Of a stretch of DNA of 64,000 nucleotides, positions 1 to 64,000 are shown piece by piece. The notes beneath the pieces were generated by a model. It did not search any database. It worked only from the letters and a program-made list of their open reading frames with translations, and was not told the origin of the DNA. The position numbers and the translations under genes were made by a program. How positions within the stretch are numbered: position 1 is the first letter of the stretch; every line of letters begins with the position of its first letter. The stretch spans positions 62,001 through 126,000 of the forward strand of contig NZ_BCSV01000003.1 in assembly GCF_001571045.1 (NCBI RefSeq). Direction: 5' to 3'. The DNA comes from Curtobacterium ammoniigenes NBRC 101786. Lineage in GTDB: Bacteria > Actinomycetota > Actinomycetes > Actinomycetales > Microbacteriaceae.

Positions 1-527
1 CCGCGCAGGCCGCCGGGAAGGATGCAGCAGCGGCCGGCGCGGGCGTCGACACGGTCCTCCAGGCCGCGGGCGACGCCTGGTCGGAGGAGGCCGGGGGAAC
101 GTCCGGTGCGCTCTGGGGAGCCGGCATCAGCGCAGCTGGGCGAGCGCTCGGCGACAAGGAGTCGTACGACGGCTCCGACGCGGTTCGTGCCGTCGCCGCA
201 TTCCGCGACGACATCCTGCACCTTGGCAAGGCCGAGATCGGGGACAAGACCCTCGTCGACGCACTCATCCCATACGCCGACGCGCTTGCGACCGCGATGG
301 AGGGCGATTCGTCGACGGAGCGTCTGCTGGACGCCACACAGGCTGCAGCGGACCGGGCCGAGACCGCCGCGCAGGCGACCAGCGACCTCCGACCGAAGAA
401 GGGTCGAGCCCGCCCACTCGCTGAACGCAGCGTCGGCCACCCCGACCCCGGGGCGATCTCCTTCGCCCTTATCGCCGCGACGATTGCGCGGCAGATCCGA
501 ACCGAACGAACGGGAGACAACTCATGA
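1..527 (+). CDS. Dihydroxyacetone-kinase family protein, C-terminal (DhaL/DAK2) part; 5' end outside window
   Basis: This is the tail of an ATP-dependent ketose kinase whose start lies before the window. About 174 residues are visible. They carry the DAK2 signatures GGTSGALWG and, near the end, AERSVGHPDPGA, which form the ATP-binding helical barrel of the DhaL domain. The GTSGALWG form is typical of single-chain DhaK-DhaL kinases, a family that includes dihydroxyacetone and D- or L-erythrulose kinases. The stop codon overlaps the next start (ATGA), so it belongs to the operon that follows. The neighbours suggest a four-carbon ketose as substrate rather than dihydroxyacetone, but that is inference. 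A separate PTS-type DhaKLM system occurs at 46209-48646. Confidence 0.85.
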   Translation, partial: AQAAGKDAAAAGAGVDTVLQAAGDAWSEEAGGTSGALWGAGISAAGRALGDKESYDGSDAVRAVAAFRDDILHLGKAEIGDKTLVDALIPYADALATAMEGDSSTERLLDATQAAADRAETAAQATSDLRPKKGRARPLAERSVGHPDPGAISFALIAATIARQIRTERTGDNS

Positions 528-1492
528 GCCGCAGCGTCGCGATCGTCGGATCGGGATACATGGGCGGGGGCATCGCGCAGGTCCTCGCTCTTGCCGGAGC
601 GGACGTCGCACTCGCCGACGCCTCGCCGCACATCGCGCGTGAGAACTACGAACGGCTCCTGCGCGAAGGCGCGGATTTCGTCCGAGACGGACTGTTCCCG
701 GACGACGCGGTCGAGACGTTGACACGGAATCTCCACGCCGCAGAGAGCATCGAGGAGGCGGTCGCCAACGCCGACTTCATCGAGGAGGCCGTGCCAGAGA
801 TCCCCGACCTCAAGCGCTCGGTGCTCGAGCGCATCAGCGCGGCTGCTCGGCCGGACGCGCTCATCGGCAGCAACACCTCCACGATCTCGATCGGCCAGCT
901 CGCCGTCGCCGTGCAGAACCCGGAGCGGTTCCTCGGCGTCCACTTCTCCAACCCGGCGCCGTTCATTCCCGGCGTCGAGCTCATCCCGCACGCCGGCACC
1001 GCGGCAGCATCGGTCCAGCTCGCCCGGGAGATCGTCGCCGAGACCGGCAAGCAGACCGCCACCGTCAAGGATGTGACCGGCTTCGTGCTGAACCGGCTCC
1101 AGTACGCGCTGTTCCACGAGGCAGCGCAGGTCGTCGAAGACGGCATCGCGTCGGCCGAGGACGTCGACACGCTCGTCCGCACGACCTTCGGCTTCCGGCT
1201 CCCGTTCTTCGGGCCGTTCGCGATTGCCGACATGGCCGGGCTCGACGTGTACGCGTTCTGCTATGGCACCCTGCAGGAGGAGTTCCCGGAGCGGTTCTCG
1301 ACGCCGCCGATCCTGCAGCAGATGGTCGACTCGGGCCGTCTCGGAACGAAGAGCGGAGGCGGGTTCCTCGACGTGCCCGCAGAGCGGATCCCGGAGCTCG
1401 TCGCCTACCGGAACAAGGCGTACGTGCTCATGCAGCGACTTATCGAGGATCTCGGCCCGGCGCCGCTCGGCGAGAACAGGAGCGACGCATGA
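524..1492 (+). CDS. 3-hydroxyacyl-CoA dehydrogenase family oxidoreductase, probably acting on a sugar acid
   Basis: A 322-residue NAD-dependent dehydrogenase. The N-terminal Rossmann fold shows GSGYMGGGIAQ at about residues 9-19. SNTSTISI and HFSNPAPF follow in the middle, and the C-terminal 3HCDH helical domain begins near VTGFVLNRLQ. Length matches single-domain members such as 3-hydroxybutyryl-CoA dehydrogenase and the lambda-crystallin/L-gulonate 3-dehydrogenase group. It overlaps both neighbours by ATGA, in an operon with a ketose kinase and a DUF1537 sugar-acid kinase and no acyl-CoA genes. I therefore infer oxidation of a hydroxyl of a four-carbon acid rather than fatty-acid metabolism. 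The family call is firm; the substrate is not. Confidence 0.85.
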   Translation: MSRSVAIVGSGYMGGGIAQVLALAGADVALADASPHIARENYERLLREGADFVRDGLFPDDAVETLTRNLHAAESIEEAVANADFIEEAVPEIPDLKRSVLERISAAARPDALIGSNTSTISIGQLAVAVQNPERFLGVHFSNPAPFIPGVELIPHAGTAAASVQLAREIVAETGKQTATVKDVTGFVLNRLQYALFHEAAQVVEDGIASAEDVDTLVRTTFGFRLPFFGPFAIADMAGLDVYAFCYGTLQEEFPERFSTPPILQQMVDSGRLGTKSGGGFLDVPAERIPELVAYRNKAYVLMQRLIEDLGPAPLGENRSDA

Positions 1493-2250
1493 CATTCCCC
1501 GACGAACGCACCGTCATCGTGACCGGCGCCGGATCGCCCCGGGGCATCGGGCGTGTCACCGCGCATCGGCTGGCCGCGGCCGGCTGGTCGGTCGGCGTCC
1601 TCGACCTCGACGGCGCCGCGGCAGAAGCCGTGGCCGCTGAGCTGCGCGACACCGGCGCGGCAGCGGTCGGACTCGCCGCAGACGCATCCGACCCTGCTCC
1701 GGTCGACGCCGCGATCACCGAGGTCGAGCGCACACTGCCGCCGATCGTCGGCCTGGTCAACCTCGCGGGGATCAGCTCGCCGAAGCCGTTCCTCGAGGAG
1801 ACCGTCGAAGGCTGGGATCGGATCATGGCCGTCAATCTCCGGAGCGTCTTCGTGATGGCGCAACGGGTCGTCCCCGGCATGATCGAGCGGCGGCTCGGCC
1901 GCATCGTCAGCGCGTCCTCGGTGTCGGCGCAGCGCGGGGGCGGGACCTACTCCAAGTCGGCCTACAGCGCTTCGAAGGCCGGGATCCTCGGGTTGACGCG
2001 TGCGCTCGCCCGTGAGGTCAGCGAGTTCGGCGTCACCGTGAACGCCATTGCGCCGGGCCCGATCGACACCGACATCATGGGAGGGACGCTCACCCCCGAG
2101 CGGAAGGCGGACCTCGCGCGCGACGTGCTCGTCGGACGCGTCGGCACGCAGGACGAGATCGCAGCGCTCATCGCGTTCTTGCTCGGTCCCGATGCCGGCT
2201 TCATCACGGCTGCCACGGTCGATATCAACGGCGGTCTGCAGATCTCGTGA
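1489..2250 (+). CDS. SDR family NAD(P)-dependent oxidoreductase
   Basis: A 253-residue classical short-chain dehydrogenase. The cofactor motif is TGAGSPRGIG near residue 12, an enlarged form of TGxxxGIG with two extra residues. The catalytic YSASK follows SKSA, and VNAIAPGPIDTD is the usual PG motif. The start is fixed by an ATGA overlap with the upstream gene, and its own stop overlaps the DUF1537 gene by GTGA. In this operon a tetritol or tetronate dehydrogenase role is likely, for example a polyol-to-ketose step feeding the upstream kinase. FabG-type 3-oxoacyl reductases share the fold, so specificity cannot be read from sequence alone. Confidence 0.88.
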   Translation: MTFPDERTVIVTGAGSPRGIGRVTAHRLAAAGWSVGVLDLDGAAAEAVAAELRDTGAAAVGLAADASDPAPVDAAITEVERTLPPIVGLVNLAGISSPKPFLEETVEGWDRIMAVNLRSVFVMAQRVVPGMIERRLGRIVSASSVSAQRGGGTYSKSAYSASKAGILGLTRALAREVSEFGVTVNAIAPGPIDTDIMGGTLTPERKADLARDVLVGRVGTQDEIAALIAFLLGPDAGFITAATVDINGGLQIS

Positions 2251-3692
2251 CGCGCCTCCAGGGCTTACTCGACCGGCAGCCTCCGGAGCTCATCGTTCCG
2301 GAGGCGCGGTCGACGATCCGTCATGCGAACGTCGCCTCGGGCCGCCGGTTCGCGGTCCTCGACGATGATCCGACGGGATCGCAGTCGGTGCACGACGTCA
2401 GCCTCGTCACGGCCCTCGATCGGGTCGAGTACGAACGCGCGCTCGCGGAGCCGGGGTCGGTTGCGTTCATCCTCACGAACACGCGGGCGCTGGACGAGCA
2501 CGACGCGGTCGCGCGCACCACGGCGATCGGAGCGGACATCGCCGCGCTCGAGGCGAGTGGTGTCGGCCCGATCAGTGTCGTCAGCCGGAGCGACTCGACG
2601 CTTCGCGGGCACGTCATCGCCGAGGTGCGTGCGCTCGACGCGGTACGTCGACACGCGGACTCCTCCGGCTATGACGGTGTCCTGTTCGTGCCGGCCTTCT
2701 TCGACGCCGGTCGTGTGACGATCGACGATGTCCACTGGGTGGTGTCCGGCGGCGACGCGGTTCCGGCTGCTGACACCGAGTTCGCGAAGGACGCGACCTT
2801 CGGCTATCGCGCTCGGACGCTGCCAGAGTTCCTCGTCGAGCGCTCGGCTGGCTCGCTCGATCCAGCGTCGATCGTCTCGCTGTCGCTCGACGATATCCGG
2901 CGTGGAGGCCCGGATCGCGTCGCCCACGTGCTCTTGTCCGCCCCGAGCGGCAGCATCATCGTGGTGAACGCGGCCGCGCCGTCGGATCTCGAGGTGGTCA
3001 CGCTGGGTCTCCAGCGCGCAGAGCAACAGGGGCATCGCTTCCTGCATCGGTGCGGACCGTCGTTCGTGCGAGCGCTGGCCGGCATCGAGCCGACGGCGCC
3101 GCTGACGATCGAGTCGGTCGCGCCGGCGATCACGCGACCGCGGGCGCACGGGGTCGTCATCGTCGGTTCGCACGTCGGTCTGACGACACGGCAGCTCGCT
3201 GCAGCGCGTGCGCTCGGCGGACTTGCCGACGTCGAGGTCGACGCATCGGCGCTGGCGGACCGTGGCGGCGCGTCGGACGAGATTGATCGAGCGGTCGCGC
3301 GAATCGCGACGCAAATCGCCGACGCGGACGTCGTGGTGGCGACGTCGAGGGCCCTGGTCCGCGGAGATGACCCGACTTCGAGCCTTGCGATCGGGCGCAG
3401 GATCTCGGACGGGTTGGTCGCGATCACACGGGGCGTTGCCCCGCTCGAGCCTGCCTGGGTCGTGGCGAAGGGCGGGATCACGTCACACGATGTGGTGCAG
3501 CGCGGCCTCGACATCAGACGGGGTCGTGTGATCGGTCAGGTCCTGCCGGGGGCCATCTCCGTGCTGCTGCCGGAAGAGGCTCCGACGACCGTGCTCGGCA
3601 TGCCCGTCGTGATCTTCCCGGGGAATGTCGGCGGTGAAACGGCGCTGGCCGACACGCTCGCACTGCTGCGAGGTGCCGGCCAGCGAGGCTAG
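2247..3692 (+). CDS. Four-carbon acid sugar kinase family protein (DUF1537)
   Basis: A 481-residue kinase of the OtnK/LtnK/DtnK family. Family members phosphorylate 2- or 3-oxo-tetronates before decarboxylation to dihydroxyacetone phosphate. The N-terminal domain has DDDPTGSQSVHDV near residue 40 and SRSDSTLRGH near residue 114. The C-terminal nucleotide-binding domain has VAKGGITSHDV and ends with VIFPGNVGGE. The GTG start overlaps the upstream stop (GTGA). No OtnC aldolase or OtnI isomerase is present inside the window, so the rest of the route must lie upstream or elsewhere. Confidence 0.9.
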   Translation: MTRLQGLLDRQPPELIVPEARSTIRHANVASGRRFAVLDDDPTGSQSVHDVSLVTALDRVEYERALAEPGSVAFILTNTRALDEHDAVARTTAIGADIAALEASGVGPISVVSRSDSTLRGHVIAEVRALDAVRRHADSSGYDGVLFVPAFFDAGRVTIDDVHWVVSGGDAVPAADTEFAKDATFGYRARTLPEFLVERSAGSLDPASIVSLSLDDIRRGGPDRVAHVLLSAPSGSIIVVNAAAPSDLEVVTLGLQRAEQQGHRFLHRCGPSFVRALAGIEPTAPLTIESVAPAITRPRAHGVVIVGSHVGLTTRQLAAARALGGLADVEVDASALADRGGASDEIDRAVARIATQIADADVVVATSRALVRGDDPTSSLAIGRRISDGLVAITRGVAPLEPAWVVAKGGITSHDVVQRGLDIRRGRVIGQVLPGAISVLLPEEAPTTVLGMPVVIFPGNVGGETALADTLALLRGAGQRG

Positions 3693-3704
3693 GCCGGGAG
3701 CAAT

Positions 3705-3742
3705 GCCAGGCCGAACCGTGGCGTTCTGCGTGCGGCCCTGGC
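3705..3742. terminator. Imperfect hairpin between convergent genes
   Basis: GCCAGGCCG (3705-3713) pairs with CGGCCCTGGC (3733-3742) with one bulged base. It lies between the convergent ends of the DUF1537 kinase and the aldo/keto reductase and could terminate both. There is no U-run. Confidence 0.4.
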
Positions 3743-3764
3743 TTCCACGATCAGCGCGTTCGGC

Positions 3765-4595
3765 TCAGGCCGGGACGTAGTCGAACACGTCGGGGTCCGG
3801 GCCGGTGCGGTGTCCACGGTCGAGGGCCGTGATCGCGCTCATCTCCTCGTCCGACAGCTCGAAATCGAAGATCGCGAAGTTCTCCTCGACGCGGGAACGC
3901 GTCACCGACTTCGGGAACACGATGTCGCCGCGCTGAATGTGCCAGCGGAGCACGACCTGCGCCGGCGTCTTGCCGATCGCGTCGGCCACGCGCGTGATCG
4001 TCGGGTCGTCGAGCACGAGACCCTGGGCGATCGGCGACCAGGCTTCCGTCGCGATGCCGTGCTCGCGGTCGAATGCGCGCAGCTCGTCCTGCACGAGGTA
4101 CGGGTGGATCTCGATCTGGTTCACCGCGGGCACGATGGTGGTCTGCTCGTGCAGCTTGCGGAGGTGGTGCGCCTGGAAGTTGCTGACGCCGATGCTGCGC
4201 GAGAGGCCCTGGTGGTAGAGCTCTTCAAGGCTCTTCCAGGTGGGCACGAAGTCGATGACGGTCGGCAGCGGCCAGTGGATCAGGAACAGGTCCATGTACC
4301 CGCCGAGCCGGTCCGCGGACTTCTTGCCGTTCTCGATTGCCGCGTCGGGGGCGTGGAAACCGTTGTTCAGCTTCGAGGTGACGAAGATCTCCTCGCGCGG
4401 AATCCCGGACTCCGCGATCGCCTCACCGACCTCCTTCTCGTTGCCGTACATCTCGGCCGTGTCGATGTGCCGGTAGCCGATCTCGAGCGCGGTCAGCGTG
4501 GCGGCCTTCGTGTTCTCGGGCTCGATCTGGAACACTCCGAACCCGAGTTGCGGAATGGTCTTGCCGTCGTTGAGCGTGATGGTGGGGACAGTCAT
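3765..4595 (-). CDS. Aldo/keto reductase (2,5-diketo-D-gluconate reductase type)
   Basis: A 276-residue NADPH-dependent TIM-barrel reductase of the AKR5-like group. Visible family features are LGFGVFQIEP near the start, GYRHIDTAEMYGNEKEVG with the catalytic Asp and Tyr, VTSKL with the Lys, FLIHWPLP with the His, and IGVSNFQ. The C-terminal FPKSVTRSRVEEN region binds the cofactor 2'-phosphate. I chose the ATG at 4595; an in-frame TTG 12 bases upstream adds only four residues. It is convergent with the tetronate operon. The physiological carbonyl substrate is unknown. Confidence 0.9.
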   Translation of the reverse strand: MTVPTITLNDGKTIPQLGFGVFQIEPENTKAATLTALEIGYRHIDTAEMYGNEKEVGEAIAESGIPREEIFVTSKLNNGFHAPDAAIENGKKSADRLGGYMDLFLIHWPLPTVIDFVPTWKSLEELYHQGLSRSIGVSNFQAHHLRKLHEQTTIVPAVNQIEIHPYLVQDELRAFDREHGIATEAWSPIAQGLVLDDPTITRVADAIGKTPAQVVLRWHIQRGDIVFPKSVTRSRVEENFAIFDFELSDEEMSAITALDRGHRTGPDPDVFDYVPA

Positions 4596-4631
4596 GCCTC
4601 TAGTCAACCGCGCAGTTGAATGCGCTGCTCG

Positions 4632-5009
4632 CTACGGTTCGCTCTGCGGTACCTGTTCGACGAGGGCCACGAGATTGCCTTCACTGTCGCGGATGAACGC
4701 CTGCCACTCGTCGGAGTTCGCGGGCCCGAGCCGGTCGTCCTCATGCGAGAAGATGACGGAGGGTTCGTTCTCGATCGCCACCCCGGACGCCTGTAGCTCC
4801 TCGATCCGAAGGTGGATGCCCGTCACCCGGAGATAGATGAGCGCGGATGGGGCCGCCCGGTCGAGGAGCAGCCGCGTCCCGTCGAGCTCGAAGAAGAGCA
4901 GGCCGGGTGGGTCGAAGCGGGCCGCCGCTGGCGCGCCGAGCAGCTCTGTGTAGAACGCCTCGGCCCGATCGAGATCATCGGCGTGCTGTGCGATCTGGGT
5001 CAGATGCAT
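4632..5009 (-). CDS. VOC (glyoxalase/bleomycin-resistance) family protein
   Basis: A 125-residue single vicinal-oxygen-chelate domain. The first repeat starts MHLTQIAQHADDLDRAEAFY and runs through GLLFFELDGTRLLL. The second contains the RDSEGNLVALVEQVP ending typical of glyoxalase-like proteins. The likely metal ligands are His9, the Glu of FFELDG and the Glu of RDSEGN. The reading frame stays open about 330 bases upstream, but that part lies antisense to gap. The ATG at 5009 gives the normal domain length and is preceded by a weak GTGAGG. It follows gap by 34 bases. Substrate unknown. Confidence 0.85.
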   Translation of the reverse strand: MHLTQIAQHADDLDRAEAFYTELLGAPAAARFDPPGLLFFELDGTRLLLDRAAPSALIYLRVTGIHLRIEELQASGVAIENEPSVIFSHEDDRLGPANSDEWQAFIRDSEGNLVALVEQVPQSEP

Positions 5010-5043
5010 TGGAGCCTCACATCCGTCTGCCGCTGACGCGCTG

Positions 5044-6528
5044 TCAGCTGCGCACAGCCTCCCATTCCGCGCGCCGGATGTCTGCAGCGACGTTCGGGAA
5101 CGACGGAAGCGTGCCTCCTGCCATCGATTCGAGGACGCGAACGACCTGACGGCTGTACCCGTATTCGTTGTCGTACCAGACGTAGACGACGCACCGCTCC
5201 GATCCGTCGGCAATGGTTGCGAGTCCGTCGACCACCCCGGCTTTTCGGGCGCCGAGGAAATCGCTCGAGACGATCTCCGGCGAATCGACGAAGTCGATCT
5301 GCCGCTGGAGTGCGGAATGGAGGGAAATGTCTCGCAGGAACGCATTCAACGACTGCTTGTCGGTCGGCGATCGCAGCGTCAGGGTGAGGACCGCGATCGA
5401 TACGTTCGGCGTCGGGACGCGGATCGCGTTGCCGGTGAGGCGTCCCGCGAGCGGCGGGTACGCCTTTGCGACGGCTCGGGCTGCTCCCGTTTCGGCGATC
5501 ACCATGTTGAGTGCGGCCGAACGTCCGCGTCGGCCTGCACGGTGATAGTTGTCCGTGAGGTTCTGGTCGTTCGTGAACGAATGGACGGTCTCGATATGCC
5601 CATGCTCGATCCCGAAGCGGCGATCGATCGCGACGAGCACGGGCGTCGCAGCGTTGGTCGTGCATGATGCGGCCGCGATGATCTCGGCATCCCCGATCTC
5701 CGTGTCGTTGACACCGTGCACGATGTTCGGCACGTCGCCCTTCGCCGGCGCGGTGAGGAGCACGCGCGCAATGCCCTGTGCCCGCAAGTGTTCGCTGAGG
5801 CCCGCTCGGTCTCGCCGCGCGCCCGTGTTGTCGACGAGGATTGCGCGGTGAATTCCGTATTCGGTGTAGTCGACCGCGGTCGGGTCGTCCGCCGCGATCA
5901 CTCGGATCACCGTCCCGTTGGCCGTGATCGTCCCGGCGCCCTCGTCGACCGTGATCGTTCCGTCGAACCGCCCGTGCACTGAGTCGCGCCGCAACAGACT
6001 CGCCCGCTTCACCAGGTCGCCGGGACCGGTGGCGCGCACCACGATGGCTCGCACGCGAAGCCCGTACGCGCCTCCGGCCCGACTCAGCAGGATCCGAGCC
6101 ACGAGGCGACCGATGCGTCCGAATCCGTACAGCACCACATCCGTCGGCTCCGCCGAGTGACCGCCCGCATCGACAACCGGCTCGAGTTCGCGCCTGAGGT
6201 ACGTTTCGAGGTCGTCCTCGTCCTGCGCTCGGTAGCCGGCGTTCAGATCGGCGACATCCACCACGCACGGTCCGAGCCGGAGCATCGCGAGCATGTGGAG
6301 CACCGGCAGGATCTCATGCGGCGACAGCTCGCGACCGTCGATATGCCTCGCGAACCGATGGAGTTTGAGGATCTCGTTCGTCGATCGGCCGACGAGGCGC
6401 CGACCGTGCACGGTCGTGACCACGTTGTTCCGCCGATACAGGCTGTCGATGATGGGCACCATCGCGGCGGCGACCGACTCACGGTCGACCCAGTCGGCAA
6501 AGATCTGCTCGTCCTCCGCGCGGCTCAT
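5044..6528 (-). CDS. gap: Glyceraldehyde-3-phosphate dehydrogenase, long GapB-like form
   Basis: A 494-residue GAPDH. Unlike the usual 330-residue enzyme it carries about 125 extra N-terminal residues, a form known from Corynebacterium GapB, which works mainly in gluconeogenesis. The Rossmann motif VVLYGFGRIGRLVAR lies at about 132-145. The active site AASCTTNAATP places the catalytic Cys at 289, and the C-terminal DNEYGYSRQVVR is conserved. Its ATG overlaps the pckG stop (ATGA), so expression is coupled to phosphoenolpyruvate carboxykinase. That supports a gluconeogenic direction. The cofactor choice is not certain from sequence. Confidence 0.92.
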   Translation of the reverse strand: MSRAEDEQIFADWVDRESVAAAMVPIIDSLYRRNNVVTTVHGRRLVGRSTNEILKLHRFARHIDGRELSPHEILPVLHMLAMLRLGPCVVDVADLNAGYRAQDEDDLETYLRRELEPVVDAGGHSAEPTDVVLYGFGRIGRLVARILLSRAGGAYGLRVRAIVVRATGPGDLVKRASLLRRDSVHGRFDGTITVDEGAGTITANGTVIRVIAADDPTAVDYTEYGIHRAILVDNTGARRDRAGLSEHLRAQGIARVLLTAPAKGDVPNIVHGVNDTEIGDAEIIAAASCTTNAATPVLVAIDRRFGIEHGHIETVHSFTNDQNLTDNYHRAGRRGRSAALNMVIAETGAARAVAKAYPPLAGRLTGNAIRVPTPNVSIAVLTLTLRSPTDKQSLNAFLRDISLHSALQRQIDFVDSPEIVSSDFLGARKAGVVDGLATIADGSERCVVYVWYDNEYGYSRQVVRVLESMAGGTLPSFPNVAADIRRAEWEAVRS

Positions 6529-8504
6529 GCGGCCACGCCGCTCGCGACGACCGCTCGACGCCCGCTGGTCTCGGTTGCCGTGCCCGCCGAGCCGCCTTCG
6601 CGCGAGGACGCGGAATGCGACTGGGGCTCCCCGATGCGCTCGCGCAGCGCGACCAGCTGCGCACGCACGGCCGCAGGCACCGTGTCACCGAGTGACGCGA
6701 AGTACGCCGCTATCTCATCGCACTCCTCAAGCCACGCAGCGCTGTCGACCTCGAAGAGCGCATAGAGGCTCCGATTCGGCAGGTCGAGCCCGCGCACGTC
6801 GAGCGCGCCCTCCGCCGGAATCAGGCCGAGTTCGCTCTCGACGGCGCCTGCAGTGTCGCGAGCGGAAACCCGAGCCGCGATCCATGCGAGTACCCGTGCG
6901 TTGTCGCCGAACCCGGGCCAGAGGAAGCTGCCGTCCGGACCCTTCCGGAACCAGTTGACCTGGAAAATCCGCGGAGCTCGGTCGCCGAGCGCGGCGCCGA
7001 CATCGAGCCAGTGCTGCCAGTAATCGCCCATGTCGTATCCGACGAATGGCAGCATCCCGAACGGGTCGTGCCGCAACTCGCCGACCGTGCCCTCCTGCGC
7101 AGCGGTGCGCTCACTCGAGATCGTCGCGCCCATGAAGACGCCGTGCTCCCACGAGGTCGACTCGACCACGAGCGGGACGTTCGATGCGCGCCTCCCACCG
7201 AAGAGGATCGCGTCGACTGGAACGCCGTCGGCAGCGAACCAGTCGTCTGCGAGCGTGCGGCACTGCGTGAGCGGCGCGGTGAACCGCGCGTTGGGATGTG
7301 CGGCCGGGAGTCCCGAGGCCGGTGTCCAGTAATGCCCCTGCCAGTCGATGAGATGCGCCGGCGGTTCGGATTTGCCCTCCCACCAGACGTCCCCGTCTTC
7401 GGTGAGTGCGACGTTCGTGAAGATGGTGCGCTTCCGCACCAGGTCGACCGCAACCGGGTTCGTCGCCTCCGAGGTTCCGGGTGCCACTCCGAAGATGCCT
7501 GCCTCCGGGTTGATCGCCCACAGGCGGCCATCCGGCCCGGGCCGAAGCCACGCGATGTCGTCGCCGATCGTCTCCACCGACCACCCCGGAAGCGAGGGGC
7601 GGAGCATTGCGAGGTTGGTCTTGCCGCATGCGCTCGGGAAGGCGGCTGCGATATGGAAGGCACGTCCGGACGGATCCGTGAGTTTGAGGAGCAGCATGTG
7701 CTCCGCGAGCCATCCTTCGTCGCGCGCGATCGTCGACCCGATGCGCAGGGCGAAGCACTTCTTCGACAGGAGCGCGTTCCCGCCGTAGCCGGAGCCGAAC
7801 GACCAGATGGCACGCTCCTCCGGAAAGTGCGCGATGTACTTCGTTGGGTTACTCGGCCACGCGACGTCCTCGCGACGCGTGCCGTCCGCGTTGCGGAGCG
7901 GGTGTCCGACCGAGTGCACGCCGGCGACCCACGGCGTGTCGGGCCCGATCTCGCGCAGCGCCTCGGTGCCCATCCGGGTCATCGTGGCGAGCGACACGAC
8001 CACGTATGGGGAGTCTGTGATCTGCACGCCGAGCTGCGAGATCGCGCCGCCGACCGGTCCCATCGAGTAGGGCACGACGTACATGGTGCGGCCGCGCATC
8101 GATTCGGCGAAGAGCCCGTCGAGCTCGGCGTGCATCGAACCGGGTGCGCGCCAATTGTTCGTTGGGCCGGCCTGGGACTCGGTCTGGCTGCAGATGAAGG
8201 TCCGATCCTCCATGCGAGCGACGTCGTCGTCGGTCGATCGAGCGAGGAAACTGTCGGGTCGGAGGCCCGGGTCGAGTCTGATCAGCGAGCCGGCTTGGAC
8301 CATTGCCTCCGTCATGCGATGCCACTCCTCGTCGCTCCCGTCACACCAGACGATCTCGTCCGGGCGTGTGAGGAGGGCGATGCGCGCGACCCAGTCGGCG
8401 AGCGCTTGGTTCGCGATGCCGTGCTGGAACGCGCCCTGCGGCACCTCTGGGTATGGCGGCACAGGGACCGGGGTGTGCAGGTGGTCGGCGGTGCACGTTG
8501 TCAT
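6525..8504 (-). CDS. pckG: Phosphoenolpyruvate carboxykinase (GTP)
   Basis: A 659-residue enzyme converting oxaloacetate and GTP to phosphoenolpyruvate, the entry step of gluconeogenesis. Diagnostic features are the P-loop FPSACGKTNLAM with hyperreactive Cys at about 293, GDDIAWL, NPEAGIFGVAPGTS, FGGRRASNVP and the late FGDNARVL. The ATG at 8504 has GGAG eight bases upstream; a longer frame upstream is not supported. The protein ends with a roughly 45-residue Ser/Gly/Ala-rich tail beyond the usual C-terminus near residue 612. It is the first gene of a pckG-gap pair overlapping by ATGA. Confidence 0.95.
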   Translation of the reverse strand: MTTCTADHLHTPVPVPPYPEVPQGAFQHGIANQALADWVARIALLTRPDEIVWCDGSDEEWHRMTEAMVQAGSLIRLDPGLRPDSFLARSTDDDVARMEDRTFICSQTESQAGPTNNWRAPGSMHAELDGLFAESMRGRTMYVVPYSMGPVGGAISQLGVQITDSPYVVVSLATMTRMGTEALREIGPDTPWVAGVHSVGHPLRNADGTRREDVAWPSNPTKYIAHFPEERAIWSFGSGYGGNALLSKKCFALRIGSTIARDEGWLAEHMLLLKLTDPSGRAFHIAAAFPSACGKTNLAMLRPSLPGWSVETIGDDIAWLRPGPDGRLWAINPEAGIFGVAPGTSEATNPVAVDLVRKRTIFTNVALTEDGDVWWEGKSEPPAHLIDWQGHYWTPASGLPAAHPNARFTAPLTQCRTLADDWFAADGVPVDAILFGGRRASNVPLVVESTSWEHGVFMGATISSERTAAQEGTVGELRHDPFGMLPFVGYDMGDYWQHWLDVGAALGDRAPRIFQVNWFRKGPDGSFLWPGFGDNARVLAWIAARVSARDTAGAVESELGLIPAEGALDVRGLDLPNRSLYALFEVDSAAWLEECDEIAAYFASLGDTVPAAVRAQLVALRERIGEPQSHSASSREGGSAGTATETSGRRAVVASGVAA

Positions 8505-9037
8505 GGGTCGGCTCCTCGTTGATCGCTTCCATGGAGCGGCGCGCCTTGTACGGCGGTCGTAGTTCGAGCGTGCGGGAAGAAGTGCGGGAGGTTCGGCGAT
8601 ATCAGGGCGAAAGAACTTGCGATCTTGATGAATGCGGAAGGACGAGCGCGAGCGACGCGCCACCACGGATCCTGTGGGGAGTGCGAAAGCTGTCCTTCGG
8701 AGCGTGTCGTCTGCAGCTTCCGGGTCAGCGGCGAGCCGCGCTCGGCGTGTCGAAGGCGATCGCGTGAGTCGCGGCCGGGCTCGCGGGCCGGCAGTGCTCG
8801 AGAACGTGTGGGACTGGATGCGGGCCGAACGTTCACTGAACGAGCGTGCGTGCGCGGGGAATACGTTGATGTAGTCAGATCGACCTCGGTGCGAGCCGAG
8901 GAGTTCTGGCACCAGGCCGAGGTAGCCGGCACCATGCCGGGTAGTCCGGCACCATGCGGGGCCGCTCCGCAGAGCTGGCCGGGCAATCCCGGCGAGCGAG
9001 CCGGAGCATCCCGGCGGAGACGAGAAAGGGACTTGTC
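8505..9037. other. 533-base stretch without a supported gene
   Basis: This gap separates pckG from the PRC-barrel gene, which point away from each other, so it must hold two divergent promoters. I found no credible coding region: the frames that are open have no ribosome site or recognisable product. The only clear structure is a set of degenerate direct repeats at 8906-8959 built on CCGGCACCATGC. No tRNA or riboswitch fold was recognised. Confidence 0.5.
8906..8959. repeat. Short tandem direct repeats upstream of the PRC-barrel gene
   Basis: Two adjacent 19-base units begin at 8922 and 8941 and share GTAG and CCGGCACCATGC with one-base offsets. A more diverged copy (CTGGCACCAGGC) precedes them. 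They lie 80-130 bases before the PRC-barrel start. They could be a regulator site or a slipped duplication. Confidence 0.5.
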
Positions 9038-9394
9038 GTGTTCGAAGCAGAGAACATCCGCGACTGGATCGGACTGCCCGTGGTTGACCCGGGTGACGAC
9101 CGCATCGGAACGCTCGAAAGCGTCTACTACGACACGGCGACGTCGGAGCCGTCGTTCGCGTCGGTCACGACGGGCATGATCGGCTTCCAGCGGCTGACAT
9201 TCGTTCCGTTGGCGGAAGCGACGGTCTCCCCGAAGCATCTGAAGGTCGCCTTCGACAAGAAGCTCGTGAAGGACGCACCAACCATTCCAACCGACGGCGA
9301 GCTCGAAGCCGTGACTGAGCCCACACTCTTCGAGCACTACAACCTGCCCTATCAGACGGGCAGCAACGGAGAGCGGCGCCTGGGCCGTCGCTGA
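9038..9394 (+). CDS. PRC-barrel domain protein
   Basis: A 118-residue cytoplasmic protein. The first 80 residues form a PRC-barrel: IRDWIGLPVVDPGDDRIGTL, then VYYDTATSEPSFASV and FVPLAEATVSPKHLKV. PRC barrels are small beta domains found in RimM, in photosynthetic reaction-centre H subunits and in many stress-linked proteins of unknown role. I chose the GTG at 9038, which has AAAGGGA about seven bases upstream and starts just before the domain. An ATG at 8954 would add 28 basic residues. It is seven bases ahead of the secreted esterase. The function is not known. Confidence 0.75.
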   Translation: MFEAENIRDWIGLPVVDPGDDRIGTLESVYYDTATSEPSFASVTTGMIGFQRLTFVPLAEATVSPKHLKVAFDKKLVKDAPTIPTDGELEAVTEPTLFEHYNLPYQTGSNGERRLGRR

Positions 9395-9401
9395 TCGCGT
9401 C

Positions 9402-10562
9402 GTGCATCTGCGTACTCTCCTGCACCTCGCGGCTGGCGCGACCCTCGGGATCGCGCTCGCTGTTGCTCCGAGCGTCCCCGTTCACCCTGTTGCTCCGCCC
9501 GAGGGGCGCGGTGCCGCTTCGTCGATCGATGCTGCCGCCGCGGCCACTCCGCCGGCTGGCGCGCAAGACGGGGCCCCGAGTACCGACGGGGCTCTCGCAG
9601 CGAGTTCCGCTCCGCTGAACCTTCCTCCGGGGTCGCCCTACGTCGCGCTCGGAGATTCATACGCTGCCGGGTACGGCCTCGGTCATCCGACTCGTCGACC
9701 GGTCCCGGCGTGCGGCCAGTCGAAACTCGACTATCCGCACCGTCTCGCCGCGGCGCTCCACCTCGACCTGACCGATGTCACGTGTGCTGGCGCCACCACC
9801 GCAGACGTCGTCGCCAAGCGCCAGAACGGCGCGCCTCCTCAGATCACGGCGCTGGGCGCCGGCACGGCGCTCGTGACCCTCACTGTCGGAGGGAATGACG
9901 CCGGCCTCTTCAGCCAGGCGTTCGACTGCCTTGCGCTCTCCCCGAAGGGCCCTGTGATCTCAGGACGGGATGCGCCCTCGTGCCGAAGCAGGCTTGTCCA
10001 CGACGGTACGGACGCACTGGCCGCCAAGGTGGCTGGACCCGTTTCCAACGGCATCGTCAAGACCATCCGTGCCGTTCAGCGCGCTGCACCGAACGCTCGC
10101 ATCGTGCTCGTCGGCTATCCGGCCATCTTTCCCAATCAGAAGGACATCCCGAAGGGCGGCTGTTTCCGCTCCGCCCTCGACTTCGGCGCGTTGGCCGGTT
10201 TCTTCCCGTCGAACAGCTTCCCGTTCACAACCACGGACGTCGCCTACTTGCACAACGTTCAGGCGCTTCTGGACCAGGTCAGCAGCGAGGCAGCGCGTGC
10301 TACCGGCATCACCTACGTCTCGACATTCGGCGCGAGCGAACATCGGTCGGCGTGCGACAAACATGGCGCACTCGTGTCCGGGGTGACGCTGCGGTCGAGC
10401 GGGAACTTCCGTCGCATTCAGATCGTTCCCGGATCGCTGCACCCAACGACCGCCGGAGCGGCGTTCATGGCGTCCAAGGTGGCGGCCGCGTTGCGAAGCC
10501 CGACGACCGCACCCAGCGCACCGTCGGGCTCCCACGCTGCGTCCTCGCCCGGTTCTGCCTGA
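9402..10562 (+). CDS. Secreted SGNH/GDSL-type esterase or lipase
   Basis: A 386-residue predicted exported hydrolase. An N-terminal hydrophobic stretch (residues 5-24) is followed by an Ala/Pro-rich linker, then the catalytic domain from about residue 74. Block I is ALGDSYAAG with nucleophile Ser86, block II is CAGATTADV, and block III is TVGGNDAGL. Block V is PGSLHPTTAG with the catalytic His. The Asp normally three residues before that His is Gly here. Several paired Cys suggest disulfides, as in Streptomyces scabies and S. rimosus enzymes. The GTG start lies seven bases after the PRC gene. Confidence 0.85.
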   Translation: MHLRTLLHLAAGATLGIALAVAPSVPVHPVAPPEGRGAASSIDAAAAATPPAGAQDGAPSTDGALAASSAPLNLPPGSPYVALGDSYAAGYGLGHPTRRPVPACGQSKLDYPHRLAAALHLDLTDVTCAGATTADVVAKRQNGAPPQITALGAGTALVTLTVGGNDAGLFSQAFDCLALSPKGPVISGRDAPSCRSRLVHDGTDALAAKVAGPVSNGIVKTIRAVQRAAPNARIVLVGYPAIFPNQKDIPKGGCFRSALDFGALAGFFPSNSFPFTTTDVAYLHNVQALLDQVSSEAARATGITYVSTFGASEHRSACDKHGALVSGVTLRSSGNFRRIQIVPGSLHPTTAGAAFMASKVAAALRSPTTAPSAPSGSHAASSPGSA

Positions 10563-10673
10563 CCCCTACACCCGCCCCGCACGGTCGTGCGGCAGCGATT
10601 GCTTGCGCGGAGATCCGCCGCAGCGCTCACCCGTGCCGCATCATGGTTCGCCTCGGGCGCATCCCGTTGGACG

Positions 10674-11540
10674 TCAGCTCGCTCGCTCGTCGAACTCGAT
10701 CGGCTGCTCGACCGTCTCGTCTTCGGCGCGGGCAGGGCGGTTCGCGGCGAGGGGGACCACGCAGACGGGCACCTGCGACTCCCGGACGACCTCTCGGAGG
10801 ATCGAGCCCGATAGGACGTGGGCGTGGCCCTGCCCGAGAACGACGAGTGAGGCGAGTCGCGTGTGATCGACGATCGCGCGGGCCGGATGACCCTCCACCA
10901 GCAGCGGGTGCACGCGGACGTCGGGGAACCGGGCCGCGATCTGGGCAGTGGCGCGATCGAGGAGTTCTGCGTTGATGCGTCGCCAGCGGAGCGGATCCTC
11001 GGCGAAGTCCGTGAGGCCCGTCCTCGTGATCACCGGCATCTCCCAGGCACGGAGCGCGGTGAGGCGACGCCGTCGGCGCCGGGCCTCGTCGACGGCGAGC
11101 TGGACGGCCCGTTCGTCGAGGGGCTCGTCGACGGCGAGCACGACATCGCCTTCGATTGCTCGCGCCGGGTCGGGAACGACGACGACCGGAATGGTTGCGC
11201 GCTCGGCGAGTCGTTCCACGCGATATCCGGCGGTCGAGCCGCGTTTGCCGCGGAACGATCCGACCACGAGCAGGTCGTCCTCTTCGGCGGCAGCGACGAG
11301 TTCGGGGACGACTGACCCGGTACGGCGCGATGCGGAGACCGAAACATCGGGGCACGCTGCACGAATCCGCTCGACGACGTCGTCGGCATCAACGCCTCCA
11401 TCGTCCGGATCGACGACAACGACGTGCAGCGTTCCGCCGGCGCGAGCGCGCTCGGTTGCCCATCGCTGTGCTTCGTGATGCGGGACATCCGATGCGACGC
11501 CGAGAACGATGCTCGGTCCGGAACTCAGTTCCTGAGTCAT
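10674..11540 (-). CDS. Universal stress protein, two UspA domains
   Basis: A 288-residue cytoplasmic tandem Usp protein. Domain 1 (about 10-135) ends with LLVVGSFRGKRGSTAGYRVE and PVVVVP. Domain 2 (about 143-270) begins DVVLAVDEPLDERAVQ and ends LVVLGQGHAHVLSGSILREV then VPVCVVP. The G-x(2)-G-x(9)-G(S/T) ATP loop is clear in domain 2 (GQGHAHVLSGS) and degenerate in domain 1. A strong AGGAGGT precedes the ATG. A GC-rich hairpin lies 30 bases before the start, so it is probably transcribed separately from the gene upstream. Actinobacterial relatives respond to hypoxia or stationary phase. Confidence 0.9.
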   Translation of the reverse strand: MTQELSSGPSIVLGVASDVPHHEAQRWATERARAGGTLHVVVVDPDDGGVDADDVVERIRAACPDVSVSASRRTGSVVPELVAAAEEDDLLVVGSFRGKRGSTAGYRVERLAERATIPVVVVPDPARAIEGDVVLAVDEPLDERAVQLAVDEARRRRRRLTALRAWEMPVITRTGLTDFAEDPLRWRRINAELLDRATAQIAARFPDVRVHPLLVEGHPARAIVDHTRLASLVVLGQGHAHVLSGSILREVVRESQVPVCVVPLAANRPARAEDETVEQPIEFDERAS

Positions 11541-11569
11541 GTGCGACCTCCTCAGTCAGTGCTTCGGAG

Positions 11570-11589
11570 CGCCCCGGAGTGCCGGGGCG
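11570..11589 (-). terminator. GC-rich hairpin between membrane protein and usp
   Basis: Perfect 8-bp stem CGCCCCGG / CCGGGGCG with a four-base loop. It lies about 100 bases after the membrane-protein stop and 30 bases before the usp start. No T-run follows, so termination or a leader structure are both possible. Confidence 0.4.
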
Positions 11590-11665
11590 TTGTCGTGCGC
11601 GGTGCGTACGGTTCGAACGCTACGCCCGGCGGAGCGCCGATCGACGCTGTCGGCACCGCTTGTGT

Positions 11666-11692
11666 GCTGAGAAAATCACGACGATTCTCAGC
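11666..11692 (-). repeat. Inverted repeat at the 3' end of the membrane-protein gene
   Basis: GCTGAGAA (11666-11673) and TTCTCAGC (11685-11692) form a perfect 8-bp inverted repeat. It overlaps the stop codon of the minus-strand membrane protein. It may be a terminator stem or an operator for usp. Confidence 0.45.
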
Positions 11693-12590
11693 CGTGCGTG
11701 ACCATTGCCGCGAGGATGCCATCGACCACGGAGACGGTGAGCGTCTCCGTGGTCGATCGAGCGACGAGCGTGATGTTGCCGCGACTCATGGACGCCCGCG
11801 GGTAACACGCTTCGGTCGCGCTCTGGCGGTCGGATGTGGCGACGAGGCAAATGCTGCTCGGGTCGGTCCCGACCGCCGCATACACCGCCCAGGGTATGAC
11901 CGAGTCGTCGGTCTCGAGCTGCAGGGATCGGTTCGTGAACACCAGCCGCGCAGTGTGCCGTTGTACCGGAGCGACCACGGCGGGCGGGAGTTGATCGCCG
12001 TAGGTCTGCGGTGCCGCGAGCAGCTGATTCACCGTGAGGGTGCCGAATCGATTCGTTGTGGGCAGTTGGGGTGTGCTCGTCGCGGCAGCCGTGGTGACGT
12101 GTGGCTGGCGGGCGCCCACTGCTTGGCCACCGAGGAATGCGACGCCGGCGATCACGACGACCACAGCGCCCGCGGTCGCGATGCGTACCCGCCGCCCTCG
12201 CGTGTCTCCGCGCAGGAGGCCCGACAACCGTTCCGCGGTCGCCGTCCAGACACCAGGATGGCCGGCTCCGGCGGGAGCGACTGCGTCCACACCTCCGGGC
12301 CCATCCACACCTCCGGGCTCGCCGACGTCGTCCGCGTCGGGCTCCGGAGCCGGACTCGCAGCATCCGGGTCGGCACGTGCCGCGGGCGTCGCCTCGACTG
12401 CGCCCGAGGTGCTGGCAACCGGGGGAGTCGCGGTCAGGGGGGTGCCTGCGAGGGCCGCGAGCCGCCTCCTGGCCGCTTCCGCTGCCGCTGGCTCGGAGGC
12501 AGGGCCGAACGCGATGGCCTGGAGGCGCTCGCGCTCGGCACGTGCTGCGGCCGATTCCGTCCGCGCCGCTGGCCTGTCGGGTCGTTTCAT
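11688..12590 (-). CDS. Uncharacterised single-pass membrane protein
   Basis: A 300-residue protein I do not recognise. Residues 10-48 are Ala/Arg/Glu-rich and likely helical, and 50-115 are Pro/Asp/Gly-rich and disordered. Residues 135-157 form one membrane segment (IATAGAVVVVIAGVAFLGG). The remaining 140 residues are probably outside and contain two Cys (in SSICLV and TEACYP) that may pair. The ATG at 12590 has GGAG four bases upstream. The N-in, C-out arrangement resembles anti-sigma factors and actinobacterial cell-envelope proteins, but no zinc or other signature is seen. It is divergent from ybaK. Confidence 0.7.
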   Translation of the reverse strand: MKRPDRPAARTESAAARAERERLQAIAFGPASEPAAAEAARRRLAALAGTPLTATPPVASTSGAVEATPAARADPDAASPAPEPDADDVGEPGGVDGPGGVDAVAPAGAGHPGVWTATAERLSGLLRGDTRGRRVRIATAGAVVVVIAGVAFLGGQAVGARQPHVTTAAATSTPQLPTTNRFGTLTVNQLLAAPQTYGDQLPPAVVAPVQRHTARLVFTNRSLQLETDDSVIPWAVYAAVGTDPSSICLVATSDRQSATEACYPRASMSRGNITLVARSTTETLTVSVVDGILAAMVTHG

Positions 12591-12715
12591 GCTGCTCCAG
12601 CTCTCACCGCCATTGTGCGCGCTCTGGACCGCTTCGCGCCGCCGTTGCGCAACGATCTGAGCCGTTTGGCGCGCCGATGCCGATCTTTGGAGTTTCCTGC
12701 GGGCAGGATCGGCAT

Positions 12716-13201
12716 ATGAGCGCCGCCTTCCCGACGACGCCGGCCACGATCGCCCTCGACCGCGCCGGGATTCCGTATCGTCCCCACATCTACGAGCACC
12801 ACGACACGGCGACGAACTTCGGTGAAGAGGCAGCACAGGAGCTCGGGCTTCGTGAGGATCAGGTGTTCAAGACGCTCATCGTGTCCGTGGATGGGCGCCT
12901 CGCGGTCGCGATCGTTCCGGTCGCGAATCGCCTTGACTTGAAAGCGATCGCGGCGGTGATGGACGGCAAGAAGGCGACCCTCGCGGACCCGGAACTCGCC
13001 GAGCGCAAGACCGGATACGTGGTCGGCGGAATCTCGCCGATGGGGCAGAAGACGTCGTTGCCGACGGTGCTCGACGCGTCCGCGTCGCGATCCGCGACGA
13101 TCTTCGTGAGCGGCGGCCGGCGGGGGTTCGATCTCGAGATCGCTCCCGACGATCTGCTCAAGGCGACCGGCGGCGTGACGGCGGCGATCGCGCGCGACTA
13201 A
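12716..13201 (+). CDS. ybaK: Cys-tRNA(Pro)/Cys-tRNA(Cys) deacylase YbaK/EbsC
   Basis: A 161-residue YbaK-type editing protein, which hydrolyses Cys-tRNA(Pro) formed by misacylating prolyl-tRNA synthetase. The domain spans the whole protein: RPHIYEHHD, then QVFKTLIVSVDG with the conserved Lys, VPVANRLDLK and the signature GGISPMGQKTSLPTV, ending FVSGGRRGFDLEIAPDDL. Length is standard. The ATG at 12716 is chosen because the frame upstream lies antisense to the membrane protein. An AGGATC sits 6-11 bases before it. Confidence 0.92.
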   Translation: MSAAFPTTPATIALDRAGIPYRPHIYEHHDTATNFGEEAAQELGLREDQVFKTLIVSVDGRLAVAIVPVANRLDLKAIAAVMDGKKATLADPELAERKTGYVVGGISPMGQKTSLPTVLDASASRSATIFVSGGRRGFDLEIAPDDLLKATGGVTAAIARD

Positions 13202-13268
13202 ACGCGTGCCTCCAGATCGGCTGTCTGCCGAACCTGAGTCGACCGGCCGCAACTTTTTTGACAGACCG

Positions 13269-13293
13269 GGAATGTCTCCGGTACCCCTGTGTT
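13269..13293 (+). promoter_or_regulatory. Sigma-H/sigma-R-like promoter of clpC
   Basis: GGAAT (13269-13273) and GTT (13291-13293) are separated by 17 bases, close to the GGAAT-N18-GTT consensus of thiol/heat stress sigma factors (SigR of Streptomyces, SigH of mycobacteria). It sits directly before a HAIR operator and 40 bases before the Clp start. Confidence 0.45.
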
Positions 13294-13295
13294 GC

Positions 13296-13316
13296 ATTGA
13301 GTCAAAGGCACTCAAG
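13296..13316 (+). promoter_or_regulatory. HAIR operator (HspR-type inverted repeat)
   Basis: ATTGAGT (13296-13302), seven bases, then ACTCAAG (13310-13316). This matches the HspR consensus CTTGAGT-N7-ACTCAAG at 13 of 14 positions. HspR represses dnaK, clpB and lon type genes in actinobacteria. The site overlaps the expected transcription start of the Clp gene, as expected for repression. Confidence 0.75.
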
Positions 13317-13333
13317 TTCCACAGGAGGCTCCT

Positions 13334-15937
13334 TTGCCAGAGACGTTCGGCCCGGCCGACGGCGACTCGCTCGACGCGTTCCTCGCCCGGCTGCTGCAGG
13401 GTCAGCACAACCGGTCCGTCCCCTTCGGACGGCCCGTCGACATCACGCGGCTGCTCAGCAAGCGCACCCACACCGTGCTCCACGAGGCGGCAGCGTTCGC
13501 CGTCGAGCGCGGACACCACGAGCTCGACGCGCTGCACATGCTGCGGACGCTCGTTGCGACTGATCCGTTCGCATCGCTCGTCCGGTCCGTCGGCTCCGAC
13601 CCCGAGCGTCTGATCGATGAGATCGACCAGCGCCTCCCGGAGGCGGCCACAGGCGCCCCGGACGGCCAGCCCGCCCTCACCGCGTCCGCCCAACGCGCCC
13701 TCGCGGACGCGGTCCAGGCTGCGCGCGCATTCGGCAGCACCTATGTCGATCCCGAGCACCTGTTCTTCGCGCTCGCTGTCGAGCAGGATGCCGTGACCGG
13801 ACAGCTCCTCGCTGCAGCCGGTGTCACACCGCAGGCGATGCAGCAGTATGCGCAGGAGGCCGCTCGCGCCGCCCGCGACGGTCGCCCCACGCCCGGAACG
13901 GCGACACCCACGGATGGGGAGCGCTCCGCGACACCGACCCTCGACAAGTTCGGCACCGATCTCACCGCGCGGGCTCGCGAGGGCGCGATCGACCCCGTCA
14001 TCGGCCGCGCCGACGAGATCGAGCAGACCGTCGAGATCCTGCTTCGCCGGACGAAGAACAACCCGGTGCTGATCGGCGAGCCAGGAGTGGGCAAGACCGC
14101 GATCGTCGAGGGGCTCGCGCAGCGGATCGCCGACGGTGACGTCCCGGCGCTCCTGCAGGGCAAGCGCGTGATCGCACTCGACCTTCCCGGCATGCTCGCC
14201 GGCACCCGGTACCGCGGCGACTTCGAGGAGCGCCTCACCGCCGCGATGGACGAGATCGCGGCCCATCGCGATGAGCTCATCGTCTTCCTCGACGAAGTGC
14301 ACACCGTCGTCGGCGCAGGCGGCGGAGGTGACGGCGGCGGCATGGACGCCGGCAACATCCTCAAGCCACGACTCGCGCGTGGCGACCTGCACATGGTCGG
14401 CGCGACGACGCTCTCGGAGTACCGGCGCATTGAGAAGGACGCCGCGCTCGAACGACGTTTCCAACCGGTGATGGTCGGGGAACCGAGCACGACGGACGCC
14501 ATCACGATCCTGCAGGGACTCGCACCGCGATACGCCGAACACCACGGAATCAGCTACGCCGACGACGCCATCCGTGCCGCCGTCGAGCTCTCGCACCGCT
14601 ATATCACCGACCGGTTCCTGCCTGACAAGGCGATCGACCTCATCGACCAGGCGGGTGCGCGCCGCCGCCTCGCGCTGAGCGGCACGGTCGATGTCGAAGC
14701 AACACGCTCCGAGATCGCGCGACTGCAGCAGCAGAAGGACCGCGCGGTCGCCGAAGAGCAGTACGAAGAAGCGTCGACGCTGCGCGACCGGATCGACGAG
14801 TTGGAGGCGCGGATCGAATCGGCCACGGTCCTCCCGACCGCCACCGGCGCCGTGGACGGCGCTGGCACCGGCGCGTCGAGCGACGCCGTGACGACGGACG
14901 CGGTGATCACAGCGGACGACATCGCGGCGGTCGTCGCCCGGGCGACCGGCATTCCTGTCGCCCGGCTCGCCGCGGGCGATCGGGAACGGCTTGCCGCGCT
15001 CGAGTCCGAGCTGCACGCTCGGGTGATCGGTCAAGACGATCCGGTCGCTGCGGTGGCCCGTTCGATCCGTCGAAGCCGTGCCGGCCTCGGCGATCCGCGC
15101 CGGCCGGTCGGAAGCTTCCTGTTCCTCGGCCCCACCGGGGTCGGCAAGACCGAGCTCGCCAAGGCACTGGCCGGATCGCTCTTCGGCGACGAAACGGCGA
15201 TGCTGCGATTCGACATGAGCGAGTACGGCGAACGCCACACGGTCTCGCGTCTCGTCGGAGCGCCTCCCGGATACGTGGGGTATGACGAAGCGGGACAGCT
15301 CACCGAGCGCGTTCGGCGGAACCCATACTCGGTCATCCTGCTCGACGAGATCGAGAAGGCGCACCCGGACGTCTTCAACCTGCTGCTGCAGGTTCTCGAC
15401 GACGGCCGACTGACCGACGGGCAAGGCCGCACGGTCGACTTCCGGAACACCGTCGTGATCATGACCTCGAACCTGGGATCCGAGTTCCTCGCATCGCGAT
15501 CGGGAGCGATCGGATTCTCGGCGCAGGCGGACGGAGGATTCGGTGACGTCGACCTCCGGAACCGCGTGATGGGCAAGCTCCGCGAGTCCATGCGTCCAGA
15601 GTTCCTGAACCGGATCGACGACATCCTGCTCTTCCGGAAGCTCGATCGGGAGCAGCTGCGCCAGATCGTCTCGCTCATGCTCGCTGCGTCCGCTGATCGC
15701 GTCGCCGCGTTCGGCGCGGGCCTCCGCGTGTCGGAGGCCGCTATCGAATGGCTCGCAGCGCACGGGTTCGAGCCGGAGTTCGGCGCACGCCCCCTCCGCC
15801 GACTGATCCAGCGCGAGGTCGACGACCGGGTGGCGGATCTCGTGGTCGATGGCAGCATCCAGGACGGTTCGGACGTGCACATCGACGTGGTCGACGATGA
15901 GCTCGTTGCGACCGTGCGGGAGGCCGTGCTCGCCTGA
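13334..15937 (+). CDS. ClpC-type AAA+ ATPase (Clp protease ATP-binding subunit)
   Basis: An 867-residue Hsp100 unfoldase. After a 30-residue leader comes a Clp-N domain (about 30-155). AAA module 1 has Walker [14 protein letters not shown] near 247 and Walker [11 protein letters not shown] near 318. A UVR-like coiled insert lies near 455-490. AAA module 2 has Walker [14 protein letters not shown] near 598 and [12 protein letters not shown] near 669. An IGF loop near 725 (GAIGFSAQ) occupies the ClpP-docking position, which makes it ClpC-like rather than a ClpB disaggregase. The TTG start has a perfect AGGAGG five bases upstream. Control by the HAIR site and a stress promoter is likely. It may be an extra paralogue of the housekeeping ClpC. 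Confidence 0.92.
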
Positions 15938-15950
15938 CGTCGCCGGACCG

Positions 15951-15991
15951 CACCCAACCTCGCTCGCTGTCGCCTGAAGCGGGGTTGGGTG
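15951..15991. terminator. Hairpin after clpC
   Basis: CACCCAACCTCGCT (15951-15964) pairs with AGCGGGGTTGGGTG (15978-15991) with one mismatch, giving a 14-bp stem. It starts 14 bases after the Clp stop and ends 31 bases before apt. Confidence 0.65.
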
Positions 15992-16009
15992 TCGGGTGGC
16001 GGTGACCTC

Positions 16010-16022
16010 TAGCGTTGGACGC
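16010..16022 (+). promoter_or_regulatory. Putative -10 element of apt, leaderless start
   Basis: TAGCGT at 16010-16015 stands seven bases before the apt ATG, and TTGGGT at 15985-15990 could be a -35 with 19-base spacing. There is no Shine-Dalgarno sequence, which fits a leaderless mRNA. Confidence 0.35.
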
Positions 16023-16556
16023 ATGACAGAGACCGTCACCGCGCTCGTGCACCGCCTGACCGCCGTCGTTCCCGATTTCCCGAAGCCCGGCGTGCTCTTT
16101 CGCGATGTCACGACCGTGTTCGCCGATCCGGAGGGCTTCTCGTCGATCTGTCGGGCGCTCGCCGAGCCGTTCGCGGGAATCGAAGCGGTGGCTGGGATCG
16201 AGGCGCGCGGGTTCGCACTCGCCGGTGGCATAGCAGCGCAGCTCGGCACGGGCGTGCTCACCGTCCGGAAGGCGGGCAAGCTGCCGGGCGAAGTGTTGAG
16301 CGAACAGTATGCGCTCGAATACGGGGAAGCCGAACTCGAACTCCGGCCGGGCCAGCTCGCGTCGGGAACACGGGTGCTGGTGGTTGACGATGTTCTCGCC
16401 ACGGGCGGCACGGCGGGAGCGACGGTGACGCTCCTCGAGCGCGCGGGTTATCACGTCATCGGATTCGCCGCTCTGCTGGAACTCGACGGTCTGGAGGGCC
16501 GGCGCGCCCTCGAGCCGCGACTCCCCGTCCACACGCTGGACACAGTGCCCGCGTGA
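16023..16556 (+). CDS. apt: Adenine phosphoribosyltransferase
   Basis: A 177-residue type I phosphoribosyltransferase salvaging adenine with PRPP to AMP. Family features are the opening VVPDFPKPGVLFRDVTTVF, VAGIEARGFALAGGIA, the flexible VRKAGKLPGEVLSEQYALEYG and the PRPP loop VLVVDDVLATGGTA. The ATG at 16023 gives the standard length; the frame could open nine codons earlier. In many actinobacteria apt lies next to rel in the secF-rel region. Here it is instead upstream of thrS, after clpC. Confidence 0.93.
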   Translation: MTETVTALVHRLTAVVPDFPKPGVLFRDVTTVFADPEGFSSICRALAEPFAGIEAVAGIEARGFALAGGIAAQLGTGVLTVRKAGKLPGEVLSEQYALEYGEAELELRPGQLASGTRVLVVDDVLATGGTAGATVTLLERAGYHVIGFAALLELDGLEGRRALEPRLPVHTLDTVPA

Positions 16557-16638
16557 CCGACGGCCGTCGGGTGCGTTCCGAGCCGCCCGGCATGCCCGGA
16601 TAGGGTGAACTCACCATCTACAGAGGAGCAGTCCGACC

Positions 16639-18663
16639 GTGACCGAGCAAGTCGACCCCGCCGATGACAACGCAGTGCCGCAGGCACCGAGCAGCGTGAC
16701 GGCGACCACGGACACGACCGGCGCAGACCTGTTCGCGGCGGACCGTCGGGTCGTGGCTGTCCGGGTCGATGGTCGTCTCCTCGACCTCGCAGCGGCCGTG
16801 CACGAAGGGCAGATCGCCGAGCCGGTCACGCTCGCCGAGCAGGACGGGCTGGACATCCTCCGTCACTCGACCGCACACGTACTCGCGCAGGCCGTGCAGT
16901 CGATCAACCCGGACGCGAAGCTCGGGATCGGTCCGCCGATCACCGACGGCTTCTACTACGACTTCGACGTCGCTGAGCCCTTCACTCCGGACGACCTCAA
17001 GGCCATCGAGAAAGCGATGGACCGGATCATCCGTCAGGGGCAGCGCTTCTCGCGCGTCGTCGTGACCGAGGCAGAGGCCCGGGAACGCATGGCCGACGAG
17101 CCGTTCAAGCTCGAGCTCATCGGGCTCAAGGGCGCTGCGGCGGACGGCGACTCGGGCGAGAGCGTCGAGGTCGGCGCCGGTGAGCTCACCGTGTATGAGA
17201 ACGTCGATCCGAAGACCGGCGCGGTGGTCTGGCAGGACCTCTGCCGCGGCCCGCACCTTCCGAACACGCGGGTCATCGGCAACGCTGCGAAGCTCATGCG
17301 TGTCGCCGCTGCGTACTGGCGCGGCTCTGAGAAGAACCCCCAGCTCCAGCGCATCTACGGCACCGCCTGGCCGGACAAGGAGCAGCTCCGCGCCTATCTC
17401 GAGCGGCTCGAAGAAGCCGCGAAGCGTGACCACCGGAAGCTCGGCAACGAACTGGACCTATTCTCGTTCCCCGACGAGATCGGCTCAGGCCTCGCCGTCT
17501 TCCACCCGAAGGGCGGGATCATCCGCCGGGTGATGGAGGACTACTCGCGCCGCCGTCACGAAGAAGAGGGCTACTCGTTCGTCTACACCCCGCATATCAC
17601 CAAGGGGGAGCTGTTCGAGGTGTCCGGGCATCTCGGTTGGTACAAGGACGGAATGTTCCCGGCCATGCACCTCGACGAGGCGAAGGACGACGACGGCAAC
17701 ATCACGCGGCGCGGGGCGGACTACTACCTGAAGCCGATGAACTGCCCGATGCACATCCTCGTGTATCGATCGCAGCCACGCTCCTACCGCGACCTCCCGC
17801 TTCGGCTGTTCGAGTTCGGCACGGTCTACCGCAACGAGAAATCCGGGGTGATCCACGGGCTGACCCGCGTCCGCGGTATGACCCAGGACGACGCGCACAT
17901 CTTCACGACGAAGGAGCGCATGAAGGATGAGCTGACCACCACGCTCAACTTCGTGCTCTCGCTCCTCCGCGATTACGGCCTCGACGACTTCTACCTCGAG
18001 CTCTCGACGAAGGACCCGGACAAGTACGTCGGTTCCGATGAGGTGTGGGAGGAAGCAACCGAGACGCTTCGTCAGGTGGCGGAGGAGTCCGGCCTCGAAC
18101 TCGTCCCGGATCCGGGCGGCGCGGCCTTCTACGGACCGAAGATCTCCGTGCAGGCGCGTGACGCGATCGGGCGCACGTGGCAGATGTCGACCGTGCAGCT
18201 CGACTTCAACCTGCCGGAGCGGTTCGATCTCGAGTACACGGCGGCAGACGGATCGCGGCAGCGCCCGGTCATGATTCACCGGGCCCTGTTCGGGTCAATC
18301 GAACGATTCTTCGGCGTGCTCACCGAGCACTATGCCGGAGCCTTCCCGGCGTGGCTCGCGCCGGTTCAGGTCGTCGGCATCCCGGTTGCCGGGGAGTACG
18401 GCGAGTACCTCGACGAGGTCGTCGCAGAACTCCGCGGGCACGGTGTGCGCGCCGAGGTCGACCACTCCGACGACCGGATGCAGAAGAAGATCCGGACGCA
18501 CACCAAGCAGAAAGTGCCGTTCATGCTGATTGCCGGCGCGGAGGATCGCGACCAGCGGGCGGTGAGCTTCCGGTTCCGGGACGGCACGCAAGACAACGGT
18601 GTGCCGGTCCAGGCAGCCGTCGAGCGGATTCTCGACGCGATCCACTCGCGCGCCCAGGTCTGA
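16639..18663 (+). CDS. thrS: Threonine-tRNA ligase
   Basis: A 674-residue class II aminoacyl-tRNA synthetase. A TGS domain (about 40-95) is followed by the editing domain with [12 protein letters not shown], which carries the HxxxH metal site, and by [13 protein letters not shown]. The catalytic core has [16 protein letters not shown] with the zinc Cys, [22 protein letters not shown] (motif 2), and [14 protein letters not shown] with [15 protein letters not shown] (motif 3). An anticodon-binding domain ends the protein. The GTG start has AGAGGAG about 12 bases upstream. It begins the conserved actinobacterial thrS-HIT-pdxST-yebC-ruvCAB run. No T-box leader is present. Confidence 0.95.
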
Positions 18664-18664
18664 C

Positions 18665-19225
18665 ATGGCCGAGGACGACTCGTACGTCATCCGTTCGACG
18701 GCCGACGCAGCGGCCGTGCCGGACGCCTTTCAGCGACTCTGGACTCCGCACCGCACGGCCTACATGGAGTCCGGCCGGGCGGGCGACGGACGCGGAGCCA
18801 ATGACGACTGTCCATTCTGCGATGCCCCGCACCGAGCGGACGAGGACAGCCTGATCGTCGCCCGTGGCACCCACGTCTACGCACTGCTCAACCTCTATCC
18901 GTACAACAACGGTCACCTGCTCATCTGCCCGTACCGGCACGTGTCGCTCTACGACGACGCCACCGAGGCGGAGACCGCCGAGATGTCCGCGATGACACAG
19001 ACGGCGATGCGGGTGCTTCGGGCGGTCGCCCACTGCGATGGCTTCAACATCGGCATGAACCAGGGCGCGGTCGCTGGTGCTGGAATCGCGGCCCACCTGC
19101 ACCAGCACGTCGTGCCGAGGTGGGAATCCGACGCCAACTTCTTCCCGATCATCGCGCGGACGAAGGCGATCTCGCAGCTCCTCGGTGACACCCGGCGTCT
19201 TGTCGCCGAAGCCTGGCCGTCGTGA
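18665..19225 (+). CDS. HIT family hydrolase/phosphorylase
   Basis: A 186-residue histidine-triad protein starting one base after the thrS stop. The triad is HLHQHVVPRW near residue 142. An upstream CPFCDAPH at about 48-55 may bind zinc, and NLYPYNNGHLLICP is the conserved nucleotide-binding strand. The mycobacterial gene in this place (Rv2613c, next to thrS) is a diadenosine tetraphosphate phosphorylase, and the same role is a reasonable inference here. The close spacing suggests translational coupling to thrS. Confidence 0.9.
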   Translation: MAEDDSYVIRSTADAAAVPDAFQRLWTPHRTAYMESGRAGDGRGANDDCPFCDAPHRADEDSLIVARGTHVYALLNLYPYNNGHLLICPYRHVSLYDDATEAETAEMSAMTQTAMRVLRAVAHCDGFNIGMNQGAVAGAGIAAHLHQHVVPRWESDANFFPIIARTKAISQLLGDTRRLVAEAWPS

Positions 19226-19239
19226 CCGGCGACCGGCTC

Positions 19240-19245
19240 TAAGAT
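19240..19245 (+). promoter_or_regulatory. Putative -10 element of pdxS
   Basis: TAAGAT lies ten bases before the pdxS ATG, predicting a leader of only a few bases. No clear -35 and no Shine-Dalgarno sequence were seen. Confidence 0.3.
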
Positions 19246-19255
19246 TGTCTGCATC

Positions 19256-20197
19256 ATGAGCGACAGCACCGCAGCAAGCACCCCCGCCGGCACCGACACG
19301 CCCGAAGGTGCGACTTCGATCACGGGATCCTCGCGCGTCAAGCGCGGCCTCGCCGAGATGCTCAAGGGCGGCGTCATCATGGACGTCGTCACCGCGGACC
19401 AGGCGAAGATCGCCGAAGACGCGGGCGCGTCGGCAGTCATGGCGCTCGAGCGCGTTCCTGCCGACATTCGCGCCCAGGGCGGCGTGGCCCGGATGTCCGA
19501 CCCGGACCTGATCGACGCCATCATCGACGCCGTCTCGATTCCAGTGATGGCGAAGGCGCGCATCGGCCACTTCGTGGAGGCGCAGGTGCTGCAGGAGCTC
19601 GGCGTCGACTACATCGACGAGTCCGAGGTGCTGTCCCCGGCGGACTATGTGAACCACATCGACAAATGGCAGTTCACCACGCCGTTCGTTTGCGGTGCCA
19701 CCAACCTGGGGGAGGCGCTGCGGCGCATCACCGAGGGCGCTGCGATGATCCGTTCCAAGGGTGAGGCCGGTACGGGCGACGTCTCCGAGGCGACGAAGCA
19801 CATCCGCACCATCAAGCGCGAGATCGCGTCGCTCCGCAGTCTGGCAGACGACGAGCTCTACGTCGCCGCCAAGGAGCTGCAGGCTCCGTACGACATCGTC
19901 CTCGAGGTCGCCCGCACCGGCAAGCTGCCCGTCGTGCTGTTCACCGCAGGAGGCGTTGCAACCCCCGCAGACGCGGCCATGATGATGCAGCTCGGCGCCG
20001 ACGGTGTTTTCGTCGGCTCAGGCATCTTCAAGTCCGGCGACCCCGCAGCGCGAGCCGCAGCGATCGTGAAGGCGACGACATTCGCCGACGACCCGAAGGT
20101 GATCGCCGAGGTCTCCCGTGGCCTCGGCGAAGCGATGGTGGGGATCAACGTCGCCGACGTGCCCGCGCCGCATCGGCTGGCCGAGCGCGGGTGGTGA
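19256..20197 (+). CDS. pdxS: Pyridoxal 5'-phosphate synthase subunit PdxS
   Basis: A 313-residue (beta-alpha)8 synthase that makes PLP from ribose 5-phosphate, glyceraldehyde 3-phosphate and ammonia in the DXP-independent route. The family's catalytic residues are present: Asp43 in [12 protein letters not shown], Lys100 in VMAKARIGH, and the second Lys in [12 protein letters not shown]. The first 25 residues are a Ser/Thr-rich extension seen in actinobacterial PdxS. It overlaps pdxT, which supplies ammonia, and the two form the usual dodecameric complex. Confidence 0.96.
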
Positions 20198-20832
20198 GTC
20201 CGGCCTCCGGACCGCGAATCGGCGTCCTTGGCATCCAGGGCGACTTCCGCGAGCACATCGCGTCCCTGCGCGCGCTCGGCGCCGACGCAGTGCTCCTGCG
20301 CCGTCCCGAGGAGCTCGCGGCGCTTGACGGGGTTGTGATCCCCGGCGGCGAATCGTCAGTCATGGACAAGCTCACGCGGTCATTTGGGCTGGCTGCGCCG
20401 CTGCGCGATGCGCTGCGCAGCGGCCTCCCGGCCTATGGAACCTGTGCTGGGATGATAATGCTCGCCGCCGGACTCGCGAATCCCATCGCGGGTCAGGAGA
20501 CGCTCGGCGTCCTCGACGTCAGCGTCCGGCGGAACGCGTTCGGCGCGCAGAACGAGTCGTTCGAGATCGACATCCCGATGCCTGCGCTCGGGGAACGACC
20601 GGTCCACGCCGTGTTCATCCGCGCTCCGGTCGTGGAGACCCACGGCGACGCCGTCGAAGTGCTCGGGGCGCTCCCAGACGGGCGGGCGGTCGCCGTCCAG
20701 CAGGGGAACATCCTCGCCTCCGCATTCCATCCAGAGGTGGTCGCGGGGGAGGACCGGTTCCACCGTCGATTCCTGGAGATCATCGAACGGGCGCAGTGCT
20801 CCAGCAACGGCGAGCGCGAACCTGCCCGGTAG
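20194..20832 (+). CDS. pdxT: Pyridoxal 5'-phosphate synthase glutaminase subunit PdxT
   Basis: A 212-residue class I glutamine amidotransferase feeding ammonia to PdxS. The conserved residues are [25 protein letters not shown], the nucleophile Cys84 in [10 protein letters not shown], and the His-Glu of [10 protein letters not shown]. The GTG at 20194 gives a GTGA overlap with the pdxS stop; a GTG one codon earlier is also possible. The overlap and the constant pairing with pdxS make the function secure. Confidence 0.95.
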
Positions 20833-20895
20833 ACTGGACGCCGACGTTTCCGCGGCACGCGCCGCGCGCACGCAAGCGACATCGCAAGGAGAACC

Positions 20896-21660
20896 GTGTC
20901 CGGGCATTCCAAGTGGGCAACGACCAAGCACAAGAAGGCCGTCATCGACCAGCGGCGCGCGAAGTCGTTCGCCAAGCTGATCAAGAACATCGAGGTCGCC
21001 GCGAAGATGGGCGGCGCCGACCTCACCGGCAACCCGACGCTTGTCGACGCGGTTCAGAAGGCGAAGAAGACGTCTGTTCCGAACGACAACATCGATCGTG
21101 CCATTAAGCGTGGCGCGGGGCTCACCGGCGAGTCCATCGACTACCAGACCATCATGTACGAGGGCTACGGCCCGAACGGTGTGGCACTGCTGATCGAGTG
21201 CCTCACCGATAACAAGAACCGTGCGGCCGCGGAAGTGCGCACCGCGATGACGCGGAACGGCGGAACCATGGCCGATCCGGGGAGCGTCGCCTACAACTTC
21301 AGCCGCAAGGGCGTGATTGCCGTCAGCAAGGTCGACGGGCTGAGCGAAGACGATTTGCTCGCGGCAGTGCTCGATGCCGGCGCGGAAGAGGTCGTCGATC
21401 AGGGCGGCGGCTTCGAGGTCATCACCGAGGCCACCGACCTCGTTCAGGCTCGTACGGCCCTGCAGGACGCAGGCATCGACTACGACTCCGCGGACGCCGA
21501 ATTCGTGCCCGGCTTGAAGATCGAGGTCGACGCCGAGACTGCCAGAAAGGTCTTCCGACTGATTGATGCGCTTGAGGACAGCGATGACGTGCAGAACGTC
21601 TACGCGAACTTCGACATCACCGCCGATGTGCAAGCCGAGCTCGACGCTGACGAGGACTGA
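20896..21660 (+). CDS. YebC/TACO1 family protein
   Basis: A 254-residue YebC/PmpR family protein. It starts [20 protein letters not shown], followed by [17 protein letters not shown] and [19 protein letters not shown], all strongly conserved. Members have been described as DNA-binding regulators and, more recently, as factors relieving ribosome stalling at proline-rich stretches. Which applies here cannot be decided. The GTG start has AAGGAG seven bases upstream. It lies upstream of ruvC in the usual actinobacterial position. Confidence 0.93.
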
Positions 21661-21666
21661 TCACCG

Positions 21667-22284
21667 ATGCTCCGGGTGTTGGGGGTCGACCCGGGGCTGA
21701 CTCGGTGCGGGGTCGGCGTCGTCGATGTCGCCGCGGATCGTCGCGCGAGCCTTGTTGCCGTGTCCGTCGTCCGCACGCCGACCGACATGCCCCTCGAACA
21801 CCGTCTTGTGCAGATCGCTGCAGGTATCGCCGCCGCGATCGACGAGTTCGCACCGGACGCTGTGGCTGTAGAGCGCGTCTTCGCCCAGGCGAATGTCCGC
21901 ACGGTGATGGGAACCGCGCAGGCCTCCGGGCTCGCATTGCACGCTGCCGCATCACAGGGGATCCCAGTCGGCCTCCACACCCCATCGGAGGTCAAGGCCG
22001 CCGTGACCGGGTACGGCAATGCCGACAAGCGGCAGGTCCAGGCCATGATCGCGCGCATCCTCGGCCTCGCCTCCCCGCCGAAGCCGGCAGACGCGGCTGA
22101 CGCGCTCGCGCTCGCGGTCTGCCATGCCTGGAGGCTCGGCGCACCCGCCGCCGCATCCACCGGCACGAGCGTGCAGACTCCGGCGCAGCGTGCCTGGGCG
22201 GCCGCGGAGCAGCAGGCGCGCCGGGTGCCCGCGCAGCTGTCGGCCGCGCGTGGCGTGCCCAGAAACGTCGGTGGAGCCTCCTAG
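21667..22284 (+). CDS. ruvC: Crossover junction endodeoxyribonuclease RuvC
   Basis: A 205-residue Holliday-junction resolvase. The acidic active site is visible: Asp8 in [11 protein letters not shown], Glu in [13 protein letters not shown], and the C-terminal Asp pair in [13 protein letters not shown]. About 30 residues after the catalytic core form a basic, Ala/Gln-rich tail, longer than the 173-residue E. coli protein but common in actinobacteria. It starts six bases after yebC and is followed by ruvA and ruvB. The RuvABC complex migrates and cuts junctions during recombination repair. Confidence 0.95.
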
Positions 22285-22293
22285 GCTCGGGAC
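22282..22293 (+). promoter_or_regulatory. Putative -10 element before ruvA
   Basis: TAGGCT at 22282-22287 lies six bases before the ruvA ATG, at the distance expected for a leaderless transcript starting at the A of ATG. An internal promoter for ruvAB is possible besides read-through from ruvC. Confidence 0.3.
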
Positions 22294-22908
22294 ATGATCG
22301 CGAGTCTCCGGGGTGCCTGTATCGACATTTCCGGGTCCTCGATCGTGGTCGATGTCGGCGGTGTCGGCTACGCGGTCACTGTCACGCCGGCGCATGCGCT
22401 GACGATCCGGCTGGGGTCAGAGGTCTCGCTGCGCACTGCCTTGATCGTCCGTGACGACGAGTTCGCCCTGTTCGGGTTCGAGTCGGCGGACGCGCTCCGC
22501 GTGTTCGATCTGCTTCGGAGCGTGTCCGGCGTCGGCCCGAAGTCCGCGATGGGCGTGCTCGCCGTGATGTCTCCGGCGGAGGTCGCTGCCGCTGTCGGAG
22601 CCGAGAACGATGCCGCGTTCCGCAAAGTCAGCGGTATCGGTCCGAAGACGGCCAAGCTCATCGTTGTCGCGCTCGCGGGCAAGCTCGTGTCGTTCGAACA
22701 TGCGGACGCCTCTGCTCCAGTGTCTGGCGCGCATCCGGCGGCTGCCGACGTGATCGAGGCGCTCGTCGGACTCGGATGGAAAGACGATGCCGCGACCTCG
22801 GCAGTCGACGATGCAATCGCTGCGAATCCGAATGCAGCCAGTCTCGGTGCCCAGGCGCTGCTTCGCGCCGCACTCGGCACCCTACGACCGTCCGGTGCGG
22901 CACGATGA
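22294..22908 (+). CDS. ruvA: Holliday junction branch migration protein RuvA
   Basis: A 204-residue junction-binding protein. Domain I is the OB fold ([28 protein letters not shown]). Domain II has tandem helix-hairpin-helix motifs ([17 protein letters not shown] and [16 protein letters not shown]). Domain III at the end ([21 protein letters not shown]) contacts RuvB. Length is standard. The stop overlaps the ruvB start (ATGA), coupling the two subunits. Confidence 0.95.
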
Positions 22909-23951
22909 GCGGCGATCTCACGGCGGCCACCCCAGAGTCGGAGGCGGAGCTCGCGTTCGAGGGTGCGATGCGTCCGCGCTCGTTGTCCGAATTCGTCGGA
23001 CAGCGGAAAGTGCGCGGTCAGCTCGAGCTGCTTTTGCGTGCTGCGGCGCTCCAGGAGCGGACCCCCGACCACATCCTGCTCGCCGGTCCGCCCGGCCTCG
23101 GCAAGACGACGCTCGCCATGATCGTCGCGCACGAGTCGAATCGGCCGCTCCGGCTGTCGAGTGGGCCGGCCATCCAGCACGCCGGCGACCTTGCGGCGGT
23201 GCTCTCGTCGCTCGTTCCCGGCGAGGTCCTGTTCGTCGATGAGATCCACCGCATGGCGCGATCGGCGGAGGAGATGCTCTATCTCGCGATGGAGGACTTC
23301 CGGATCGACATCATGGTCGGCAAAGGCGCCGGCGCGACGAGCATCCCGCTGGATCTGGCACCGTTCACGCTCGTTGCCGCGACGACGCGGTCCGGACTTC
23401 TCCCGAACCCGCTGCGCGACCGGTTCGGCTTCACGGCGCATCTGGAGTTTTACGACCACGACGAGCTCGAGCGCGTGCTCGTGCGTGCGGCGGGTCTTCT
23501 CGGTCTCGATTTCGACCGAATCGCGCTGCGGGAGATCGCCGAACGCTCCCGCGGCACGCCACGTATTGCCAACCGGCTTCTTCGCCGGGTTCGCGACTAT
23601 GCGCTCGTGCATCAGCCGGATCGCGGCATCGACGCCGTCCGCGGCGCGCTGGATCTGTACGACGTCGATGCCCTTGGACTCGATCGGCTCGACCGCGCGG
23701 TCGTCGAGAACATGCTGGACCGCTTCGATGGGGGACCGGTCGGGCTGAACACGCTCGCGCTCGCCGTCGGTGAGGAAAGCGAGACGATCGAATCAGTGGT
23801 TGAGCCGTTTCTCGTGCGCGTCGGCCTCGTCACCCGGACGCCGCGCGGGCGCGTGGCCACCGACCGTGCCTGGTCGCATTTCGGACGCACACGGCAGCAT
23901 CGGGCAGTCCCGGGCGCGCCCGCGCTCTTCGATGACGGCGGCCACGACTGA
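22905..23951 (+). CDS. ruvB: Holliday junction branch migration ATPase RuvB
   Basis: A 348-residue AAA+ motor that drives branch migration with RuvA. It shows [11 protein letters not shown], Walker [16 protein letters not shown], Walker [11 protein letters not shown], sensor 1 [11 protein letters not shown], the arginine finger region PLRDRFGF, and a C-terminal winged helix ending [16 protein letters not shown]. The ATG at 22905 overlaps the ruvA stop; the frame is open upstream but that part belongs to ruvA. A 126-base gap to yajC follows. Confidence 0.96.
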
Positions 23952-24077
23952 CGGCGTCCACAGCGTTCGGCCCGGTACAGGACCGTGCTCTAGACTGCTA
24001 CGGCCCCGCCGGGGCACGGTCGAAGCGGCCCATCATCTGATGCTGCCTCGGCGATCAACACAGAAGGCAATCTCATC

Positions 24078-24467
24078 ATGAACATTCTGCTCATCGTCAT
24101 TCTCGTTGGGTTCGCGGCCTTTCTGTTCTGGAACAGCCGCAAGCGCAAGAAGCAGCAGGCCGAGATGGCATTGCAGATGGTTCCCGGCGCTCGGGTCATG
24201 CTGTCGTTCGGGCTGTACGGGCGACTGATCTCCATCAACGAGGAGCAGACCACCGCGGACGTCGAGATCGCACCGGGAACAACCATCACGGTGCACCGTC
24301 AAACGCTCGCTCGCGTTGTCGAGGAGCCCACCGACACACCGATCGTGGATGCCGACGCGCCGGTCGTTGCGCCCGAGCCGCTCGCGGAAACCACCGAGCC
24401 CGAATACGGCGAGCGTGCGGACAGCGCAGCGGAAATCGACGCCGCCAAGCGCGCGAACGACGACTGA
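24078..24467 (+). CDS. yajC: Preprotein translocase subunit YajC
   Basis: A 129-residue Sec accessory protein. One N-terminal membrane helix (residues 1-18, NILLIVILVGFAAFLFWNSRKRKK) is followed by the conserved cytoplasmic strand ALQMVPGARVMLSFGLYGRLISI and an acidic Ala/Glu-rich tail. It precedes secD and secF in the conserved order and associates with SecDF. A TAGACT about 80 bases upstream could be the -10 of a yajC-secDF promoter. Confidence 0.9.
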   Translation: MNILLIVILVGFAAFLFWNSRKRKKQQAEMALQMVPGARVMLSFGLYGRLISINEEQTTADVEIAPGTTITVHRQTLARVVEEPTDTPIVDADAPVVAPEPLAETTEPEYGERADSAAEIDAAKRANDD

Positions 24468-24554
24468 GCCCTTCGCCGGCAGGTTCGATACCCGAGCCTC
24501 CCGATCCATTCTCGCGGCGCCTCGCCGCACTGAACAGAAAGACGAGACGCGCAG

Positions 24555-26306
24555 GTGGCACGACGAACGACGCCCGTCCGGAAGGCGCTCCGCTCACTCA
24601 CCTGGCTGATCGTGATCCTCGCCGGTCTCGGCGTGCTCAACGGCACGGCCACGGTCCTCGCGAACACCGTCGGTGGCGCTGGCGCCTGGTACGCGGGTGC
24701 CGGTTGGGCGCCGAAACTCGGCCTCGACCTGCAGGGCGGCACGCAGCTCACGATGGCCGCGAACGACACGTCGGGGAAAACCGTCACCTCGCAGCAACTG
24801 AGCCAGGCTGTTGCGATCATCCGTGAGCGTGTCAATGCATCCGGTGTCTCGGAGGCGCAGGTCAACACGCAGGGCGCGAACAACATCGTCGTGTCGATCC
24901 CTGGTTCGCCGAGCAAGTCGACGATCCAGCGGATCGAGACCGCGGCCCGCCTGACGTTCCGTCCAGTGCTGTATACGACCGCGGCGACGAACACTGCGGT
25001 GGGCGGCAAGGGGGCGAACGCCTCCGCGTCGCCGACGCCCTATTCGCCGCCGGCCACGCTGTCATCCACCCCGACCGCGAAGCCGACGAACGGTTCCGAC
25101 CTCGCGTGGGTGACGCCCAAGCTGCAGAACCTCTACGACAACTACAACTGCGCCGCACCGGACAACGTGTCGCAGGCGCCGGACAACAAGCCGCTCGTCA
25201 CCTGCGACTCGACTGGCCAGAACAAGTACATCCTGGGGCCGGTCGAGGTCGAAGGAAAGGACATCAAGAACGCGACGTCGGGCCTTGCCACGAGTTCGCA
25301 GGGAGTCACGACCGGGGAATGGGCCGTGAACCTGTCGTTCAACGGCACCGGTACGAAGGCGTTCAGCACGGTCACGAGTCGTCTCGTCGGGCTGACCGCT
25401 CCGCGGAACCAGTTCGCGATCGTCCTCGACGGAACGATCATCAGCGCTCCGGCGACGAACGCGGCCATCACGAACGGCCAAGCCCAGATCACGGGGTCCT
25501 TCACCGCTGAGAGTGCAAAGTCGCTTGCCGATCAGCTGAAGTTCGGTGCGCTTCCGATCAGCTTCACCGTGCAGTCGAACGAGCACATCTCCGCGACCCT
25601 CGGTTCGGCACAGCTCATCGGGGGGCTGATCGCGGGCCTGATCGGGTTGATCCTCGTCGTGATCTACTCGATCGTGCAGTACCGCGCACTGGCATTCGTG
25701 ACGGTCCTCTCGCTCGCAGTATCGGCGGCGATCACGTACGGCGTGATCGCGATCCTTTCCTGGAACATCGGGTATCGCCTGTCGCTTGCCGGGGTCGCGG
25801 GCCTCATCGTCGCCATCGGCATCACCGCGGACTCGTTCATCGTTTACTTCGAGCGCATTCGCGATGAGCTCCGAGACGGGAGAGCGCTGGAGTCCGCCGT
25901 CGAAGCCGGGTGGCGTCGTGCGCTTCGCACCATTCTTGCGTCGGACTCGGTGAACTTCCTCGCGGCGATCACGCTCTACGTCCTCGCCGTCTCGGACGTG
26001 AAGGGATTCGCGTTCACGCTGCTCGTCACAACCATCATCGACGTCGTCGTCGTCGCATTGTTCACACACCCCATGCTGCAACTCATTGCACGCTCGCGAT
26101 TCTTCGGAGAGGGTCACGCGTTCAGCGGCCTCGACCCCTCGGCGCTCGGCGCCGTATACCGCGGGCGCGCGCAGTTCCGCGCGCCAGTGATCGACGGCAA
26201 ACGCCAGCAGCGCAGCGCTCGTGAGGCGGTACGCCGCCAGACCATCGCAGAGCGCAAAGCCGCAGCATCCACCGGTGAATCCGACAGCGCTGAGAAGGAC
26301 TCCTGA
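24555..26306 (+). CDS. secD: Protein translocase subunit SecD
   Basis: A 583-residue RND-type membrane subunit using the proton gradient to pull exported proteins out of SecYEG. One N-terminal helix (12-33) is followed by GLDLQGGTQLTM, the SecD D1 motif. A large periplasm-side domain with a Ser/Pro/Thr-rich insert near 155-175 comes next. Five further helices start at about 355 with ATLGSAQLIGGLIAGLIGL, including the AGLIVAIGITADSFIVYFERIRDEL motif. A basic cytoplasmic tail ends the protein. The GTG start follows yajC by 87 bases, and the stop shares one base with the secF start (TGATG). Confidence 0.95.
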   Translation: MARRTTPVRKALRSLTWLIVILAGLGVLNGTATVLANTVGGAGAWYAGAGWAPKLGLDLQGGTQLTMAANDTSGKTVTSQQLSQAVAIIRERVNASGVSEAQVNTQGANNIVVSIPGSPSKSTIQRIETAARLTFRPVLYTTAATNTAVGGKGANASASPTPYSPPATLSSTPTAKPTNGSDLAWVTPKLQNLYDNYNCAAPDNVSQAPDNKPLVTCDSTGQNKYILGPVEVEGKDIKNATSGLATSSQGVTTGEWAVNLSFNGTGTKAFSTVTSRLVGLTAPRNQFAIVLDGTIISAPATNAAITNGQAQITGSFTAESAKSLADQLKFGALPISFTVQSNEHISATLGSAQLIGGLIAGLIGLILVVIYSIVQYRALAFVTVLSLAVSAAITYGVIAILSWNIGYRLSLAGVAGLIVAIGITADSFIVYFERIRDELRDGRALESAVEAGWRRALRTILASDSVNFLAAITLYVLAVSDVKGFAFTLLVTTIIDVVVVALFTHPMLQLIARSRFFGEGHAFSGLDPSALGAVYRGRAQFRAPVIDGKRQQRSAREAVRRQTIAERKAAASTGESDSAEKDS

Positions 26307-27298
26307 TGTTCAGCTTCAATCAGTTCGGTAGCGATCTCTACACCGGCAAGCGGTCGTACGACTTCGTCGGCAAGCGGCGCATCTGGTTCAGCATCGCAAT
26401 CGCGGCAGTACTCATTGCCATCATCGTTCCGTGGCTTCGTGGCGGGTTCCACCTCACCATCGACTTCACCGGTGGTTCCGAATACACGCTCTCGAACGTG
26501 AAGAACCCTGACCAGACGAAGGCCACCGCAGCGGTCGAGCAGGTGGTGCCGAAGATCATTCCGCTCGTCTCGCAGGTCGGTCAGAACGGCCTTCGCGTGC
26601 AGACGGGACAACTCACGACGTCGCAGTCAGATGCAGTCGGTGCGGCACTGGCAAAGGCCTACAACCTCCCGCAACGTGATGTCGCAGCGTCCTACATCGG
26701 TGCGACCTGGGGCTCAGACGTCCTGAATCAGGCAGTTCGCGGGCTCGTGATCTTCCTCATCCTCGCCGCCGTGTTCATGACGGTCTACTTCCGGACCTGG
26801 AAGATGTCACTGTCCGCGATGGTGGCCCTGTTGCACGACCTCATCATCACGGCAGGTGTCTACGGCATCGTCGGGTTCGAAGTGTCTCCTGCAGCGGTGA
26901 TCGGCTTCCTGACCATTCTCGGCTACTCGCTCTATGACACCGTGGTCGTCTTCGACAAGATTCGCGAGAACACCAGCCTCGAATCGAGCCGGACGTTCGC
27001 GCAGGCCGCAAACCTCGCGGTCAACCAGACCCTTGTCCGATCCATCAACACCTCGGTCGTGGCCCTCCTCCCGGTCGCGTCGATCCTCTTCATCGGCACT
27101 TACCTGCTCGGTGCCGGCACGCTTCGCGACATTGCGCTCGCGCTCTTCATCGGCATCATCGTCGGAACGTACTCGACGATCTTCATCGCCGCACCGCTGT
27201 ACACGAGCCTCCGCGTGCGGGAGCCGAAGATCCAGCGAGCCGATGCCAAAAAGGCCCAGGCGCTCGCCCGGAAGAGCCAGACGCAAGCAGCACAGTGA
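26306..27298 (+). CDS. secF: Protein translocase subunit SecF
   Basis: A 330-residue partner of SecD with six membrane helices. TM1 is at 28-47, then the external domain starts FHLTIDFTGGSEYTL. TM2-6 cover about 145-300 with TILGYSLYDTVVVFDKIREN, the conserved SecF motif. The tail is Lys/Ala/Gln-rich. The ATG overlaps the secD TGA by one base, so the two subunits are translated in a coupled way and in equal amounts. Confidence 0.95.
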   Translation: MFSFNQFGSDLYTGKRSYDFVGKRRIWFSIAIAAVLIAIIVPWLRGGFHLTIDFTGGSEYTLSNVKNPDQTKATAAVEQVVPKIIPLVSQVGQNGLRVQTGQLTTSQSDAVGAALAKAYNLPQRDVAASYIGATWGSDVLNQAVRGLVIFLILAAVFMTVYFRTWKMSLSAMVALLHDLIITAGVYGIVGFEVSPAAVIGFLTILGYSLYDTVVVFDKIRENTSLESSRTFAQAANLAVNQTLVRSINTSVVALLPVASILFIGTYLLGAGTLRDIALALFIGIIVGTYSTIFIAAPLYTSLRVREPKIQRADAKKAQALARKSQTQAAQ

Positions 27299-27375
27299 CG
27301 CCGTCGCCCGCGTGAAGCGGGCAGGACAATGACGCCGCCACGAGCATGACGCTCGCAGCACACGAGGAGAATCAC

Positions 27376-27741
27376 ATGCACGAGATCGACGCTCCGGAGG
27401 CGCTGCGCCGCGTCGCTGCCGGGTCCCGGCTCATCGACGTGCGGGAACCCGACGAGTGGGCCGCCGGGCACGCGCCCCAGGCGACCTTCATGCCGATGTC
27501 GACGATCGAGAGCCATTGGCACGAGATTGACGCCGACGCAGACCCAGCTATCATCGTTTGCCATTCGGGGTATCGATCGGCCCGCGTCGCCGACGCGCTC
27601 GAGCGCGCGGGCGTCCCCGCCGTGAGCCTTGCGGGCGGCATGATGGAGTGGGCCGCGGCTGGAGGGCCGGTCACCGCAGGCTCGGATACAGGTGCCGACA
27701 GCGAACCGGACACCCGCGGCGGATCCGCCAGCGTAGGCTGA
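27376..27741 (+). CDS. Rhodanese-like domain protein
   Basis: A 121-residue single rhodanese domain: LIDVREPDEWAAGHAPQATFMP, then the active loop IVCHSGYRSARVADAL with the sulfur-carrying Cys near residue 59, and VSLAGGMMEWAAAGGPV. The C-terminal 20 residues are low complexity. The ATG at 27376 has GAGGAGA eight bases upstream. It sits between secF and rel. Similar small proteins move sulfane sulfur or act as tRNA/thiol enzymes; the exact role is unknown. Confidence 0.88.
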   Translation: MHEIDAPEALRRVAAGSRLIDVREPDEWAAGHAPQATFMPMSTIESHWHEIDADADPAIIVCHSGYRSARVADALERAGVPAVSLAGGMMEWAAAGGPVTAGSDTGADSEPDTRGGSASVG

Positions 27742-27766
27742 TTCGAATCGGAGCGGGAGGCGACGC

Positions 27767-30109
27767 ATGACGGATACGCGTGAGTCTATGACCACGGATG
27801 GCGCTGCTGCGGCTCCTGCCCCCTCACGCCCCGTGAGCCCGCCGTCGTCCGGCGCTGCCGCGACGGGGGCCACCGGAAACATCGGCTCGCTTCGAGCGCT
27901 TCTGCCGCGCCTGTTCTCTCGCGCACAGCCTTCCGGCGCTGTTGACACGCTCATCCGAACGGTGCGCTCACATCATCCGAAGGCAGATGTGACGCTCCTC
28001 GAACGTGCGTACTCGGTCGCGGAGCGTGCACACGATGGTCAGCGCCGCAAGTCCGGTGAGCCGTACATCACGCATCCGGTCGCGGTCGCGCAGATTCTGG
28101 CGGACCTCGGGATCGGGTCGATCACGATCGCCGCAGCGCTCCTGCATGACACCGTCGAGGACACCGAGTACACCCTCGACGAGCTGCGCGCCGATTTCGG
28201 TGACGAGATCGCCATGCTCGTCGACGGAGTCACGAAGCTCGACAAAGTGAAGTACGGCGACAGTGCGCAGGCGGAGACCGTGCGCAAGATGGTCGTCGCG
28301 ATGTCGAAAGACATCCGGGTCCTGGTCATCAAGCTCGCCGACCGGCTCCACAATGCTCGAACGTGGGGCTTCGTCGAGTCCGAATCAGCGACCCGGAAGG
28401 CGAAGGAGACGCTCGAGATCTACGCGCCGCTCGCGCATCGGCTCGGTATCCAGGCGATCAAGCTCGAGCTCGAGGACCTCTCGTTCGCGGTCTTGCACCC
28501 GAAGCTGTACGTCGAGATCGACTCGCTCGTTCGCGAACGGCAGCCGAAGCGCGAAGAACTCGTGCAAAGCGTCATCGGCGGGGTGAAGCGGGACCTCAAG
28601 TCGGCGAAGATTCGCGGCGACGTGATGGGCCGTCCGAAGCAGTACTACTCGATCTATCAGAAGATGATCGTGCGCGGCCGCGAATTCGACGAGATCTACG
28701 ACCTCGTCGGGATTCGGGTCATCGTCCCCACAGTCCGCGACTGCTACGCGGTGCTCGGTGCCGTGCATGCGCGCTGGACGCCGCTGCCCGGTCGATTCAA
28801 GGACTACATCGCGACGCCGAAGTTCAACCTGTACCAGTCGCTGCACACCACGGTGCTCGGCCCACAGGGGCGCCCCGTCGAGATCCAGATCCGCACGAAT
28901 GAGATGCACCAGCGCGCCGAGTATGGCGTTGCCGCCCACTGGAAGTACAAGCAACGGATCTCCGGACGGGACGCTGGTACCGGGTCGAGCTCTGACACCG
29001 ACATGGCGTGGCTCGCGCACATCACGGACTGGCAGGCTGAGACCAGCGATCCGACCGAGTTCCTCGACTCGCTCCGATACGAAATTGGAGCAAAAGAGAC
29101 CTACGTCTTCACGCCGCAGGGCAAGGTGATCGGCTTGCCCGCTGGAGCGACTCCGGTCGACTTCGCCTACGCGGTGCACACAGAGATCGGCCATCGCACC
29201 ATGGGGGCGAAGGTGAACGGGCGACTCGTTCCCTTGGAGAGCACCCTGTCGAGCGGCGACGTCGTCGAGATCTTCACCTCGAAGAATCCGGACGCAGGTC
29301 CGAGCCAGGACTGGCTGACCTTCGTCAGGAGTCCGCGCGCGCGGAACAAGATCAAGCAGTGGTTCACAAAGGAGCGCCGCGAAGAAGCGATCGAGCAGGG
29401 GCGCGACGCGATCGCCCGCGCGATGCGCAAGCAGAACCTCCCCCTGCAGCGACTCATGGGGCACGACACCGTGGCCGAAGTGGCGTCGGCGATGCGCTAC
29501 GACGACGTGTCCGCCCTCTACGCAGCGATCGGTGAAGGTCACGTCTCCACGCAGTCGGTCATCGAGAAGATCCTCGCGAGCGTCCAAACTGAGACGGAGA
29601 CCGACGAGCCCGAGCTGTCGTTCCCGCCGCAGCTGAGCGGCCGCGTTCTGCGGAACTCCGACAGCGGTGTGCTCGTCCGCGGAGCGCCCGACATCCTCGT
29701 CAAGCTCGCGAAGTGCTGCACGCCCGTGCCCGGCGATCAGATCGTCGGCTTCATCACGCGCGGACAAGGCGTGAGCGTGCATCAGGCGTCGTGCTCCAAC
29801 GTGCAGTCGCTCATGCGCGAGCCCGACCGCATGATCGAGGTCGAGTGGGCGCCATCGTCGAAGAGTGTCTTCCTGGTCCAGATCCAGATTGAGGCGCTCG
29901 ACCGCTCAGGTCTCCTCAGTGATGTCACCCGGGTGCTCTCCGAGCACCACGTCAACATCCTGTCGGCGACCGTCTCGACGTCGTCAGAGCGACTCGCGCT
30001 CAGTCGATTCGTCTTCGAAATGGGTGACACCACGCATCTCGATCGCGTCTTGAACGCGGTTCGACGCATCGACGCGGTCTACGACGTCTATCGCGTCAGC
30101 GCTGCCTGA
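27767..30109 (+). CDS. rel: Bifunctional (p)ppGpp synthetase/hydrolase Rel
   Basis: A 780-residue stringent-response enzyme with both activities. The HD hydrolase domain carries HDTVED with His127-Asp128 intact. The synthetase domain has GRPKQYYSIYQKM and GRFKDYIATPK, where RFKD is the form of bifunctional Rel proteins. TGS (YVFTPQGKVIGLPAGATPVDFAY), a helical and Cys-containing zinc-finger region (LAKCCTPVPGDQIVG), and a C-terminal ACT domain (IEALDRSGLLSDVTRVLSEH) follow. The first 50 residues are an actinobacterial low-complexity extension. GGAGG lies eight bases before the ATG. The 3' end overlaps a convergent gene by 22 bases. Confidence 0.96.
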   Translation: MTDTRESMTTDGAAAAPAPSRPVSPPSSGAAATGATGNIGSLRALLPRLFSRAQPSGAVDTLIRTVRSHHPKADVTLLERAYSVAERAHDGQRRKSGEPYITHPVAVAQILADLGIGSITIAAALLHDTVEDTEYTLDELRADFGDEIAMLVDGVTKLDKVKYGDSAQAETVRKMVVAMSKDIRVLVIKLADRLHNARTWGFVESESATRKAKETLEIYAPLAHRLGIQAIKLELEDLSFAVLHPKLYVEIDSLVRERQPKREELVQSVIGGVKRDLKSAKIRGDVMGRPKQYYSIYQKMIVRGREFDEIYDLVGIRVIVPTVRDCYAVLGAVHARWTPLPGRFKDYIATPKFNLYQSLHTTVLGPQGRPVEIQIRTNEMHQRAEYGVAAHWKYKQRISGRDAGTGSSSDTDMAWLAHITDWQAETSDPTEFLDSLRYEIGAKETYVFTPQGKVIGLPAGATPVDFAYAVHTEIGHRTMGAKVNGRLVPLESTLSSGDVVEIFTSKNPDAGPSQDWLTFVRSPRARNKIKQWFTKERREEAIEQGRDAIARAMRKQNLPLQRLMGHDTVAEVASAMRYDDVSALYAAIGEGHVSTQSVIEKILASVQTETETDEPELSFPPQLSGRVLRNSDSGVLVRGAPDILVKLAKCCTPVPGDQIVGFITRGQGVSVHQASCSNVQSLMREPDRMIEVEWAPSSKSVFLVQIQIEALDRSGLLSDVTRVLSEHHVNILSATVSTSSERLALSRFVFEMGDTTHLDRVLNAVRRIDAVYDVYRVSAA

Positions 30110-30708
30110 GGCCACAGCGCCTCCAGGGCAGGCATGACATCCGCGTGCGGCACGGTGTCGAGCCGAGCCATTGCGTGCTGCGTGAATGGAGCGCGCGGCG
30201 TCGCGAGGAGCCGCGTGCGAACCCGCTCCGCCGCCCCGGGTGCCGCGAGCAGCACTGACAGCGCATCCCGCGCCGCCGCGTCCCAGCCCGTGTGAAGCCG
30301 CAGCAGATCGACGGATGTCCGTTCGACGGTGGTGACGCGCGCCCCACCGACCGTCGAGACGTCTCCGGGCGCAAGCGTGCTCTCTCGGACGACGACCGAT
30401 GACGGATCGGGCCGCGATGACCGGGCGACCGAGCGCACGCACGCGTGCAGGGGTCGCGGTGCCCTCGATACGGCGCCCCATACCCACGCGGCGGTCATTC
30501 GGTCGGCGATGAGGCGCGGATCCGGAGCCGCAGCGCGGAACGCCTCAGCGCGGAGCGGTGCATCGTTCGGCTCCGCGATCGACGCCCAGCCTGGCCCGAC
30601 GCGCATCAAATCGCCGTCGTGCGCGCAGGCGAACAGCTCGGCCTCGGGAAGCTCGGAGTTCGTCAGAATGCGGTTGCGCGGAAGCGGCACTGGACGAGTC
30701 TCGATCAT
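30088..30708 (-). CDS. Uncharacterised protein, AbiEi-like antitoxin family (tentative)
   Basis: A 206-residue protein without a signal peptide or membrane segment. The N-terminal third (SELPEAELFACAHDGDLMRVGPGWA) looks like a winged helix followed by the G(D/E)L-R-G strand seen in AbiEi-type transcription antitoxins. The central VTTVERTSVDLLRL resembles the conserved VTxxERTLxDL motif of the same family. No AbiEii nucleotidyltransferase toxin lies next to it, so it would be an orphan. The last 22 bases overlap the end of rel in the convergent direction. The family call is from motif memory and moderately uncertain; the gene itself is well supported. Confidence 0.7.
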   Translation of the reverse strand: MIETRPVPLPRNRILTNSELPEAELFACAHDGDLMRVGPGWASIAEPNDAPLRAEAFRAAAPDPRLIADRMTAAWVWGAVSRAPRPLHACVRSVARSSRPDPSSVVVRESTLAPGDVSTVGGARVTTVERTSVDLLRLHTGWDAAARDALSVLLAAPGAAERVRTRLLATPRAPFTQHAMARLDTVPHADVMPALEALWPQAALTR

Positions 30709-30755
30709 GCACAGGGAGGCCGGCGTCGGCGTTAGGCGGACCTGTGGATGAGTCG

Positions 30756-31694
30756 TCAGCGAAGGACGTGGGCGCGGTGGACGAGCGCGGCCGCGCCGAT
30801 CAACGGCCCATCCTGGGAGAGCGCGCTCGGCACGATTGTGACCTTGGTCACGAAACCGAACTCGGCGCGCTCCGCGACCGCTTCTCGAGCGAAGTCGAAG
30901 AGGTCCGGAGTCACATGCGAGAACCCACCGCCAATCGCGACGAGTTCGAGATCGACAAGGCTGGTCGCCGAGGCGATCGCCTGGCCGAGCGCCCGACCGC
31001 TCCGACGAACCGCATCACGCGCGATCGGGTCCCCTGCCGCGTAGGCGACCGCCAAGTCCTCTCCCGAGCTGCCCGCAAAGCCGTGTCGTCGCGCCCAGGC
31101 AACCGTCTTCGGTCCGCTCGCCACAGCCTCCAGACAGCCGGTGCCGCCACAGGCGCATGGGTCGTCGAATCCGCCGCACTCCAAATGGCCGATGTGTCCT
31201 GCATTCCCCGTCGGGCCGCTCACCGTCCGACCATGCAGGATCAGGCCGCCGCCGACGCCGGTCGAGACGATCATGCCCATTACGTGGTCGCGACCCTGCG
31301 CCGCTCCGAGCCAGTGCTCGGCAAGGGTGATGCAGAGACCGTCCATCCGGAGCGTCACCGGAACATCCGACGGAACCAGTGCAGCGACGCGGTCCCGGAG
31401 CGGATACTGCCGCCACACCGGCATGTTCAGCGGTGAGACTCGGCCGTGCTCCTCGTCGATCGGTCCGGCGGCGCCGACTCCGACGCCGAGGAGTTCCGCG
31501 TCGCGGGGGAGCGCTGCGAGTGCCGCCTGCACGACTTCGTCGACAGCTGTCTGCAGTTCGGCGGCGCTCCGTTGCGGCCCGGTCGGTCGACGATGGCGCG
31601 ACCCGAGCAGGATCGTCCCGTCGTCGCGCACCAGCGCGGCCTCGACCTTGGTGCCCCCGAGGTCAACCGCAAGCGCGATGTTGAGTGATTCCAC
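30756..31694 (-). CDS. ROK family sugar kinase
   Basis: A 312-residue cytoplasmic kinase of the ROK family, probably phosphorylating glucose or a related hexose. The ATP motif LAVDLGGTKVEAALV is at the start. MIVSTGVGGGLILHGR and GHIGHLECGG follow, then the ROK zinc motif CACGGTGCLEAVASG. There is no helix-turn-helix domain, so it is a kinase rather than a repressor. The GTG at 31694 has AAGGAG six bases upstream and is preferred over a GTG five codons earlier. deoC lies 87 bases upstream on the same strand. Confidence 0.9.
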   Translation of the reverse strand: MESLNIALAVDLGGTKVEAALVRDDGTILLGSRHRRPTGPQRSAAELQTAVDEVVQAALAALPRDAELLGVGVGAAGPIDEEHGRVSPLNMPVWRQYPLRDRVAALVPSDVPVTLRMDGLCITLAEHWLGAAQGRDHVMGMIVSTGVGGGLILHGRTVSGPTGNAGHIGHLECGGFDDPCACGGTGCLEAVASGPKTVAWARRHGFAGSSGEDLAVAYAAGDPIARDAVRRSGRALGQAIASATSLVDLELVAIGGGFSHVTPDLFDFAREAVAERAEFGFVTKVTIVPSALSQDGPLIGAAALVHRAHVLR

Positions 31695-31781
31695 GGACTG
31701 CTCCTTCACGTCAGTGCGATCGACAATTCATTGCGGGACGAGTTCCTCGGAGCGGTCTCGTCAGCGGGCGGCGCCGCCAGG

Positions 31782-32513
31782 TCAATACGAGGTGCGATCA
31801 TCGCCACGGTCGGAGGCGGTCCCGGTGGACGCGCGATGCGCGAACTCGTCGAGAATGCGCGCAGACGCGCTCGTCCCGATGCGATTCGCTCCAGCACGGA
31901 CCATCTCGATGAGCGTGTCCAGTCCGCGGACACCGCCCGACGCCTTGACCCCGACGGCCTCGCCGACGGTGGCGCGCATGAGTGCGATGTGCGCTGCGGT
32001 GGCTCCGCCACCACCGAAGCCCGTTGACGTCTTCACGAAGGAGGCGCCACCAGCGACCGCTGCCCTGCTTGCCGCGACGATCTGGTCGTCCGTCAAGTAG
32101 GACGTCTCCAGGATGACTTTCACTGGGACGGCGCCGGCGACATCCACGACGGCTCTGACATCACCCTCCACCATTTGCCAGTCGCCCGACGTAGCGGCGC
32201 CGATGTTCTGCACCATGTCGAGCTCGAACGCACCATCCGCGAGTGCTTGGATGGCCTCGGCAGTCTTCGTCGTCGTCGTGGTCGTTCCGTGCGGGAAACC
32301 GATCACGGTGCCGACCCGCACGCCGGTCCCGGTAAGGCGCGCAACCGCATGTGCGACGTCGCACGGCCGAACGCACACGCTGAAGACGCCGTACGCCGCT
32401 GCCTCGTCGAGTTGCGCGTCCACCTGCACACGGCTCAATTCGGGCTTCAAAATCGCGTGATCGATCAGCCGACGAATGGCGTCGGCGGAATCCGGCGGGG
32501 AGGCATGTTCCAC
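31782..32513 (-). CDS. deoC: Deoxyribose-phosphate aldolase
   Basis: A 243-residue class I aldolase splitting 2-deoxyribose 5-phosphate into glyceraldehyde 3-phosphate and acetaldehyde. Seen: LIDHAILKPE at the start, VCVRPCDVAHAV, GTVIGFPHGTT, the Asp in GAFELDMVQNIG, the proton-relay region KVILETSYLTDD, the Schiff-base Lys in SFVKTSTGFG, and VKASGGVR. The GTG at 32513 is the only reasonable start. It lies 24 bases from the start of the divergent SDR gene, with overlapping -10 elements between them. Confidence 0.94.
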   Translation of the reverse strand: MEHASPPDSADAIRRLIDHAILKPELSRVQVDAQLDEAAAYGVFSVCVRPCDVAHAVARLTGTGVRVGTVIGFPHGTTTTTTKTAEAIQALADGAFELDMVQNIGAATSGDWQMVEGDVRAVVDVAGAVPVKVILETSYLTDDQIVAASRAAVAGGASFVKTSTGFGGGGATAAHIALMRATVGEAVGVKASGGVRGLDTLIEMVRAGANRIGTSASARILDEFAHRASTGTASDRGDDRTSY

Positions 32514-32521
32514 AGTCTTCG

Positions 32522-32531
32522 AGCGTAGCGT
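32522..32531. promoter_or_regulatory. Overlapping divergent -10 elements of deoC and the SDR-DUF2867 gene
   Basis: On the plus strand TAGCGT (32526-32531) is six bases before the ATG at 32538. On the minus strand TACGCT (32527-32522) is eight bases before the GTG at 32513. The two hexamers share two bases, so polymerase could use only one at a time. Both starts lack Shine-Dalgarno sequences. Confidence 0.35.
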
Positions 32532-32537
32532 GCGGGC

Positions 32538-33827
32538 ATGCGCGTGCTGGTCACCGGAGCAACCGGGTACATCGGCGGACGACTGGTGCCTCGCCTGCTC
32601 GACGCCGGGCATACGGTTCGCGTCATCGCTCGAACGCCGCAGAAGCTCGCGGACGTGCCGTGGCGCGGAGCGGTCGACGTGGTCGAGGGCGACCTCCTCG
32701 ATGCGGCCGCAGTGGACGATGCGGTTCAAGACCAGGACGCCGTGTTCTACCTTGTTCATTCGATGGCGGCCGGTTCCGACTTCGCCGCAGCAGAACGGCG
32801 GAGCGCCCAGATCATGGCCGGTGCCGCTCGTCGCGCCGGCGTCAAACGGTTCGTGTACCTCGGCGGCCTGCACCCGGAGGGCCAGCTCAGCCGGCATCTC
32901 GCGAGTCGCGCGGAGGTCGGCTCGATCCTTCTGGCCTCCGGCGTGCCGACGATCGCGCTGCAGGCGGGTGTCGTCATCGGCTCCGGAAGCACATCGTTCG
33001 AGATGATCCGCCACCTCACCGACGTGCTTCCGTGGATGCCCGCGCCGAAATGGGTTCGGAACCACATTCAGCCGATCGCCGTGCGGGACGTCCTCTACTA
33101 CCTCGTCGAAGCGCCGTATGTCGCCGAGGACATCAATCGAACCTTCGACATCGGAGGCCCGGATGTGCTCCGATACGGCCAGATGCTCAACGGATATGCG
33201 CTTGGGGCGAAGCTGCCGCAACGGGCGATCGCGAGCCTCCCGGTCTTGACGCCGGGGTTGGCGGCGCACTGGGTTCATCTGGTGACACCGGTGCCGCGCG
33301 CCGTCGCGAAGCCCATCATCGAGTCCCTGCAGTTCGAATGCGTGCAGCGCGAGCACGACATCGACGCGGTGATCCCGCCTCCGCCGGGCGGCCTGACGCC
33401 GTATCGACGGGCCGTGCGGCTCGCGCTTGCGAAGATGCGAACCGGGCAGGTAGAGACGTCCTGGCGCGGCGCCACGCTGGATTGGGCGCCCTCCGATCCG
33501 CTGCCGAGCGACCCGCAATGGGCTGGACATCGCGTCTACGTCGACGACAGATCCCGCACCACAACCGCTTCGTCCGCCGCGGTGTGGCGCGTCGTCGAGT
33601 CGATCGGCGGAGATAACGGGTGGTATTCGTTCCCGCTCGCGTGGTCGCTGCGCGGGTGGATGGACCGGCTCGTCGGTGGCGTCGGACTTCGACGCGGACG
33701 ACGAAACCCCAACACCTTGCATCAGGGCGATGTGCTCGATTGGTGGCGTGTCGAACGACTCGACGCGGGGCGTTTCCTCCGGCTGCGAGCTGAGTTCAAG
33801 GCCCCGGCCGTGCCTGGCTCGAGATGA
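32538..33827 (+). CDS. NAD(P)-binding SDR with truncated DUF2867 domain (5' part of a frameshifted gene)
   Basis: A 429-residue reading frame. The N-terminal 220 residues are an extended/atypical SDR of the NAD(P)H-binding type (VLVTGATGYIGGRLVPRLL, FYLVHSMAAG, ALQAGVVIGSGS). The C-terminal DUF2867 region has YSFPLAWSLRGWMDRLVGG and GDVLDWWRVE. It breaks off after LRLRAEFKAPAV with a stop at 33825. The missing end of DUF2867 is encoded at once in the next frame at 33824-34048. Losing one G in the run near 33805-33809 explains this: with it restored the protein reads KAPGRAWLEMTVTP. Family members are oxidoreductases of unknown substrate. Confidence 0.85.
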   Translation: MRVLVTGATGYIGGRLVPRLLDAGHTVRVIARTPQKLADVPWRGAVDVVEGDLLDAAAVDDAVQDQDAVFYLVHSMAAGSDFAAAERRSAQIMAGAARRAGVKRFVYLGGLHPEGQLSRHLASRAEVGSILLASGVPTIALQAGVVIGSGSTSFEMIRHLTDVLPWMPAPKWVRNHIQPIAVRDVLYYLVEAPYVAEDINRTFDIGGPDVLRYGQMLNGYALGAKLPQRAIASLPVLTPGLAAHWVHLVTPVPRAVAKPIIESLQFECVQREHDIDAVIPPPPGGLTPYRRAVRLALAKMRTGQVETSWRGATLDWAPSDPLPSDPQWAGHRVYVDDRSRTTTASSAAVWRVVESIGGDNGWYSFPLAWSLRGWMDRLVGGVGLRRGRRNPNTLHQGDVLDWWRVERLDAGRFLRLRAEFKAPAVPGSR

Positions 33828-34048
33828 CCGTGACGCCCACCGACACCGGAGCGGACTACCACCAGCGGGCGATCTTCTTCCCGCAGGGCCTGTTCGGACG
33901 TCTGTACTGGTATTCGATCCTGCCCTTCCACGGCATCATCTTTCCGGGGATGGTGGAGCGGATCACCGCGCGCGCCGAGGTCGAGTCGCGCACCGACCGA
34001 GTGAGCGAGGACAATGGGGGGCACGTTCTCGAGAAGGAGGCAGTATGA
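33824..34048 (+). CDS. C-terminal DUF2867 fragment (3' part of the frameshifted SDR gene)
   Basis: A 74-residue frame whose first half (YHQRAIFFPQGLFGRLYWYS) and following LPFHGIIFPGMVERI are the typical end of DUF2867 SDR proteins. It is therefore the displaced tail of the gene before it, not an independent protein. Its ATG overlaps the premature stop as ATGA, so reinitiation could in principle still make it. An AAGGAGG within its last codons serves the next gene. Confidence 0.75.
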   Translation: MTVTPTDTGADYHQRAIFFPQGLFGRLYWYSILPFHGIIFPGMVERITARAEVESRTDRVSEDNGGHVLEKEAV

Positions 34049-34635
34049 CGGACGACTCGGAGCGCGAACTCGTCGCATTCCTCGGTGCGAGCATCGTTGC
34101 CGCTGGCGACTGGGAGTCGTGGCTGCCCGGTGAGCGGGTGCTGAACATGGGCATCCCCGGTGACACGACCGATGCGGTCCTCGCACGGTTGGCCAGTGTG
34201 GTCGCCGCGGCGCCGAACGTGATCGTCCTGCTGATCGGCACGAACGACTTCATGGAGGCGAAGGCGAGCGTTGAGCACGTCGTGCGCAACATCGAGACGA
34301 TCCTCGTCGACCTTCGTCGTGATCTGCCGGGCGTCCGGCTCTTGCTCGTCTCGATCACGCCCGGGTCCGATGCGATCGCCGCGAAGATCACCGAGGCGAA
34401 CCGGCATCTGCGTCAGTTCGTGGCAACGTGCCACGCGCAATTCCTCGACCTCTGGCCGGCACTTGCCGAGGGCGACCACCTCAAGACCGCGCTGACGGAG
34501 GACGGCATTCACCTCAACGCGGACGGGTATCGGGCCTGGGTCGACGAACTCATCCCCGGGCTGGAACGGCTTCGCGGGCTGCCGCCCATGTCGCGACCGA
34601 TGACCGCGATCGACCTCGGCGACCTCGCCTCGTGA
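34045..34635 (+). CDS. SGNH/GDSL hydrolase family protein, cytoplasmic
   Basis: A 196-residue hydrolase without a signal peptide. Block I reads AFLGASIVAAG, with the nucleophile Ser kept but the Asp of GDS replaced by Ala. Block III is LLIGTNDFME, and block V is EDGIHLNADGY with the catalytic Asp and His. This layout resembles bacterial acetyl-esterase or TesA-like proteins of about 200 residues. AAGGAGG lies five bases upstream, and the ATG overlaps the preceding stop (ATGA). The next gene overlaps by GTGA. The substrate is unknown. Confidence 0.85.
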   Translation: MTDDSERELVAFLGASIVAAGDWESWLPGERVLNMGIPGDTTDAVLARLASVVAAAPNVIVLLIGTNDFMEAKASVEHVVRNIETILVDLRRDLPGVRLLLVSITPGSDAIAAKITEANRHLRQFVATCHAQFLDLWPALAEGDHLKTALTEDGIHLNADGYRAWVDELIPGLERLRGLPPMSRPMTAIDLGDLAS

Positions 34636-35168
34636 GCGGGCGCCCTCGGCAGCCCGCGTCGGGCGTGCCCGGAGGACGCTCCTCACAGCGCCGCCCGCCC
34701 GCGTCAGGGGTTCCCGGTGGCGGCTCGTCGAAGTCGGACGGAGGCCTGCGAGACCGCGCGCGCGGAGGGTCGGCACCGCGTCGGCCCCCCGAGCGCTATG
34801 GCAAGACCATGCGGACCCGAGACGGCGGACGGGCGAACTTCACGCGGCCAGGACTCGCGCCGGCGCTCATCGGTGCTGCGGTGCTGACCTTCTGCGCGAG
34901 CTTCGTCAATGACGCCGGGTTCTTCGCAGTTCGCCTCGGCGTCACGGTGCTCGCGCTCATCATCCTCGTGTTCGCGGCTCAGGGCGGCCGATGGATCGCA
35001 GCAACTGTTGTCGCCGCGATCGCGGTGCTGTGGAATCCCGTCCTCGTCATTCCGCTCACCGGCCCGCTCTGGATGGCGCTTCAATTCGTCGGCTCCGCCG
35101 TGCTCGTCGCGGTGGGCATCCTCTTGCGCGTTCCCGTCCGGGAGGACGGCCGCGGCTCTGCCGGATAA
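34632..35168 (+). CDS. Small membrane protein with disordered repeat-containing N-terminus
   Basis: A 178-residue protein. The first 70 residues are Gly/Ser/Pro/Arg-rich and contain a duplicated segment (QPASGVPGGRSSQ and PPASGVPGGGSSK). The rest has about four short membrane helices with VRLGVTVLALIILVFAAQGG and IAVLWNPVLVIPLTGPLWMA. The second half resembles DUF6804-like small integral membrane proteins, where W/F-NP is conserved; that link is tentative. The GTG start overlaps the hydrolase stop as GTGA. No function can be given. Confidence 0.7.
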   Translation: MSGRPRQPASGVPGGRSSQRRPPASGVPGGGSSKSDGGLRDRARGGSAPRRPPERYGKTMRTRDGGRANFTRPGLAPALIGAAVLTFCASFVNDAGFFAVRLGVTVLALIILVFAAQGGRWIAATVVAAIAVLWNPVLVIPLTGPLWMALQFVGSAVLVAVGILLRVPVREDGRGSAG

Positions 35169-35241
35169 GATCGCACTGGACGGTCTCTGCTACGGGCCGT
35201 GGCCGCGCGAACCGCGCTGATCGAGCCGCAGAAGGGCATGG

Positions 35242-36795
35242 ATGGGGAACGAGACCGCTGACCGCAACGAGAGCCCGCTGCTCACGCCTCGTCCAGCGTC
35301 AGGTGGTCTGGAACGTCCCGACGTCGTCGTCCGCAAGGGCATGCTCACGCTCCTCAACGGGCACCTCACGCCGCAGCAGTCGATGATCGAGGACTTGCTC
35401 GCGATCGACGATGCGTTGTCCGCGGCGGGCGTTCAGCATCTGCTCATCCGCGGGAACGATGTCCGACCGGTGCTCGCCCTCGATGAGCGGGATCGTGAGC
35501 GGGCAGCATCCGCGCTGATGAGTACGTTCGCGGGGGAGCCGTTCTACGCCAAGCCGCCCGGCAAGCCTGCGCTGCTCATCGCTGACGATGGCCTCGGATC
35601 GCGTCGTGCCGACGTTCTCCGCGTATTCCGCCCGCGAGTCGAGCCCATCGGCCGGCTTCGATATGGCGCATCGACCGCGGTGCAGCTGGAGTTCTGGCGA
35701 GTCACGGACGAAGCGGTCCTCGCTCCGGAAGAGAACGCCATGATGCGCCGCAGCCTTCCGCTGGACGAGTTCGTGCTCGCGAGCGTGGAACGCTTCGGTC
35801 GGTCATGGCAGACGATCGAGCATATGTTCGACGACCACGTCACCGACATCACGTTCCCCATCGACATCGTCTTCTCCTGGGTTGACGGGAACGCGACCGA
35901 GTATCAGCGTGCTCGGAAGGCCGCCCAGGCGGGCGTGCAGCTTGGAGAGGGAGACGACGCACCAGCACGGTTTCGGCAGATCGATGAACTGAAATACGCG
36001 TTGCGGTCGGTCCACATGTTCGCGCCCTGGATTCGGACCATCTACATCGCGACCGACTCGCCTGCTCCGCACTGGCTCGCCGACCACCCGGGGGTGCGCA
36101 TCGTCCGTAGCGAGTCGTTCTTCAGCGACCCGTCCGTCCTGCCGACGCACAACTCGCAGGCCGTCGAGTCGCAGTTGCACCACATCGACGGTCTCAGTGA
36201 GCACTTCATCTACTCGAACGACGACATGTTCTTCGGACGCATGATCGAGCCATCAATGTTCTTCTCGCCCGGTTCCGTGTCGAAGTTCATTGTCGCAACG
36301 ACACGGATCGGCCTGGGCGCCAGCAGCGTCGAGCGCAGCGGGTTCGAGAACGCGGCTCGCGTCAATCGGCGACTCCTCCAGCAGCGGTTCGGCGCGGTCA
36401 CCACGAGGCACCTCGAGCACGCTGCGACGCCGCTTCGGCGCAGCGTCCTCACCGAGATGGAGCATGAGTTCCGCGCAGAGTTCGACGCGACAGCAGCCTC
36501 GCGCTTCCGCTCCGCGGAGAACATCTCGGTCACCAATTCCCTGTACCACTATTACGCCCTGATGACTGGGCGGGCGATCGTGCAGGAGAACGCGACGGTC
36601 CGATACATCGACACCACGATGCAGTCCGGACTGGCCGCGATGGATCAGCTCCTCAAGAAGCGGAACGTCGACTTCTTCTGCCTCAACGACGGCAGCTTCC
36701 CCGAGGTCAGCGACGAGGAACGGACGGCTCGAGTGACAGCGTTCCTCGATCGCTACTTCCCGATTCCCGCGCCCTGGGAGCGTCGCGCGAGCTGA
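35242..36795 (+). CDS. Stealth family sugar-phosphate transferase
   Basis: A 517-residue protein of the Stealth family, hexose-1-phosphate transferases that build phospho-linked exopolysaccharides or teichoic-acid-like polymers. Conserved region 1 is FPIDIVFSWVDGNATEYQ at about 204. Region 2 is YALRSVHMFAPWIRTIYIAT at about 250, with HNSQAVESQLHHI and FIYSNDDMFFGR following. Region 3 covers the Arg/Gly-rich block near 350, and region 4 is NISVTNSLYHYYALMTGRA near 430. No signal peptide or membrane helix is present. GAAGGG is five bases before the ATG. No other polysaccharide genes are adjacent. Confidence 0.9.
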   Translation: MGNETADRNESPLLTPRPASGGLERPDVVVRKGMLTLLNGHLTPQQSMIEDLLAIDDALSAAGVQHLLIRGNDVRPVLALDERDRERAASALMSTFAGEPFYAKPPGKPALLIADDGLGSRRADVLRVFRPRVEPIGRLRYGASTAVQLEFWRVTDEAVLAPEENAMMRRSLPLDEFVLASVERFGRSWQTIEHMFDDHVTDITFPIDIVFSWVDGNATEYQRARKAAQAGVQLGEGDDAPARFRQIDELKYALRSVHMFAPWIRTIYIATDSPAPHWLADHPGVRIVRSESFFSDPSVLPTHNSQAVESQLHHIDGLSEHFIYSNDDMFFGRMIEPSMFFSPGSVSKFIVATTRIGLGASSVERSGFENAARVNRRLLQQRFGAVTTRHLEHAATPLRRSVLTEMEHEFRAEFDATAASRFRSAENISVTNSLYHYYALMTGRAIVQENATVRYIDTTMQSGLAAMDQLLKKRNVDFFCLNDGSFPEVSDEERTARVTAFLDRYFPIPAPWERRAS

Positions 36796-36861
36796 CCTTC
36801 CATGTCCTGGACCGGGCTGGGAGCGACGTCGGGGGACCGGGCTCGGTGCGACGTCGGGGAT

Positions 36862-37827
36862 TCAGCGCGCCTGAGCAACCGGCGATGCCGGCACTGCGTC
36901 GTCGCCGAACACGGGGATGCTGGCGGTGACGGGCGCCGGCTCGGTTGCGGGCGCGATTCGAACGCCGGCCTCTCGGAGCCGTTCGGCCGTGGCTTGCGCG
37001 TCAACGCGTTCGCCGACTGTCGCGAAATGCCCCAGCGGGACCACGGAGTGGACGACGTTCTTGCCGTAGACGTGCACAAGGTTGAATGACTGCGCGCCGT
37101 CGCGGCCCCGCGTTCCGCCTCCCGCGGTAGCGAGGTCCTGCGTGTAGCACGTGGCGCTTGCGACCGACACCGGGATTCCGGCGAACAGCGCCGTTGTCGA
37201 GTAATGCAGATGTCCCGCGATGATCGCAAGGATGTCGCTTCCCTCGACCACTTCCGCGAGCGCGCGCTGATCGCGGAGCTCCACGAGGACGGCGAGGTCC
37301 TGCACGCTCGGTACCGGTGGATGATGCATGGCGAGGATCGTGCCGTGGGGTGCGGCCGTGCTGAGCTCTTCGGCGAGCCAGTCCAACTGTGCGCTCGAGA
37401 TCAGACCGTAGTGTTCACCAGGGACCGTCGTGTCGAGCGTGATGACGCGGAGTCCGTTGACGTCGTACACAAAGTCAACGGGACGGTCCGTGGGCTGGAG
37501 ACCGAAGAGCCCGGTGCGAAAGGCACCCCGCTCATCGTGATTCCCCATCGCCCAGATGACGGTGGCTCCGAGCCGCTGTGCGAGGGGATCGATGATTGCT
37601 CGAGCGCGTCGGTAGGCGCCGGGCTCGCCCTTGTCGGCGATGTCTCCGGTGAGCACGATTGCTTCGGGTCGCGCTCCCGACGCTTCAATCTCAGCCGCAA
37701 TCTGTTCGAGCCGTACGGTTGCGTCGACGGCTCCATACAGCGGTTGCTCGTCTGCGAGCAGGTGCGTGTCGGAGAGGTGCAGCAGGAAGTGGTTCGGCCT
37801 CGGGTATTCGGCCGTCCGCGTGTCCAT
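36862..37827 (-). CDS. Calcineurin-like metallophosphoesterase, CpdA/cyclic-nucleotide phosphodiesterase type
   Basis: A 321-residue dinuclear metal phosphoesterase with all five metal-binding blocks: HLSDTHLLA, LTGDIADKGE, WAMGNHDERGAF, LAMHHPPVPS and IAGHLHYSTT. This arrangement is shared with CpdA 3',5'-cAMP phosphodiesterases and with Rv0805 of M. tuberculosis, which has broad specificity. The ATG at 37827 is preferred because the domain starts 15 residues later, but a GTG at 37863 is also possible. The start is therefore uncertain by 12 codons. It is convergent with the Stealth gene. Confidence 0.88.
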   Translation of the reverse strand: MDTRTAEYPRPNHFLLHLSDTHLLADEQPLYGAVDATVRLEQIAAEIEASGARPEAIVLTGDIADKGEPGAYRRARAIIDPLAQRLGATVIWAMGNHDERGAFRTGLFGLQPTDRPVDFVYDVNGLRVITLDTTVPGEHYGLISSAQLDWLAEELSTAAPHGTILAMHHPPVPSVQDLAVLVELRDQRALAEVVEGSDILAIIAGHLHYSTTALFAGIPVSVASATCYTQDLATAGGGTRGRDGAQSFNLVHVYGKNVVHSVVPLGHFATVGERVDAQATAERLREAGVRIAPATEPAPVTASIPVFGDDAVPASPVAQAR

Positions 37828-37959
37828 GGATCTCGCAATCGTGTGACTGTCAGCGGAGACCACACTGCCACCGCGACATGGACAAGTTCAGCACGAGAGG
37901 TGAACACAGGCTGAAGCGGCAGTCAGCGTGTCGCGGAATCTTTCCGGCTGCGTCACGAC

Positions 37960-37994
37960 GGAGACCCCGCCAGCGTGATGCTGACGGGGTCTCC
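37960..37994 (-). terminator. Terminator-like hairpin after qcrB
   Basis: GGAGACCCCGCCAGC (37960-37974) and GCTGACGGGGTCTCC (37980-37994) form a 15-bp stem with one mismatch and a five-base loop, 27 bases beyond the qcrB stop. A long, strong stem without a U-run is common in actinobacterial terminators. Confidence 0.7.
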
Positions 37995-38021
37995 GATTCT
38001 TGAGCGGCTCGTTGATCCGAC

Positions 38022-39719
38022 CTAGTGGCCGAGCGGACCCGCTCCGACCTGAGGCGCCGTGTTGGCGGCGTCGACCGCGGGGTTCGCGTGGTGGGAGGAG
38101 TGCGCCGTCTCGAGCTCTTCCTTGCTGACCGGCGCGATTCGGTCCTCGAAGAAGAAGCGAGAGAGTCCCGCGCGGATCTTCTCCGAGCGTGTGATCTTTC
38201 CCTTTGCGTTCGGGCGCAGCATGAGCGGCTGGTAGTCGTTGAACTGCAGCAAACGCCAGCGCTCGTACTCATCGAGCTGCTGATGCACCTCGATGTATTC
38301 GCCGTGCGGAAGACGAACGATGCGCCCGGATTCGTACCCGTGGAGGACGATCTCGCGGTCCTTCTTCTGGAGCGCAAGGCAGACCCGCTTCGTGATCCAG
38401 AACGCGACGAACGGACCGAGGACCGCCATGGCCTGGATGACGTGGATCACCGAATCGATGGACACCATGAAGTGCGTTGCGATGATGTCTGAGGACGCCG
38501 CCGCCCAGAGGCTGCCGTAGAGGGTGATGCCCGCAGCACCGATCGCGGTTCGAGTCGGTGCGTTCCGTGGGCGGTCGAGGATATGGTGCTCCCGCTTGTC
38601 TCCAGTCACCCAGGCTTCGAGGAACGGGTACGCCGCGATCGCGACGATCAGCAATACGAGCACGATGATCGGCAGCAGGATGTTCATCGACAGCGTGTAG
38701 TTGCCCCAGATGATGAACTCCAGGTGCGGGGGCACCAGACGGAGAGCGCCGTCCGCGAATCCGATGTACCAGTCCGGCTGCGTGCCTGCGGACACGGGGG
38801 ACGGGTCGTACGGGCCGTAGGTCCAGATCGGGTTAATCGTGAAGAACGATGCGATCAGCGCGAGGATCCCGGCGACGATGAAGAAGAACCCGCCTGCCTT
38901 CGCCGCGAACGCGGGCAGGATCGGCACGCCGACCACGTTGTCATTGGTCTTGCCAGGCCCGGCCCACTGCGTGTGCTTGTTGATGACGACGAGCACCAGG
39001 TGCACGCCGAGCACTGCGACGAGGATCGCAGGCAGGAGCAGGATGTGCAGGGTGTACAAGCGTCCGACGATCGCGGTCCCGGGGAACTGGCCGCCGAACA
39101 GCAGATAGGCGATCCACACGCCGATGACCGGCACGCCCTCGATCATGCCGACGATGATGCGGAGACCGTTCCCGGAAAGCAGATCGTCCGGAAGCGAGTA
39201 TCCGGTGAAGCCTTCAGCCATCGCGAGCACCCACAGCGTGAACCCGAAGACCCAGTTGAGCTCGCGCGGCTTGCGGAACGCGCCGGTGAAGTACACACGC
39301 GTCATGTGGAGCATGATCGCCGCGATGAACAGCAGCGCTGCCCAGTGGTGGATCTGCCGGACGAAGAGGCCGCCGCGGATGTCGAACGAGATGTTCAGGG
39401 CCGACTGCATTGCGGCCGACATCTGGACGCCCTTGAGCGGAACGTACGCGCCGTTGTAGACGACCTCGGCCATGGACGCCTGGAAGAAGAAGGTCAGGAA
39501 CGTCCCGGAGAGCAGGATGACAACGAACGAGTAGAGCGCGACCTCACCGAGCATGAAGCTCCAGTGGTCGGGGAAGATCTTGCGGCCGACCTCCTTCACG
39601 AGACCGGAGATGCTCGTGCGCTCATCGATGTAGTTCGCGACGGCGCCGAGGATTTTCGAGCCGGGCTCCGGCTCGTTCGCGGGCGTCCGCGTGGGCCGTT
39701 CGGTGGTGGTGCTGGACAT
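38022..39719 (-). CDS. qcrB: Cytochrome bc1 complex cytochrome b subunit
   Basis: A 565-residue membrane subunit of menaquinol:cytochrome c reductase. Eight or nine helices carry paired heme-b His residues, for example in HHWAALLFIAAIMLHMTRV. The quinol-oxidation motif is QPDWYIGF (PDWY, the actinobacterial form of PEWY). A 140-residue cytoplasmic C-terminal extension follows, normal for actinobacterial QcrB. The ATG overlaps the qcrA TAA by one base. It is the last gene of ctaE-qcrC-qcrA-qcrB, whose products form a bc1-aa3 supercomplex. QcrB is the target of Q203-type inhibitors in mycobacteria. Confidence 0.95.
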   Translation of the reverse strand: MSSTTTERPTRTPANEPEPGSKILGAVANYIDERTSISGLVKEVGRKIFPDHWSFMLGEVALYSFVVILLSGTFLTFFFQASMAEVVYNGAYVPLKGVQMSAAMQSALNISFDIRGGLFVRQIHHWAALLFIAAIMLHMTRVYFTGAFRKPRELNWVFGFTLWVLAMAEGFTGYSLPDDLLSGNGLRIIVGMIEGVPVIGVWIAYLLFGGQFPGTAIVGRLYTLHILLLPAILVAVLGVHLVLVVINKHTQWAGPGKTNDNVVGVPILPAFAAKAGGFFFIVAGILALIASFFTINPIWTYGPYDPSPVSAGTQPDWYIGFADGALRLVPPHLEFIIWGNYTLSMNILLPIIVLVLLIVAIAAYPFLEAWVTGDKREHHILDRPRNAPTRTAIGAAGITLYGSLWAAASSDIIATHFMVSIDSVIHVIQAMAVLGPFVAFWITKRVCLALQKKDREIVLHGYESGRIVRLPHGEYIEVHQQLDEYERWRLLQFNDYQPLMLRPNAKGKITRSEKIRAGLSRFFFEDRIAPVSKEELETAHSSHHANPAVDAANTAPQVGAGPLGH

Positions 39720-40783
39720 TAGCGATCACGCTCCCAGAATGACGGGCCGACGGGCTCGTGGAAGTCGCTCTGCGCGACCAGATACCCCTCGGCGTCGACC
39801 GTGATTGGCAATTGGGGGAGGGGCCGACTTGCCGGTCCGAAGATCACTTCGCAGTTGTGGGAAACGTCGAAGGTCGACTGGTGGCAGGGGCACAGCAGGT
39901 GGTGGGTCTGCTGTTCGTAGAGCGCAACGGGGCAGCCGACGTGCGTGCAGATCTTGGAGTACGCGACGATGCCGTTGTACTGCCAGTTCTCCCGCCCCTT
40001 CGGCTCGTGGAGGTCGTTCGGGTCGAGGCGCATGAGCAGCACCGCGGCCTTCGCCTTCTCCTCCAGCATGTCCTCTTTCTGCAGGAGGCCTTCCGGAATC
40101 ACGTGGAACACGGAGCCGAGCGTGACGTCAGACGCTTTGATCGGAAGACCGGTCGGGTCTTTCGTCAGGCGCGTGCCCTTCTTCCACATGGTGTGCCGGA
40201 GGAGCTCGTTCGGGTCGGCTGCGGGGGCGAGATCGCGCACCAGCACAATACCCGGCAGCGGGAACGCGGCGAGGGCGCCGATGATGCTGTTTCGGATCAG
40301 CTTGCGGCGGCTGAACCCGGACTCCTTGTCCGCAAGCTGGAACGCCTCGACGGCCTTTGCGCGGGTGGTCTCCGAGCCGCGCGTCGGGTGCCGCATCTCC
40401 GCGATCTCTCGATCGACGACGAGCGTCTTGGACCAGTAGACGGCTCCGAGCCCCATGGACAGCAGCGCGAGCGCGATGGCCAGGCCGAGGAAGAGATTCG
40501 CGGTGCGGACCGTGCCGAAGTCGTTCTGCTGGATCGGGAATGCGACGTAGGCGGCGACCGACAGAATGCTGCAGATGATCGACACGTAGAAGAACGTTGC
40601 GACCTGTCGTTCCGCGAGCCGCTGCTTCTTCGGGTCGACGTCGGTCCGGCGGGGGCGGTGCGGCGGCTCTCCCGGGTTCTCGAACGGATCGGCCGGGAGG
40701 ATTGCTGTTCCTGCCGATGCGCTGGCACCGTGCTTCTCGACAGCCGAGGACGAGCTCAGCATCTCGTCGTCGTGCTCTGCCAT
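39719..40783 (-). CDS. qcrA: Cytochrome bc1 complex Rieske iron-sulfur subunit
   Basis: A 354-residue subunit with three N-terminal membrane helices, the actinobacterial type (about 65-90, 103-125 and 168-190), and a C-terminal Rieske domain. The [2Fe-2S] ligands are in CTHVGCPVALYE and LLCPCHQSTFDV. The first 60 residues are acidic and cytoplasmic. It lies 33 bases after qcrC and overlaps qcrB by one base, so the three bc1 subunits are co-translated. Confidence 0.95.
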   Translation of the reverse strand: MAEHDDEMLSSSSAVEKHGASASAGTAILPADPFENPGEPPHRPRRTDVDPKKQRLAERQVATFFYVSIICSILSVAAYVAFPIQQNDFGTVRTANLFLGLAIALALLSMGLGAVYWSKTLVVDREIAEMRHPTRGSETTRAKAVEAFQLADKESGFSRRKLIRNSIIGALAAFPLPGIVLVRDLAPAADPNELLRHTMWKKGTRLTKDPTGLPIKASDVTLGSVFHVIPEGLLQKEDMLEEKAKAAVLLMRLDPNDLHEPKGRENWQYNGIVAYSKICTHVGCPVALYEQQTHHLLCPCHQSTFDVSHNCEVIFGPASRPLPQLPITVDAEGYLVAQSDFHEPVGPSFWERDR

Positions 40784-40816
40784 GGTGTTCCCTTCAGTGT
40801 CCTCGGTACGTCGAAC

Positions 40817-41644
40817 TCAGTTGGACTTCGCGGTGAGCCACACCGTCATTGCGACGACCGCTCCGAGCCCGAAGATCCAGATGAACAGACCTTCCGCGAC
40901 CGGTCCGATGTTTCCGAGGGAGAACCCGCCCGGCGACTGGTGCGTCTGGATGTACTTGAGGTACGTGATGATGTCCGCCTTCTGCTGCGGCGTGATGTTC
41001 AGGTCGTTGAAGACGGGCATGTTCTGCGGCCCGGTCACCATCGCCTCGTAGATGTGGCGTCCGCTGACGCTTTGCAGGTTCGGTGCGTACTTGCCCTCGG
41101 TGAGGGCACCGCCGGCACCTGCCACGTTGTGGCACATGGCGCAGTTGACGCGGAACAACTCGGCGCCGGTCGCGGCGTTTCCGCCGCCGTCGGTGTACTT
41201 GGAAGAGGGGATCGCGGGGCCTGGAGCGAGCGAGGCCACGTACGCGGCGAGCTCGTCGATCTGTGTCTGGCTGAACTGCGTCGGCTTCTGCTCGGCCTGG
41301 GGGCCGTCGGCAGCCATCGGCATGCGGCCGGTTCCGACCTGGAAGTCCACGGAGGCAGCACCGACGCCGATGAGGGAAGGTCCGCTATTCGTGCCCTCGG
41401 CCTTCAAGCCGTGGCAGGTCGCGCAGTTGGATGCGAAGAGCTTCTGGCCTTCGTTCACTTGTGACTGGCTGTGCAGCGCGACGGCGCTGGACTGCGCGGT
41501 GTCAGCGGTCGCTGACGACGTGAACAGCGCGTAGGCGCCGCCCGTCGTCAGAAGCCCTACAAGGATCAGCGTCGCTGTGGCGAGCGGGGAGCGGCGACCC
41601 TTCTTCGTGCCGGTGCTGCTGTCGTTCTTGGTGCGTGTGAACAT
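40817..41644 (-). CDS. qcrC: Cytochrome bc1 complex diheme cytochrome c subunit
   Basis: A 275-residue diheme cytochrome c. An N-terminal anchor (about 19-42) is followed by two CxxCH heme domains, FASNCATCHGLKAEG and RVNCAMCHNVAG, and a C-terminal membrane helix (about 245-268). Distal Met ligands are probably GRMPMAAD and GPQNMPVF. This fused diheme QcrC replaces a soluble cytochrome c and passes electrons directly to the aa3 oxidase. It starts 21 bases downstream of ctaE. Confidence 0.95.
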   Translation of the reverse strand: MFTRTKNDSSTGTKKGRRSPLATATLILVGLLTTGGAYALFTSSATADTAQSSAVALHSQSQVNEGQKLFASNCATCHGLKAEGTNSGPSLIGVGAASVDFQVGTGRMPMAADGPQAEQKPTQFSQTQIDELAAYVASLAPGPAIPSSKYTDGGGNAATGAELFRVNCAMCHNVAGAGGALTEGKYAPNLQSVSGRHIYEAMVTGPQNMPVFNDLNITPQQKADIITYLKYIQTHQSPGGFSLGNIGPVAEGLFIWIFGLGAVVAMTVWLTAKSN

Positions 41645-41665
41645 GCGCGGTGGGCTATCCGATTC

Positions 41666-42295
41666 CTACTTGAGAAGGTAGATGACTGCGAACAGGGCGA
41701 TCCAGACGACATCGACGAAGTGCCAGTAGTACGACACGACGATGGCCGTCGTTGCTTCCTTGTGACCGAAGTTCTTCGCGGCGAAGCCCCGACCGAGCGT
41801 GAGGAGGAACGCGATCAGGCCGCCGGTCACGTGAAGGCCGTGGAATCCGGTCGTCATGTAGAAGGCCGACCCGTACGCGCTCGAAGAGAGGGTGATGCCG
41901 TCGTGCCACATGTTCGTGTACTCGTAGATCTGGCCGCAGACGAACAGCGCGCCCATGCAATAGGTGACGAACATCCACTCCGTCATGCCCCAGTCGCGGG
42001 GATTCCAGCTGGTGCGGTGCACCTGGAATTTCTCGGCCGCGAAGACCGCGAACTGACACGCGAACGAGGACAGCACCAGGATGATCGTGTTCGTCGCTGC
42101 GTACGGAACGTCCAGGTGGGCGGTTTCGGTCGCCCAGAGCTTCGGCGACGTGCTGCGCAGCGTGAAGTAGATGGCGAAGAGCCCGGCGAAGAACATCACC
42201 TCGCTCCCAAGCCAGACGATCGTTCCCACCGCGACGGGATTGGGGCGGTTCAGGATCGGACCGCTAGCGGATCTCGAGATCGTGGTGCTTGTCAC
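41666..42295 (-). CDS. ctaE: Cytochrome c oxidase subunit III
   Basis: A 209-residue five-helix subunit of the aa3 oxidase. Seen: [54 protein letters not shown] with the family His motif, and the terminal [20 protein letters not shown]. The GTG at 42295 is preceded by CATAAT at the distance expected for a leaderless mRNA. The frame is open far upstream but that part is antisense to trpD. ctaE heads the qcr cluster, as in mycobacteria. Confidence 0.94.
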
Positions 42296-42301
42296 GGGTC
42301 C

Positions 42302-42307
42302 ATTATG
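42302..42307 (-). promoter_or_regulatory. Putative -10 element of ctaE-qcrCAB
   Basis: CATAAT on the minus strand (42307-42302), six bases before the ctaE GTG at 42295, predicts transcription starting at the start codon. No convincing -35 was found. Confidence 0.35.
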
Positions 42308-42361
42308 GCCGAATCCACCGACAGTGTTTTCGCAGCGAACTGCCGGGCGGCTCCGAATCAC

Positions 42362-42367
42362 TACGAT
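42362..42367 (+). promoter_or_regulatory. Putative -10 element of trpD
   Basis: TACGAT lies six bases before the trpD ATG at 42374, at the leaderless distance. Only 78 bases separate the trpD and ctaE starts. Confidence 0.3.
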
Positions 42368-42373
42368 CGAGGC

Positions 42374-43423
42374 ATGTCGGGATCGCTCACATGGCCCTCC
42401 ATCATCAGCGCACTGATGGCTCGCTCCGATCTCTCGATCAGCCAGTCGACGTGGGCCATGGAGCAGATCGTGGGCGGTCATGCGACCGGCGCCCAGATCG
42501 GGGCCTTCCTCGTCGCGCTCAGAATGAAGGGCGAGACCGTCGCGGAGGTCGTCGGGTTCCGGGATGCGATCCTCGACGCGGCGATCGACCTCGACGTCGA
42601 CCCGATGGCCGTGGACATCGTCGGGACGGGGGGAGACGTCGTCGGCACCGTGAACATCTCGACCACCGCGGCGATCGTCATCGCTGCGGCGGGTGTGCCG
42701 GTCGTCAAACACGGGAACCGCGCATCCTCGTCTCGGAGCGGCTCCAGCGATGTGCTGGCAGCGCTCGGCCTCGACCTCACGATGGACAGCAGTCGGGTCG
42801 CGGAGACATTCCGGCGTGTCGGTCTGACCTTCGCGTTCGCGAGCGCCTTTCACCCGGGGTTCCGTCACGCCGCGCCTGCGCGCGCGCAGATCGGTGTCCC
42901 CACGGTCTTCAACTTCCTCGGCCCGCTCGTCAATCCCGCACGGTGCGAGGCGAACGCGGTCGGCGTTGCGAACCCGGAGCTCGTTCCGATCATCACCGGC
43001 GTGTTCCAGACCCGCGGCACCACGGCTCTCGTCTTCCGCGGCGACGACGGCCTCGACGAGCTCACCACGACCGGTCACAGTCACATCTGGGAGGTGTCGA
43101 GCGGTCTCATCACTGAGCACGATCTCGATCCACGAGATCTCGCCATCCCTCGCGCTCGAATCGATGATCTACTCGGCGGAGACCCGGCAGAGAACGCCGC
43201 GATCGTTCGCCGCGTCCTCGCCGGCGAAACCGGTCCCGTTCGTGACATCGTGCTGCTGAACGCCGCTGCCGGCCTCGTCGCCTTCCGACTGGCGCAGTCG
43301 CCGACGGAGGCTGCGCGCCCGATCGTGACGCGCCTCCAGGAGCAGCTTGTCGTCGCCGCGGACGCGATCGATTCCGGCGCGGCCACCCGGAAGCTGGAGG
43401 CGTGGGTCGCCGCTCACAACTGA
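42374..43423 (+). CDS. trpD: Anthranilate phosphoribosyltransferase
   Basis: A 349-residue enzyme joining anthranilate and PRPP in tryptophan synthesis. The family signatures are [20 protein letters not shown] (PRPP-binding), [21 protein letters not shown], and [20 protein letters not shown] with the anthranilate site, then [11 protein letters not shown]. The ATG at 42374 gives normal length. It is not in a trp operon here. Divergence from ctaE-qcrCAB is a conserved actinobacterial arrangement (Rv2192c/Rv2193). Confidence 0.95.
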
Positions 43424-43488
43424 GCCGACCCTCACAAAGCGCGGGCGTGTCGCCGGTATCCGATCGACTCGACGTGGGCTGCACGTGG

Positions 43489-43528
43489 AACGGGTCCGCC
43501 CCTCGCAGCACGAGGAGGCGGACCCGTT
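43489..43528. terminator. Bidirectional hairpin between trpD and glpK
   Basis: AACGGGTCCGCC then CCTCG (43489-43505) pairs with CGAGG, one bulged A, and GGCGGACCCGTT (43511-43528). The 17-bp stem has a five-base loop. It lies between convergent stop codons and probably ends both transcripts. Confidence 0.75.
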
Positions 43529-43542
43529 CGACGACCGATGAG

Positions 43543-45054
43543 TCAGTGCACGTCTTCGTCCACCCAGTCGAAGGTCTTCGTGACGGCCTTCTTCCAGAGA
43601 CGCAGCGTGCGGTCGCGCTCGGCGTCGTCGAGCTGCGGCTCCCAACGACGGTCTTCCTGCCAGTTCGAGCGGAGCTCGTCGAGCGACTTCCAGAAGCCGA
43701 CCGCGAGGCCCGCCGCGTAGGCCGCTCCGAGTGCTGTGGTCTCCGCGACGACGGGCCGAACGACCGGCACGTTCAGGATGTCGGCCTGGAACTGCATGAG
43801 CGTGTCGTTGGCGACCATGCCGCCGTCGACCTTGAGTTCCGTCAGCTCCACCCCGGAGTCCGCGTTCACTGCGTCGATGACCTCGCGGGTCTGGAACGCC
43901 GTGGCCTCCAGCGCTGCGCGGGCGATGTGGCCCTTGTTCGCGTAGCGAGTGAGGCCGACGAGCGCGCCACGCGCGTCCGGCCGCCAGTACGGCGCGAAGA
44001 GACCTGAGAACGCGGGGACGAAGTAGACCCCGCCGTTGTCCTCGACGGTCTTCGCGAGCGTCTCGACGTCCGGCGCGCTCTGGATGAGCCCGAGGTTGTC
44101 ACGGAGCCACTGGATCAGCGACCCCGTGACCGCGATCGATCCCTCGAGCGCGTAGTGGGTCTCCTGGTCGCCGAGCTTGTAGCCGACCGTGGTCAGCAGT
44201 CCGTTCTCGGACCGGACGATCTCGGTGCCGGTGTTGAAGATCAGGAAGTTGCCGGTCCCGTAGGTGTTCTTCGACTCGCCGGTGTCGAAGGCCGCCTGAC
44301 CGAACGTCGCGGCCTGCTGGTCGCCGAGGATGCCTGCGATCGGCACCTCCCGAAGCAGGCTCGACGACTCGACCTGGCCGTACACCTCGGACGAGGAAAC
44401 GATCTCCGGGAGCATCGACTTCGGCACGCCGAAGTCCGCGAGGATGTCGTCGCGCCAGCTCAGCGTCTCCAGGTCCATGAAGAGCGTGCGGGAGGCGTTG
44501 GTCACGTCCGTCTTGTGGACACCGCCATCGGTGCCTCCGGTCAGGTTCCACAGCACCCACGTGTCTGTGGTTCCGAACAAGAGGTCGCCGGCTTCGGCCT
44601 TCTCGCGAGCACCTTCGACGTTCTCGAGGATCCACGCGATCTTCGTCCCGGAGAAGTAGGTCGCGAGCGGGAGGCCCACGATCGCCTTGTAGCGGTCGGT
44701 GTCGCCGTTCGCGAGGCGGTCGACGATGGACTGGGTCCTGGTGTCCTGCCACACGATCGCGTTGTAGACCGGCTTGCCGGTCGTCTTGTCCCACACCACC
44801 GCGGTCTCGCGCTGGTTGGTGATGCCGACGGCCGCGACGTCGTGGCGCGTGATGTCGGCGCGCGACAGCGCCTGACCGATCACCTCACGGGTGTTGTCCC
44901 AGATCTCGAGCGGGTTGTGTTCGACCCAGCCCGCACGGGGGAAGATCTGCTCGTGCTCCTTCTGACCCACGGACACGATCGATCCCGAGTGGTCGAAAAC
45001 GATCGCTCGTGTGCTTGTCGTGCCCTGGTCGATGGCAACGATGTAGTCAGCCAT
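43543..45054 (-). CDS. glpK: Glycerol kinase
   Basis: A 503-residue FGGY-family kinase forming glycerol 3-phosphate. Visible: [17 protein letters not shown] at the start, [24 protein letters not shown], the ATP-binding [14 protein letters not shown] and [15 protein letters not shown], and [13 protein letters not shown] with [14 protein letters not shown], the FGGY signature. The His-phosphorylation loop of Firmicute GlpK is not obvious. It lies 93 bases downstream of glpF on the same strand; together they form a glycerol uptake and activation unit. Confidence 0.96.
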
Positions 45055-45147
45055 GTACTGCTCCTTCGGGGATTCGTTTGGCCGGGGTCAGCGGGGTGCG
45101 GGTCCCAGCCGGTGTGCGAGGGTGAGAAAGGTCGATGATGGCGCTGG

Positions 45148-45870
45148 TCAAGCCATCGGGAGGAGGGCGCCGGACACGAGCGCCGCGAGCCCACCACCGA
45201 TGAGCGGGCCGACGATCGGCACCCATGAGTACGACCAGTCGCTCGTTCCCTTTCCGCGGATCGGGAGGACGGCGTGGGCGATACGCGGGCCGAGGTCACG
45301 GGCCGGGTTGATCGCATATCCGGTCGGCCCACCGAGGCTGACGCCGATCGCGATGACGAGGAACGCCACGGGGATCGCACCGAGGGACGCCGGCGTGCGC
45401 CCGTTGGTGAACGCGATGACCACGAAGTTCAGCACGAAGGTGCCGATGATCTCGGTGACGAGGTTCCAGCCGTAGGAGCGGATCGCCGGTCCGGTGGAGA
45501 AGACGCCGAGCTTCGCTGCCGCGTCGGGTTCTTCGTCGAAGTGCTGTTTGTAGGCCAGCCAGACGATGACCGCTCCGACGAACGCGCCGATCACCTCGGC
45601 GAGCATGAGCAGCAGCATCGCTCCGAAGGTCAGCTTGCCGAGCAGGAACTGCGCGAAGGCCACCGAGGGGTTGAGCAGACCGCCGGACTTGTAGGCGACG
45701 GTGACGCCGGCGAAGACCGCGAAGCCCCACCCGATCGTCACCATGAGGAAGCCGGCACCGAATCCCTTGCTCTTCGTCAGCGAGACCGCGGCGACGACGC
45801 CGCCACCGAGAATGATGAGCATTGCGGTACCGACGAGCTCGGACAAGAACTTGATCCCGATGCCGTCCAT
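45148..45870 (-). CDS. glpF: MIP/aquaporin family glycerol facilitator
   Basis: A 240-residue channel with six membrane helices and two half-helices. The first NPA box is GLLNPSVAFAQF, where Ala is replaced by Ser. The second is YAINPARDLGPR, with the Asp after NPAR that marks glyceroporins. A loop with acidic residues lies near 108-118. The ATG at 45870 has AGGAGGT six bases upstream; the open frame beyond it is in the promoter. It is followed by glpK and divergent from dhaK, so glycerol and dihydroxyacetone use share one control region. Confidence 0.92.
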   Translation of the reverse strand: MDGIGIKFLSELVGTAMLIILGGGVVAAVSLTKSKGFGAGFLMVTIGWGFAVFAGVTVAYKSGGLLNPSVAFAQFLLGKLTFGAMLLLMLAEVIGAFVGAVIVWLAYKQHFDEEPDAAAKLGVFSTGPAIRSYGWNLVTEIIGTFVLNFVVIAFTNGRTPASLGAIPVAFLVIAIGVSLGGPTGYAINPARDLGPRIAHAVLPIRGKGTSDWSYSWVPIVGPLIGGGLAALVSGALLPMA

Positions 45871-45996
45871 CGCGAGACCTCCTGTGTCTGAGAGGAGGAC
45901 CGCTTTCACCGGCACTCCTCGTTGAGTGATTTCGCGATGAGCATAGTGCTGGGATTTTGCTGGACGAGCCCAATTTCGAGGAACGTTCTCGTGAAT

Positions 45997-46010
45997 TGCA
46001 CGAACGTGCA
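45997..46010. promoter_or_regulatory. Operator-like palindrome, copy 1
   Basis: TGCACGAACGTGCA: TGCACG and CGTGCA arms around AA, a perfect palindrome apart from the two-base centre. It lies 127 bases before the glpF start. Confidence 0.6.
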
Positions 46011-46095
46011 CACGCGGCAATCTGCTGCGTTCGAATGCGCCGCAAGGGCATGCGGGGGCGGATGATCAAGGCTCGCGAAGCGCGGAGCGCCGTCG

Positions 46096-46109
46096 TGCAC
46101 AAACGTGCA
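46096..46109. promoter_or_regulatory. Operator-like palindrome, copy 2
   Basis: TGCACAAACGTGCA differs from copy 1 by one base (G to A). It lies 99 bases from copy 1, centre to centre, and 100 bases before the dhaK start. Two near-identical sites suggest one regulator, possibly looping DNA. Confidence 0.6.
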
Positions 46110-46208
46110 ACTAGTCCGCACGGGCATGGCGGTACATTGAGCGCAACCAGGCCGCGAGCGCCTCGAGTGGTGCGCCGGCCTCCGGATCACTGTGCGTGGA
46201 GGCATTCG

Positions 46209-47210
46209 ATGAAGAAGCTGATCAACGACCCGCAGCGCGTCGTCGACGACACCGTTCGAGGGTTCGCTCTGGCCCATGCGGACCGCGTCGTGCTCACGGA
46301 GTCTCCGATCCACCTTCGGCGGTCGGACGCTCCGGTTCCGGGCAAAGTCGGGATCGTCAGCGGGGGCGGCAGCGGACACGAGCCGCTCCACGCGGGATTC
46401 ATCGGGCACGGCATGCTCGACGCCGCTGTTCCGGGACCCGTCTTCACCTCGCCGACGCCGGACCCGATCGTGGAGGCGACGAAGGCGGTCGACGCTGGTG
46501 CGGGAGTCCTCCACATCGTGAAGAACTACACCGGCGACGTGCTCAACTTCGAGACCGCGGCGGAGCTCGCCGGGATGGACGGGATCCGGATCGAGTCGGT
46601 CGTTGTCGATGACGACGTCGCCGTTCAGGACTCGCTCTACACGGCGGGTCGTCGGGGTGTCGCTGGCACGGTTGTCGTCGAGAAGTGCGCTGGGGCTGCT
46701 GCCGAGCGCGGAGATGACCTTGACGCCGTCGCCGGCGTTGCTCGCCGGGTCAATGCGGTGACGCGGTCGATGGGTCTCGCGCTCGCTCCGTGCACGGTTC
46801 CGCACGCGGGGGAGCCCTCGTTCACGCTCGCTGAGGACGAGGTCGAGCTCGGTATTGGCATCCATGGCGAGCCGGGACGCGAGAAGATCGCCATGGCGCC
46901 GGCGGACCAGCTCACGGACCGGGTGATCGAGCCGATCCTCGCAGACCTTTCACCGTCCGAGGGTGCACGTGTCCTGCTCTTCGTGAACGGGATGGGGGGC
47001 ACGCCGCTGTCTGAGCTCTACATCGTGTACCGGCGCGCTGCCGAGGTCCTTGCGGAGCGTGGTCTCCAGGTCGCGCGTAGCCTGGTCGGGAACTACGTCA
47101 CCTCGCTGGAGATGCAGGGATTCTCGATCACGCTCTCGGTGTTGGATGACGATCTTCTTGCGCTATGGGATGCGCCGGTCGAGACGCCGGCGCTCCGGTG
47201 GGGTCGGTGA
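46209..47210 (+). CDS. dhaK: PTS-dependent dihydroxyacetone kinase, subunit DhaK
   Basis: A 333-residue substrate-binding subunit. Dihydroxyacetone is held covalently as a hemiaminal on His219 in [11 protein letters not shown], helped by His57 in [27 protein letters not shown] and the terminal [16 protein letters not shown] are conserved. The ATG at 46209 has GTGGAGG nine bases upstream. DhaK works with DhaL, which carries ADP/ATP, and DhaM, which takes phosphate from the PTS. All three are in order here. Confidence 0.95.
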
Positions 47211-47267
47211 GATCACAGCGTTCCGGGACTCGGCAAGGACCGGGATCCGACGAGGAGAGGAAAGCAG

Positions 47268-47915
47268 GTGGGAATGCTTGACACGGCGTGGGCGGTCCGA
47301 TGGGTCCGCGCGACGGCGGCGACTGTGGCAGAACATCGCGCCGAGTTGGTGACGCTCGACCGCGAAATCGGTGACGGCGATCACGGTGAGAATCTCGACC
47401 GAGGGTTCCGCGCCGTTGTCGAGTCAGTGGACGCAGACGAGGATTCCCTCACGACTCCGGCCGACGTGCTGAAGCTCGTCGCGACGAAGCTCATCTCCAC
47501 GGTCGGCGGTGCGTCCGGTCCGCTGTTCGGGACTGCGTACCTGAAGGCGTCGCAGGCTGTCGGCGGCCGGGATGCGCTCGATCCGGAGGCTGTGGTCGCG
47601 TTGCTCGCGGCGGCGCGGGACGGCATTGTCATGCGCGGGAAGGCGCAGCCAGGCGACAAGACAATGGTCGATGCGTGGACACCGGCGGTCGACGCCGCGG
47701 GGGAGGCGTCCGCTGCTGGGGCTTCCGTGGTGGCGGTACTGGAGGCGGCGGCGTCTGCCGCGCAGGCGGGTGCTGAGGCGACCGATCCGCTTGTCGCGCA
47801 TAAGGGGCGGGCGAGCTATCTCGGGGAGCGTGCGATCGGACACCGCGATCCCGGCGCGCAGTCGACCGCGTACATTCTTCGAGCCGCTGCGGATGCTGCA
47901 GCTGATGCAGCGTGA
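47268..47915 (+). CDS. dhaL: Dihydroxyacetone kinase subunit DhaL
   Basis: A 215-residue helical-barrel subunit carrying a tightly bound nucleotide. The magnesium-binding Asp residues are in LDREIGDGDHGENLDRGF (31, 36, 38). STVGGASGPLFG, QPGDKTMVDAW and the end signature RASYLGERAIGHRDPGA follow. The GTG at 47268 is used; an ATG two codons later is equally plausible, with AGGAAAG upstream of both. The gap to dhaK is 57 bases; dhaM overlaps by GTGA. Confidence 0.94.
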   Translation: MGMLDTAWAVRWVRATAATVAEHRAELVTLDREIGDGDHGENLDRGFRAVVESVDADEDSLTTPADVLKLVATKLISTVGGASGPLFGTAYLKASQAVGGRDALDPEAVVALLAAARDGIVMRGKAQPGDKTMVDAWTPAVDAAGEASAAGASVVAVLEAAASAAQAGAEATDPLVAHKGRASYLGERAIGHRDPGAQSTAYILRAAADAAADAA

Positions 47916-48646
47916 GCGTCGCGATCCTCGTCGTGTCGCACAGTGCGGAGCTCGGCGCGGGCGTCGCTGCGCTGGCTGGACAGATGGCACCGGACGTCTC
48001 GATTGCGGTTGCCGCGGGGACGGACGACGGCGGCATCGGGACCTCGTTCGACCGGATCAGTCAGGGGTTCGAGTCCCTTCGCGACAGCGAAGGAGTGGTG
48101 GTGGTGTGCGATCTCGGATCGGCGTACCTCACGGTCGATACCGTCCTTGAGTTTCTCGACGATGAATTCCGCTCCCGTGTCGTGGTTTCGGATGCGCCTC
48201 TGGTTGAGGGTGCTGTCGCCGCGAGCGTTGCGGCGCAGGCCGGTGGAAGCCTGCGGTCCGTGGTCGCGGCAGCGGCGACTGCATGGACGCGGCCGAGCGA
48301 TGCGCCCGATCTCCCGCGCCGGCCAGACGCGACGCCTTCGGGGAACGAGGATTCGCAGGGCTCACGAGCGGCGGACACATCACAGCATGGGCACGCGCGG
48401 GCCTCTGCGGAGCTGGTGAACCCTTCTGGGCTGCACGCGCGGCCGGCTGCAGAGTTCGTGAGGACGGCAGCTCGATTCGAGGCGGTTGTTCGGGTGAACG
48501 GTGTCGATGCCAAGAGTCTCCTGGCGATCATGGCGTTGGCATTACCGCAGGGGAGTTCTGTCGAGATCGAGGCAACCGGTGTCGATGCTCGGGCGGCCGT
48601 TGATGCCTTGACGGATCTCGTGCGATCCGGGTTCGGAGAAGCCTGA
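47912..48646 (+). CDS. dhaM: Dihydroxyacetone kinase phosphotransfer subunit DhaM, EIIA-HPr fusion
   Basis: A 244-residue fusion. Residues 1-125 are the mannose-type EIIA domain with phospho-His10 in LVVSHSAELG. After a 40-residue Asp/Ser/Pro linker, residues 165-244 are an HPr domain with His175 in NPSGLHARPAAEFV and the Ser46-equivalent in DAKSLLAIM. E. coli DhaM adds an enzyme I fragment, which is absent here, so phosphate must come from a separate enzyme I. The GTG overlaps dhaL (GTGA). Confidence 0.93.
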   Translation: MSVAILVVSHSAELGAGVAALAGQMAPDVSIAVAAGTDDGGIGTSFDRISQGFESLRDSEGVVVVCDLGSAYLTVDTVLEFLDDEFRSRVVVSDAPLVEGAVAASVAAQAGGSLRSVVAAAATAWTRPSDAPDLPRRPDATPSGNEDSQGSRAADTSQHGHARASAELVNPSGLHARPAAEFVRTAARFEAVVRVNGVDAKSLLAIMALALPQGSSVEIEATGVDARAAVDALTDLVRSGFGEA

Positions 48647-48658
48647 TCGCGCGGTGAC

Positions 48659-50038
48659 TCAGCGTTTCGAGGGAAGCGTTGGGCGCTCGGGGAGCGGTGC
48701 GTTCGGCTTTGTCGAGACGGTGACAAAACTCGCGGTGCCCGCGGCGAAAATGGCGGTGGTGCGGGCGTTTCGTGCTGGTTCGACTCGGTAGGGCTTGATC
48801 GCCCTGGTATCGGGAGCCTGGTCGCTGAGTTGCGATTCGCCGTTGTTTCCCCAGACGTAGAGTGCGCCGGATTCTCCGATCGCCATATCGTGCTCGCTGC
48901 CGGCGCTGATCTGCAAGATCGGCTCCGGAAGGAGGTCGACGTGTTGCGGGGCGGCTCGCTGTTGCGTGTCGACGTTGTCCGTGGGTTCGAGATCGATCCC
49001 GAGTTGTCCTTCGACGTTGCGGCCCCAGGTGAAGATCGACCCGTCGGTCATGAGCGCCATGGCGTTCAGCGTTCCCACTCGGAGATCGACGACGTTGCTG
49101 AGCACTGGTCGCGGAGTGGGGTATTGAACGTTCGGGACCTTCCTTGCGAGGATGCCTGACTGGTCTTGTCCCCAGGTCCAAACGGTGCCATCGGTGAGGA
49201 GGACCAGGTTCGATCGGCGCGGCTCCGCGCCCTCGTCGACTCGGTGGGTGATCCCGGCGGAGCTGAGGATCGGTGTTCCGCCGAAGTCGTATGCGGTGAC
49301 CGGTACGGCGGTTGGCACGGGTTCGGGGAGGCCGGTCTGCGTGTAGTCGGCGCGAAGAGCGTTTGACTCTCCGAAGCCCCACAGCGTGCCGTCGGCGGTC
49401 TCGAGGAGCACACTGTCGGCGAGCGGAAACATATTGATGATCCGCCCGACATGATCGGTGCGCGCGTCGTGCGGGGTACGGATGTCGTCGGTGGCGTCGC
49501 CCTGCCCGAGTTGTCCCCAAAAGTTTTGCCCCCAGGAGACGATGCGACCGGAAGCGGTTCGCGCGTATGCGGCGTGGGTCGTGAGCCCGATTTCCATAAT
49601 CGGGCTCGTTGCTGCTGCTGTTCCAGTGAAGTCGATCCGCTGGGGCTCGTTCACCATCTCGGTCGTGCCGTCACCGATCAGGCCGCTCTCGTTGGATCCC
49701 CACGCCCACACGACGTTCTGCGTCGTGAGGACGATGTGCGTCTGGTCGGTGTCGATTCGTTGTCGGACAGTGATTCCTGCGAGTGGATGGTCGTCGCCGT
49801 ATGGCAGGTGGACGAACTCGGTCGCGACCGCGGAGCTATAGTCCGTCGCGAAGTTGCCCGCGGACTGTCCAACGGCAAGGGAGAAGTACCGGCCGTCGGA
49901 GAGACCAACCCGGTTGTCGAAGATGATGGAGTCGTTCGTGTGGAGTGCGTTCGCCGGAGCGGCAACGGTCAGCGTTGCTATCAGGGAAGCGATCGCACCG
50001 CCGATTGCGGTAAGGCGCACGGGGCGGCTGTGTTTCAC
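48659..50038 (-). CDS. Secreted RCC1-repeat (beta-propeller) protein
   Basis: A 459-residue exported protein. The signal peptide is residues 1-31 (LTAIGGAIASLIATLTVAAPANA). Then come six or more RCC1-like blades marked by VWAWGSNESG, IVSWGQNFWGQLGQG, LWGFGESN, VWTWGQDQSG, IFTWGRNVEGQLG and LYVWGNNGES. RCC1 propellers are protein-binding surfaces. No catalytic motif or cell-wall anchor is present, so it is probably released or held by partners. The GTG start has GGAGGAAT four bases upstream and overlaps the upstream gene (GTGA). It is the last gene of the SipW locus. Confidence 0.88.
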   Translation of the reverse strand: MKHSRPVRLTAIGGAIASLIATLTVAAPANALHTNDSIIFDNRVGLSDGRYFSLAVGQSAGNFATDYSSAVATEFVHLPYGDDHPLAGITVRQRIDTDQTHIVLTTQNVVWAWGSNESGLIGDGTTEMVNEPQRIDFTGTAAATSPIMEIGLTTHAAYARTASGRIVSWGQNFWGQLGQGDATDDIRTPHDARTDHVGRIINMFPLADSVLLETADGTLWGFGESNALRADYTQTGLPEPVPTAVPVTAYDFGGTPILSSAGITHRVDEGAEPRRSNLVLLTDGTVWTWGQDQSGILARKVPNVQYPTPRPVLSNVVDLRVGTLNAMALMTDGSIFTWGRNVEGQLGIDLEPTDNVDTQQRAAPQHVDLLPEPILQISAGSEHDMAIGESGALYVWGNNGESQLSDQAPDTRAIKPYRVEPARNARTTAIFAAGTASFVTVSTKPNAPLPERPTLPSKR

Positions 50039-50721
50039 AGAGATTCCTCCAGACGTTGCGATGCGGAACGCCGGGCAGTGGGGTGAAGCGCGACCCCTGT
50101 CGCGGCTGCGGATATCGCGAGAAGGATCAGCGTTCCAAGGTCGACGCCGGTGATTGCCAGGCGGTCCGGGAGTTCCGTCGCGTCGAACCGGAGGTGCGCC
50201 GTGGTTGTCGAGGCAGGCATGTCGGCTGCGTTGATCTGCAGGGACGCGGCGAGGCACACGTCTGCGGTGGTTCCGGGGCTGACGGCGCGGTGAGGAATCG
50301 GCGCGCCGCCGACTACGGGTTCCTGACGGTCTCCAGTGGTGAAGGATTGGGCGCCGCACTCCTTCGTGTCTGCCACCGCAAGTGTCAGCTTCTCCGCTGC
50401 TGGACGGTGACCTGAGATCCGCGCGACCTCCGCTCGCACACTGACTTCGACATCGCGCGAGCCGCGATTCTCAAGTCGGGCAGACCGATAGGCGGTTTCA
50501 CCGGGCGCGAGGACGACATCGAAGAGCGCCGAACCCGGTGTCACTCGAAGCGGGGTGTCGGACTCGCGCATGCTCGCTCGAGCGTCTGGATGGGCAGAGC
50601 TGATCGACGACCCGTCGCCCCGCGTTCGCTCGGCGCCAACCGCGCCGAGCTGCCCCGCGAAGGCAGCAGCGAAAGCAGTGGCCGCGATGCTCCACGCAAT
50701 GCATTGAAGTGAGCGCGTCAT
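50035..50721 (-). CDS. Exported membrane-anchored protein of the SipW locus
   Basis: A 228-residue protein I do not recognise. It has an N-terminal signal sequence (8-30, ending GAVGA) and an extracellular domain (60-185). That domain contains LAPGETAYRSARLENRGSR, a pattern of immunoglobulin-like DUF11/CARDB-type beta sandwiches, and two Cys (122, 156) that may pair. A C-terminal membrane helix (about 193-212) is followed by a short Arg/Ser tail. It overlaps sipW by ATGA and the RCC1 gene by GTGA, so these three are strictly co-expressed. A structural or anchoring role beside the camelysin-like protein is inference. Confidence 0.75.
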   Translation of the reverse strand: MTRSLQCIAWSIAATAFAAAFAGQLGAVGAERTRGDGSSISSAHPDARASMRESDTPLRVTPGSALFDVVLAPGETAYRSARLENRGSRDVEVSVRAEVARISGHRPAAEKLTLAVADTKECGAQSFTTGDRQEPVVGGAPIPHRAVSPGTTADVCLAASLQINAADMPASTTTAHLRFDATELPDRLAITGVDLGTLILLAISAAATGVALHPTARRSASQRLEESL

Positions 50722-51230
50722 GAGGGGCGTGGTTCTCCTGGTCTTGCGGCACGAGGCCGGCGTCGCGCGGGCACGATGAACGCGGGTACTGCGATGGCAG
50801 CGGTGATGATCCGCCCGCCCCAGCTCTGCAGGAATCGGAAGATGTCCGCGGAAGTCCCCGTGAGTGCAATGCGAGGAGCACCGAGGACCAACGACGACGT
50901 CACTTCAATTGGGTCGGGCGCCGTGTTGTTGTCGCCCTTGAGTACTGCTCCATCGGGCGTGGGCTGATGCACGCGGTGCACGTATTGTTGCGTTCGATCG
51001 CCCGCCGATTTCGTCACGACCACGATTTGGCCTTTGCGCGTGAGTTCAGATCCGTCGGGGGACCGAATGAGGAGGACATCGCCGACCAGGTAGGTCGGGA
51101 CCATCGAAGATCCGGTCACTGTCATGTAGGAGTCACCGCTCGCAACTTGCCAGGCGAGCGGGGCTACAAGCGCGACGAGAAGCGCCGCACCGGTGACGCG
51201 CCAGAGGGTGATCAGCAAGTCGATCATCAT
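50718..51230 (-). CDS. Signal peptidase I, SipW (ER-type Ser/His)
   Basis: A 170-residue membrane peptidase with an N-terminal helix (about 5-29), catalytic Ser42 in TVTGSSMVPTYLVGD, and His85 in YVHRVHQ in place of the usual Lys. That Ser/His pair defines the SipW/ER type. LKGDNNTAPDP is the conserved box E, and a C-terminal helix lies near 140-160. SipW processes TasA and camelysin-type precursors. The ATG at 51230 is chosen because a GTG at 51275 would lie inside a strong hairpin. The neighbour upstream is the likely substrate. Confidence 0.9.
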   Translation of the reverse strand: MMIDLLITLWRVTGAALLVALVAPLAWQVASGDSYMTVTGSSMVPTYLVGDVLLIRSPDGSELTRKGQIVVVTKSAGDRTQQYVHRVHQPTPDGAVLKGDNNTAPDPIEVTSSLVLGAPRIALTGTSADIFRFLQSWGGRIITAAIAVPAFIVPARRRPRAARPGEPRPS

Positions 51231-51242
51231 TCGTTGAATCCG

Positions 51243-51277
51243 GGGTGGCGGGGGAGCGATGCCCTCCCCCGCCACCC
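51243..51277 (-). terminator. Perfect 14-bp hairpin between the camelysin-like gene and sipW
   Basis: GGGTGGCGGGGGAG (51243-51256) and CTCCCCCGCCACCC (51264-51277) with a seven-base loop. It begins 18 bases after the camelysin-like stop and ends 12 bases before the sipW ATG. It may terminate partially so that the secreted protein is made in excess over its peptidase, or protect the 3' end of the mRNA. Confidence 0.7.
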
Positions 51278-51295
51278 ATCAGGCTGGTTGCGGTA

Positions 51296-51841
51296 TCAGG
51301 CCTTGACTGCGTCGAACTGGAAGTCGAGCATTGCCTTGAGATCGCGGTCGGCAAACTGCGGGAACGCGGAAGCGTCCTTCACGAACACTTCGACCTTTGC
51401 CGTCTTGGTGGCGCCGGCATCGACGGTGATGCTCGAGGGGAGCGACATCTTGTCGAGCTTGCCGGTCTCGTACCGACGGCCATCGATCGTGACGGCGGTG
51501 TCGAGCGCTCCCATGAGGGCATCGCGGTACGCGTCGTTGCCCGGCTGCTTTTTGGTGGACACGTTGACGGTGAGCGCGTCTTCAGTTCCCTCATTTCGGA
51601 GCGTGTAGTAGTCGTACACGGTTTCGCCGTTCACACCGCCGTCGAAGTCGTAGACGATCGGGTCGCCGGTCACGACGAGGCGTGAGTCGGTGTCGGAGGA
51701 CTCGGGTGTGGTGCCGAACACGTTGTCGAAGATCGTGCTCTGCGAGGTGATCAACGCACCACCGGTTGCGAGGCCTCCGACGAGGACGGTTGCGATGCCG
51801 CCGGCGATGAGCGCGCGCTTTCGCGTGGTGTTCAGAGTCAT
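51296..51841 (-). CDS. Camelysin/TasA-like secreted protein (SipW-type signal peptide)
   Basis: A 181-residue exported protein. The N-terminus NTTRKRALIAGGIATVLVG, then GGALITSQSTIFDN, is the alternate signal peptide seen in SipW substrates. The mature part (about 40-181) has VNGETVYDYYTLRNEGTEDA and TVDAGATKTAKVEVFVKD, the beta-sandwich pattern of TasA/CalY/camelysin proteins. It has no Cys, and the C-terminus is FQFDAVKA. The ATG at 51841 has AGGAAG upstream. TasA relatives form extracellular fibres in Bacillus; camelysin is a surface metalloprotease. No HExxH is present, so a fibre or surface-layer role is more likely. Confidence 0.8.
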   Translation of the reverse strand: MTLNTTRKRALIAGGIATVLVGGLATGGALITSQSTIFDNVFGTTPESSDTDSRLVVTGDPIVYDFDGGVNGETVYDYYTLRNEGTEDALTVNVSTKKQPGNDAYRDALMGALDTAVTIDGRRYETGKLDKMSLPSSITVDAGATKTAKVEVFVKDASAFPQFADRDLKAMLDFQFDAVKA

Positions 51842-51934
51842 CTGGTCGTCACTTCCTGTGTTGATGAGCCAGTCGGTGTCGACTGGTGAGATCGAAGATA
51901 CCACAGTGTGAAATGTCAGATGAGATCAGACGGG

Positions 51935-52615
51935 TTAATCGTCGTCGAAGTCGACCTCTGCGCCGCGGAGCGCTCGGGCTGCCTTGATGATGAGCCGCAC
52001 TGCCGGGAGCGCAATGAGTGCTGCGAGGGCGAGGGCGACGACCGGGTCAAGCCAGAGCCACCGACCCGTGACGAGGATGATCCCGCCGGCGACCGCGACG
52101 CCTCCCGCCGCTGCTGCATCGGCGAGGGCATCCAGCAGCACGGAGCGCATGTGGAGGTCTTCACTCGCCGCGGACCGGCCCAAAATGAGCGCACTGCTCA
52201 GCATCACGACAACGGTGATGCAGGCCGCGAGGACCATCGGAAGGCCATGAATATCGGGGGAGCCGCGCATGAGGCGATTCGCCGACTCCCAGGCGACCGC
52301 AACTGTCACGCAGGCGAGGAGGGTTGCATTTACGAGCGCAGCGGCCGGGATCGCCTTGCGGGCCGATTCGGCAGTCGAGCGGTCGCGAATCCGAACGGCG
52401 ACGAGCCCGAGGAGAAGAGCCAGCGTGTCGGCGACGGCATCGCCAGCGGCGGCGAGTACGCCGACCGAGTGCGCCACCTGTCCGGCGATCGTGAGTCCGA
52501 CGATCAGACCGACATTCAGGAGGAGAACGGCGGTCAGGCGGCGGGCTTGCGTCGTCCGGAGGTGGGCAGCGGTCGGTGCATTGCTGTTGGACCGCGAGCT
52601 CGGGTGGTCTGCCAC
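51935..52615 (-). CDS. Cation diffusion facilitator family transporter lacking the C-terminal domain
   Basis: A 226-residue protein with six membrane helices. The TM2 metal site reads GDAVADT (Asp59 and Asp63, as in YiiP). The TM5 site is SVLLDALAD, where Asp162 is kept but the usual His is Ser158. The protein stops right after TM6 with an acidic VDFDDD, so the cytoplasmic metallochaperone-like domain of about 80 residues is missing. Such short CDF proteins exist in other bacteria. An AT-rich inverted repeat just upstream may be a metal-responsive operator. The metal cannot be predicted. Confidence 0.85.
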   Translation of the reverse strand: MADHPSSRSNSNAPTAAHLRTTQARRLTAVLLLNVGLIVGLTIAGQVAHSVGVLAAAGDAVADTLALLLGLVAVRIRDRSTAESARKAIPAAALVNATLLACVTVAVAWESANRLMRGSPDIHGLPMVLAACITVVVMLSSALILGRSAASEDLHMRSVLLDALADAAAAGGVAVAGGIILVTGRWLWLDPVVALALAALIALPAVRLIIKAARALRGAEVDFDDD

Positions 52616-52638
52616 CAGAGTAGTCTACGAACCTGAGC

Positions 52639-52662
52639 TGACATAATATGCATTATCGGTCA
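52639..52662. promoter_or_regulatory. AT-rich nested inverted repeat upstream of the CDF gene
   Basis: Inner arms ATAAT and ATTAT flank ATGC (52643-52656), and outer arms are TGAC (52639) and GTCA (52659). The composition is strikingly AT-rich for this genome. It lies 24-47 bases before the CDF start, where an ArsR- or Fur/Zur-type metal repressor would bind. Confidence 0.5.
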
Positions 52663-52738
52663 TGGCGAGGAGGGGCAGAACCGGCCCGAGCAGCGACCAC
52701 GTGACTTGGAGCCAGTCTCGTTGCCTGGCGCGGTGGTC

Positions 52739-54046
52739 TTACCCGTGTGACGTCGGACGAAGCGAGCCAGCGGCTGCGAACGCGGCGACGAACAGGACGG
52801 CAACGAGCCAGAGAGCCGAGATCGGCCCGATGTGCTGCGCGAGCGTGCCGACAACCGGCGGTCCCGCGAAGTTCGCGAAGTAGCCGATTGACGCCACGAC
52901 GCTCACACGCGCTGCAGGGTTGCTGCCGCTCTGCGCTGCAGCGGACATTCCGAGTGGGAACCCCATCGAGACGCCGACGGCCCACAGCACGATGCCGATG
53001 AGGATGAGCCACCACAACGGAGCGAGGATGAACAGCACCGTTCCGACGATTCCGAGGGCTGCAGTGACTCGAATGGTCGTGACGCGTCCGATCCGATCGA
53101 CGACGGGGCCGGCGAATACGCGCGCCCCTGCCTCCGAGACGGCGAAGGCGGTGAACGCGAGCGCGCCCACGGTCGCGGTGCTGCCGTGGCCGTCGATCGT
53201 TGCGAGCGAGAGCCAGTTGTTGGCCGAGCCTTCGCCGAGTTCGACGCCGAGCATCACGACGCCGATGAGCAGGAGGCGCGCATCAGCCCAGCCCGACGCC
53301 CAGGCTCTGAGACGCTCTCTCACGGAGAGCGAAGCGTCGCGGTTCTCTGCGCGAGTGCCAGGCGGCACTGACCGCATCGCCCAGACGCCGACGATGAGCA
53401 GCAGCGCCGCCTCTCCGAACAGCTGCGTCGCAGGGGTGATCCTCACAGCCGCACATGCGGCCGCGAGTCCCGCGCCGAGTGCGGCCCCACCGGACCAGGC
53501 GGCGTGCATGAGCGGCAGCGTCGTTCGTCCGATGCGCACCTCGATCGCGGTGCCCTCGACGTTTGCCATGACGTCCAGCGAGCCAATTCCGAGCCCCGCC
53601 GCCACAAATCCGACGGTCGCGATCACTGGGGTGTGCATTACGGCAGCCACGCCAATGATTGCGATCGCCGCGGGAATCAGGACGACCGCGCCCGTGAGCG
53701 CCCTGCGGCTGCCGAATCGACGGAGCGCCGGCGCGGCGCCGAGGAGGCCGCCCACCGATCCGATTGTGACGCCGGCGAGCATGAGACCGATATCACCGAG
53801 ACTGACCCCGAAGTCGGCCCGGAGCTCCGCGAGTCGGGGCCCCCAGGCGGCGAGGCTGACGCCGCCGAGAGCAAACGCGATGATGATCGCCGTCCGCCAT
53901 CGGCGGAGTTCGGCGGACCCGATCGGTGTCGCCGGATCGATGCTGCTGTCTACGATGCGACGCCACCGAAGCGTCGGATGAGTTCGGGCAAGTCCGGGGG
54001 CTCGAACGACTCCCCTGACGCCTCGAGCTCTGCCGCGCTGAACCAC
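52739..54046 (-). CDS. MFS transporter
   Basis: A twelve-helix major facilitator protein of about 400 residues, related to YybO/Bcr-type sugar or drug permeases (family call general). It starts with RRWRTAIIIAFALGGVSLAAWGPRL, and LRRFGSRRALTGAV is the loop 2-3 motif. LPLMHAAWSGGAALGAGLAAA is TM5. The second half contains RVFAGPVVDRIGR, again the RxxG motif. No ATG/GTG/TTG lies near the first helix. The nearest in-frame start, GTG at 54046, makes the gene overlap the NUDIX gene by 97 bases; an unusual start near 53953 is the alternative. The product is certain, the 5' end is not. Confidence 0.82.
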   Translation of the reverse strand: MVQRGRARGVRGVVRAPGLARTHPTLRWRRIVDSSIDPATPIGSAELRRWRTAIIIAFALGGVSLAAWGPRLAELRADFGVSLGDIGLMLAGVTIGSVGGLLGAAPALRRFGSRRALTGAVVLIPAAIAIIGVAAVMHTPVIATVGFVAAGLGIGSLDVMANVEGTAIEVRIGRTTLPLMHAAWSGGAALGAGLAAACAAVRITPATQLFGEAALLLIVGVWAMRSVPPGTRAENRDASLSVRERLRAWASGWADARLLLIGVVMLGVELGEGSANNWLSLATIDGHGSTATVGALAFTAFAVSEAGARVFAGPVVDRIGRVTTIRVTAALGIVGTVLFILAPLWWLILIGIVLWAVGVSMGFPLGMSAAAQSGSNPAARVSVVASIGYFANFAGPPVVGTLAQHIGPISALWLVAVLFVAAFAAAGSLRPTSHG

Positions 54047-54411
54047 CGCCAGCCGAGGATGTCCGTCTGCTCCTCGTCGGTCCACCCTGTTGCGGAGAGC
54101 TCGAACCCGTCGGTTCGAACGACGTAGAACTCGGAGTGCCCGGCGTCATGGTCGGCCTGGTCGAATTCGACGGCGAAGTCCCATGACCACACCGACGGGC
54201 CCGGATCGTCGATGACGATTCCTGTCTCTTCGCGGAGTTCGCGAATCGCTGCAGTCCGATGGTCCTCCCCCGGATCGACTCCGCCGCCCGGGGTGATCCA
54301 GCGATGGAAGCCGTCGCTCGACGGCGCCCGCGTGTCCATCAGGAACGCCCGGCCCGCTCGGTCGAAGAGCAGGATGCGGGAGGTGCGCCTCAGTCCGGCA
54401 GCGGCAGTCAC
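53950..54411 (-). CDS. NUDIX hydrolase
   Basis: A 153-residue hydrolase. The Nudix box is GGGVDPGEDHRTAAIRELRE then ETGI, with all catalytic Glu residues present. The fold continues through EFYVVRTDG and LGWRWFSAAELEAS. This subclass has an N-terminal RRTSRILLFDRAG and acts on diverse nucleoside diphosphates or house-cleaning substrates. The GTG start overlaps the SDR stop (GTGA). The MFS gene follows with an overlap, so SDR-NUDIX-MFS is one transcript. Confidence 0.9.
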   Translation of the reverse strand: MTAAAGLRRTSRILLFDRAGRAFLMDTRAPSSDGFHRWITPGGGVDPGEDHRTAAIRELREETGIVIDDPGPSVWSWDFAVEFDQADHDAGHSEFYVVRTDGFELSATGWTDEEQTDILGWRWFSAAELEASGESFEPPDLPELIRRFGGVAS

Positions 54412-55184
54412 GATTCGGAGGTGGTTCCGATGAACTCGGAGACATCCCCCACGAGCCGGGTGTGATCGACCGGGATCGGCTCGACCGCGGCCGCGGCGAC
54501 TTCGGCGGCGAACTCGGAGACGTTGTAGAGCCTCCCGACAGATTCGCGACGGCCCGAGATCGCCCCCGGGTTGATCCGTTCGAGCAGCGTTGCGGTGATC
54601 GTTCCCTCGATCATGTCACCGGAGACCACCACGAACTCGACGCCCGCTGCGGTGAGCTGCGGGAGGAGCGCTCGAAGCGCGAGCTCGCCTGCGCGCTTGC
54701 TCTTCGCGACGGGCAGGTATTCGGGCAGCGTGTCCGCCGTCTCGACGAAGTGCGCCTGATGGCTCGTCACGAAGACGACGCGCGAGCCCGGAGCCATGAG
54801 CGGAAGTGCAGTGCGGAGCACGTCGACCTGCGCGTCACGGTTGAGCCGGAGCGCATAATCATCGCCCATGCCAGCCTCCATGCCGCCCGACGCATTCAAG
54901 ACCAAGAGATCAAGGCCGCCCCACGTGTCGTTGATGGTCGTCACCATGGCGACGACCGAGTCGTGGTCAGTGAGATCGGCTCCCACGGCGATCGCTGCCC
55001 CGCCATTCTCGACGACCTTGGCGACAATCTGCTCGGCACGCCGCGCCTTGTTGCGATAGTTCACCGCGACCTTTGCGCCGGCTGCGGCGAGGTACGAGGC
55101 AGTGTCGGCACCGATCCCCCGGGACGATCCGGTCACGAGTGCTCGAACGCCGTCGAGTGTTCCAGGGGCGATGGGGTCTGCCAC
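54408..55184 (-). CDS. SDR family oxidoreductase with altered active site
   Basis: A 258-residue short-chain dehydrogenase. The cofactor site is intact (ALVTGSSRGIGADTA, and LLVLNASGGM in place of NNAG). The active-site segment reads EYLPVAKSKRAGE: the Tyr that normally stands four residues before the Lys is Val, and the only Tyr is one residue too far. This could be a distinct subfamily or a non-catalytic protein. AAGGAG lies nine bases before the GTG start. It is first in SDR-NUDIX-MFS. Confidence 0.85.
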   Translation of the reverse strand: MADPIAPGTLDGVRALVTGSSRGIGADTASYLAAAGAKVAVNYRNKARRAEQIVAKVVENGGAAIAVGADLTDHDSVVAMVTTINDTWGGLDLLVLNASGGMEAGMGDDYALRLNRDAQVDVLRTALPLMAPGSRVVFVTSHQAHFVETADTLPEYLPVAKSKRAGELALRALLPQLTAAGVEFVVVSGDMIEGTITATLLERINPGAISGRRESVGRLYNVSEFAAEVAAAAVEPIPVDHTRLVGDVSEFIGTTSES

Positions 55185-55352
55185 GGTGTCGGTCTCCTTC
55201 GGATCGTCGCGGCGACGAGCCTATCAATCGACGGTGGTCCGGCTGAGGCGCTGAATCCGCATCGAGGAGACTGAAAACCAACAGGTTGCGAGCTCTTGAG
55301 CGCATACTCAGGCTGCTAGCGTTGTCGCAATCGAGTGGGAGGCGCGGAATCG

Positions 55353-55829
55353 ATGTCTGAGATCGCCCTCGTGTGGACCATCATCTGGATCGTCGTCGGC
55401 CTTGCGCTCGGCGTGATCGAGATCTTCGCGCTCGACTTCATCTTCCTCATGCTCGCGGTCGGCGCGGCCGGCGGGCTCGTGTCGATCCTGCTTGGCCTCC
55501 CCTGGTGGGCATCGGTGATCATTGCGGCTCTGGTCGCGCTCCTGCTGCTCGGCTTGGTCCGACCGCGCATGCTGCGCCTGCTCAGCCGCGGAGCGGACCC
55601 CCGGCCCACTAACGTCTCGGCGCTCATCGGTATGCCGGGCATCGTCGCCGTCGCCTTCACGCCCTACCAGCCGGGCCAAGTGCGGCTCGCCAATGGTGAA
55701 ACGTGGAGCGCCCGGCTGACCGGCGAGCCGGACACAGAGGGCACTCCCCCGCTCGGCACACGTGTGACAGTGGTCGCAATCGAGGGCTCGACGGCCGTCG
55801 TCCGTCCCGCCGAAAGGAACGTCGCATGA
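55353..55829 (+). CDS. NfeD-like membrane protein
   Basis: A 158-residue short NfeD (NfeD1b type). Three membrane helices cover residues 6-75 (IALVWTIIWIVVGLALGVIE, FIFLMLAVGAAGGLVSILLG, WWASVIIAALVALLLLGLVR). A C-terminal OB-fold domain contains GMPGIVAVAFTPYQPGQVRL and TRVTVVAIEGSTAVV. NfeD proteins act with SPFH proteins at membrane microdomains, and the next gene, overlapping by ATGA, encodes one. The ATG at 55353 follows a GGGAGG. Confidence 0.92.
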   Translation: MSEIALVWTIIWIVVGLALGVIEIFALDFIFLMLAVGAAGGLVSILLGLPWWASVIIAALVALLLLGLVRPRMLRLLSRGADPRPTNVSALIGMPGIVAVAFTPYQPGQVRLANGETWSARLTGEPDTEGTPPLGTRVTVVAIEGSTAVVRPAERNVA

Positions 55830-57058
55830 TTTCCGTCGGAACCATCGTGTTGATCGCACTGATCGTTGTGATCGTCATTTTCGTGATCGTGGTGCTCGCT
55901 CGCGCCATCCGGATCGTGCCGCAGGCCACTGCGGGCATCGTGGAGCGGCTCGGGCGCTATCACAAGACCCTCGCGCCGGGGTTGAACATCCTGGTGCCCT
56001 TCATCGACCGGCTCCGGCCACTGATCGATATGCGTGAGCAGGTCGTCTCGTTCCCGCCGCAGCCCGTCATCACCGAGGACAACCTCGTGGTGTCGATCGA
56101 CACGGTCGTGTACTTCCAGGTCACCGACGCTCGCGCTGCGACCTATGAGATCGCGAACTATCTCGGCGCGGTCGAGCAGCTGACCACGACCACGCTCCGC
56201 AACGTCGTCGGCGGGTTGAATCTCGAAGAGGCGCTGACGAGCCGCGACAACATCAACGGGCAGCTCCGGATCGTGCTCGACGAGGCCACGGGTAAATGGG
56301 GAATCCGCGTCGGTCGTGTCGAACTCAAGGCGATCGAGCCACCGACGTCGATCCAAGACGCTATGGAGCAGCAACTCCGTGCGGAGCGTTCGCGGCGCGC
56401 GGCGATTCTGCAAGCCGAGGGAACAAAGCAGTCGCAGATCCTCGAGGCTGAAGGGCAGCGCCAGGCGGCAATTCTCCAAGCAGAAGGTGCAGCGAAAGCG
56501 CAGGTTCTGCGCGCGCAAGGTGAGGCGCAAGCGATTGCAACCGTGTTCGAAGCGATCCACACCGGGGACCCCGACGACAAGCTGCTGTCGTACCAGTACC
56601 TGCAAACACTGCCGAAACTCGCCGAAGGCAGCGCGAACAAGATTTGGATGATCCCGAGCGAGTTCACCGAGGCCCTCAGCGGGATCGCTCGCGGGTTCGT
56701 CGGCGGCGCCGGGCGCGTCTCCACACCGTCAATGCCGGACAGCGACAGCGGCGGGTCTGCCGAACACGCCTCTCGGCCCGTACGCCACTCGGCAGGCTCG
56801 TCGACGTCAGCGCCCGGGGATGACCCGTCCGGCAACCCGCTCGACCTGATCTCGCGCCTCGCAAGCGCGAGCCTCGCAACGGCGCCGAGCGGCGGCATCG
56901 ACACCGATGTGCCGTCCGACGCCAGCCTCGACGAACGACTCGCGGCATCGGACCGGAGTGTCTCCGATCACATCGCTGCGGCGAACCTCGACACCGACGC
57001 GGGCCACGAAAGCACCGGCGATGCCGACGCGTCTGGCGCGCCAGCCACCGACCGCTAG
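55826..57058 (+). CDS. SPFH/stomatin (band 7) family protein
   Basis: A 410-residue paraslipin-like protein. One membrane helix (5-27) is followed by the SPFH domain: QATAGIVERLGRYHKTLAPG, REQVVSFPPQPVITEDN and YEIANYLGAVEQLTTTTLRN. A coiled coil comes next with repeated ILQAEG and ILEAEG units (about 190-235). Residues 300-410 are an acidic Ser/Asp/Ala-rich disordered tail, unusually long for the family. The ATG overlaps nfeD. The pair probably scaffolds membrane microdomains or guards membrane proteases. Confidence 0.92.
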   Translation: MISVGTIVLIALIVVIVIFVIVVLARAIRIVPQATAGIVERLGRYHKTLAPGLNILVPFIDRLRPLIDMREQVVSFPPQPVITEDNLVVSIDTVVYFQVTDARAATYEIANYLGAVEQLTTTTLRNVVGGLNLEEALTSRDNINGQLRIVLDEATGKWGIRVGRVELKAIEPPTSIQDAMEQQLRAERSRRAAILQAEGTKQSQILEAEGQRQAAILQAEGAAKAQVLRAQGEAQAIATVFEAIHTGDPDDKLLSYQYLQTLPKLAEGSANKIWMIPSEFTEALSGIARGFVGGAGRVSTPSMPDSDSGGSAEHASRPVRHSAGSSTSAPGDDPSGNPLDLISRLASASLATAPSGGIDTDVPSDASLDERLAASDRSVSDHIAAANLDTDAGHESTGDADASGAPATDR

Positions 57059-57107
57059 CCGACGAGCGTCAGTCCGGTGACGAGCCGGCGGTCGCGAGAA
57101 CGGAAAA

Positions 57108-57136
57108 GCGGGCGGGGCCTGAACGCCACCGCCCGC
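57108..57136 (-). terminator. Rho-independent terminator of rbpA
   Basis: On the minus strand GCGGGCGG (57136-57129) pairs with CCGCCCGC (57115-57108) and is followed by TTTT, 15 bases past the rbpA stop. It may also end the convergent SPFH transcript. Confidence 0.7.
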
Positions 57137-57150
57137 TCCGTCAGGGTCGT

Positions 57151-57522
57151 TTAGACGCCGATCTTCTCGTCCGACGTTCCACGCCGGGACCGAAGCACTG
57201 CCAGCCGCTCCTGCAGCAACTCCTCGAGTTCTTCGCGAGACCGCCGCTCGAGCAGCATGTCCCAGTGCGTGCGCGGCGCCTTCGCGTCGTCGTCGGCGAT
57301 CGGAACCGGGGATCCGTCGTCGCCGATCAGCCGACCCTCCTGGCCAGAGCGCGGCGACTGCCAGGTCTGCGGGACGTCCGCATCCGCCGCGAAGATCACC
57401 TCAAACGTCGTTCCCTCGTCGGTCCGGTACACGGCACGCTGCCGTTCAGACAGCTCTACGCCGTCCTCGCTCTGGAGGCTCTGGCTCCCAAGCCGCATGC
57501 CACGAAGACTGCGATCCGCCAT
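57151..57522 (-). CDS. rbpA: RNA polymerase-binding protein RbpA
   Basis: A 123-residue actinobacterial transcription factor that binds the primary sigma factor and stabilises open complexes. The N-terminal MADRSLRGMRLGSQSLQSED, the central RbpA core domain (YRTDEGTTFEVIFAADADVP, with Cys-ligand positions replaced, so zinc-free), and the sigma-interaction helix THWDMLLERRSREELEELL are all present. The ATG at 57522 has AAGGAG seven bases upstream. In Streptomyces coelicolor rbpA is transcribed by sigma-R, and a matching promoter lies upstream here. Confidence 0.95.
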   Translation of the reverse strand: MADRSLRGMRLGSQSLQSEDGVELSERQRAVYRTDEGTTFEVIFAADADVPQTWQSPRSGQEGRLIGDDGSPVPIADDDAKAPRTHWDMLLERRSREELEELLQERLAVLRSRRGTSDEKIGV

Positions 57523-57553
57523 GTCCCACTCCTTCCGCTTGCTTGCCCGGTGA

Positions 57554-57580
57554 AACCACACGGTGCTCGGCTTCGTTCCC
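57554..57580 (-). promoter_or_regulatory. Sigma-R/sigma-H-like promoter of rbpA
   Basis: On the minus strand GGGAAC (57580-57575) is followed after exactly 18 bases by GTT (57556-57554), matching GGGAAT-N18-GTT but for one base. It lies 32 bases before the ATG. Confidence 0.6.
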
Positions 57581-57636
57581 GATCGCACCATTTCACAGAG
57601 CACTCTCAGAGGATCAGGCGGGGAGTGTCCCGGCCA

Positions 57637-59289
57637 TCATCGGACGTCGCGCCCTCGGTTCCTCCACCAGGCTCGTTGGCGACGATCGTCGCTCCCCCAT
57701 GGGGCAACCGCGACCAGCGTCAGCACTCCCCCGAGCGCGAGCACGAGGGTCATCAGCGGAGCGAGAACGACATCCGGCGGCGTCGAGGTGCCGAGCGGGA
57801 CGTCTGCGATCATCGACGTCGCGGTGTACGGGGGCACCGACGCAAGGGTGCGGCCATCCGGGCCAATGACTTGCGACGCGCCCACGGTCGAGATGTTGAC
57901 GAGCGATCGCCCGAGCTCGACGGCGCGCATCCGTGCGATCTGGAGCTGCTGAAGATTCTCATCCGTGCCGTCGAAATCTGCATTATTCGTCTGCGCAAGG
58001 ATGATCTGCGCGCCGCTGTGCGCCATGTCCTCGGTGAGCGCATCGTCGACGATGTCGAAGCAGATCGCCACGCCGACTCGGAGACCCCCCGCGTGCAGGA
58101 CGTTCGGCTTGGTCCCCGGCAGATAGTCGCGCTGCAGCAGCCCGATCAACGACGGAGCGATCTTGGAATAGAACCACCGGTCCGGGACGTATTCGCCGAA
58201 CGGGACCGGCCGCTTCTTGTCATAGGACCCCGCCCATCCGCTCTTCGTCCACACGAAGGACGTATTGTGCAGCGCGCCAGCCGGGGTCTCCGTGATCGCG
58301 CCGGCGACCAGCGGCGCATGTGTTCCCGCCACGACGGCGTTCAACTCGGCGGCAACCTGCGGGTACCGTCGTGGGTCGAACTCCGCGGACGCTTCCGGCC
58401 AGACCACGAGCCCGACGCCGGGTACGCCGGTGCGTGTCGCCTGCATCTGTGACTGCAGCACCTGACCCGGCTGGGCGTTGGAGAAATATCCTGCGGGCCC
58501 ATCGCCCTGCACCGCCTCGACGCGCACCGTTCCCGACGTCGTGGCGTCCCACGCAGGAACCGCCAGCACAGCGGACACCAGCACTCCCGCAACGCCGACG
58601 CGAATCGTGCGCGCCCAGCCGTGCTCGAGCATCAGTGCGACGACGACAGCCACCAGGTACACGACGACGAACGAGAGCCCCAGCACGCCGACGTAGGCGA
58701 CCAGGTGCAGAAACGGTCCGGTCGTCTGCGAGAGCCCCACGCGGCCCCACGCGAACCCGCCGTACGGCCAACTGCCGCTCCACCACTCCCGCCCGGTCCA
58801 CAGCGCCGCAACGATCAACGGCGTGAACCAGACGCGACCCGCTCGGGTCGGGACCGCCCGCGGCACCCACCGATATGCGAGCGCGATCGCAACGAGCCCG
58901 ACCGCGACGAACGCTGCTTCGACGAGCGCCAGCGCGAGCCACGGCACCGGTCCGAGGTATCTGCCGGCCCATGACACCGCCGGAATGAAAAACGCTGCTC
59001 CAGCGACATACCCGAGCCATGACGCTCGTCGCCACGGCTGCCCCATGACCGCGAGCAGCATGCACGCCACCGCGGGATAGACCGCCCACCACCACCCGGG
59101 CGACGGGAATGAGAGCGCGAAGAGCCCGCCACCGATCACGGCGAGCGGAACGGCGACGCCGACCCGGAATGGCGGTACGGCTCGCGCTTGGATGGTCGGC
59201 GTTCCCACGGCATCGGGCGACCAAGGGGCAAACGGGGTCGAGGCGTCCGGCACCGGTACGTCCAATGGCGTCATGGCCCGAGGCTTCAT
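57637..59289 (-). CDS. lnt: Apolipoprotein N-acyltransferase
   Basis: A 550-residue membrane enzyme adding the third acyl chain to lipoproteins. About seven helices (60-235) precede a nitrilase domain with the catalytic triad Glu (VVWPEASAEF), Lys (SYDKKRPVPFGEYVP) and Cys (VGVAICFDIVDD). SLVNISTVGASQVIGPDG follows, and a last helix is near the C-terminus. The first 45 residues are a Pro-rich extension. The ATG at 59289 overlaps the helicase stop (ATGA); an ATG five codons later is possible. Lnt occurs in high-GC Gram-positives with triacylated lipoproteins. Confidence 0.93.
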   Translation of the reverse strand: MKPRAMTPLDVPVPDASTPFAPWSPDAVGTPTIQARAVPPFRVGVAVPLAVIGGGLFALSFPSPGWWWAVYPAVACMLLAVMGQPWRRASWLGYVAGAAFFIPAVSWAGRYLGPVPWLALALVEAAFVAVGLVAIALAYRWVPRAVPTRAGRVWFTPLIVAALWTGREWWSGSWPYGGFAWGRVGLSQTTGPFLHLVAYVGVLGLSFVVVYLVAVVVALMLEHGWARTIRVGVAGVLVSAVLAVPAWDATTSGTVRVEAVQGDGPAGYFSNAQPGQVLQSQMQATRTGVPGVGLVVWPEASAEFDPRRYPQVAAELNAVVAGTHAPLVAGAITETPAGALHNTSFVWTKSGWAGSYDKKRPVPFGEYVPDRWFYSKIAPSLIGLLQRDYLPGTKPNVLHAGGLRVGVAICFDIVDDALTEDMAHSGAQIILAQTNNADFDGTDENLQQLQIARMRAVELGRSLVNISTVGASQVIGPDGRTLASVPPYTATSMIADVPLGTSTPPDVVLAPLMTLVLALGGVLTLVAVAPWGSDDRRQRAWWRNRGRDVR

Positions 59290-61736
59290 ACCGTCGCGTA
59301 TGCGACGATCCCCCGCCGCACCGCATCCACCGCACGCACCGCCGTCTGCGCGAGCGGACCGTCCGCAGCGTTCCGGATCTGGTCGAGCAGATCGATGACC
59401 TGCTTCGACCACCGAACGAAGTCCCCCGCAGCGAGGTCGAGCGTCCGCAGAACATCGTCGAGCGCGGAGCCGGACGCCCATCGGAACATGCCGAGCGCCA
59501 TCGCCGGGGTGGGCGGCTGAGAACCGGCGAGTCGTGCCTCCCGTTCGACATCGTCGAGCCGAGCCCAGATCGTCAGCGTCGCATCGAGTGCGGGCCGAAA
59601 GGCTCCGCGCGGAACTGCGTGCTCCGTGCCCGGAGCGTCCTCCCTGCGCGGCTCGTAAACGATCGTCGCAGCCATTGCCGCGAGCTGTGCGGCCGTCAGG
59701 TCCTTCCAGACGCCCGACTCCAGGCACTCCGAGACAAGCAAATCCCGGTCGCCGTAAATGCGTTGGAGGCGCCTCCCGCCCTCCGCGACGAAGACCGCGC
59801 CGTCGGCCCCGTGTCGCAGGTACCCGAGCTGGAGCAACACCTCCGTGACCCGGTCGAAGGTGGTCGCGACCGCACCGGTTCGCGAGCGGATCTGCTGCAC
59901 AAGCTTCTCGTTGGCCCGCTGCAGCTTGTACCAGCGCTCAGCCCAGCGGGCGTGCGCCTCACGGTCGGGGCAGGCATGGCACGGGTGGCGGTGCAGCTGG
60001 CGCCGCACCTCCGCGATCGCGGCCTGCCGCTCCTGCCGCGCCCCGTGTGACGCTTCCTTGCCGCCCGGGACACTTGACCGCTCGAGGTCGGACAGGCGTC
60101 GGCGGAGCGACGCGTACTCCTGGAAATCGCCGAGATGGCAGACCATTCCGCGCTGATACCCGTCGAGCGACTCCTGCTGCGATCGCACCTTGCGGGCCAG
60201 GTCGACCACCGACCGGTCCGCCTGGAACTGCGCGAACGACGTCTCCAAGATCTCGCGCGTGCGTTCCCGTCCGAACTGATCGATGAGGTTGACCGCCATG
60301 TTGTACGTCGGGCGGAACGCCGAGTTGAGCGGATACGTGCGGCGACTGGCGAGCGATGCGACCGCTTGCGGCTCGAGACCGTCCACCCACTGGATGACCG
60401 AGTGCCCCTCGACGTCGATGCCGCGTCGGCCGGCACGCCCGGTCAGCTGCGTGTATTCGCCCGGCGTGATCGGCACACGTGCTTCGCCGTTGAACTTCTC
60501 GAGCTTCTCCAGCACCACGGTCCGTGCGGGCATGTTCACGCCGAGTGCGAGTGTCTCGGTCGCGAACACCACCTTCAGGAGCTTGCGCTGGAAGAGGTCC
60601 TCCACGACCTCCTTGAACGCCGGCAGCATTCCCGCGTGGTGCGCGGCAACGCCGCGCTCGAGTCCTTCGAGCCACTCCCAGTAGCCGAGGACGGCGAGGT
60701 CCTCGTCGAGGAGCGTGCGGCAGTGGAACTCCGCGGTCTCGCGGATCTCGCGGCGCTCCTGCGCAGTGGTGAGCGAGACGCCCGACCGCAGAACGTGTCG
60801 GACGCCTTGATCGCAGCCGTTCCGACTGAACACGAAGAAGATCGCCGGGAGCAGCATCCGCTCGTCCAGCATGCGGACAATGCCTTCGCGGTGCATCCGT
60901 TCCTGGCGCGGACCGCGGTGATCCTGCGGAATGCCACGGCGCCCACCGCGACCTCGTGCTGCTCCCCGACCTCCGCCTCCCCCGCGGGACGCCGAGCCCA
61001 CCAGGCGCATGAGTTCCGGATTCACGCGATTCGTCGCCGCTGCGCCGGACGAGTCGAACAGATCGACGAGCTTCGACCCGACCAGAACGTGCTGATCGAG
61101 TGGCACGGGGCGGTCCTCGGACACGATCACGTCGGTGTCGCCGCGCACAGCCTCGAGCCAGTCGCCGAACTCCTCGGCATTTGAAACAGTTGCGGAGAGC
61201 GAGACGAGCCGCACCTCGCTCGGCAGGTGCAGGATCACCTCTTCCCAGACCGGGCCGCGGAACCGGTCGGCGAGGTAGTGCACCTCGTCGAGCACGACGT
61301 ACGCGAGATCCTCGAGGAGGTCGGAGTCGGCGTAGAGCATGTTGCGCAGCACCTCGGTGGTCATGACGACCACACGGGCGCGCGAGTTGAGGTTCGTGTC
61401 GCCCGTGAGCAGTCCGACCTCGGTCTCGCCGTACGCTTCGACGAGCTCGGCGTACTTCTGATTGCTCAGCGCCTTCATCGGCGTCGTGTAGAACACCTTC
61501 GCGGTGGGCTGGCGCATCGCCAGCCACACGGCGAACTCGGCAACGATCGTCTTGCCCGCGCCGGTCGGCGCAGCGACAAGCACGCTTCGCCCCGCGTCGA
61601 TCGCCGCGCAGGCAGACTCTTGGAACGGATCGAGATCGAAGCGGAGGTCCGCGCTGAAGAGCTCGAGGTTGCGGGAGGCGCGTCGGCGTTTCGAAGCGGC
61701 GTAGCGCTCGGCCGGGCTCAGCTCGACTCCGGTCAC
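59286..61736 (-). CDS. helY: DEAD/DEAH-box helicase, HelY/Ski2-like
   Basis: An 816-residue superfamily 2 helicase. Motif I is AAPTGAGKTIVAEF, Ia TTPMKALSNQKY, II VLDEVHYLADRFRG (DEVH), III SATVSNAEEFGDW, and VI QLTGRAGRRGID. A Gly/Arg-rich insert (about 275-310) recalls RNA-binding RGG boxes. C-terminal helical domains contain the conserved HPCHACPDREAHARW Cys/His cluster. The GTG start overlaps tatC (GTGA). HelY in this position is typical of actinobacteria and is thought to act on RNA. Confidence 0.93.
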   Translation of the reverse strand: MTGVELSPAERYAASKRRRASRNLELFSADLRFDLDPFQESACAAIDAGRSVLVAAPTGAGKTIVAEFAVWLAMRQPTAKVFYTTPMKALSNQKYAELVEAYGETEVGLLTGDTNLNSRARVVVMTTEVLRNMLYADSDLLEDLAYVVLDEVHYLADRFRGPVWEEVILHLPSEVRLVSLSATVSNAEEFGDWLEAVRGDTDVIVSEDRPVPLDQHVLVGSKLVDLFDSSGAAATNRVNPELMRLVGSASRGGGGGRGAARGRGGRRGIPQDHRGPRQERMHREGIVRMLDERMLLPAIFFVFSRNGCDQGVRHVLRSGVSLTTAQERREIRETAEFHCRTLLDEDLAVLGYWEWLEGLERGVAAHHAGMLPAFKEVVEDLFQRKLLKVVFATETLALGVNMPARTVVLEKLEKFNGEARVPITPGEYTQLTGRAGRRGIDVEGHSVIQWVDGLEPQAVASLASRRTYPLNSAFRPTYNMAVNLIDQFGRERTREILETSFAQFQADRSVVDLARKVRSQQESLDGYQRGMVCHLGDFQEYASLRRRLSDLERSSVPGGKEASHGARQERQAAIAEVRRQLHRHPCHACPDREAHARWAERWYKLQRANEKLVQQIRSRTGAVATTFDRVTEVLLQLGYLRHGADGAVFVAEGGRRLQRIYGDRDLLVSECLESGVWKDLTAAQLAAMAATIVYEPRREDAPGTEHAVPRGAFRPALDATLTIWARLDDVEREARLAGSQPPTPAMALGMFRWASGSALDDVLRTLDLAAGDFVRWSKQVIDLLDQIRNAADGPLAQTAVRAVDAVRRGIVAYATV

Positions 61737-62557
61737 AGACTGAGCTCGGCGTCGAGCGCATCCTGTCGGCGGGCGACCGCGCGGTCGTGGAACCACGACA
61801 CCAGACATGCCGCGAGATAGAGCAGCATCAGCGGGACGGCGAGCAGGAACATCGAGATGATGTCCGCCGACGGGGTCACCAGAGCGGTGAAGACGAGGAT
61901 TGCGAGAATCGCGATACGCCAGGACTTCAAGATCGCCCGCGCGGACACGACGCCGACGTAGTTGAGCAAGACGAGGAACACCGGCAGCACGAACGCGACA
62001 CCGACAGCGATCACGAGCTTGATGACGAAGTTGTAGTACGACTTTGCATCGACGATCGAGACGTCTTGTTTCGAGACGAAGCTTCCGAGGATGCCGACGA
62101 TGTGCGGCAGAACGTACCAGCCCGCGAAACAGCCGCCGAGGAACAGCGGGATCGCCGACCCGAGGAAACCGATGGCGTAATTGCGCTCCTTCCGCACGAG
62201 CGCAGGCACGACGAACGCCCAAATCTGATACAGCCAGACCGGACTGGCGATGATCACGCCGACGGTGACAGCGATCTCGAGCCGCAGGTCGAAGGCGCCC
62301 GTGATCACCGGGAAGTTCAGCTCGGCGGTGTGACCGCCCTCGGAATGCGCCAGGGCCGTGACCGGGGCTCGGAGTCGGTCGAGCACCCACGGTGTGACGA
62401 ACCAGCCGGCCACCGCGCCGATCGCCACCGCGATGACGGCGCGGAACATGCGCTTGCGGAACTCGACCAGGTGCGCTCCGAGTGACATGCGTCCTTCGGG
62501 ATCCTGGCGGGATCGTCCGGAGCGGCCCGGGCCCTTGCGCGGGGTCGTCGTGGCCAT
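61733..62557 (-). CDS. tatC: Sec-independent protein translocase TatC
   Basis: A 274-residue six-helix subunit that recognises twin-arginine signal peptides. The N-terminal MSLGAHLVEFRKRMFRAVIA contains the conserved HLxELRxR with the Leu-Arg site. SPVWLYQIWAFVVPALVRKERN and ALVTPSADIISMFLLAVPLM are family signatures. The cytoplasmic tail is basic then acidic. In related genomes tatA lies between pafC and tatC; here the spacing is 15 bases and there is no tatA. Its stop overlaps helY. Confidence 0.95.
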   Translation of the reverse strand: MATTTPRKGPGRSGRSRQDPEGRMSLGAHLVEFRKRMFRAVIAVAIGAVAGWFVTPWVLDRLRAPVTALAHSEGGHTAELNFPVITGAFDLRLEIAVTVGVIIASPVWLYQIWAFVVPALVRKERNYAIGFLGSAIPLFLGGCFAGWYVLPHIVGILGSFVSKQDVSIVDAKSYYNFVIKLVIAVGVAFVLPVFLVLLNYVGVVSARAILKSWRIAILAILVFTALVTPSADIISMFLLAVPLMLLYLAACLVSWFHDRAVARRQDALDAELSL

Positions 62558-62572
62558 GTGCGGCAGTCTACG

Positions 62573-63568
62573 TCACGCGGTTCGTGAGGACGATGCCGTG
62601 TTCGCGGCGAGCGCGTTCTCCGCGAACACGCGCACAGCGGCCCGTGCTGCTGGCGGATCGAGCACGACCGCGCGCCCCGGCAGCCCTGCGACGAGGCGGG
62701 TGACACCGTCGAATCCTGCGGAGGCCGCAAGACGGATCCGGACGCGACCGGCGCCATCCGGCGCGTCCGCGGTGTCCGCGAGGTAGTCCGCGACCAGCGG
62801 AAGCGATGACGAATCCAGCTCGACGGTGACGATGATGTCGTCCGCCGAGCGCTGGAACAGCGTGTCCGGGATCGCGCGCGCCTCGGTGTGGGGCTCGGCC
62901 GGCCGGTCATCGACGGCGACCTCGGACATCCGGTCCAGGCGGAAGGTGCGGAGCGCTGCCCGGTCGAGATCCCAGGCGCGGAGGTACCAGTCTGCGTCGA
63001 TGGACTCGACGCGGAGCGGGTCGACGGTCCGGACGCCACCCTGCGAGCGCGGTCCGGCGTATTCGAATCGCAGGCCGTGCCCCGTGCTCATCGCCCTCCG
63101 GATCACCGCCAGGGTGGCGTCGTGCTCATCCCGTCCGACCGCGACGTTCGCCGCGCGGCCTCCTGCCCCTCTGGTGAGCTTCGTCATCAGCGCTCGGATC
63201 GCCTCGCCATCGCCGGCCTCGGGGAGCGCCGAAAGGTACTGCAGGCCTGCGATCAGCGCCGACGCCTCTCGAGCAGAAAGCCGGGGCGCGTCGTCGATCG
63301 CAACGAGGTTCGTCAGGACGATCATGTCGTTCTGCTCGAAATCGTCCCACGCGATGTCGAACAGGTCGCCGTGCTGGTACTGGAGGGTCTCCCCCGGCAC
63401 GCCGGAGACGGCGATCAACTCGACCGCGCGGCGAATGCGGGCGGCGGGAACGCCGAAATGGCGTGCCGCCTCAGCCACCGACACGCGCTCGTGGTCGATC
63501 AGATATGGGACGAGGGCGAGGAGGAAGGTCAGCTTGTCCTGAGCCTGCATCGGCTGACTATCGCTCAT
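62573..63568 (-). CDS. pafC: WYL domain transcriptional regulator PafC
   Basis: A 331-residue regulator. An N-terminal winged helix-turn-helix (about 10-65, LIDHERVSVAEAARHFGVPA then RIRRAVELIA) is followed by a WYL domain (LRFEYAGPRSQGGVRTVDPL, DADWYLRAWDLDRAALRTFRL) and a WCX extension. PafB and PafC form a heterodimer activating the LexA-independent DNA-damage response in mycobacteria, probably sensing single-stranded DNA through WYL. The ATG overlaps the pafB stop (ATGA). Confidence 0.93.
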   Translation of the reverse strand: MSDSQPMQAQDKLTFLLALVPYLIDHERVSVAEAARHFGVPAARIRRAVELIAVSGVPGETLQYQHGDLFDIAWDDFEQNDMIVLTNLVAIDDAPRLSAREASALIAGLQYLSALPEAGDGEAIRALMTKLTRGAGGRAANVAVGRDEHDATLAVIRRAMSTGHGLRFEYAGPRSQGGVRTVDPLRVESIDADWYLRAWDLDRAALRTFRLDRMSEVAVDDRPAEPHTEARAIPDTLFQRSADDIIVTVELDSSSLPLVADYLADTADAPDGAGRVRIRLAASAGFDGVTRLVAGLPGRAVVLDPPAARAAVRVFAENALAANTASSSRTA

Positions 63569-64000
63569 GCGGCATCATCTGTCTGGGCGTGATCGGCGGC
63601 GAGCCGGCGGAATCGGCTGACGAGCCGCTGACGGATCTCGGCGGGTTCGATGACGCGGAGTTCTGCGCCGAACGATGCGAGCTCTTCGACGAGGATCTGC
63701 GGGTCGACGTAATGCACGACCAGCGCGCCGTCCGAGCGCACGGCGGTCCCACGACGCCGGCCGAGTCGGCGTTCGGCGTCCGAGCCGGGCGTTGTCGCGA
63801 CGGTGACGGTTCGCTCGCCCCACAGGCGGTCGAGTTCCGCCAGCGCTCGCTCAGCGGCCCCGGCAGGAGCGACGTGCTTGCCTGCCTCGACCATCCGAAC
63901 CGGGCCGACGATCCGGGAGAGGAGATAGTTCTTCGTTTGCCCAGTCGAGAATTCGAGCGCGGAGAGCATCCAGCGCCCGGCGTGCTGAATCAGTGCCAAC
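63565..64000 (-). CDS. pafB: WYL domain transcriptional regulator PafB (3' part; start outside window)
   Basis: About 145 C-terminal residues are visible. They hold the end of the WYL domain (GRWMLSALEFSTGQTKNYLLSRI, where GRWYL is typically found) and the WCX domain to the stop. The N-terminal helix-turn-helix lies beyond position 64000. It is upstream of pafC with an ATGA overlap, the usual arrangement of this DNA-damage regulator pair. Confidence 0.88.
   Translation of the reverse strand, partial: LALIQHAGRWMLSALEFSTGQTKNYLLSRIVGPVRMVEAGKHVAPAGAAERALAELDRLWGERTVTVATTPGSDAERRLGRRRGTAVRSDGALVVHYVDPQILVEELASFGAELRVIEPAEIRQRLVSRFRRLAADHAQTDDAA

Follow-up and report, generated by a model that had tools for sequence, protein, structure and literature searches.

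Which compound the genes at the start of this sequence degrade is the question raised by the window (the whole 64,000-nucleotide stretch analysed, C3:62001-126000 of a 13-contig, 3.04 Mb genome), together with whether their dehydrogenase oxidizes tetronates directly at C3, as a preliminary description proposed. The four plus-strand reading frames given there were confirmed, and their end-to-end overlap is real. They are not the whole operon, however, which is cut by the window edge; because a TIM-barrel gene and the remainder of DhaKL precede them, the window genes represent only the 3′ part of a chain of five overlapping genes, in the following order:

C3:59784-60770, upstream of the window: TIM-barrel gene, xylose-isomerase-like (PF01261), which starts the overlapping chain
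window 1-527, plus strand: 3′ part of DhaKL (whole gene C3:60767-62527, 586 aa; Pfam Dak1 and Dak2)
window 524-1492, plus strand: 3HCDH-fold dehydrogenase (Pfam 3HCDH_N and 3HCDH), candidate for C3 oxidation of a free sugar acid
window 1489-2250, plus strand: SDR dehydrogenase (Pfam adh_short_C2)
window 2247-3692, plus strand: DUF1537-family kinase (Pfam SBD_N and NBD_C), accessory to the core

All four junctions, including that between the TIM-barrel and DhaKL genes, are 4-base overlaps (ATGA three times and GTGA once). Genes for a GntR/FCD regulator and an MFS transporter lie before the TIM-barrel gene. We consider it slightly more probable than the contrary that this operon degrades a free sugar acid, most probably a five-carbon one. 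Its 3HCDH-fold enzyme would convert the C3 hydroxyl of the free acid to a 3-oxo acid, which the TIM-barrel protein would decarboxylate to erythrulose, probably L-erythrulose; DhaKL would then phosphorylate the erythrulose, and TpiA-like and RpiB-like isomerases, encoded on contig C8 in this genome, would convert the erythrulose phosphate to D-erythrose 4-phosphate.

The neighbourhood was compared across 92 loci, 80 of which are the best 80 of 499 relatives, mostly Arthrobacter and its kin. Removal of two duplicates (L026 = L052 and L028 = L097) left 90 loci, and 76 of these have 8 kb on both sides; the 14 whose flank on one side is shorter were left out, including the window locus, whose operon lacks RpiB and TpiA2. 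Within 8 kb of the 3HCDH gene in these 76 loci, which come mostly from the best 80 of 499 relatives and, being mostly close kin, are not independent events, the TIM barrel is present in all 76, DhaKL in 75, RpiB in 74, a second TpiA (TpiA2) in 62 (missing in 14), an SDR in 60 and DUF1537 in seven. The order GntR-TIM-DhaKL-RpiB-3HCDH-SDR-MFS-TpiA2 is the commonest (37 of the 90 loci, again mostly from the best 80 of 499 relatives). The arrangement exceeds chance, and the TIM barrel, DhaKL and 3HCDH genes adjoin in most relatives examined. The class sample comprised 21 places in 18 of 394 genomes, 20 of them examined with their flanks (all but G320:C256). L036 spans just 6.2 kb, so its missing TIM barrel says little, and in unannotated loci genes were called by a codon-usage script that missed some (e.g., L066 and L042). 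Five alphaproteobacterial plasmid loci keep the TIM barrel and DhaKL and carry a PdxA-family gene in place of 3HCDH; PdxA oxidizes C3 of its known substrate. L031 adjoins GH51, a plant cell-wall sugar function, and ABC permease and Gfo/Idh genes lie upstream at L054, L083, and L096.

The dehydrogenase scores substantially against 3-hydroxybutyryl-CoA dehydrogenases in NCBIfam and the PDB, which would suit an ordinary 3-hydroxyacyl-CoA dehydrogenase encoded in an operon of mixed content. Its phylogeny makes this very improbable. The tree, which omits six extracted rows (four repeats of loci, L166, and L179), places the window 3HCDH in a 22-row clade (support 99/95), apart from the 3-hydroxybutyryl-CoA dehydrogenases; the acyl-CoA-type rows and L025 form their own clade of 20 rows (100/96), and bacterial relatives of carnitine/lambda-crystallin (L-gulonate 3-dehydrogenase) proteins form a separate clade of 10 (100/100). 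Long branches (4om8, PaaH, FadJ, FadB, and others) and the midpoint root leave the exact sister group of the 3HCDH clade unsure; its sister rows adjoin genes for beta-keto-acid cleavage enzymes (BKACE) in three loci. For one clade row, L104, the contig ends before a TIM barrel could show. Ser119, His140, Glu152, and Asn190 are kept in all 22 clade rows. A lysine or arginine at position 55, which we take to belong to the CoA-binding stretch, occurs in 19 of 19 acyl-CoA-type rows versus one of 22 in the 3HCDH clade. The steady linkage to the TIM barrel and DhaKL also argues against an acyl-CoA substrate, as does the lack of any recognizable CoA ligase, thiolase or hydratase among the adjoining genes.

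Membership of the L-gulonate 3-dehydrogenase family, whose fold was invoked earlier, was rejected: bacterial relatives of these proteins occupy another clade, and the structures 3ado and 3f3s score 109-110 bits versus 162 bits for the best PDB match, 4om8. A structure model of the enzyme (mean pLDDT 70.1, dropping under 50 over long stretches from residue 186 onward) was set aside. That the enzyme oxidizes C3 of a free sugar acid may be fairly inferred, since neither an LtnD or OtnI in C3:47001-66500 nor clustering with hydroxybutyryl-CoA dehydrogenases was found. This part of the proposed one-step oxidation is plausible, and the part concerning tetronates and DUF1537 is unsupported.

In the tetronate route, the 3HCDH enzyme would oxidize erythronate or threonate to 3-oxo-tetronate, the DUF1537 kinase would phosphorylate it, and a decarboxylase would produce DHAP. 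The kinase gene does lie within the same overlapping chain, its family is known for 3-oxo-tetronate kinases (sections of PMC12540250), and one of two Aldolase_II genes elsewhere in the genome is 26% identical to E. coli OtnC. We consider the route quite improbable, because DUF1537 is near 3HCDH in only seven of 76 loci (mostly from the best 80 of 499 relatives) against 76 for the TIM barrel and 75 for DhaKL, the operon has no OtnC, and the TIM barrel, DhaKL, and RpiB would be left without a job. The window kinase is 54-55% identical to those of L051 and L059 and is not matched to E. coli OtnK by BLASTP at 1e-3, and a PdxA-DUF1537 pair on contig C4 probably handles D-threonate. Across the 90 loci, likewise mostly from the best 80 of 499 relatives, DUF1537 is near 3HCDH in 10, and nine of these, all but the window locus, have an LtnD-like gene nearby as well. 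E. coli LtnD, OtnC, and OtnI gave no tblastn match (E <= 1e-10; E <= 1e-5) in C3:47001-66500, which takes in 15 kb upstream of window position 1; three of four strong NAD_binding_2 matches in this genome, all but C6:72239, were compared with LtnD. A different natural way around OtnI, through 2-OtnK and 2-OtnC, has already been published (sections of PMC12540250). The best PDB match of the SDR is a FabG-type reductase (163 bits); the mycobacterium-like loci L033 and L034 have no SDR. DUF1537 was thus rejected as a core member on its count; the kinase looks like an optional extra, and it and the SDR look like side branches of the pathway.

The TIM barrel encoded upstream is not OtnI: it has no match to OtnI-type NCBIfam models, and BLASTP aligned only 25 residues with E. 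coli OtnI (E 0.002). Its closest solved relative is 5tnv from Mycobacterium smegmatis (327 bits, 46% identity, Z 37.3), a xylose-isomerase-like TIM barrel solved with magnesium whose title names no function. Next after 5tnv among the 50 fold neighbours listed come mostly epimerases, isomerases, and IolE-type proteins, and none is a decarboxylase by title. The matches to Art22, IolE, and ketose 3-epimerases (Z ~24-26) would fit a preparatory role for the TIM barrel, as an epimerase or isomerase acting on the acid or ketose, with the 3-oxo acid being decarboxylated spontaneously or in the dehydrogenase. PdxA-type enzymes are known to oxidize and decarboxylate, and PdxA coexists with the TIM barrel in rhizobial loci. 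We regard this reading as rather unlikely, arguing that a TIM barrel that stays while the dehydrogenase family changes has a job tied to an intermediate common to all. A search for distant relatives of the TIM barrel on plasmids gave 118 records, 93 of them spanning most of the query; in the 60 rows listed, matches under 60% identity align weakly and in part (25-35%).

The acid could also belong to the apiose family (e.g., isoapionate), with 3HCDH producing 3-oxo-isoapionate and the TIM barrel acting as an OiaC-type decarboxylase; OiaC decarboxylates 3-oxo-isoapionate to L-erythrulose. Apionate oxidoisomerase, the known entry to the apionate route, is of another protein family than 3HCDH, and we consider this alternative unlikely, although it would suit the plant cell-wall sugar functions near some loci (L031, L054, L083, and L096, above). 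Apiose routes via 3-oxo-isoapionate have been described (Carter et al., 2018, mentioned in a section of PMC6302742). PGDH_C, a marker of apionate oxidoisomerase, had no match in the genome and none in the controls either, and is thus uninformative. Open-licence papers on 5tnv, pentonate 3-dehydrogenases or apionate enzymes gave nothing on these genes.

DhaKL matches PRK14479 at 734 bits (cut-off 492) and shares the HGEPG motif with dihydroxyacetone kinase 1un9. A second DhaK-DhaL pair and a third gene adjoin glycerol kinase elsewhere in the genome, so the operon kinase need not serve dihydroxyacetone. It is better read as phosphorylating the erythrulose that the pathway would produce; joint handling of tetritols and tetronates, suggested earlier from its presence, found no support. 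Degradation of a C4 acid to dihydroxyacetone is chemically possible but was rejected: RpiB, which 74 of 76 loci have near 3HCDH (mostly from the best 80 of 499 relatives), would be idle, and the genome already has the pair beside glycerol kinase.

RpiB and TpiA2 form a pair on C8, outside the operon, and this TpiA2 is 53% identical to that of L026. The latter scores 133.7 bits against L-erythrulose-1-phosphate isomerase 11ef versus 118.4 for the best listed named triosephosphate isomerase; the putative triosephosphate isomerase 3s6d outscores 11ef (142.8 bits). RpiB proteins score 146-157 bits (own copy 146.3) against the model for D-erythrulose-4-phosphate isomerase (DerI), below its cut-off of 240, and the own copy passes the ribose-5-phosphate isomerase model RPI_actino (204.8 versus 168.2). 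The isomerases may resemble those converting erythrulose phosphate to erythrose 4-phosphate.

The MFS transporter of the operon is of the D-galactonate type, and GntP and TctCBA transporters occur at other loci; these are different families, all read as acid types. Operator-like sites are common to the regions before the MFS and TIM-barrel genes (counted with two duplicate loci removed and 100 shuffles of each region as control). The RpiB-TpiA2 pair of this genome has no such site at its promoter, with three matches (<=3 mismatches, 19.9 kb) versus 5.66 expected.

The erythrulose pathway is thus suggested by the conserved linkage of TIM barrel, DhaKL, RpiB, and TpiA2, the C8 pair, the second DhaK-DhaL pair, the 11ef score, the acid-type transporters, the BKACE neighbours, the PdxA swaps, and the operator-like sites. 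Weighing against it are the fold neighbours listed, with no decarboxylase among them, the RpiB model scores, 3s6d, the position of the isomerases outside the operon and the lack of an operator-like site before them, the 14 loci with no TpiA2 near 3HCDH, and the kin-heavy sample. More tentatively, and at well under even probability, we propose an undescribed C5 aldonic acid pathway that leads by C3 oxidation and decarboxylation straight to erythrulose, with 5tnv-type TIM barrels as a new decarboxylase and dehydrogenases (3HCDH, PdxA, perhaps LtnD-like) swapped at the entry. L-xylonate, L-lyxonate, and L-arabinonate are candidate substrates. Ascorbate is known to break down to C5 aldonates and L-erythrulose and also to L-threonate, an origin that would suit the LtnD-DUF1537 genes occasionally found nearby. 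With the erythrulose reading, an operon conserved in actinobacteria of soil and plants gains a specific, cheaply testable function, and 5tnv would get a candidate role. If true, the pathway would be a new entry from sugar acids to erythrose 4-phosphate and an enzyme set for erythrulose production, and it would correct misleading '3-hydroxyacyl-CoA dehydrogenase' labels, the nearest family labels being fatty-acid enzymes.

Among known systems, L-gulonate 3-dehydrogenase/lambda-crystallin (3ado and 3f3s) has the same fold, and its bacterial relatives share the Ser, His, Glu, and Asn positions, but the window 3HCDH scores only 109-110 bits there and sits in another clade; the proposed C5 aldonate route would be the pentonate counterpart of the animal gulonate-to-xylulose route. 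Apiose pathways would likewise decarboxylate a 3-oxo C5 acid to L-erythrulose by the OiaC step, whereas the entry here would be 3HCDH. The tetronate pathway LtnD-OtnI-OtnK-OtnC (sections of PMC12540250; E. coli ygbJKLM) likewise gathers a sugar acid, a dehydrogenase, a PF01261 protein, and a DUF1537 kinase; in contrast, the operon here has no LtnD or OtnC, its TIM barrel is not OtnI, and E. coli OtnK is no close relative of its kinase. LerK-LerI-DerI, the L-erythrulose module of the tetritol pathways of Mycolicibacterium smegmatis, comprises an L-erythrulose kinase followed by two isomerases leading to D-erythrose 4-phosphate (sections of PMC10733421 and PMC12780249). The operon family parallels it by a DhaK-type kinase, a TpiA relative, and an RpiB relative, although both isomerases lie on another contig in this genome and the erythrulose would derive from an acid via 3HCDH and the TIM barrel instead of from a tetritol.

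All four genes at the beginning of the window were confirmed, with a 4-base overlap at each junction, and the window start falls inside the DhaKL gene. Because the window (C3:62001-126000) is part of a larger contig of the 3.04-Mb, 13-contig genome, the upstream genes could also be read, and the overlapping chain comprises five genes, from a xylose-isomerase-like TIM barrel through DUF1537:

Upstream, same strand: MFS transporter (best model, D-galactonate transporter, 273 bits; cut-off 395)
Upstream, same strand: GntR/FCD regulator
Upstream (C3:59784-60770), same strand: xylose-isomerase-like TIM barrel, 328 aa (PF01261)
Upstream to window 527, + strand: DhaK-DhaL protein (DhaKL), 586 aa (Dak1 and Dak2; Dak2 in the window, the rest of the gene upstream)
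Window 524-1492, + strand: 3HCDH dehydrogenase (3HCDH_N/3HCDH)
Window 1489-2250, + strand: SDR (adh_short_C2)
Window 2247-3692, + strand: DUF1537 protein (SBD_N/NBD_C)

An aldo/keto reductase gene (window 3765-4607, - strand; 323 bits to its best model, that of the 2,5-didehydrogluconate reductase DkgA, against a cut-off of 425) faces the operon end. No relatives of E. coli LtnD, OtnC or OtnI were found by tblastn in C3:47001-66500. The TIM barrel was rejected as an OtnI candidate from its sequence, and its sole solved relative at E <= 0.1 is the PDB structure 5tnv.

The preliminary description proposed that the 3HCDH-fold enzyme oxidizes a free acid at C3, a proposal that survives and is strengthened by sequence comparison. 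A tree of 60 rows places the window protein within a 22-row clade (support 99/95); the TIM barrel is beside 21 of these rows, and the contig of the remaining row ends too soon. The acyl-CoA-type rows form another clade (20 rows including locus L025, 100/96), which holds PaaH, FadJ, the FadB-type protein of this genome and a 3-hydroxybutyryl-CoA dehydrogenase, and carnitine/lambda-crystallin-like proteins form a third (10 rows, 100/100). Ser119, His140, Glu152, Asn190 and Leu57 are conserved in all 22 rows of the 3HCDH clade. Position 55, which we take to have a role in CoA binding, is Lys or Arg in 19/19 acyl-CoA-type rows but in only 1/22 of the window clade, and is Arg in two of seven rows linked to BKACE (beta-keto-acid cleavage enzyme) or HisD. 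Six of these linked rows join the 3HCDH clade (28 rows, 97/93), and the seventh falls just outside. These sister proteins, encoded beside BKACE in L037, L038 and L040 and beside HisD-like genes, mostly with an SDR, in L036, L039, L042 and L043, are probably other free 3-hydroxy-acid dehydrogenases. Because the BKACE partners imply, from the family name, that the sister products are beta-keto acids, a free 3-hydroxy acid would naturally be inferred as the substrate type of the window clade too.

Relatives of the 3HCDH protein (E <= 1e-50) occur at 21 places in 18 of 394 genomes of the class. At 12 of the 20 places viewed with flanks the TIM barrel adjoins 3HCDH, and the other eight have BKACE (three), a HisD-like gene (four) or neither (one). 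The TIM barrel was found in four of 396 genomes of the phylum sample, including this one, with 3HCDH beside it in all four. Scanning genome contigs gave 499 relatives, of which the best 80 were kept; 90 loci stood after removal of two duplicates. Among the 76 loci with at least 8 kb on either side of 3HCDH, its neighbors include the TIM barrel (76), DhaKL (75), RpiB (74), a second TpiA, TpiA2 (62), GntR (62), SDR (60), MFS (55), an LtnD-like gene (8) and DUF1537 (7). The most frequent order, in 37/90 loci, is GntR-TIM-DhaKL-RpiB-3HCDH-SDR-MFS-TpiA2. These loci are mostly close kin, so the counts show constancy rather than independent events; the same core recurs, in different orders and strands, in the more distant class-sample loci L033, L034, L035 and L041.

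In a variant lacking SDR or MFS (L054, L060, L075, L083, L088, L096, L099 and L113), genes resembling ThuA and Gfo/Idh, examined by Pfam in L054 alone, precede TIM-DhaKL-RpiB-3HCDH, with ABC permease genes farther upstream in L054, L083 and L096; the acid source here may be a sugar or glycoside. Operons nearly as in Arthrobacter in L125 (WNZI01000005.1, labelled Vibrio cholerae 35D) and L087 (an Acidobacteria MAG) probably represent assembly contamination.

Two exact copies of TAGGAAAYAGGA are present in 19.5 kb, ahead of the MFS and TIM-barrel genes (expected 0.00). An exact copy is present in 34 of 85 distinct TIM-barrel upstream regions, and a copy with at most two mismatches in 67, compared with 0 and 130 of 8500 shuffled regions, respectively. 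A palindrome, TCCTATAGGA, is also present there in many loci, and we take this upstream site as a putative GntR operator.

A role for DUF1537 as the tetronate kinase of the pathway is not upheld: the protein has no match to E. coli OtnK at 1e-3. Its gene is accessory, because it is near 3HCDH in only 10/90 loci, in nine of them together with an LtnD-like gene, the window being the exception. A regulator, a PdxA-family gene, another DUF1537 gene and a probable transporter on contig C4 of this genome (L004:8223-12136) likely constitute a D-threonate locus, and D-threonate is probably handled by that PdxA-DUF1537 pair.

We propose that a C5 acid would be imported and oxidized at C3 by 3HCDH, that the TIM barrel would decarboxylate the oxidized acid to erythrulose, and that DhaKL and two isomerases would complete the route. 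A C5 acid is favored because the isomerases are of the erythrulose type; a C4 acid would yield dihydroxyacetone. The L configuration is favored because of TpiA2. The putative decarboxylase is the weakest link, since fold neighbors of the TIM barrel are chiefly epimerases and isomerases. A decarboxylase supplying L-erythrulose in apionate breakdown was reportedly described by Carter in 2018. L-xylonate and L-lyxonate are the C5 aldonic acids of ascorbate breakdown. Two papers place C5 aldonic acids and L-erythrulose among the mammalian products of that breakdown (PMC6191929) and L-erythrulose among diketogulonate products (PMC5398285).

By Pfam, RpiB and TpiA2 of locus L026 are LacAB_rpiB and TIM. 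TpiA2 matches the L-erythrulose-1-phosphate isomerase 11ef (133.7 bits) better than named triosephosphate isomerases among the matches listed (118.4 bits at best), and one putative triosephosphate isomerase scores higher (142.8 bits). RpiB scores 146-157 bits on the D-erythrulose-4-phosphate isomerase model, below its cut-off of 240, and exceeds the cut-off of the actinobacterial ribose-5-phosphate isomerase model. The counterparts in this genome (76% and 53% identical, respectively) are paired on contig C8, with no operator-like site found ahead of the pair. At window 43543-48646, glycerol kinase and aquaporin-like genes (- strand) neighbor individual DhaK and DhaL genes (+ strand), together with a third + strand gene assigned by eye to DhaM; this DhaK-DhaL set is probably the real dihydroxyacetone kinase of the genome, so the operon DhaKL need not serve dihydroxyacetone.

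Other dehydrogenases share these partners. At E <= 1e-10 the TIM barrel was identified on 93 plasmid records, of which 84 are from Sinorhizobium or Ensifer, and the 3HCDH query matched three (E <= 1e-40), one also with the TIM barrel. In five fetched alphaproteobacterial plasmid loci, a PdxA-family gene replaces 3HCDH near the TIM barrel and DhaKL, with TctCBA annotated in L127, L194 and L195 and in part in L126; L128 is without annotation. The known substrate of PdxA is oxidized at C3, and its standing in for 3HCDH would agree with C3 oxidation in the operon. In the Paracoccus locus L194, TIM-DhaKL-PdxA-TctCBA is followed by a SAF-domain protein and annotated 3-oxo-tetronate kinase and aldolase (L194:17048-20365), placing both acid routes side by side. 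On a Streptomyces plasmid, TIM-DhaKL-RpiB is accompanied by a YgbN-like permease and by an LtnD-like gene that scores 217 bits against the L-threonate dehydrogenase model, whose cut-off is 350; by analogy this does not agree with C3 oxidation, as the LtnD product is described as a 2-oxo acid (PMC12540250).

The same paper describes a natural OtnI bypass that uses 2-OtnK and 2-OtnC (PMC12540250), and an OtnI-free pathway is thus not novel in itself. No paper on this operon was found in the open-licence literature. The nearest known system is the erythrulose module, in which LerK is an L-erythrulose 1-kinase and LerI and DerI then lead to D-erythrose 4-phosphate (PMC10733421), these steps belonging to the tetritol routes of M. 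smegmatis (PMC12780249). The operon would differ in its entry, the new part being access to the erythrulose module from an acid.

Follow-up and report, generated by a model that had tools for sequence, protein, structure and literature searches.

Organization of the locus

Four genes lie on the minus strand between positions 48659 and 51841 of the window, the 64,000-nucleotide stretch of the Curtobacterium ammoniigenes NBRC 101786 genome analysed here, and all four open reading frames were confirmed. In gene order they encode a TasA-like protein (ORF1), a SipW-type signal peptidase, an anchor protein and an exported RCC1-repeat protein:

51296–51841, minus strand: TasA-like protein, putative major fibre subunit, 181 aa, with a SipW-type N-terminus and a predicted beta-sandwich
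51713–51754, minus strand: LITSQSTIFDNVFG, following the hydrophobic core of the TasA-like protein and presumed to serve as cleavage region and donor strand; both Leucobacter homologues conserve it, and the RCC1 protein shares it
51240–51282, minus strand: strong G+C hairpin that lacks a U-tract, in the gap separating the subunit gene from sipW (z = −4.0)
50718–51230, minus strand: SipW-type (archaeal/ER-type) signal peptidase, 170 aa, with Ser42, His85 and Asp100
50035–50721, minus strand: anchor protein, 228 aa, with an ordinary signal peptide, a predicted beta-sandwich and a conserved cysteine pair
50146–50160, minus strand: LAITG, the class E sortase recognition motif (motif definition in PMC5148588), followed by a helix and a basic tail
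48659–50038, minus strand: exported RCC1-repeat beta-propeller, 459 aa, without a C-terminal anchor
49904–49945, minus strand: LHTNDSIIFDNRVG, N-terminal segment that imitates its counterpart in the TasA-like protein; presumably the end of the SipW signal and a donor strand

An initial annotation of this DNA had proposed that the four genes form one unit. The reading frames are present as it described, their order is repeated in other genera, and both reported overlaps were found: ATGA between sipW and the anchor gene (50718–50721) and GTGA between the anchor and RCC1 genes (50035–50038). The TasA-like gene and sipW do not overlap. The peptidase start proposed at GTG 51275 was replaced by ATG 51230 (170 aa) as the most likely one, which sets the gap after the TasA-like gene at 65 bp. 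The next downstream genes are convergent (plus-strand genes whose translations read as a PTS-type dihydroxyacetone kinase set), which makes the RCC1 gene the last of the unit; the genome (3.04 Mb, 13 contigs) has no other RCC1 gene. At the other end, the flanking gene at 51935–52615 is present in one congener only, and a search upstream of the locus found no sigma-70 promoter.

Hairpins lie directly behind the TasA-like gene at five loci (the window, L037, L125, L104 and L092). Their sequences are unrelated, and the whole gaps fold with energies of −37 to −55 kcal/mol and z-scores of −2.8 to −5.3. The hairpin in the window matched no known RNA family in Rfam; it could plausibly serve as a partial terminator or processing site favouring the major subunit.

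Predicted folds of the TasA-like and anchor proteins

ORF1 matched no family in NCBIfam or Pfam, did not reach the camelysin/TasA models (PF12389, NF046066 and TIGR04088–04090), and returned only chance-level matches in a PDB sequence search. In relatives, TIGR04088 is reached by the TasA-like proteins of loci L104 and L092, and TIGR04089 by that of L104 as well.

An AlphaFold2 model of ORF1, confident in residues 52–181 only, was compared with 350,542 PDB chains. The TasA fibre 8aur ranked first (E = 1.2e-4), followed by 7ueg, a TasA-like bundling pilus of Pyrobaculum, with the cannula protein CanA in fourth place; the match is moderate, with TM-scores of 0.38–0.46. The core of the anchor model is likewise a beta-sandwich, and its top PDB matches are 7ueg and then 8aur. 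The two models were each built from three sequences and have a mean pLDDT of 63–64 (cores mostly 70–90) and modest TM-scores (0.3–0.46), with the N-terminal strand lying outside them. No profile similarity was detected between ORF1 and the anchor, though both folds point to TasA.

We conclude with moderate confidence that ORF1 has a predicted TasA beta-sandwich fold. The description of this protein as camelysin/TasA-like is thus borne out by predicted fold, with 8aur in first place, and not by sequence families. Structure prediction had been proposed as a check for a TasA/CalY fold, and with 8aur and 7ueg as the top matches of ORF1 the outcome was favourable at moderate confidence. A camelysin metalloprotease activity is unsupported for ORF1, which matched no protease family.

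SipW-type peptidase

The product of the second gene narrowly passes the model for archaeal/SipW-type signal peptidase I (TIGR02228, 52.6 bits against a cut-off of 51.85). Its motifs TGSSMVPT and QYVHRVH, conserved with Leucobacter, carry a Ser/His pair instead of Ser/Lys, and with Ser42 and His85 in place its earlier assignment as a Ser/His SipW peptidase stands. The equivalog model for Bacillus SipW was far from reached (NF046067, 18.4 bits against 190). Judged by profiles and motifs, the gene encodes an enzyme of the SipW type that is distinct from the SipW of Bacillus. Within the window genome its only close match is itself, and TIGR02228 has two matches in total.

Anchor protein and class E sortases

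The initial annotation had noted a C-terminal membrane helix in the third product; the helix is present, but the flanking LAITG (residues 188–192 of 228) and basic tail, which make it a sortase sorting signal, had been overlooked. LAxTG is recognised by actinobacterial class E sortases (PMC5148588), and both sortases of this genome belong to class E (NF033747, 217 and 198 bits against 160). One of the two sortase genes adjoins a gene for a protein ending in LAFTG. The anchor combines the features of a class E sortase substrate, namely LAxTG, helix, basic tail and signal peptide, from which linkage to the wall is predicted. At the corresponding position, the L. chinensis homologue has LPPTG, the counterparts in genomes G069 and G085 have LALTG, and only in Leucobacter sp. 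G161 is the anchor's motif degenerate and non-canonical (LETSG); the cysteine pair is conserved across three anchor homologues. That the anchored protein acts as a base, as proposed initially, is supported because it carries LAITG and the genome encodes two class E sortases, and the proposal is sharpened further by the predicted TasA-type fold.

RCC1 protein and matched N-termini

The fourth product exceeds the cut-offs of both RCC1 models (PF25390, 156.6 against 150; PF00415, 122.1 against 21.7). It has an RCC1 propeller in place of the Ig-like fold of TapA, which was not found in it, and would be TapA-like in role at most. Among sampled Microbacteriaceae loci, a C-terminal membrane anchor is found in one of nine sipW-linked RCC1 proteins and in 14 of 24 unlinked ones (Fisher p = 0.02). 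Unlinked proteins with such a segment frequently carry LAxTG or LPxTG; the unlinked kind is similar to the RCC1 proteins that Bifidobacterium anchors in its wall (PMC4449606).

The hydrophobic cores of the TasA-like and RCC1 proteins of the window are followed by LITSQSTIFDNVFG and LHTNDSIIFDNRVG, respectively. We compared the N-terminal regions of RCC1 and TasA-like proteins across eight loci; the mean score was 44 within a locus and 25 between loci. With segments chosen automatically, only 3 of 40,320 permutations equal or exceed the summed score of own-locus pairing, a figure that overstates independence because the loci are partly related (the window and two Leucobacter loci; G069 and G085). 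In a five-locus subset without nearest relatives, the observed pairing was the best of 120. Anchors, used as controls, showed no N-terminal match (78 and 38 of 120 permutations). The match in the window persists in the mature part of the chain (29 of 20,000 shuffles). When 261 putative exported or membrane N-termini from the sampled loci were compared with that of ORF1, its best matches were its homologue, another TasA-like protein, and the RCC1 proteins of L. chinensis and of the window.

The RCC1 N-terminus thus appears to have the similarity to a subunit donor strand that characterises TapA, a reading drawn from sequence comparison. The shared N-terminus could also be merely a SipW recognition site, and the RCC1 protein has in addition a plain AxA-type site, APANA, at which an ordinary signal peptidase could cut it.

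Recurrence in relatives

Homologues of ORF1 were found at two Leucobacter loci only (43 and 38% identity). Across 400 genomes of the family, a clear match occurs only in the window genome and Leucobacter chinensis (G175), and of 67 genomes of the genus, one, the window genome, has ORF1. Conservation of the four-gene set across the genus was accordingly rejected.

The exact order of TasA-like, sipW, anchor and RCC1 genes recurs in L. chinensis, where a second RCC1 gene follows. It recurs also in G069, where the TasA-like protein is another one, recognised by a family model (TIGR04089), and an extra TasA-like gene precedes sipW. Variants of this arrangement include a LuxR-type regulator between anchor and RCC1 genes (Leucobacter sp. 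G161), TasA-like genes before sipW and another between anchor and RCC1 genes (G085), and TasA-like, peptidase and RCC1 genes with a clear anchor missing or the order different (G177 and G204). The expectation that the four-gene order would be kept across Microbacteriaceae therefore holds for Leucobacter and two other genera and fails for the 66 congeners, from which ORF1 is absent.

SipW and RCC1 members in the family genomes were found by profile searches. Of the 33 other RCC1 loci sampled in the family, 6 have a SipW-type gene within the same ∼16 kb, where random placement of genes would give 0.63 (Poisson P = 5e-5). When two loci first reached via sipW are left out, 4 remain against 0.61 expected (P = 0.004).

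A candidate wall-anchored fibre and its alternatives

The tapA-sipW-tasA unit of Bacillus builds biofilm fibres, and most work on fibres of the TasA type concerns Bacillus and a few archaea. Each TasA subunit in a fibre uses its N-terminal strand to complete the one that follows; the N-terminus of TapA resembles the TasA donor strand, and TapA starts TasA filaments (PMC9674648, PMC10151520).

We put at about one in two the probability that the locus serves biogenesis of a cell-wall-anchored TasA-type surface fibre, with an acceptor-only base, a shaft, and a donor-only RCC1 tip or starter. The predicted TasA-type fold, the type of the peptidase and the gene order kept in relatives support the surface-fibre reading given in the initial annotation. 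The components and their linkage are well supported; processing, polymerisation, polarity, tip location and adhesion we infer.

In such a fibre, the SipW-type peptidase would mature the TasA-like subunit and probably process the RCC1 protein as well. Each freed N-terminal strand would insert into the next subunit by donor-strand exchange, so that the TasA-like protein, as both donor and acceptor, would form the shaft. A class E sortase would attach the anchor to peptidoglycan via LAITG, making it an acceptor-only base, and the hairpin behind the first gene may keep the subunit in excess. In a role comparable to that of TapA, the RCC1 protein would only donate and form a tip or starter that presents a ligand-binding propeller. 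For its initially proposed part as a cap or ligand-binder, the TasA-like N-terminal strand would supply a concrete mechanism. The anchor could accept the last donor strand because it has a predicted sandwich, an unmatched N-terminus and a predicted fixation to the wall, and the RCC1 protein could only donate, at the other end, because it has a presumed donor strand and neither sandwich nor anchor. This specific form, a donor-strand fibre with built-in polarity running from a sortase-fixed acceptor-only base through a TasA-like shaft to an RCC1 tip with a grafted strand, is put forward tentatively, at somewhat worse than even odds.

The RCC1 protein may instead be a co-secreted SipW substrate outside the fibre, such as a free adhesin, inhibitor or binder, whose shared N-terminus is simply the peptidase recognition site. 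SipW substrates necessarily share residues near the cleavage site, and free secreted binders do exist among RCC1-fold proteins, beta-lactamase inhibitor protein II being one according to a citation in PMC3447821. However, the N-terminal similarity extends into the mature chain and accompanies both a missing C-terminal anchor and a gene kept beside the anchor gene, and we regard mere co-secretion as rather unlikely, though a serious alternative.

An absence of any fibre appears improbable. On that account, the TasA-like and anchor proteins would be associated with the wall as monomers or short proteins, with SipW as no more than their private signal peptidase, as the unreached camelysin and TasA family models and the thin alignments under the folds might suggest; yet donor-strand fibres lead the PDB matches of both models, and a hairpin placed after the first gene points to abundant production of the subunit. 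It is very improbable that the RCC1 surface protein gene simply lies downstream of an unrelated SipW locus by chance. SipW and RCC1 loci are indeed mostly separate in the family, but the start/stop codon overlaps, an order repeated in at least four genera, the enrichment of sipW near RCC1 genes and the matched N-termini all argue against coincidence.

Comparison with known systems

The proposed wall-anchored fibre locus shares with Bacillus subtilis tapA-sipW-tasA a SipW-type peptidase, a predicted TasA-type subunit, overlapping genes around sipW and a minor partner with an N-terminus similar to the donor strand of the subunit. It differs in lacking a TasA sequence-family match, in having an RCC1 propeller in place of TapA and a base protein with a sortase signal, and in gene order. 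Archaeal bundling pili and CanA cannulae rank high in the structural comparison of ORF1, and the pili also in that of the anchor; to our knowledge, neither sortase nor propeller is associated with them. The sipW-calY/tasA system of Bacillus cereus with CapP likewise comprises SipW-processed camelysin-type filament subunits and an accessory wall protein, but it has no RCC1 protein and is reported to be sortase-independent (PMC13082335). Clostridium perfringens sipW-bsaABCRSD yields a SipW-dependent polymer, which forms a pellicle there, and also has no RCC1 protein; its adjacent sortase gene is dispensable and BsaA is without a sorting motif (PMC7395162).

Secreted RCC1 propellers displayed on the wall are shared with Bifidobacterium, another member of the Actinomycetota, whose RCC1 proteins have their own LPxTG anchor (PMC4449606), whereas the RCC1 protein of the window has none and carries a SipW-like N-terminus. 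The RCC1 and anchor proteins had initially been placed outside known systems; a search of the open-access literature returned no paper combining SipW and RCC1, which agrees with that view, but Bifidobacterium does have RCC1 surface proteins anchored in the wall (PMC4449606, PMC3447821), which limits it.

The SipW fibre systems studied so far have been described as sortase-independent (PMC13082335, PMC7395162). If the fibre reading is true, the locus would join the SipW/TasA and sortase routes of surface assembly in a compact system with a base, a shaft and a tip that are each identifiable from sequence, and RCC1 surface proteins would gain a function, giving secreted bacterial RCC1 propellers a proposed role. 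Matched N-termini within a locus suggest a simple sequence rule for finding fibre partners elsewhere. What is new here is that the RCC1 protein, in its mature N-terminus, imitates the TasA-like protein encoded at its own locus, which the anchor does not do.

Genomic surroundings of the four-gene unit

Dihydroxyacetone kinase-like genes (window 46000-48646, plus strand) are convergent with the RCC1 gene; the final one carries a fused HPr-like domain. Upstream of the unit lies a gene for a membrane protein similar to a cation efflux transporter (51935-52615, minus strand); among 66 congeners, just one has a clear homologue.

At five loci, the window and four other sampled loci, a strong G+C hairpin immediately follows a TasA-like gene; the hairpin sequences are unrelated, and no U-tract accompanies that of the window.

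G+C hairpins directly behind TasA-like genes
window 51240-51282, minus strand
L037:9180-9303, Leucobacter chinensis
L125:6835-6937
L104:5307-5399
L092:6176-6300

In three genomes, large regulators of the LuxR type, bearing an HTH at the C-terminus, adjoin the sipW/RCC1 loci; the window unit is without any such regulator.

LuxR-type regulators adjoining sipW/RCC1 loci
L125:8270-10822
L038:13577-15943
L092:2999-5323

RCC1 and sortase-related genes at other loci

RCC1 surface proteins distant from sipW (L084-L101, e.g. L096, L086, L091, and L097) carry ordinary signals, frequently with LAxTG/LPxTG C-terminal ends, and represent a second architecture. In Leucobacter chinensis, a second RCC1 gene adjoins the unit (L037:13238-15490), its product combining an ordinary signal, a stretch of Asp/Gly-rich repeats, and a C-terminal helix. 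The family genome G085 (L100:5758-14496) has sipW surrounded by several TasA-like genes, as well as an anchor with LALTG; two RCC1 genes of SipW type flank the unit. The window's own genome encodes a class E sortase and a neighbouring small LAFTG protein (L047:7795-9495).
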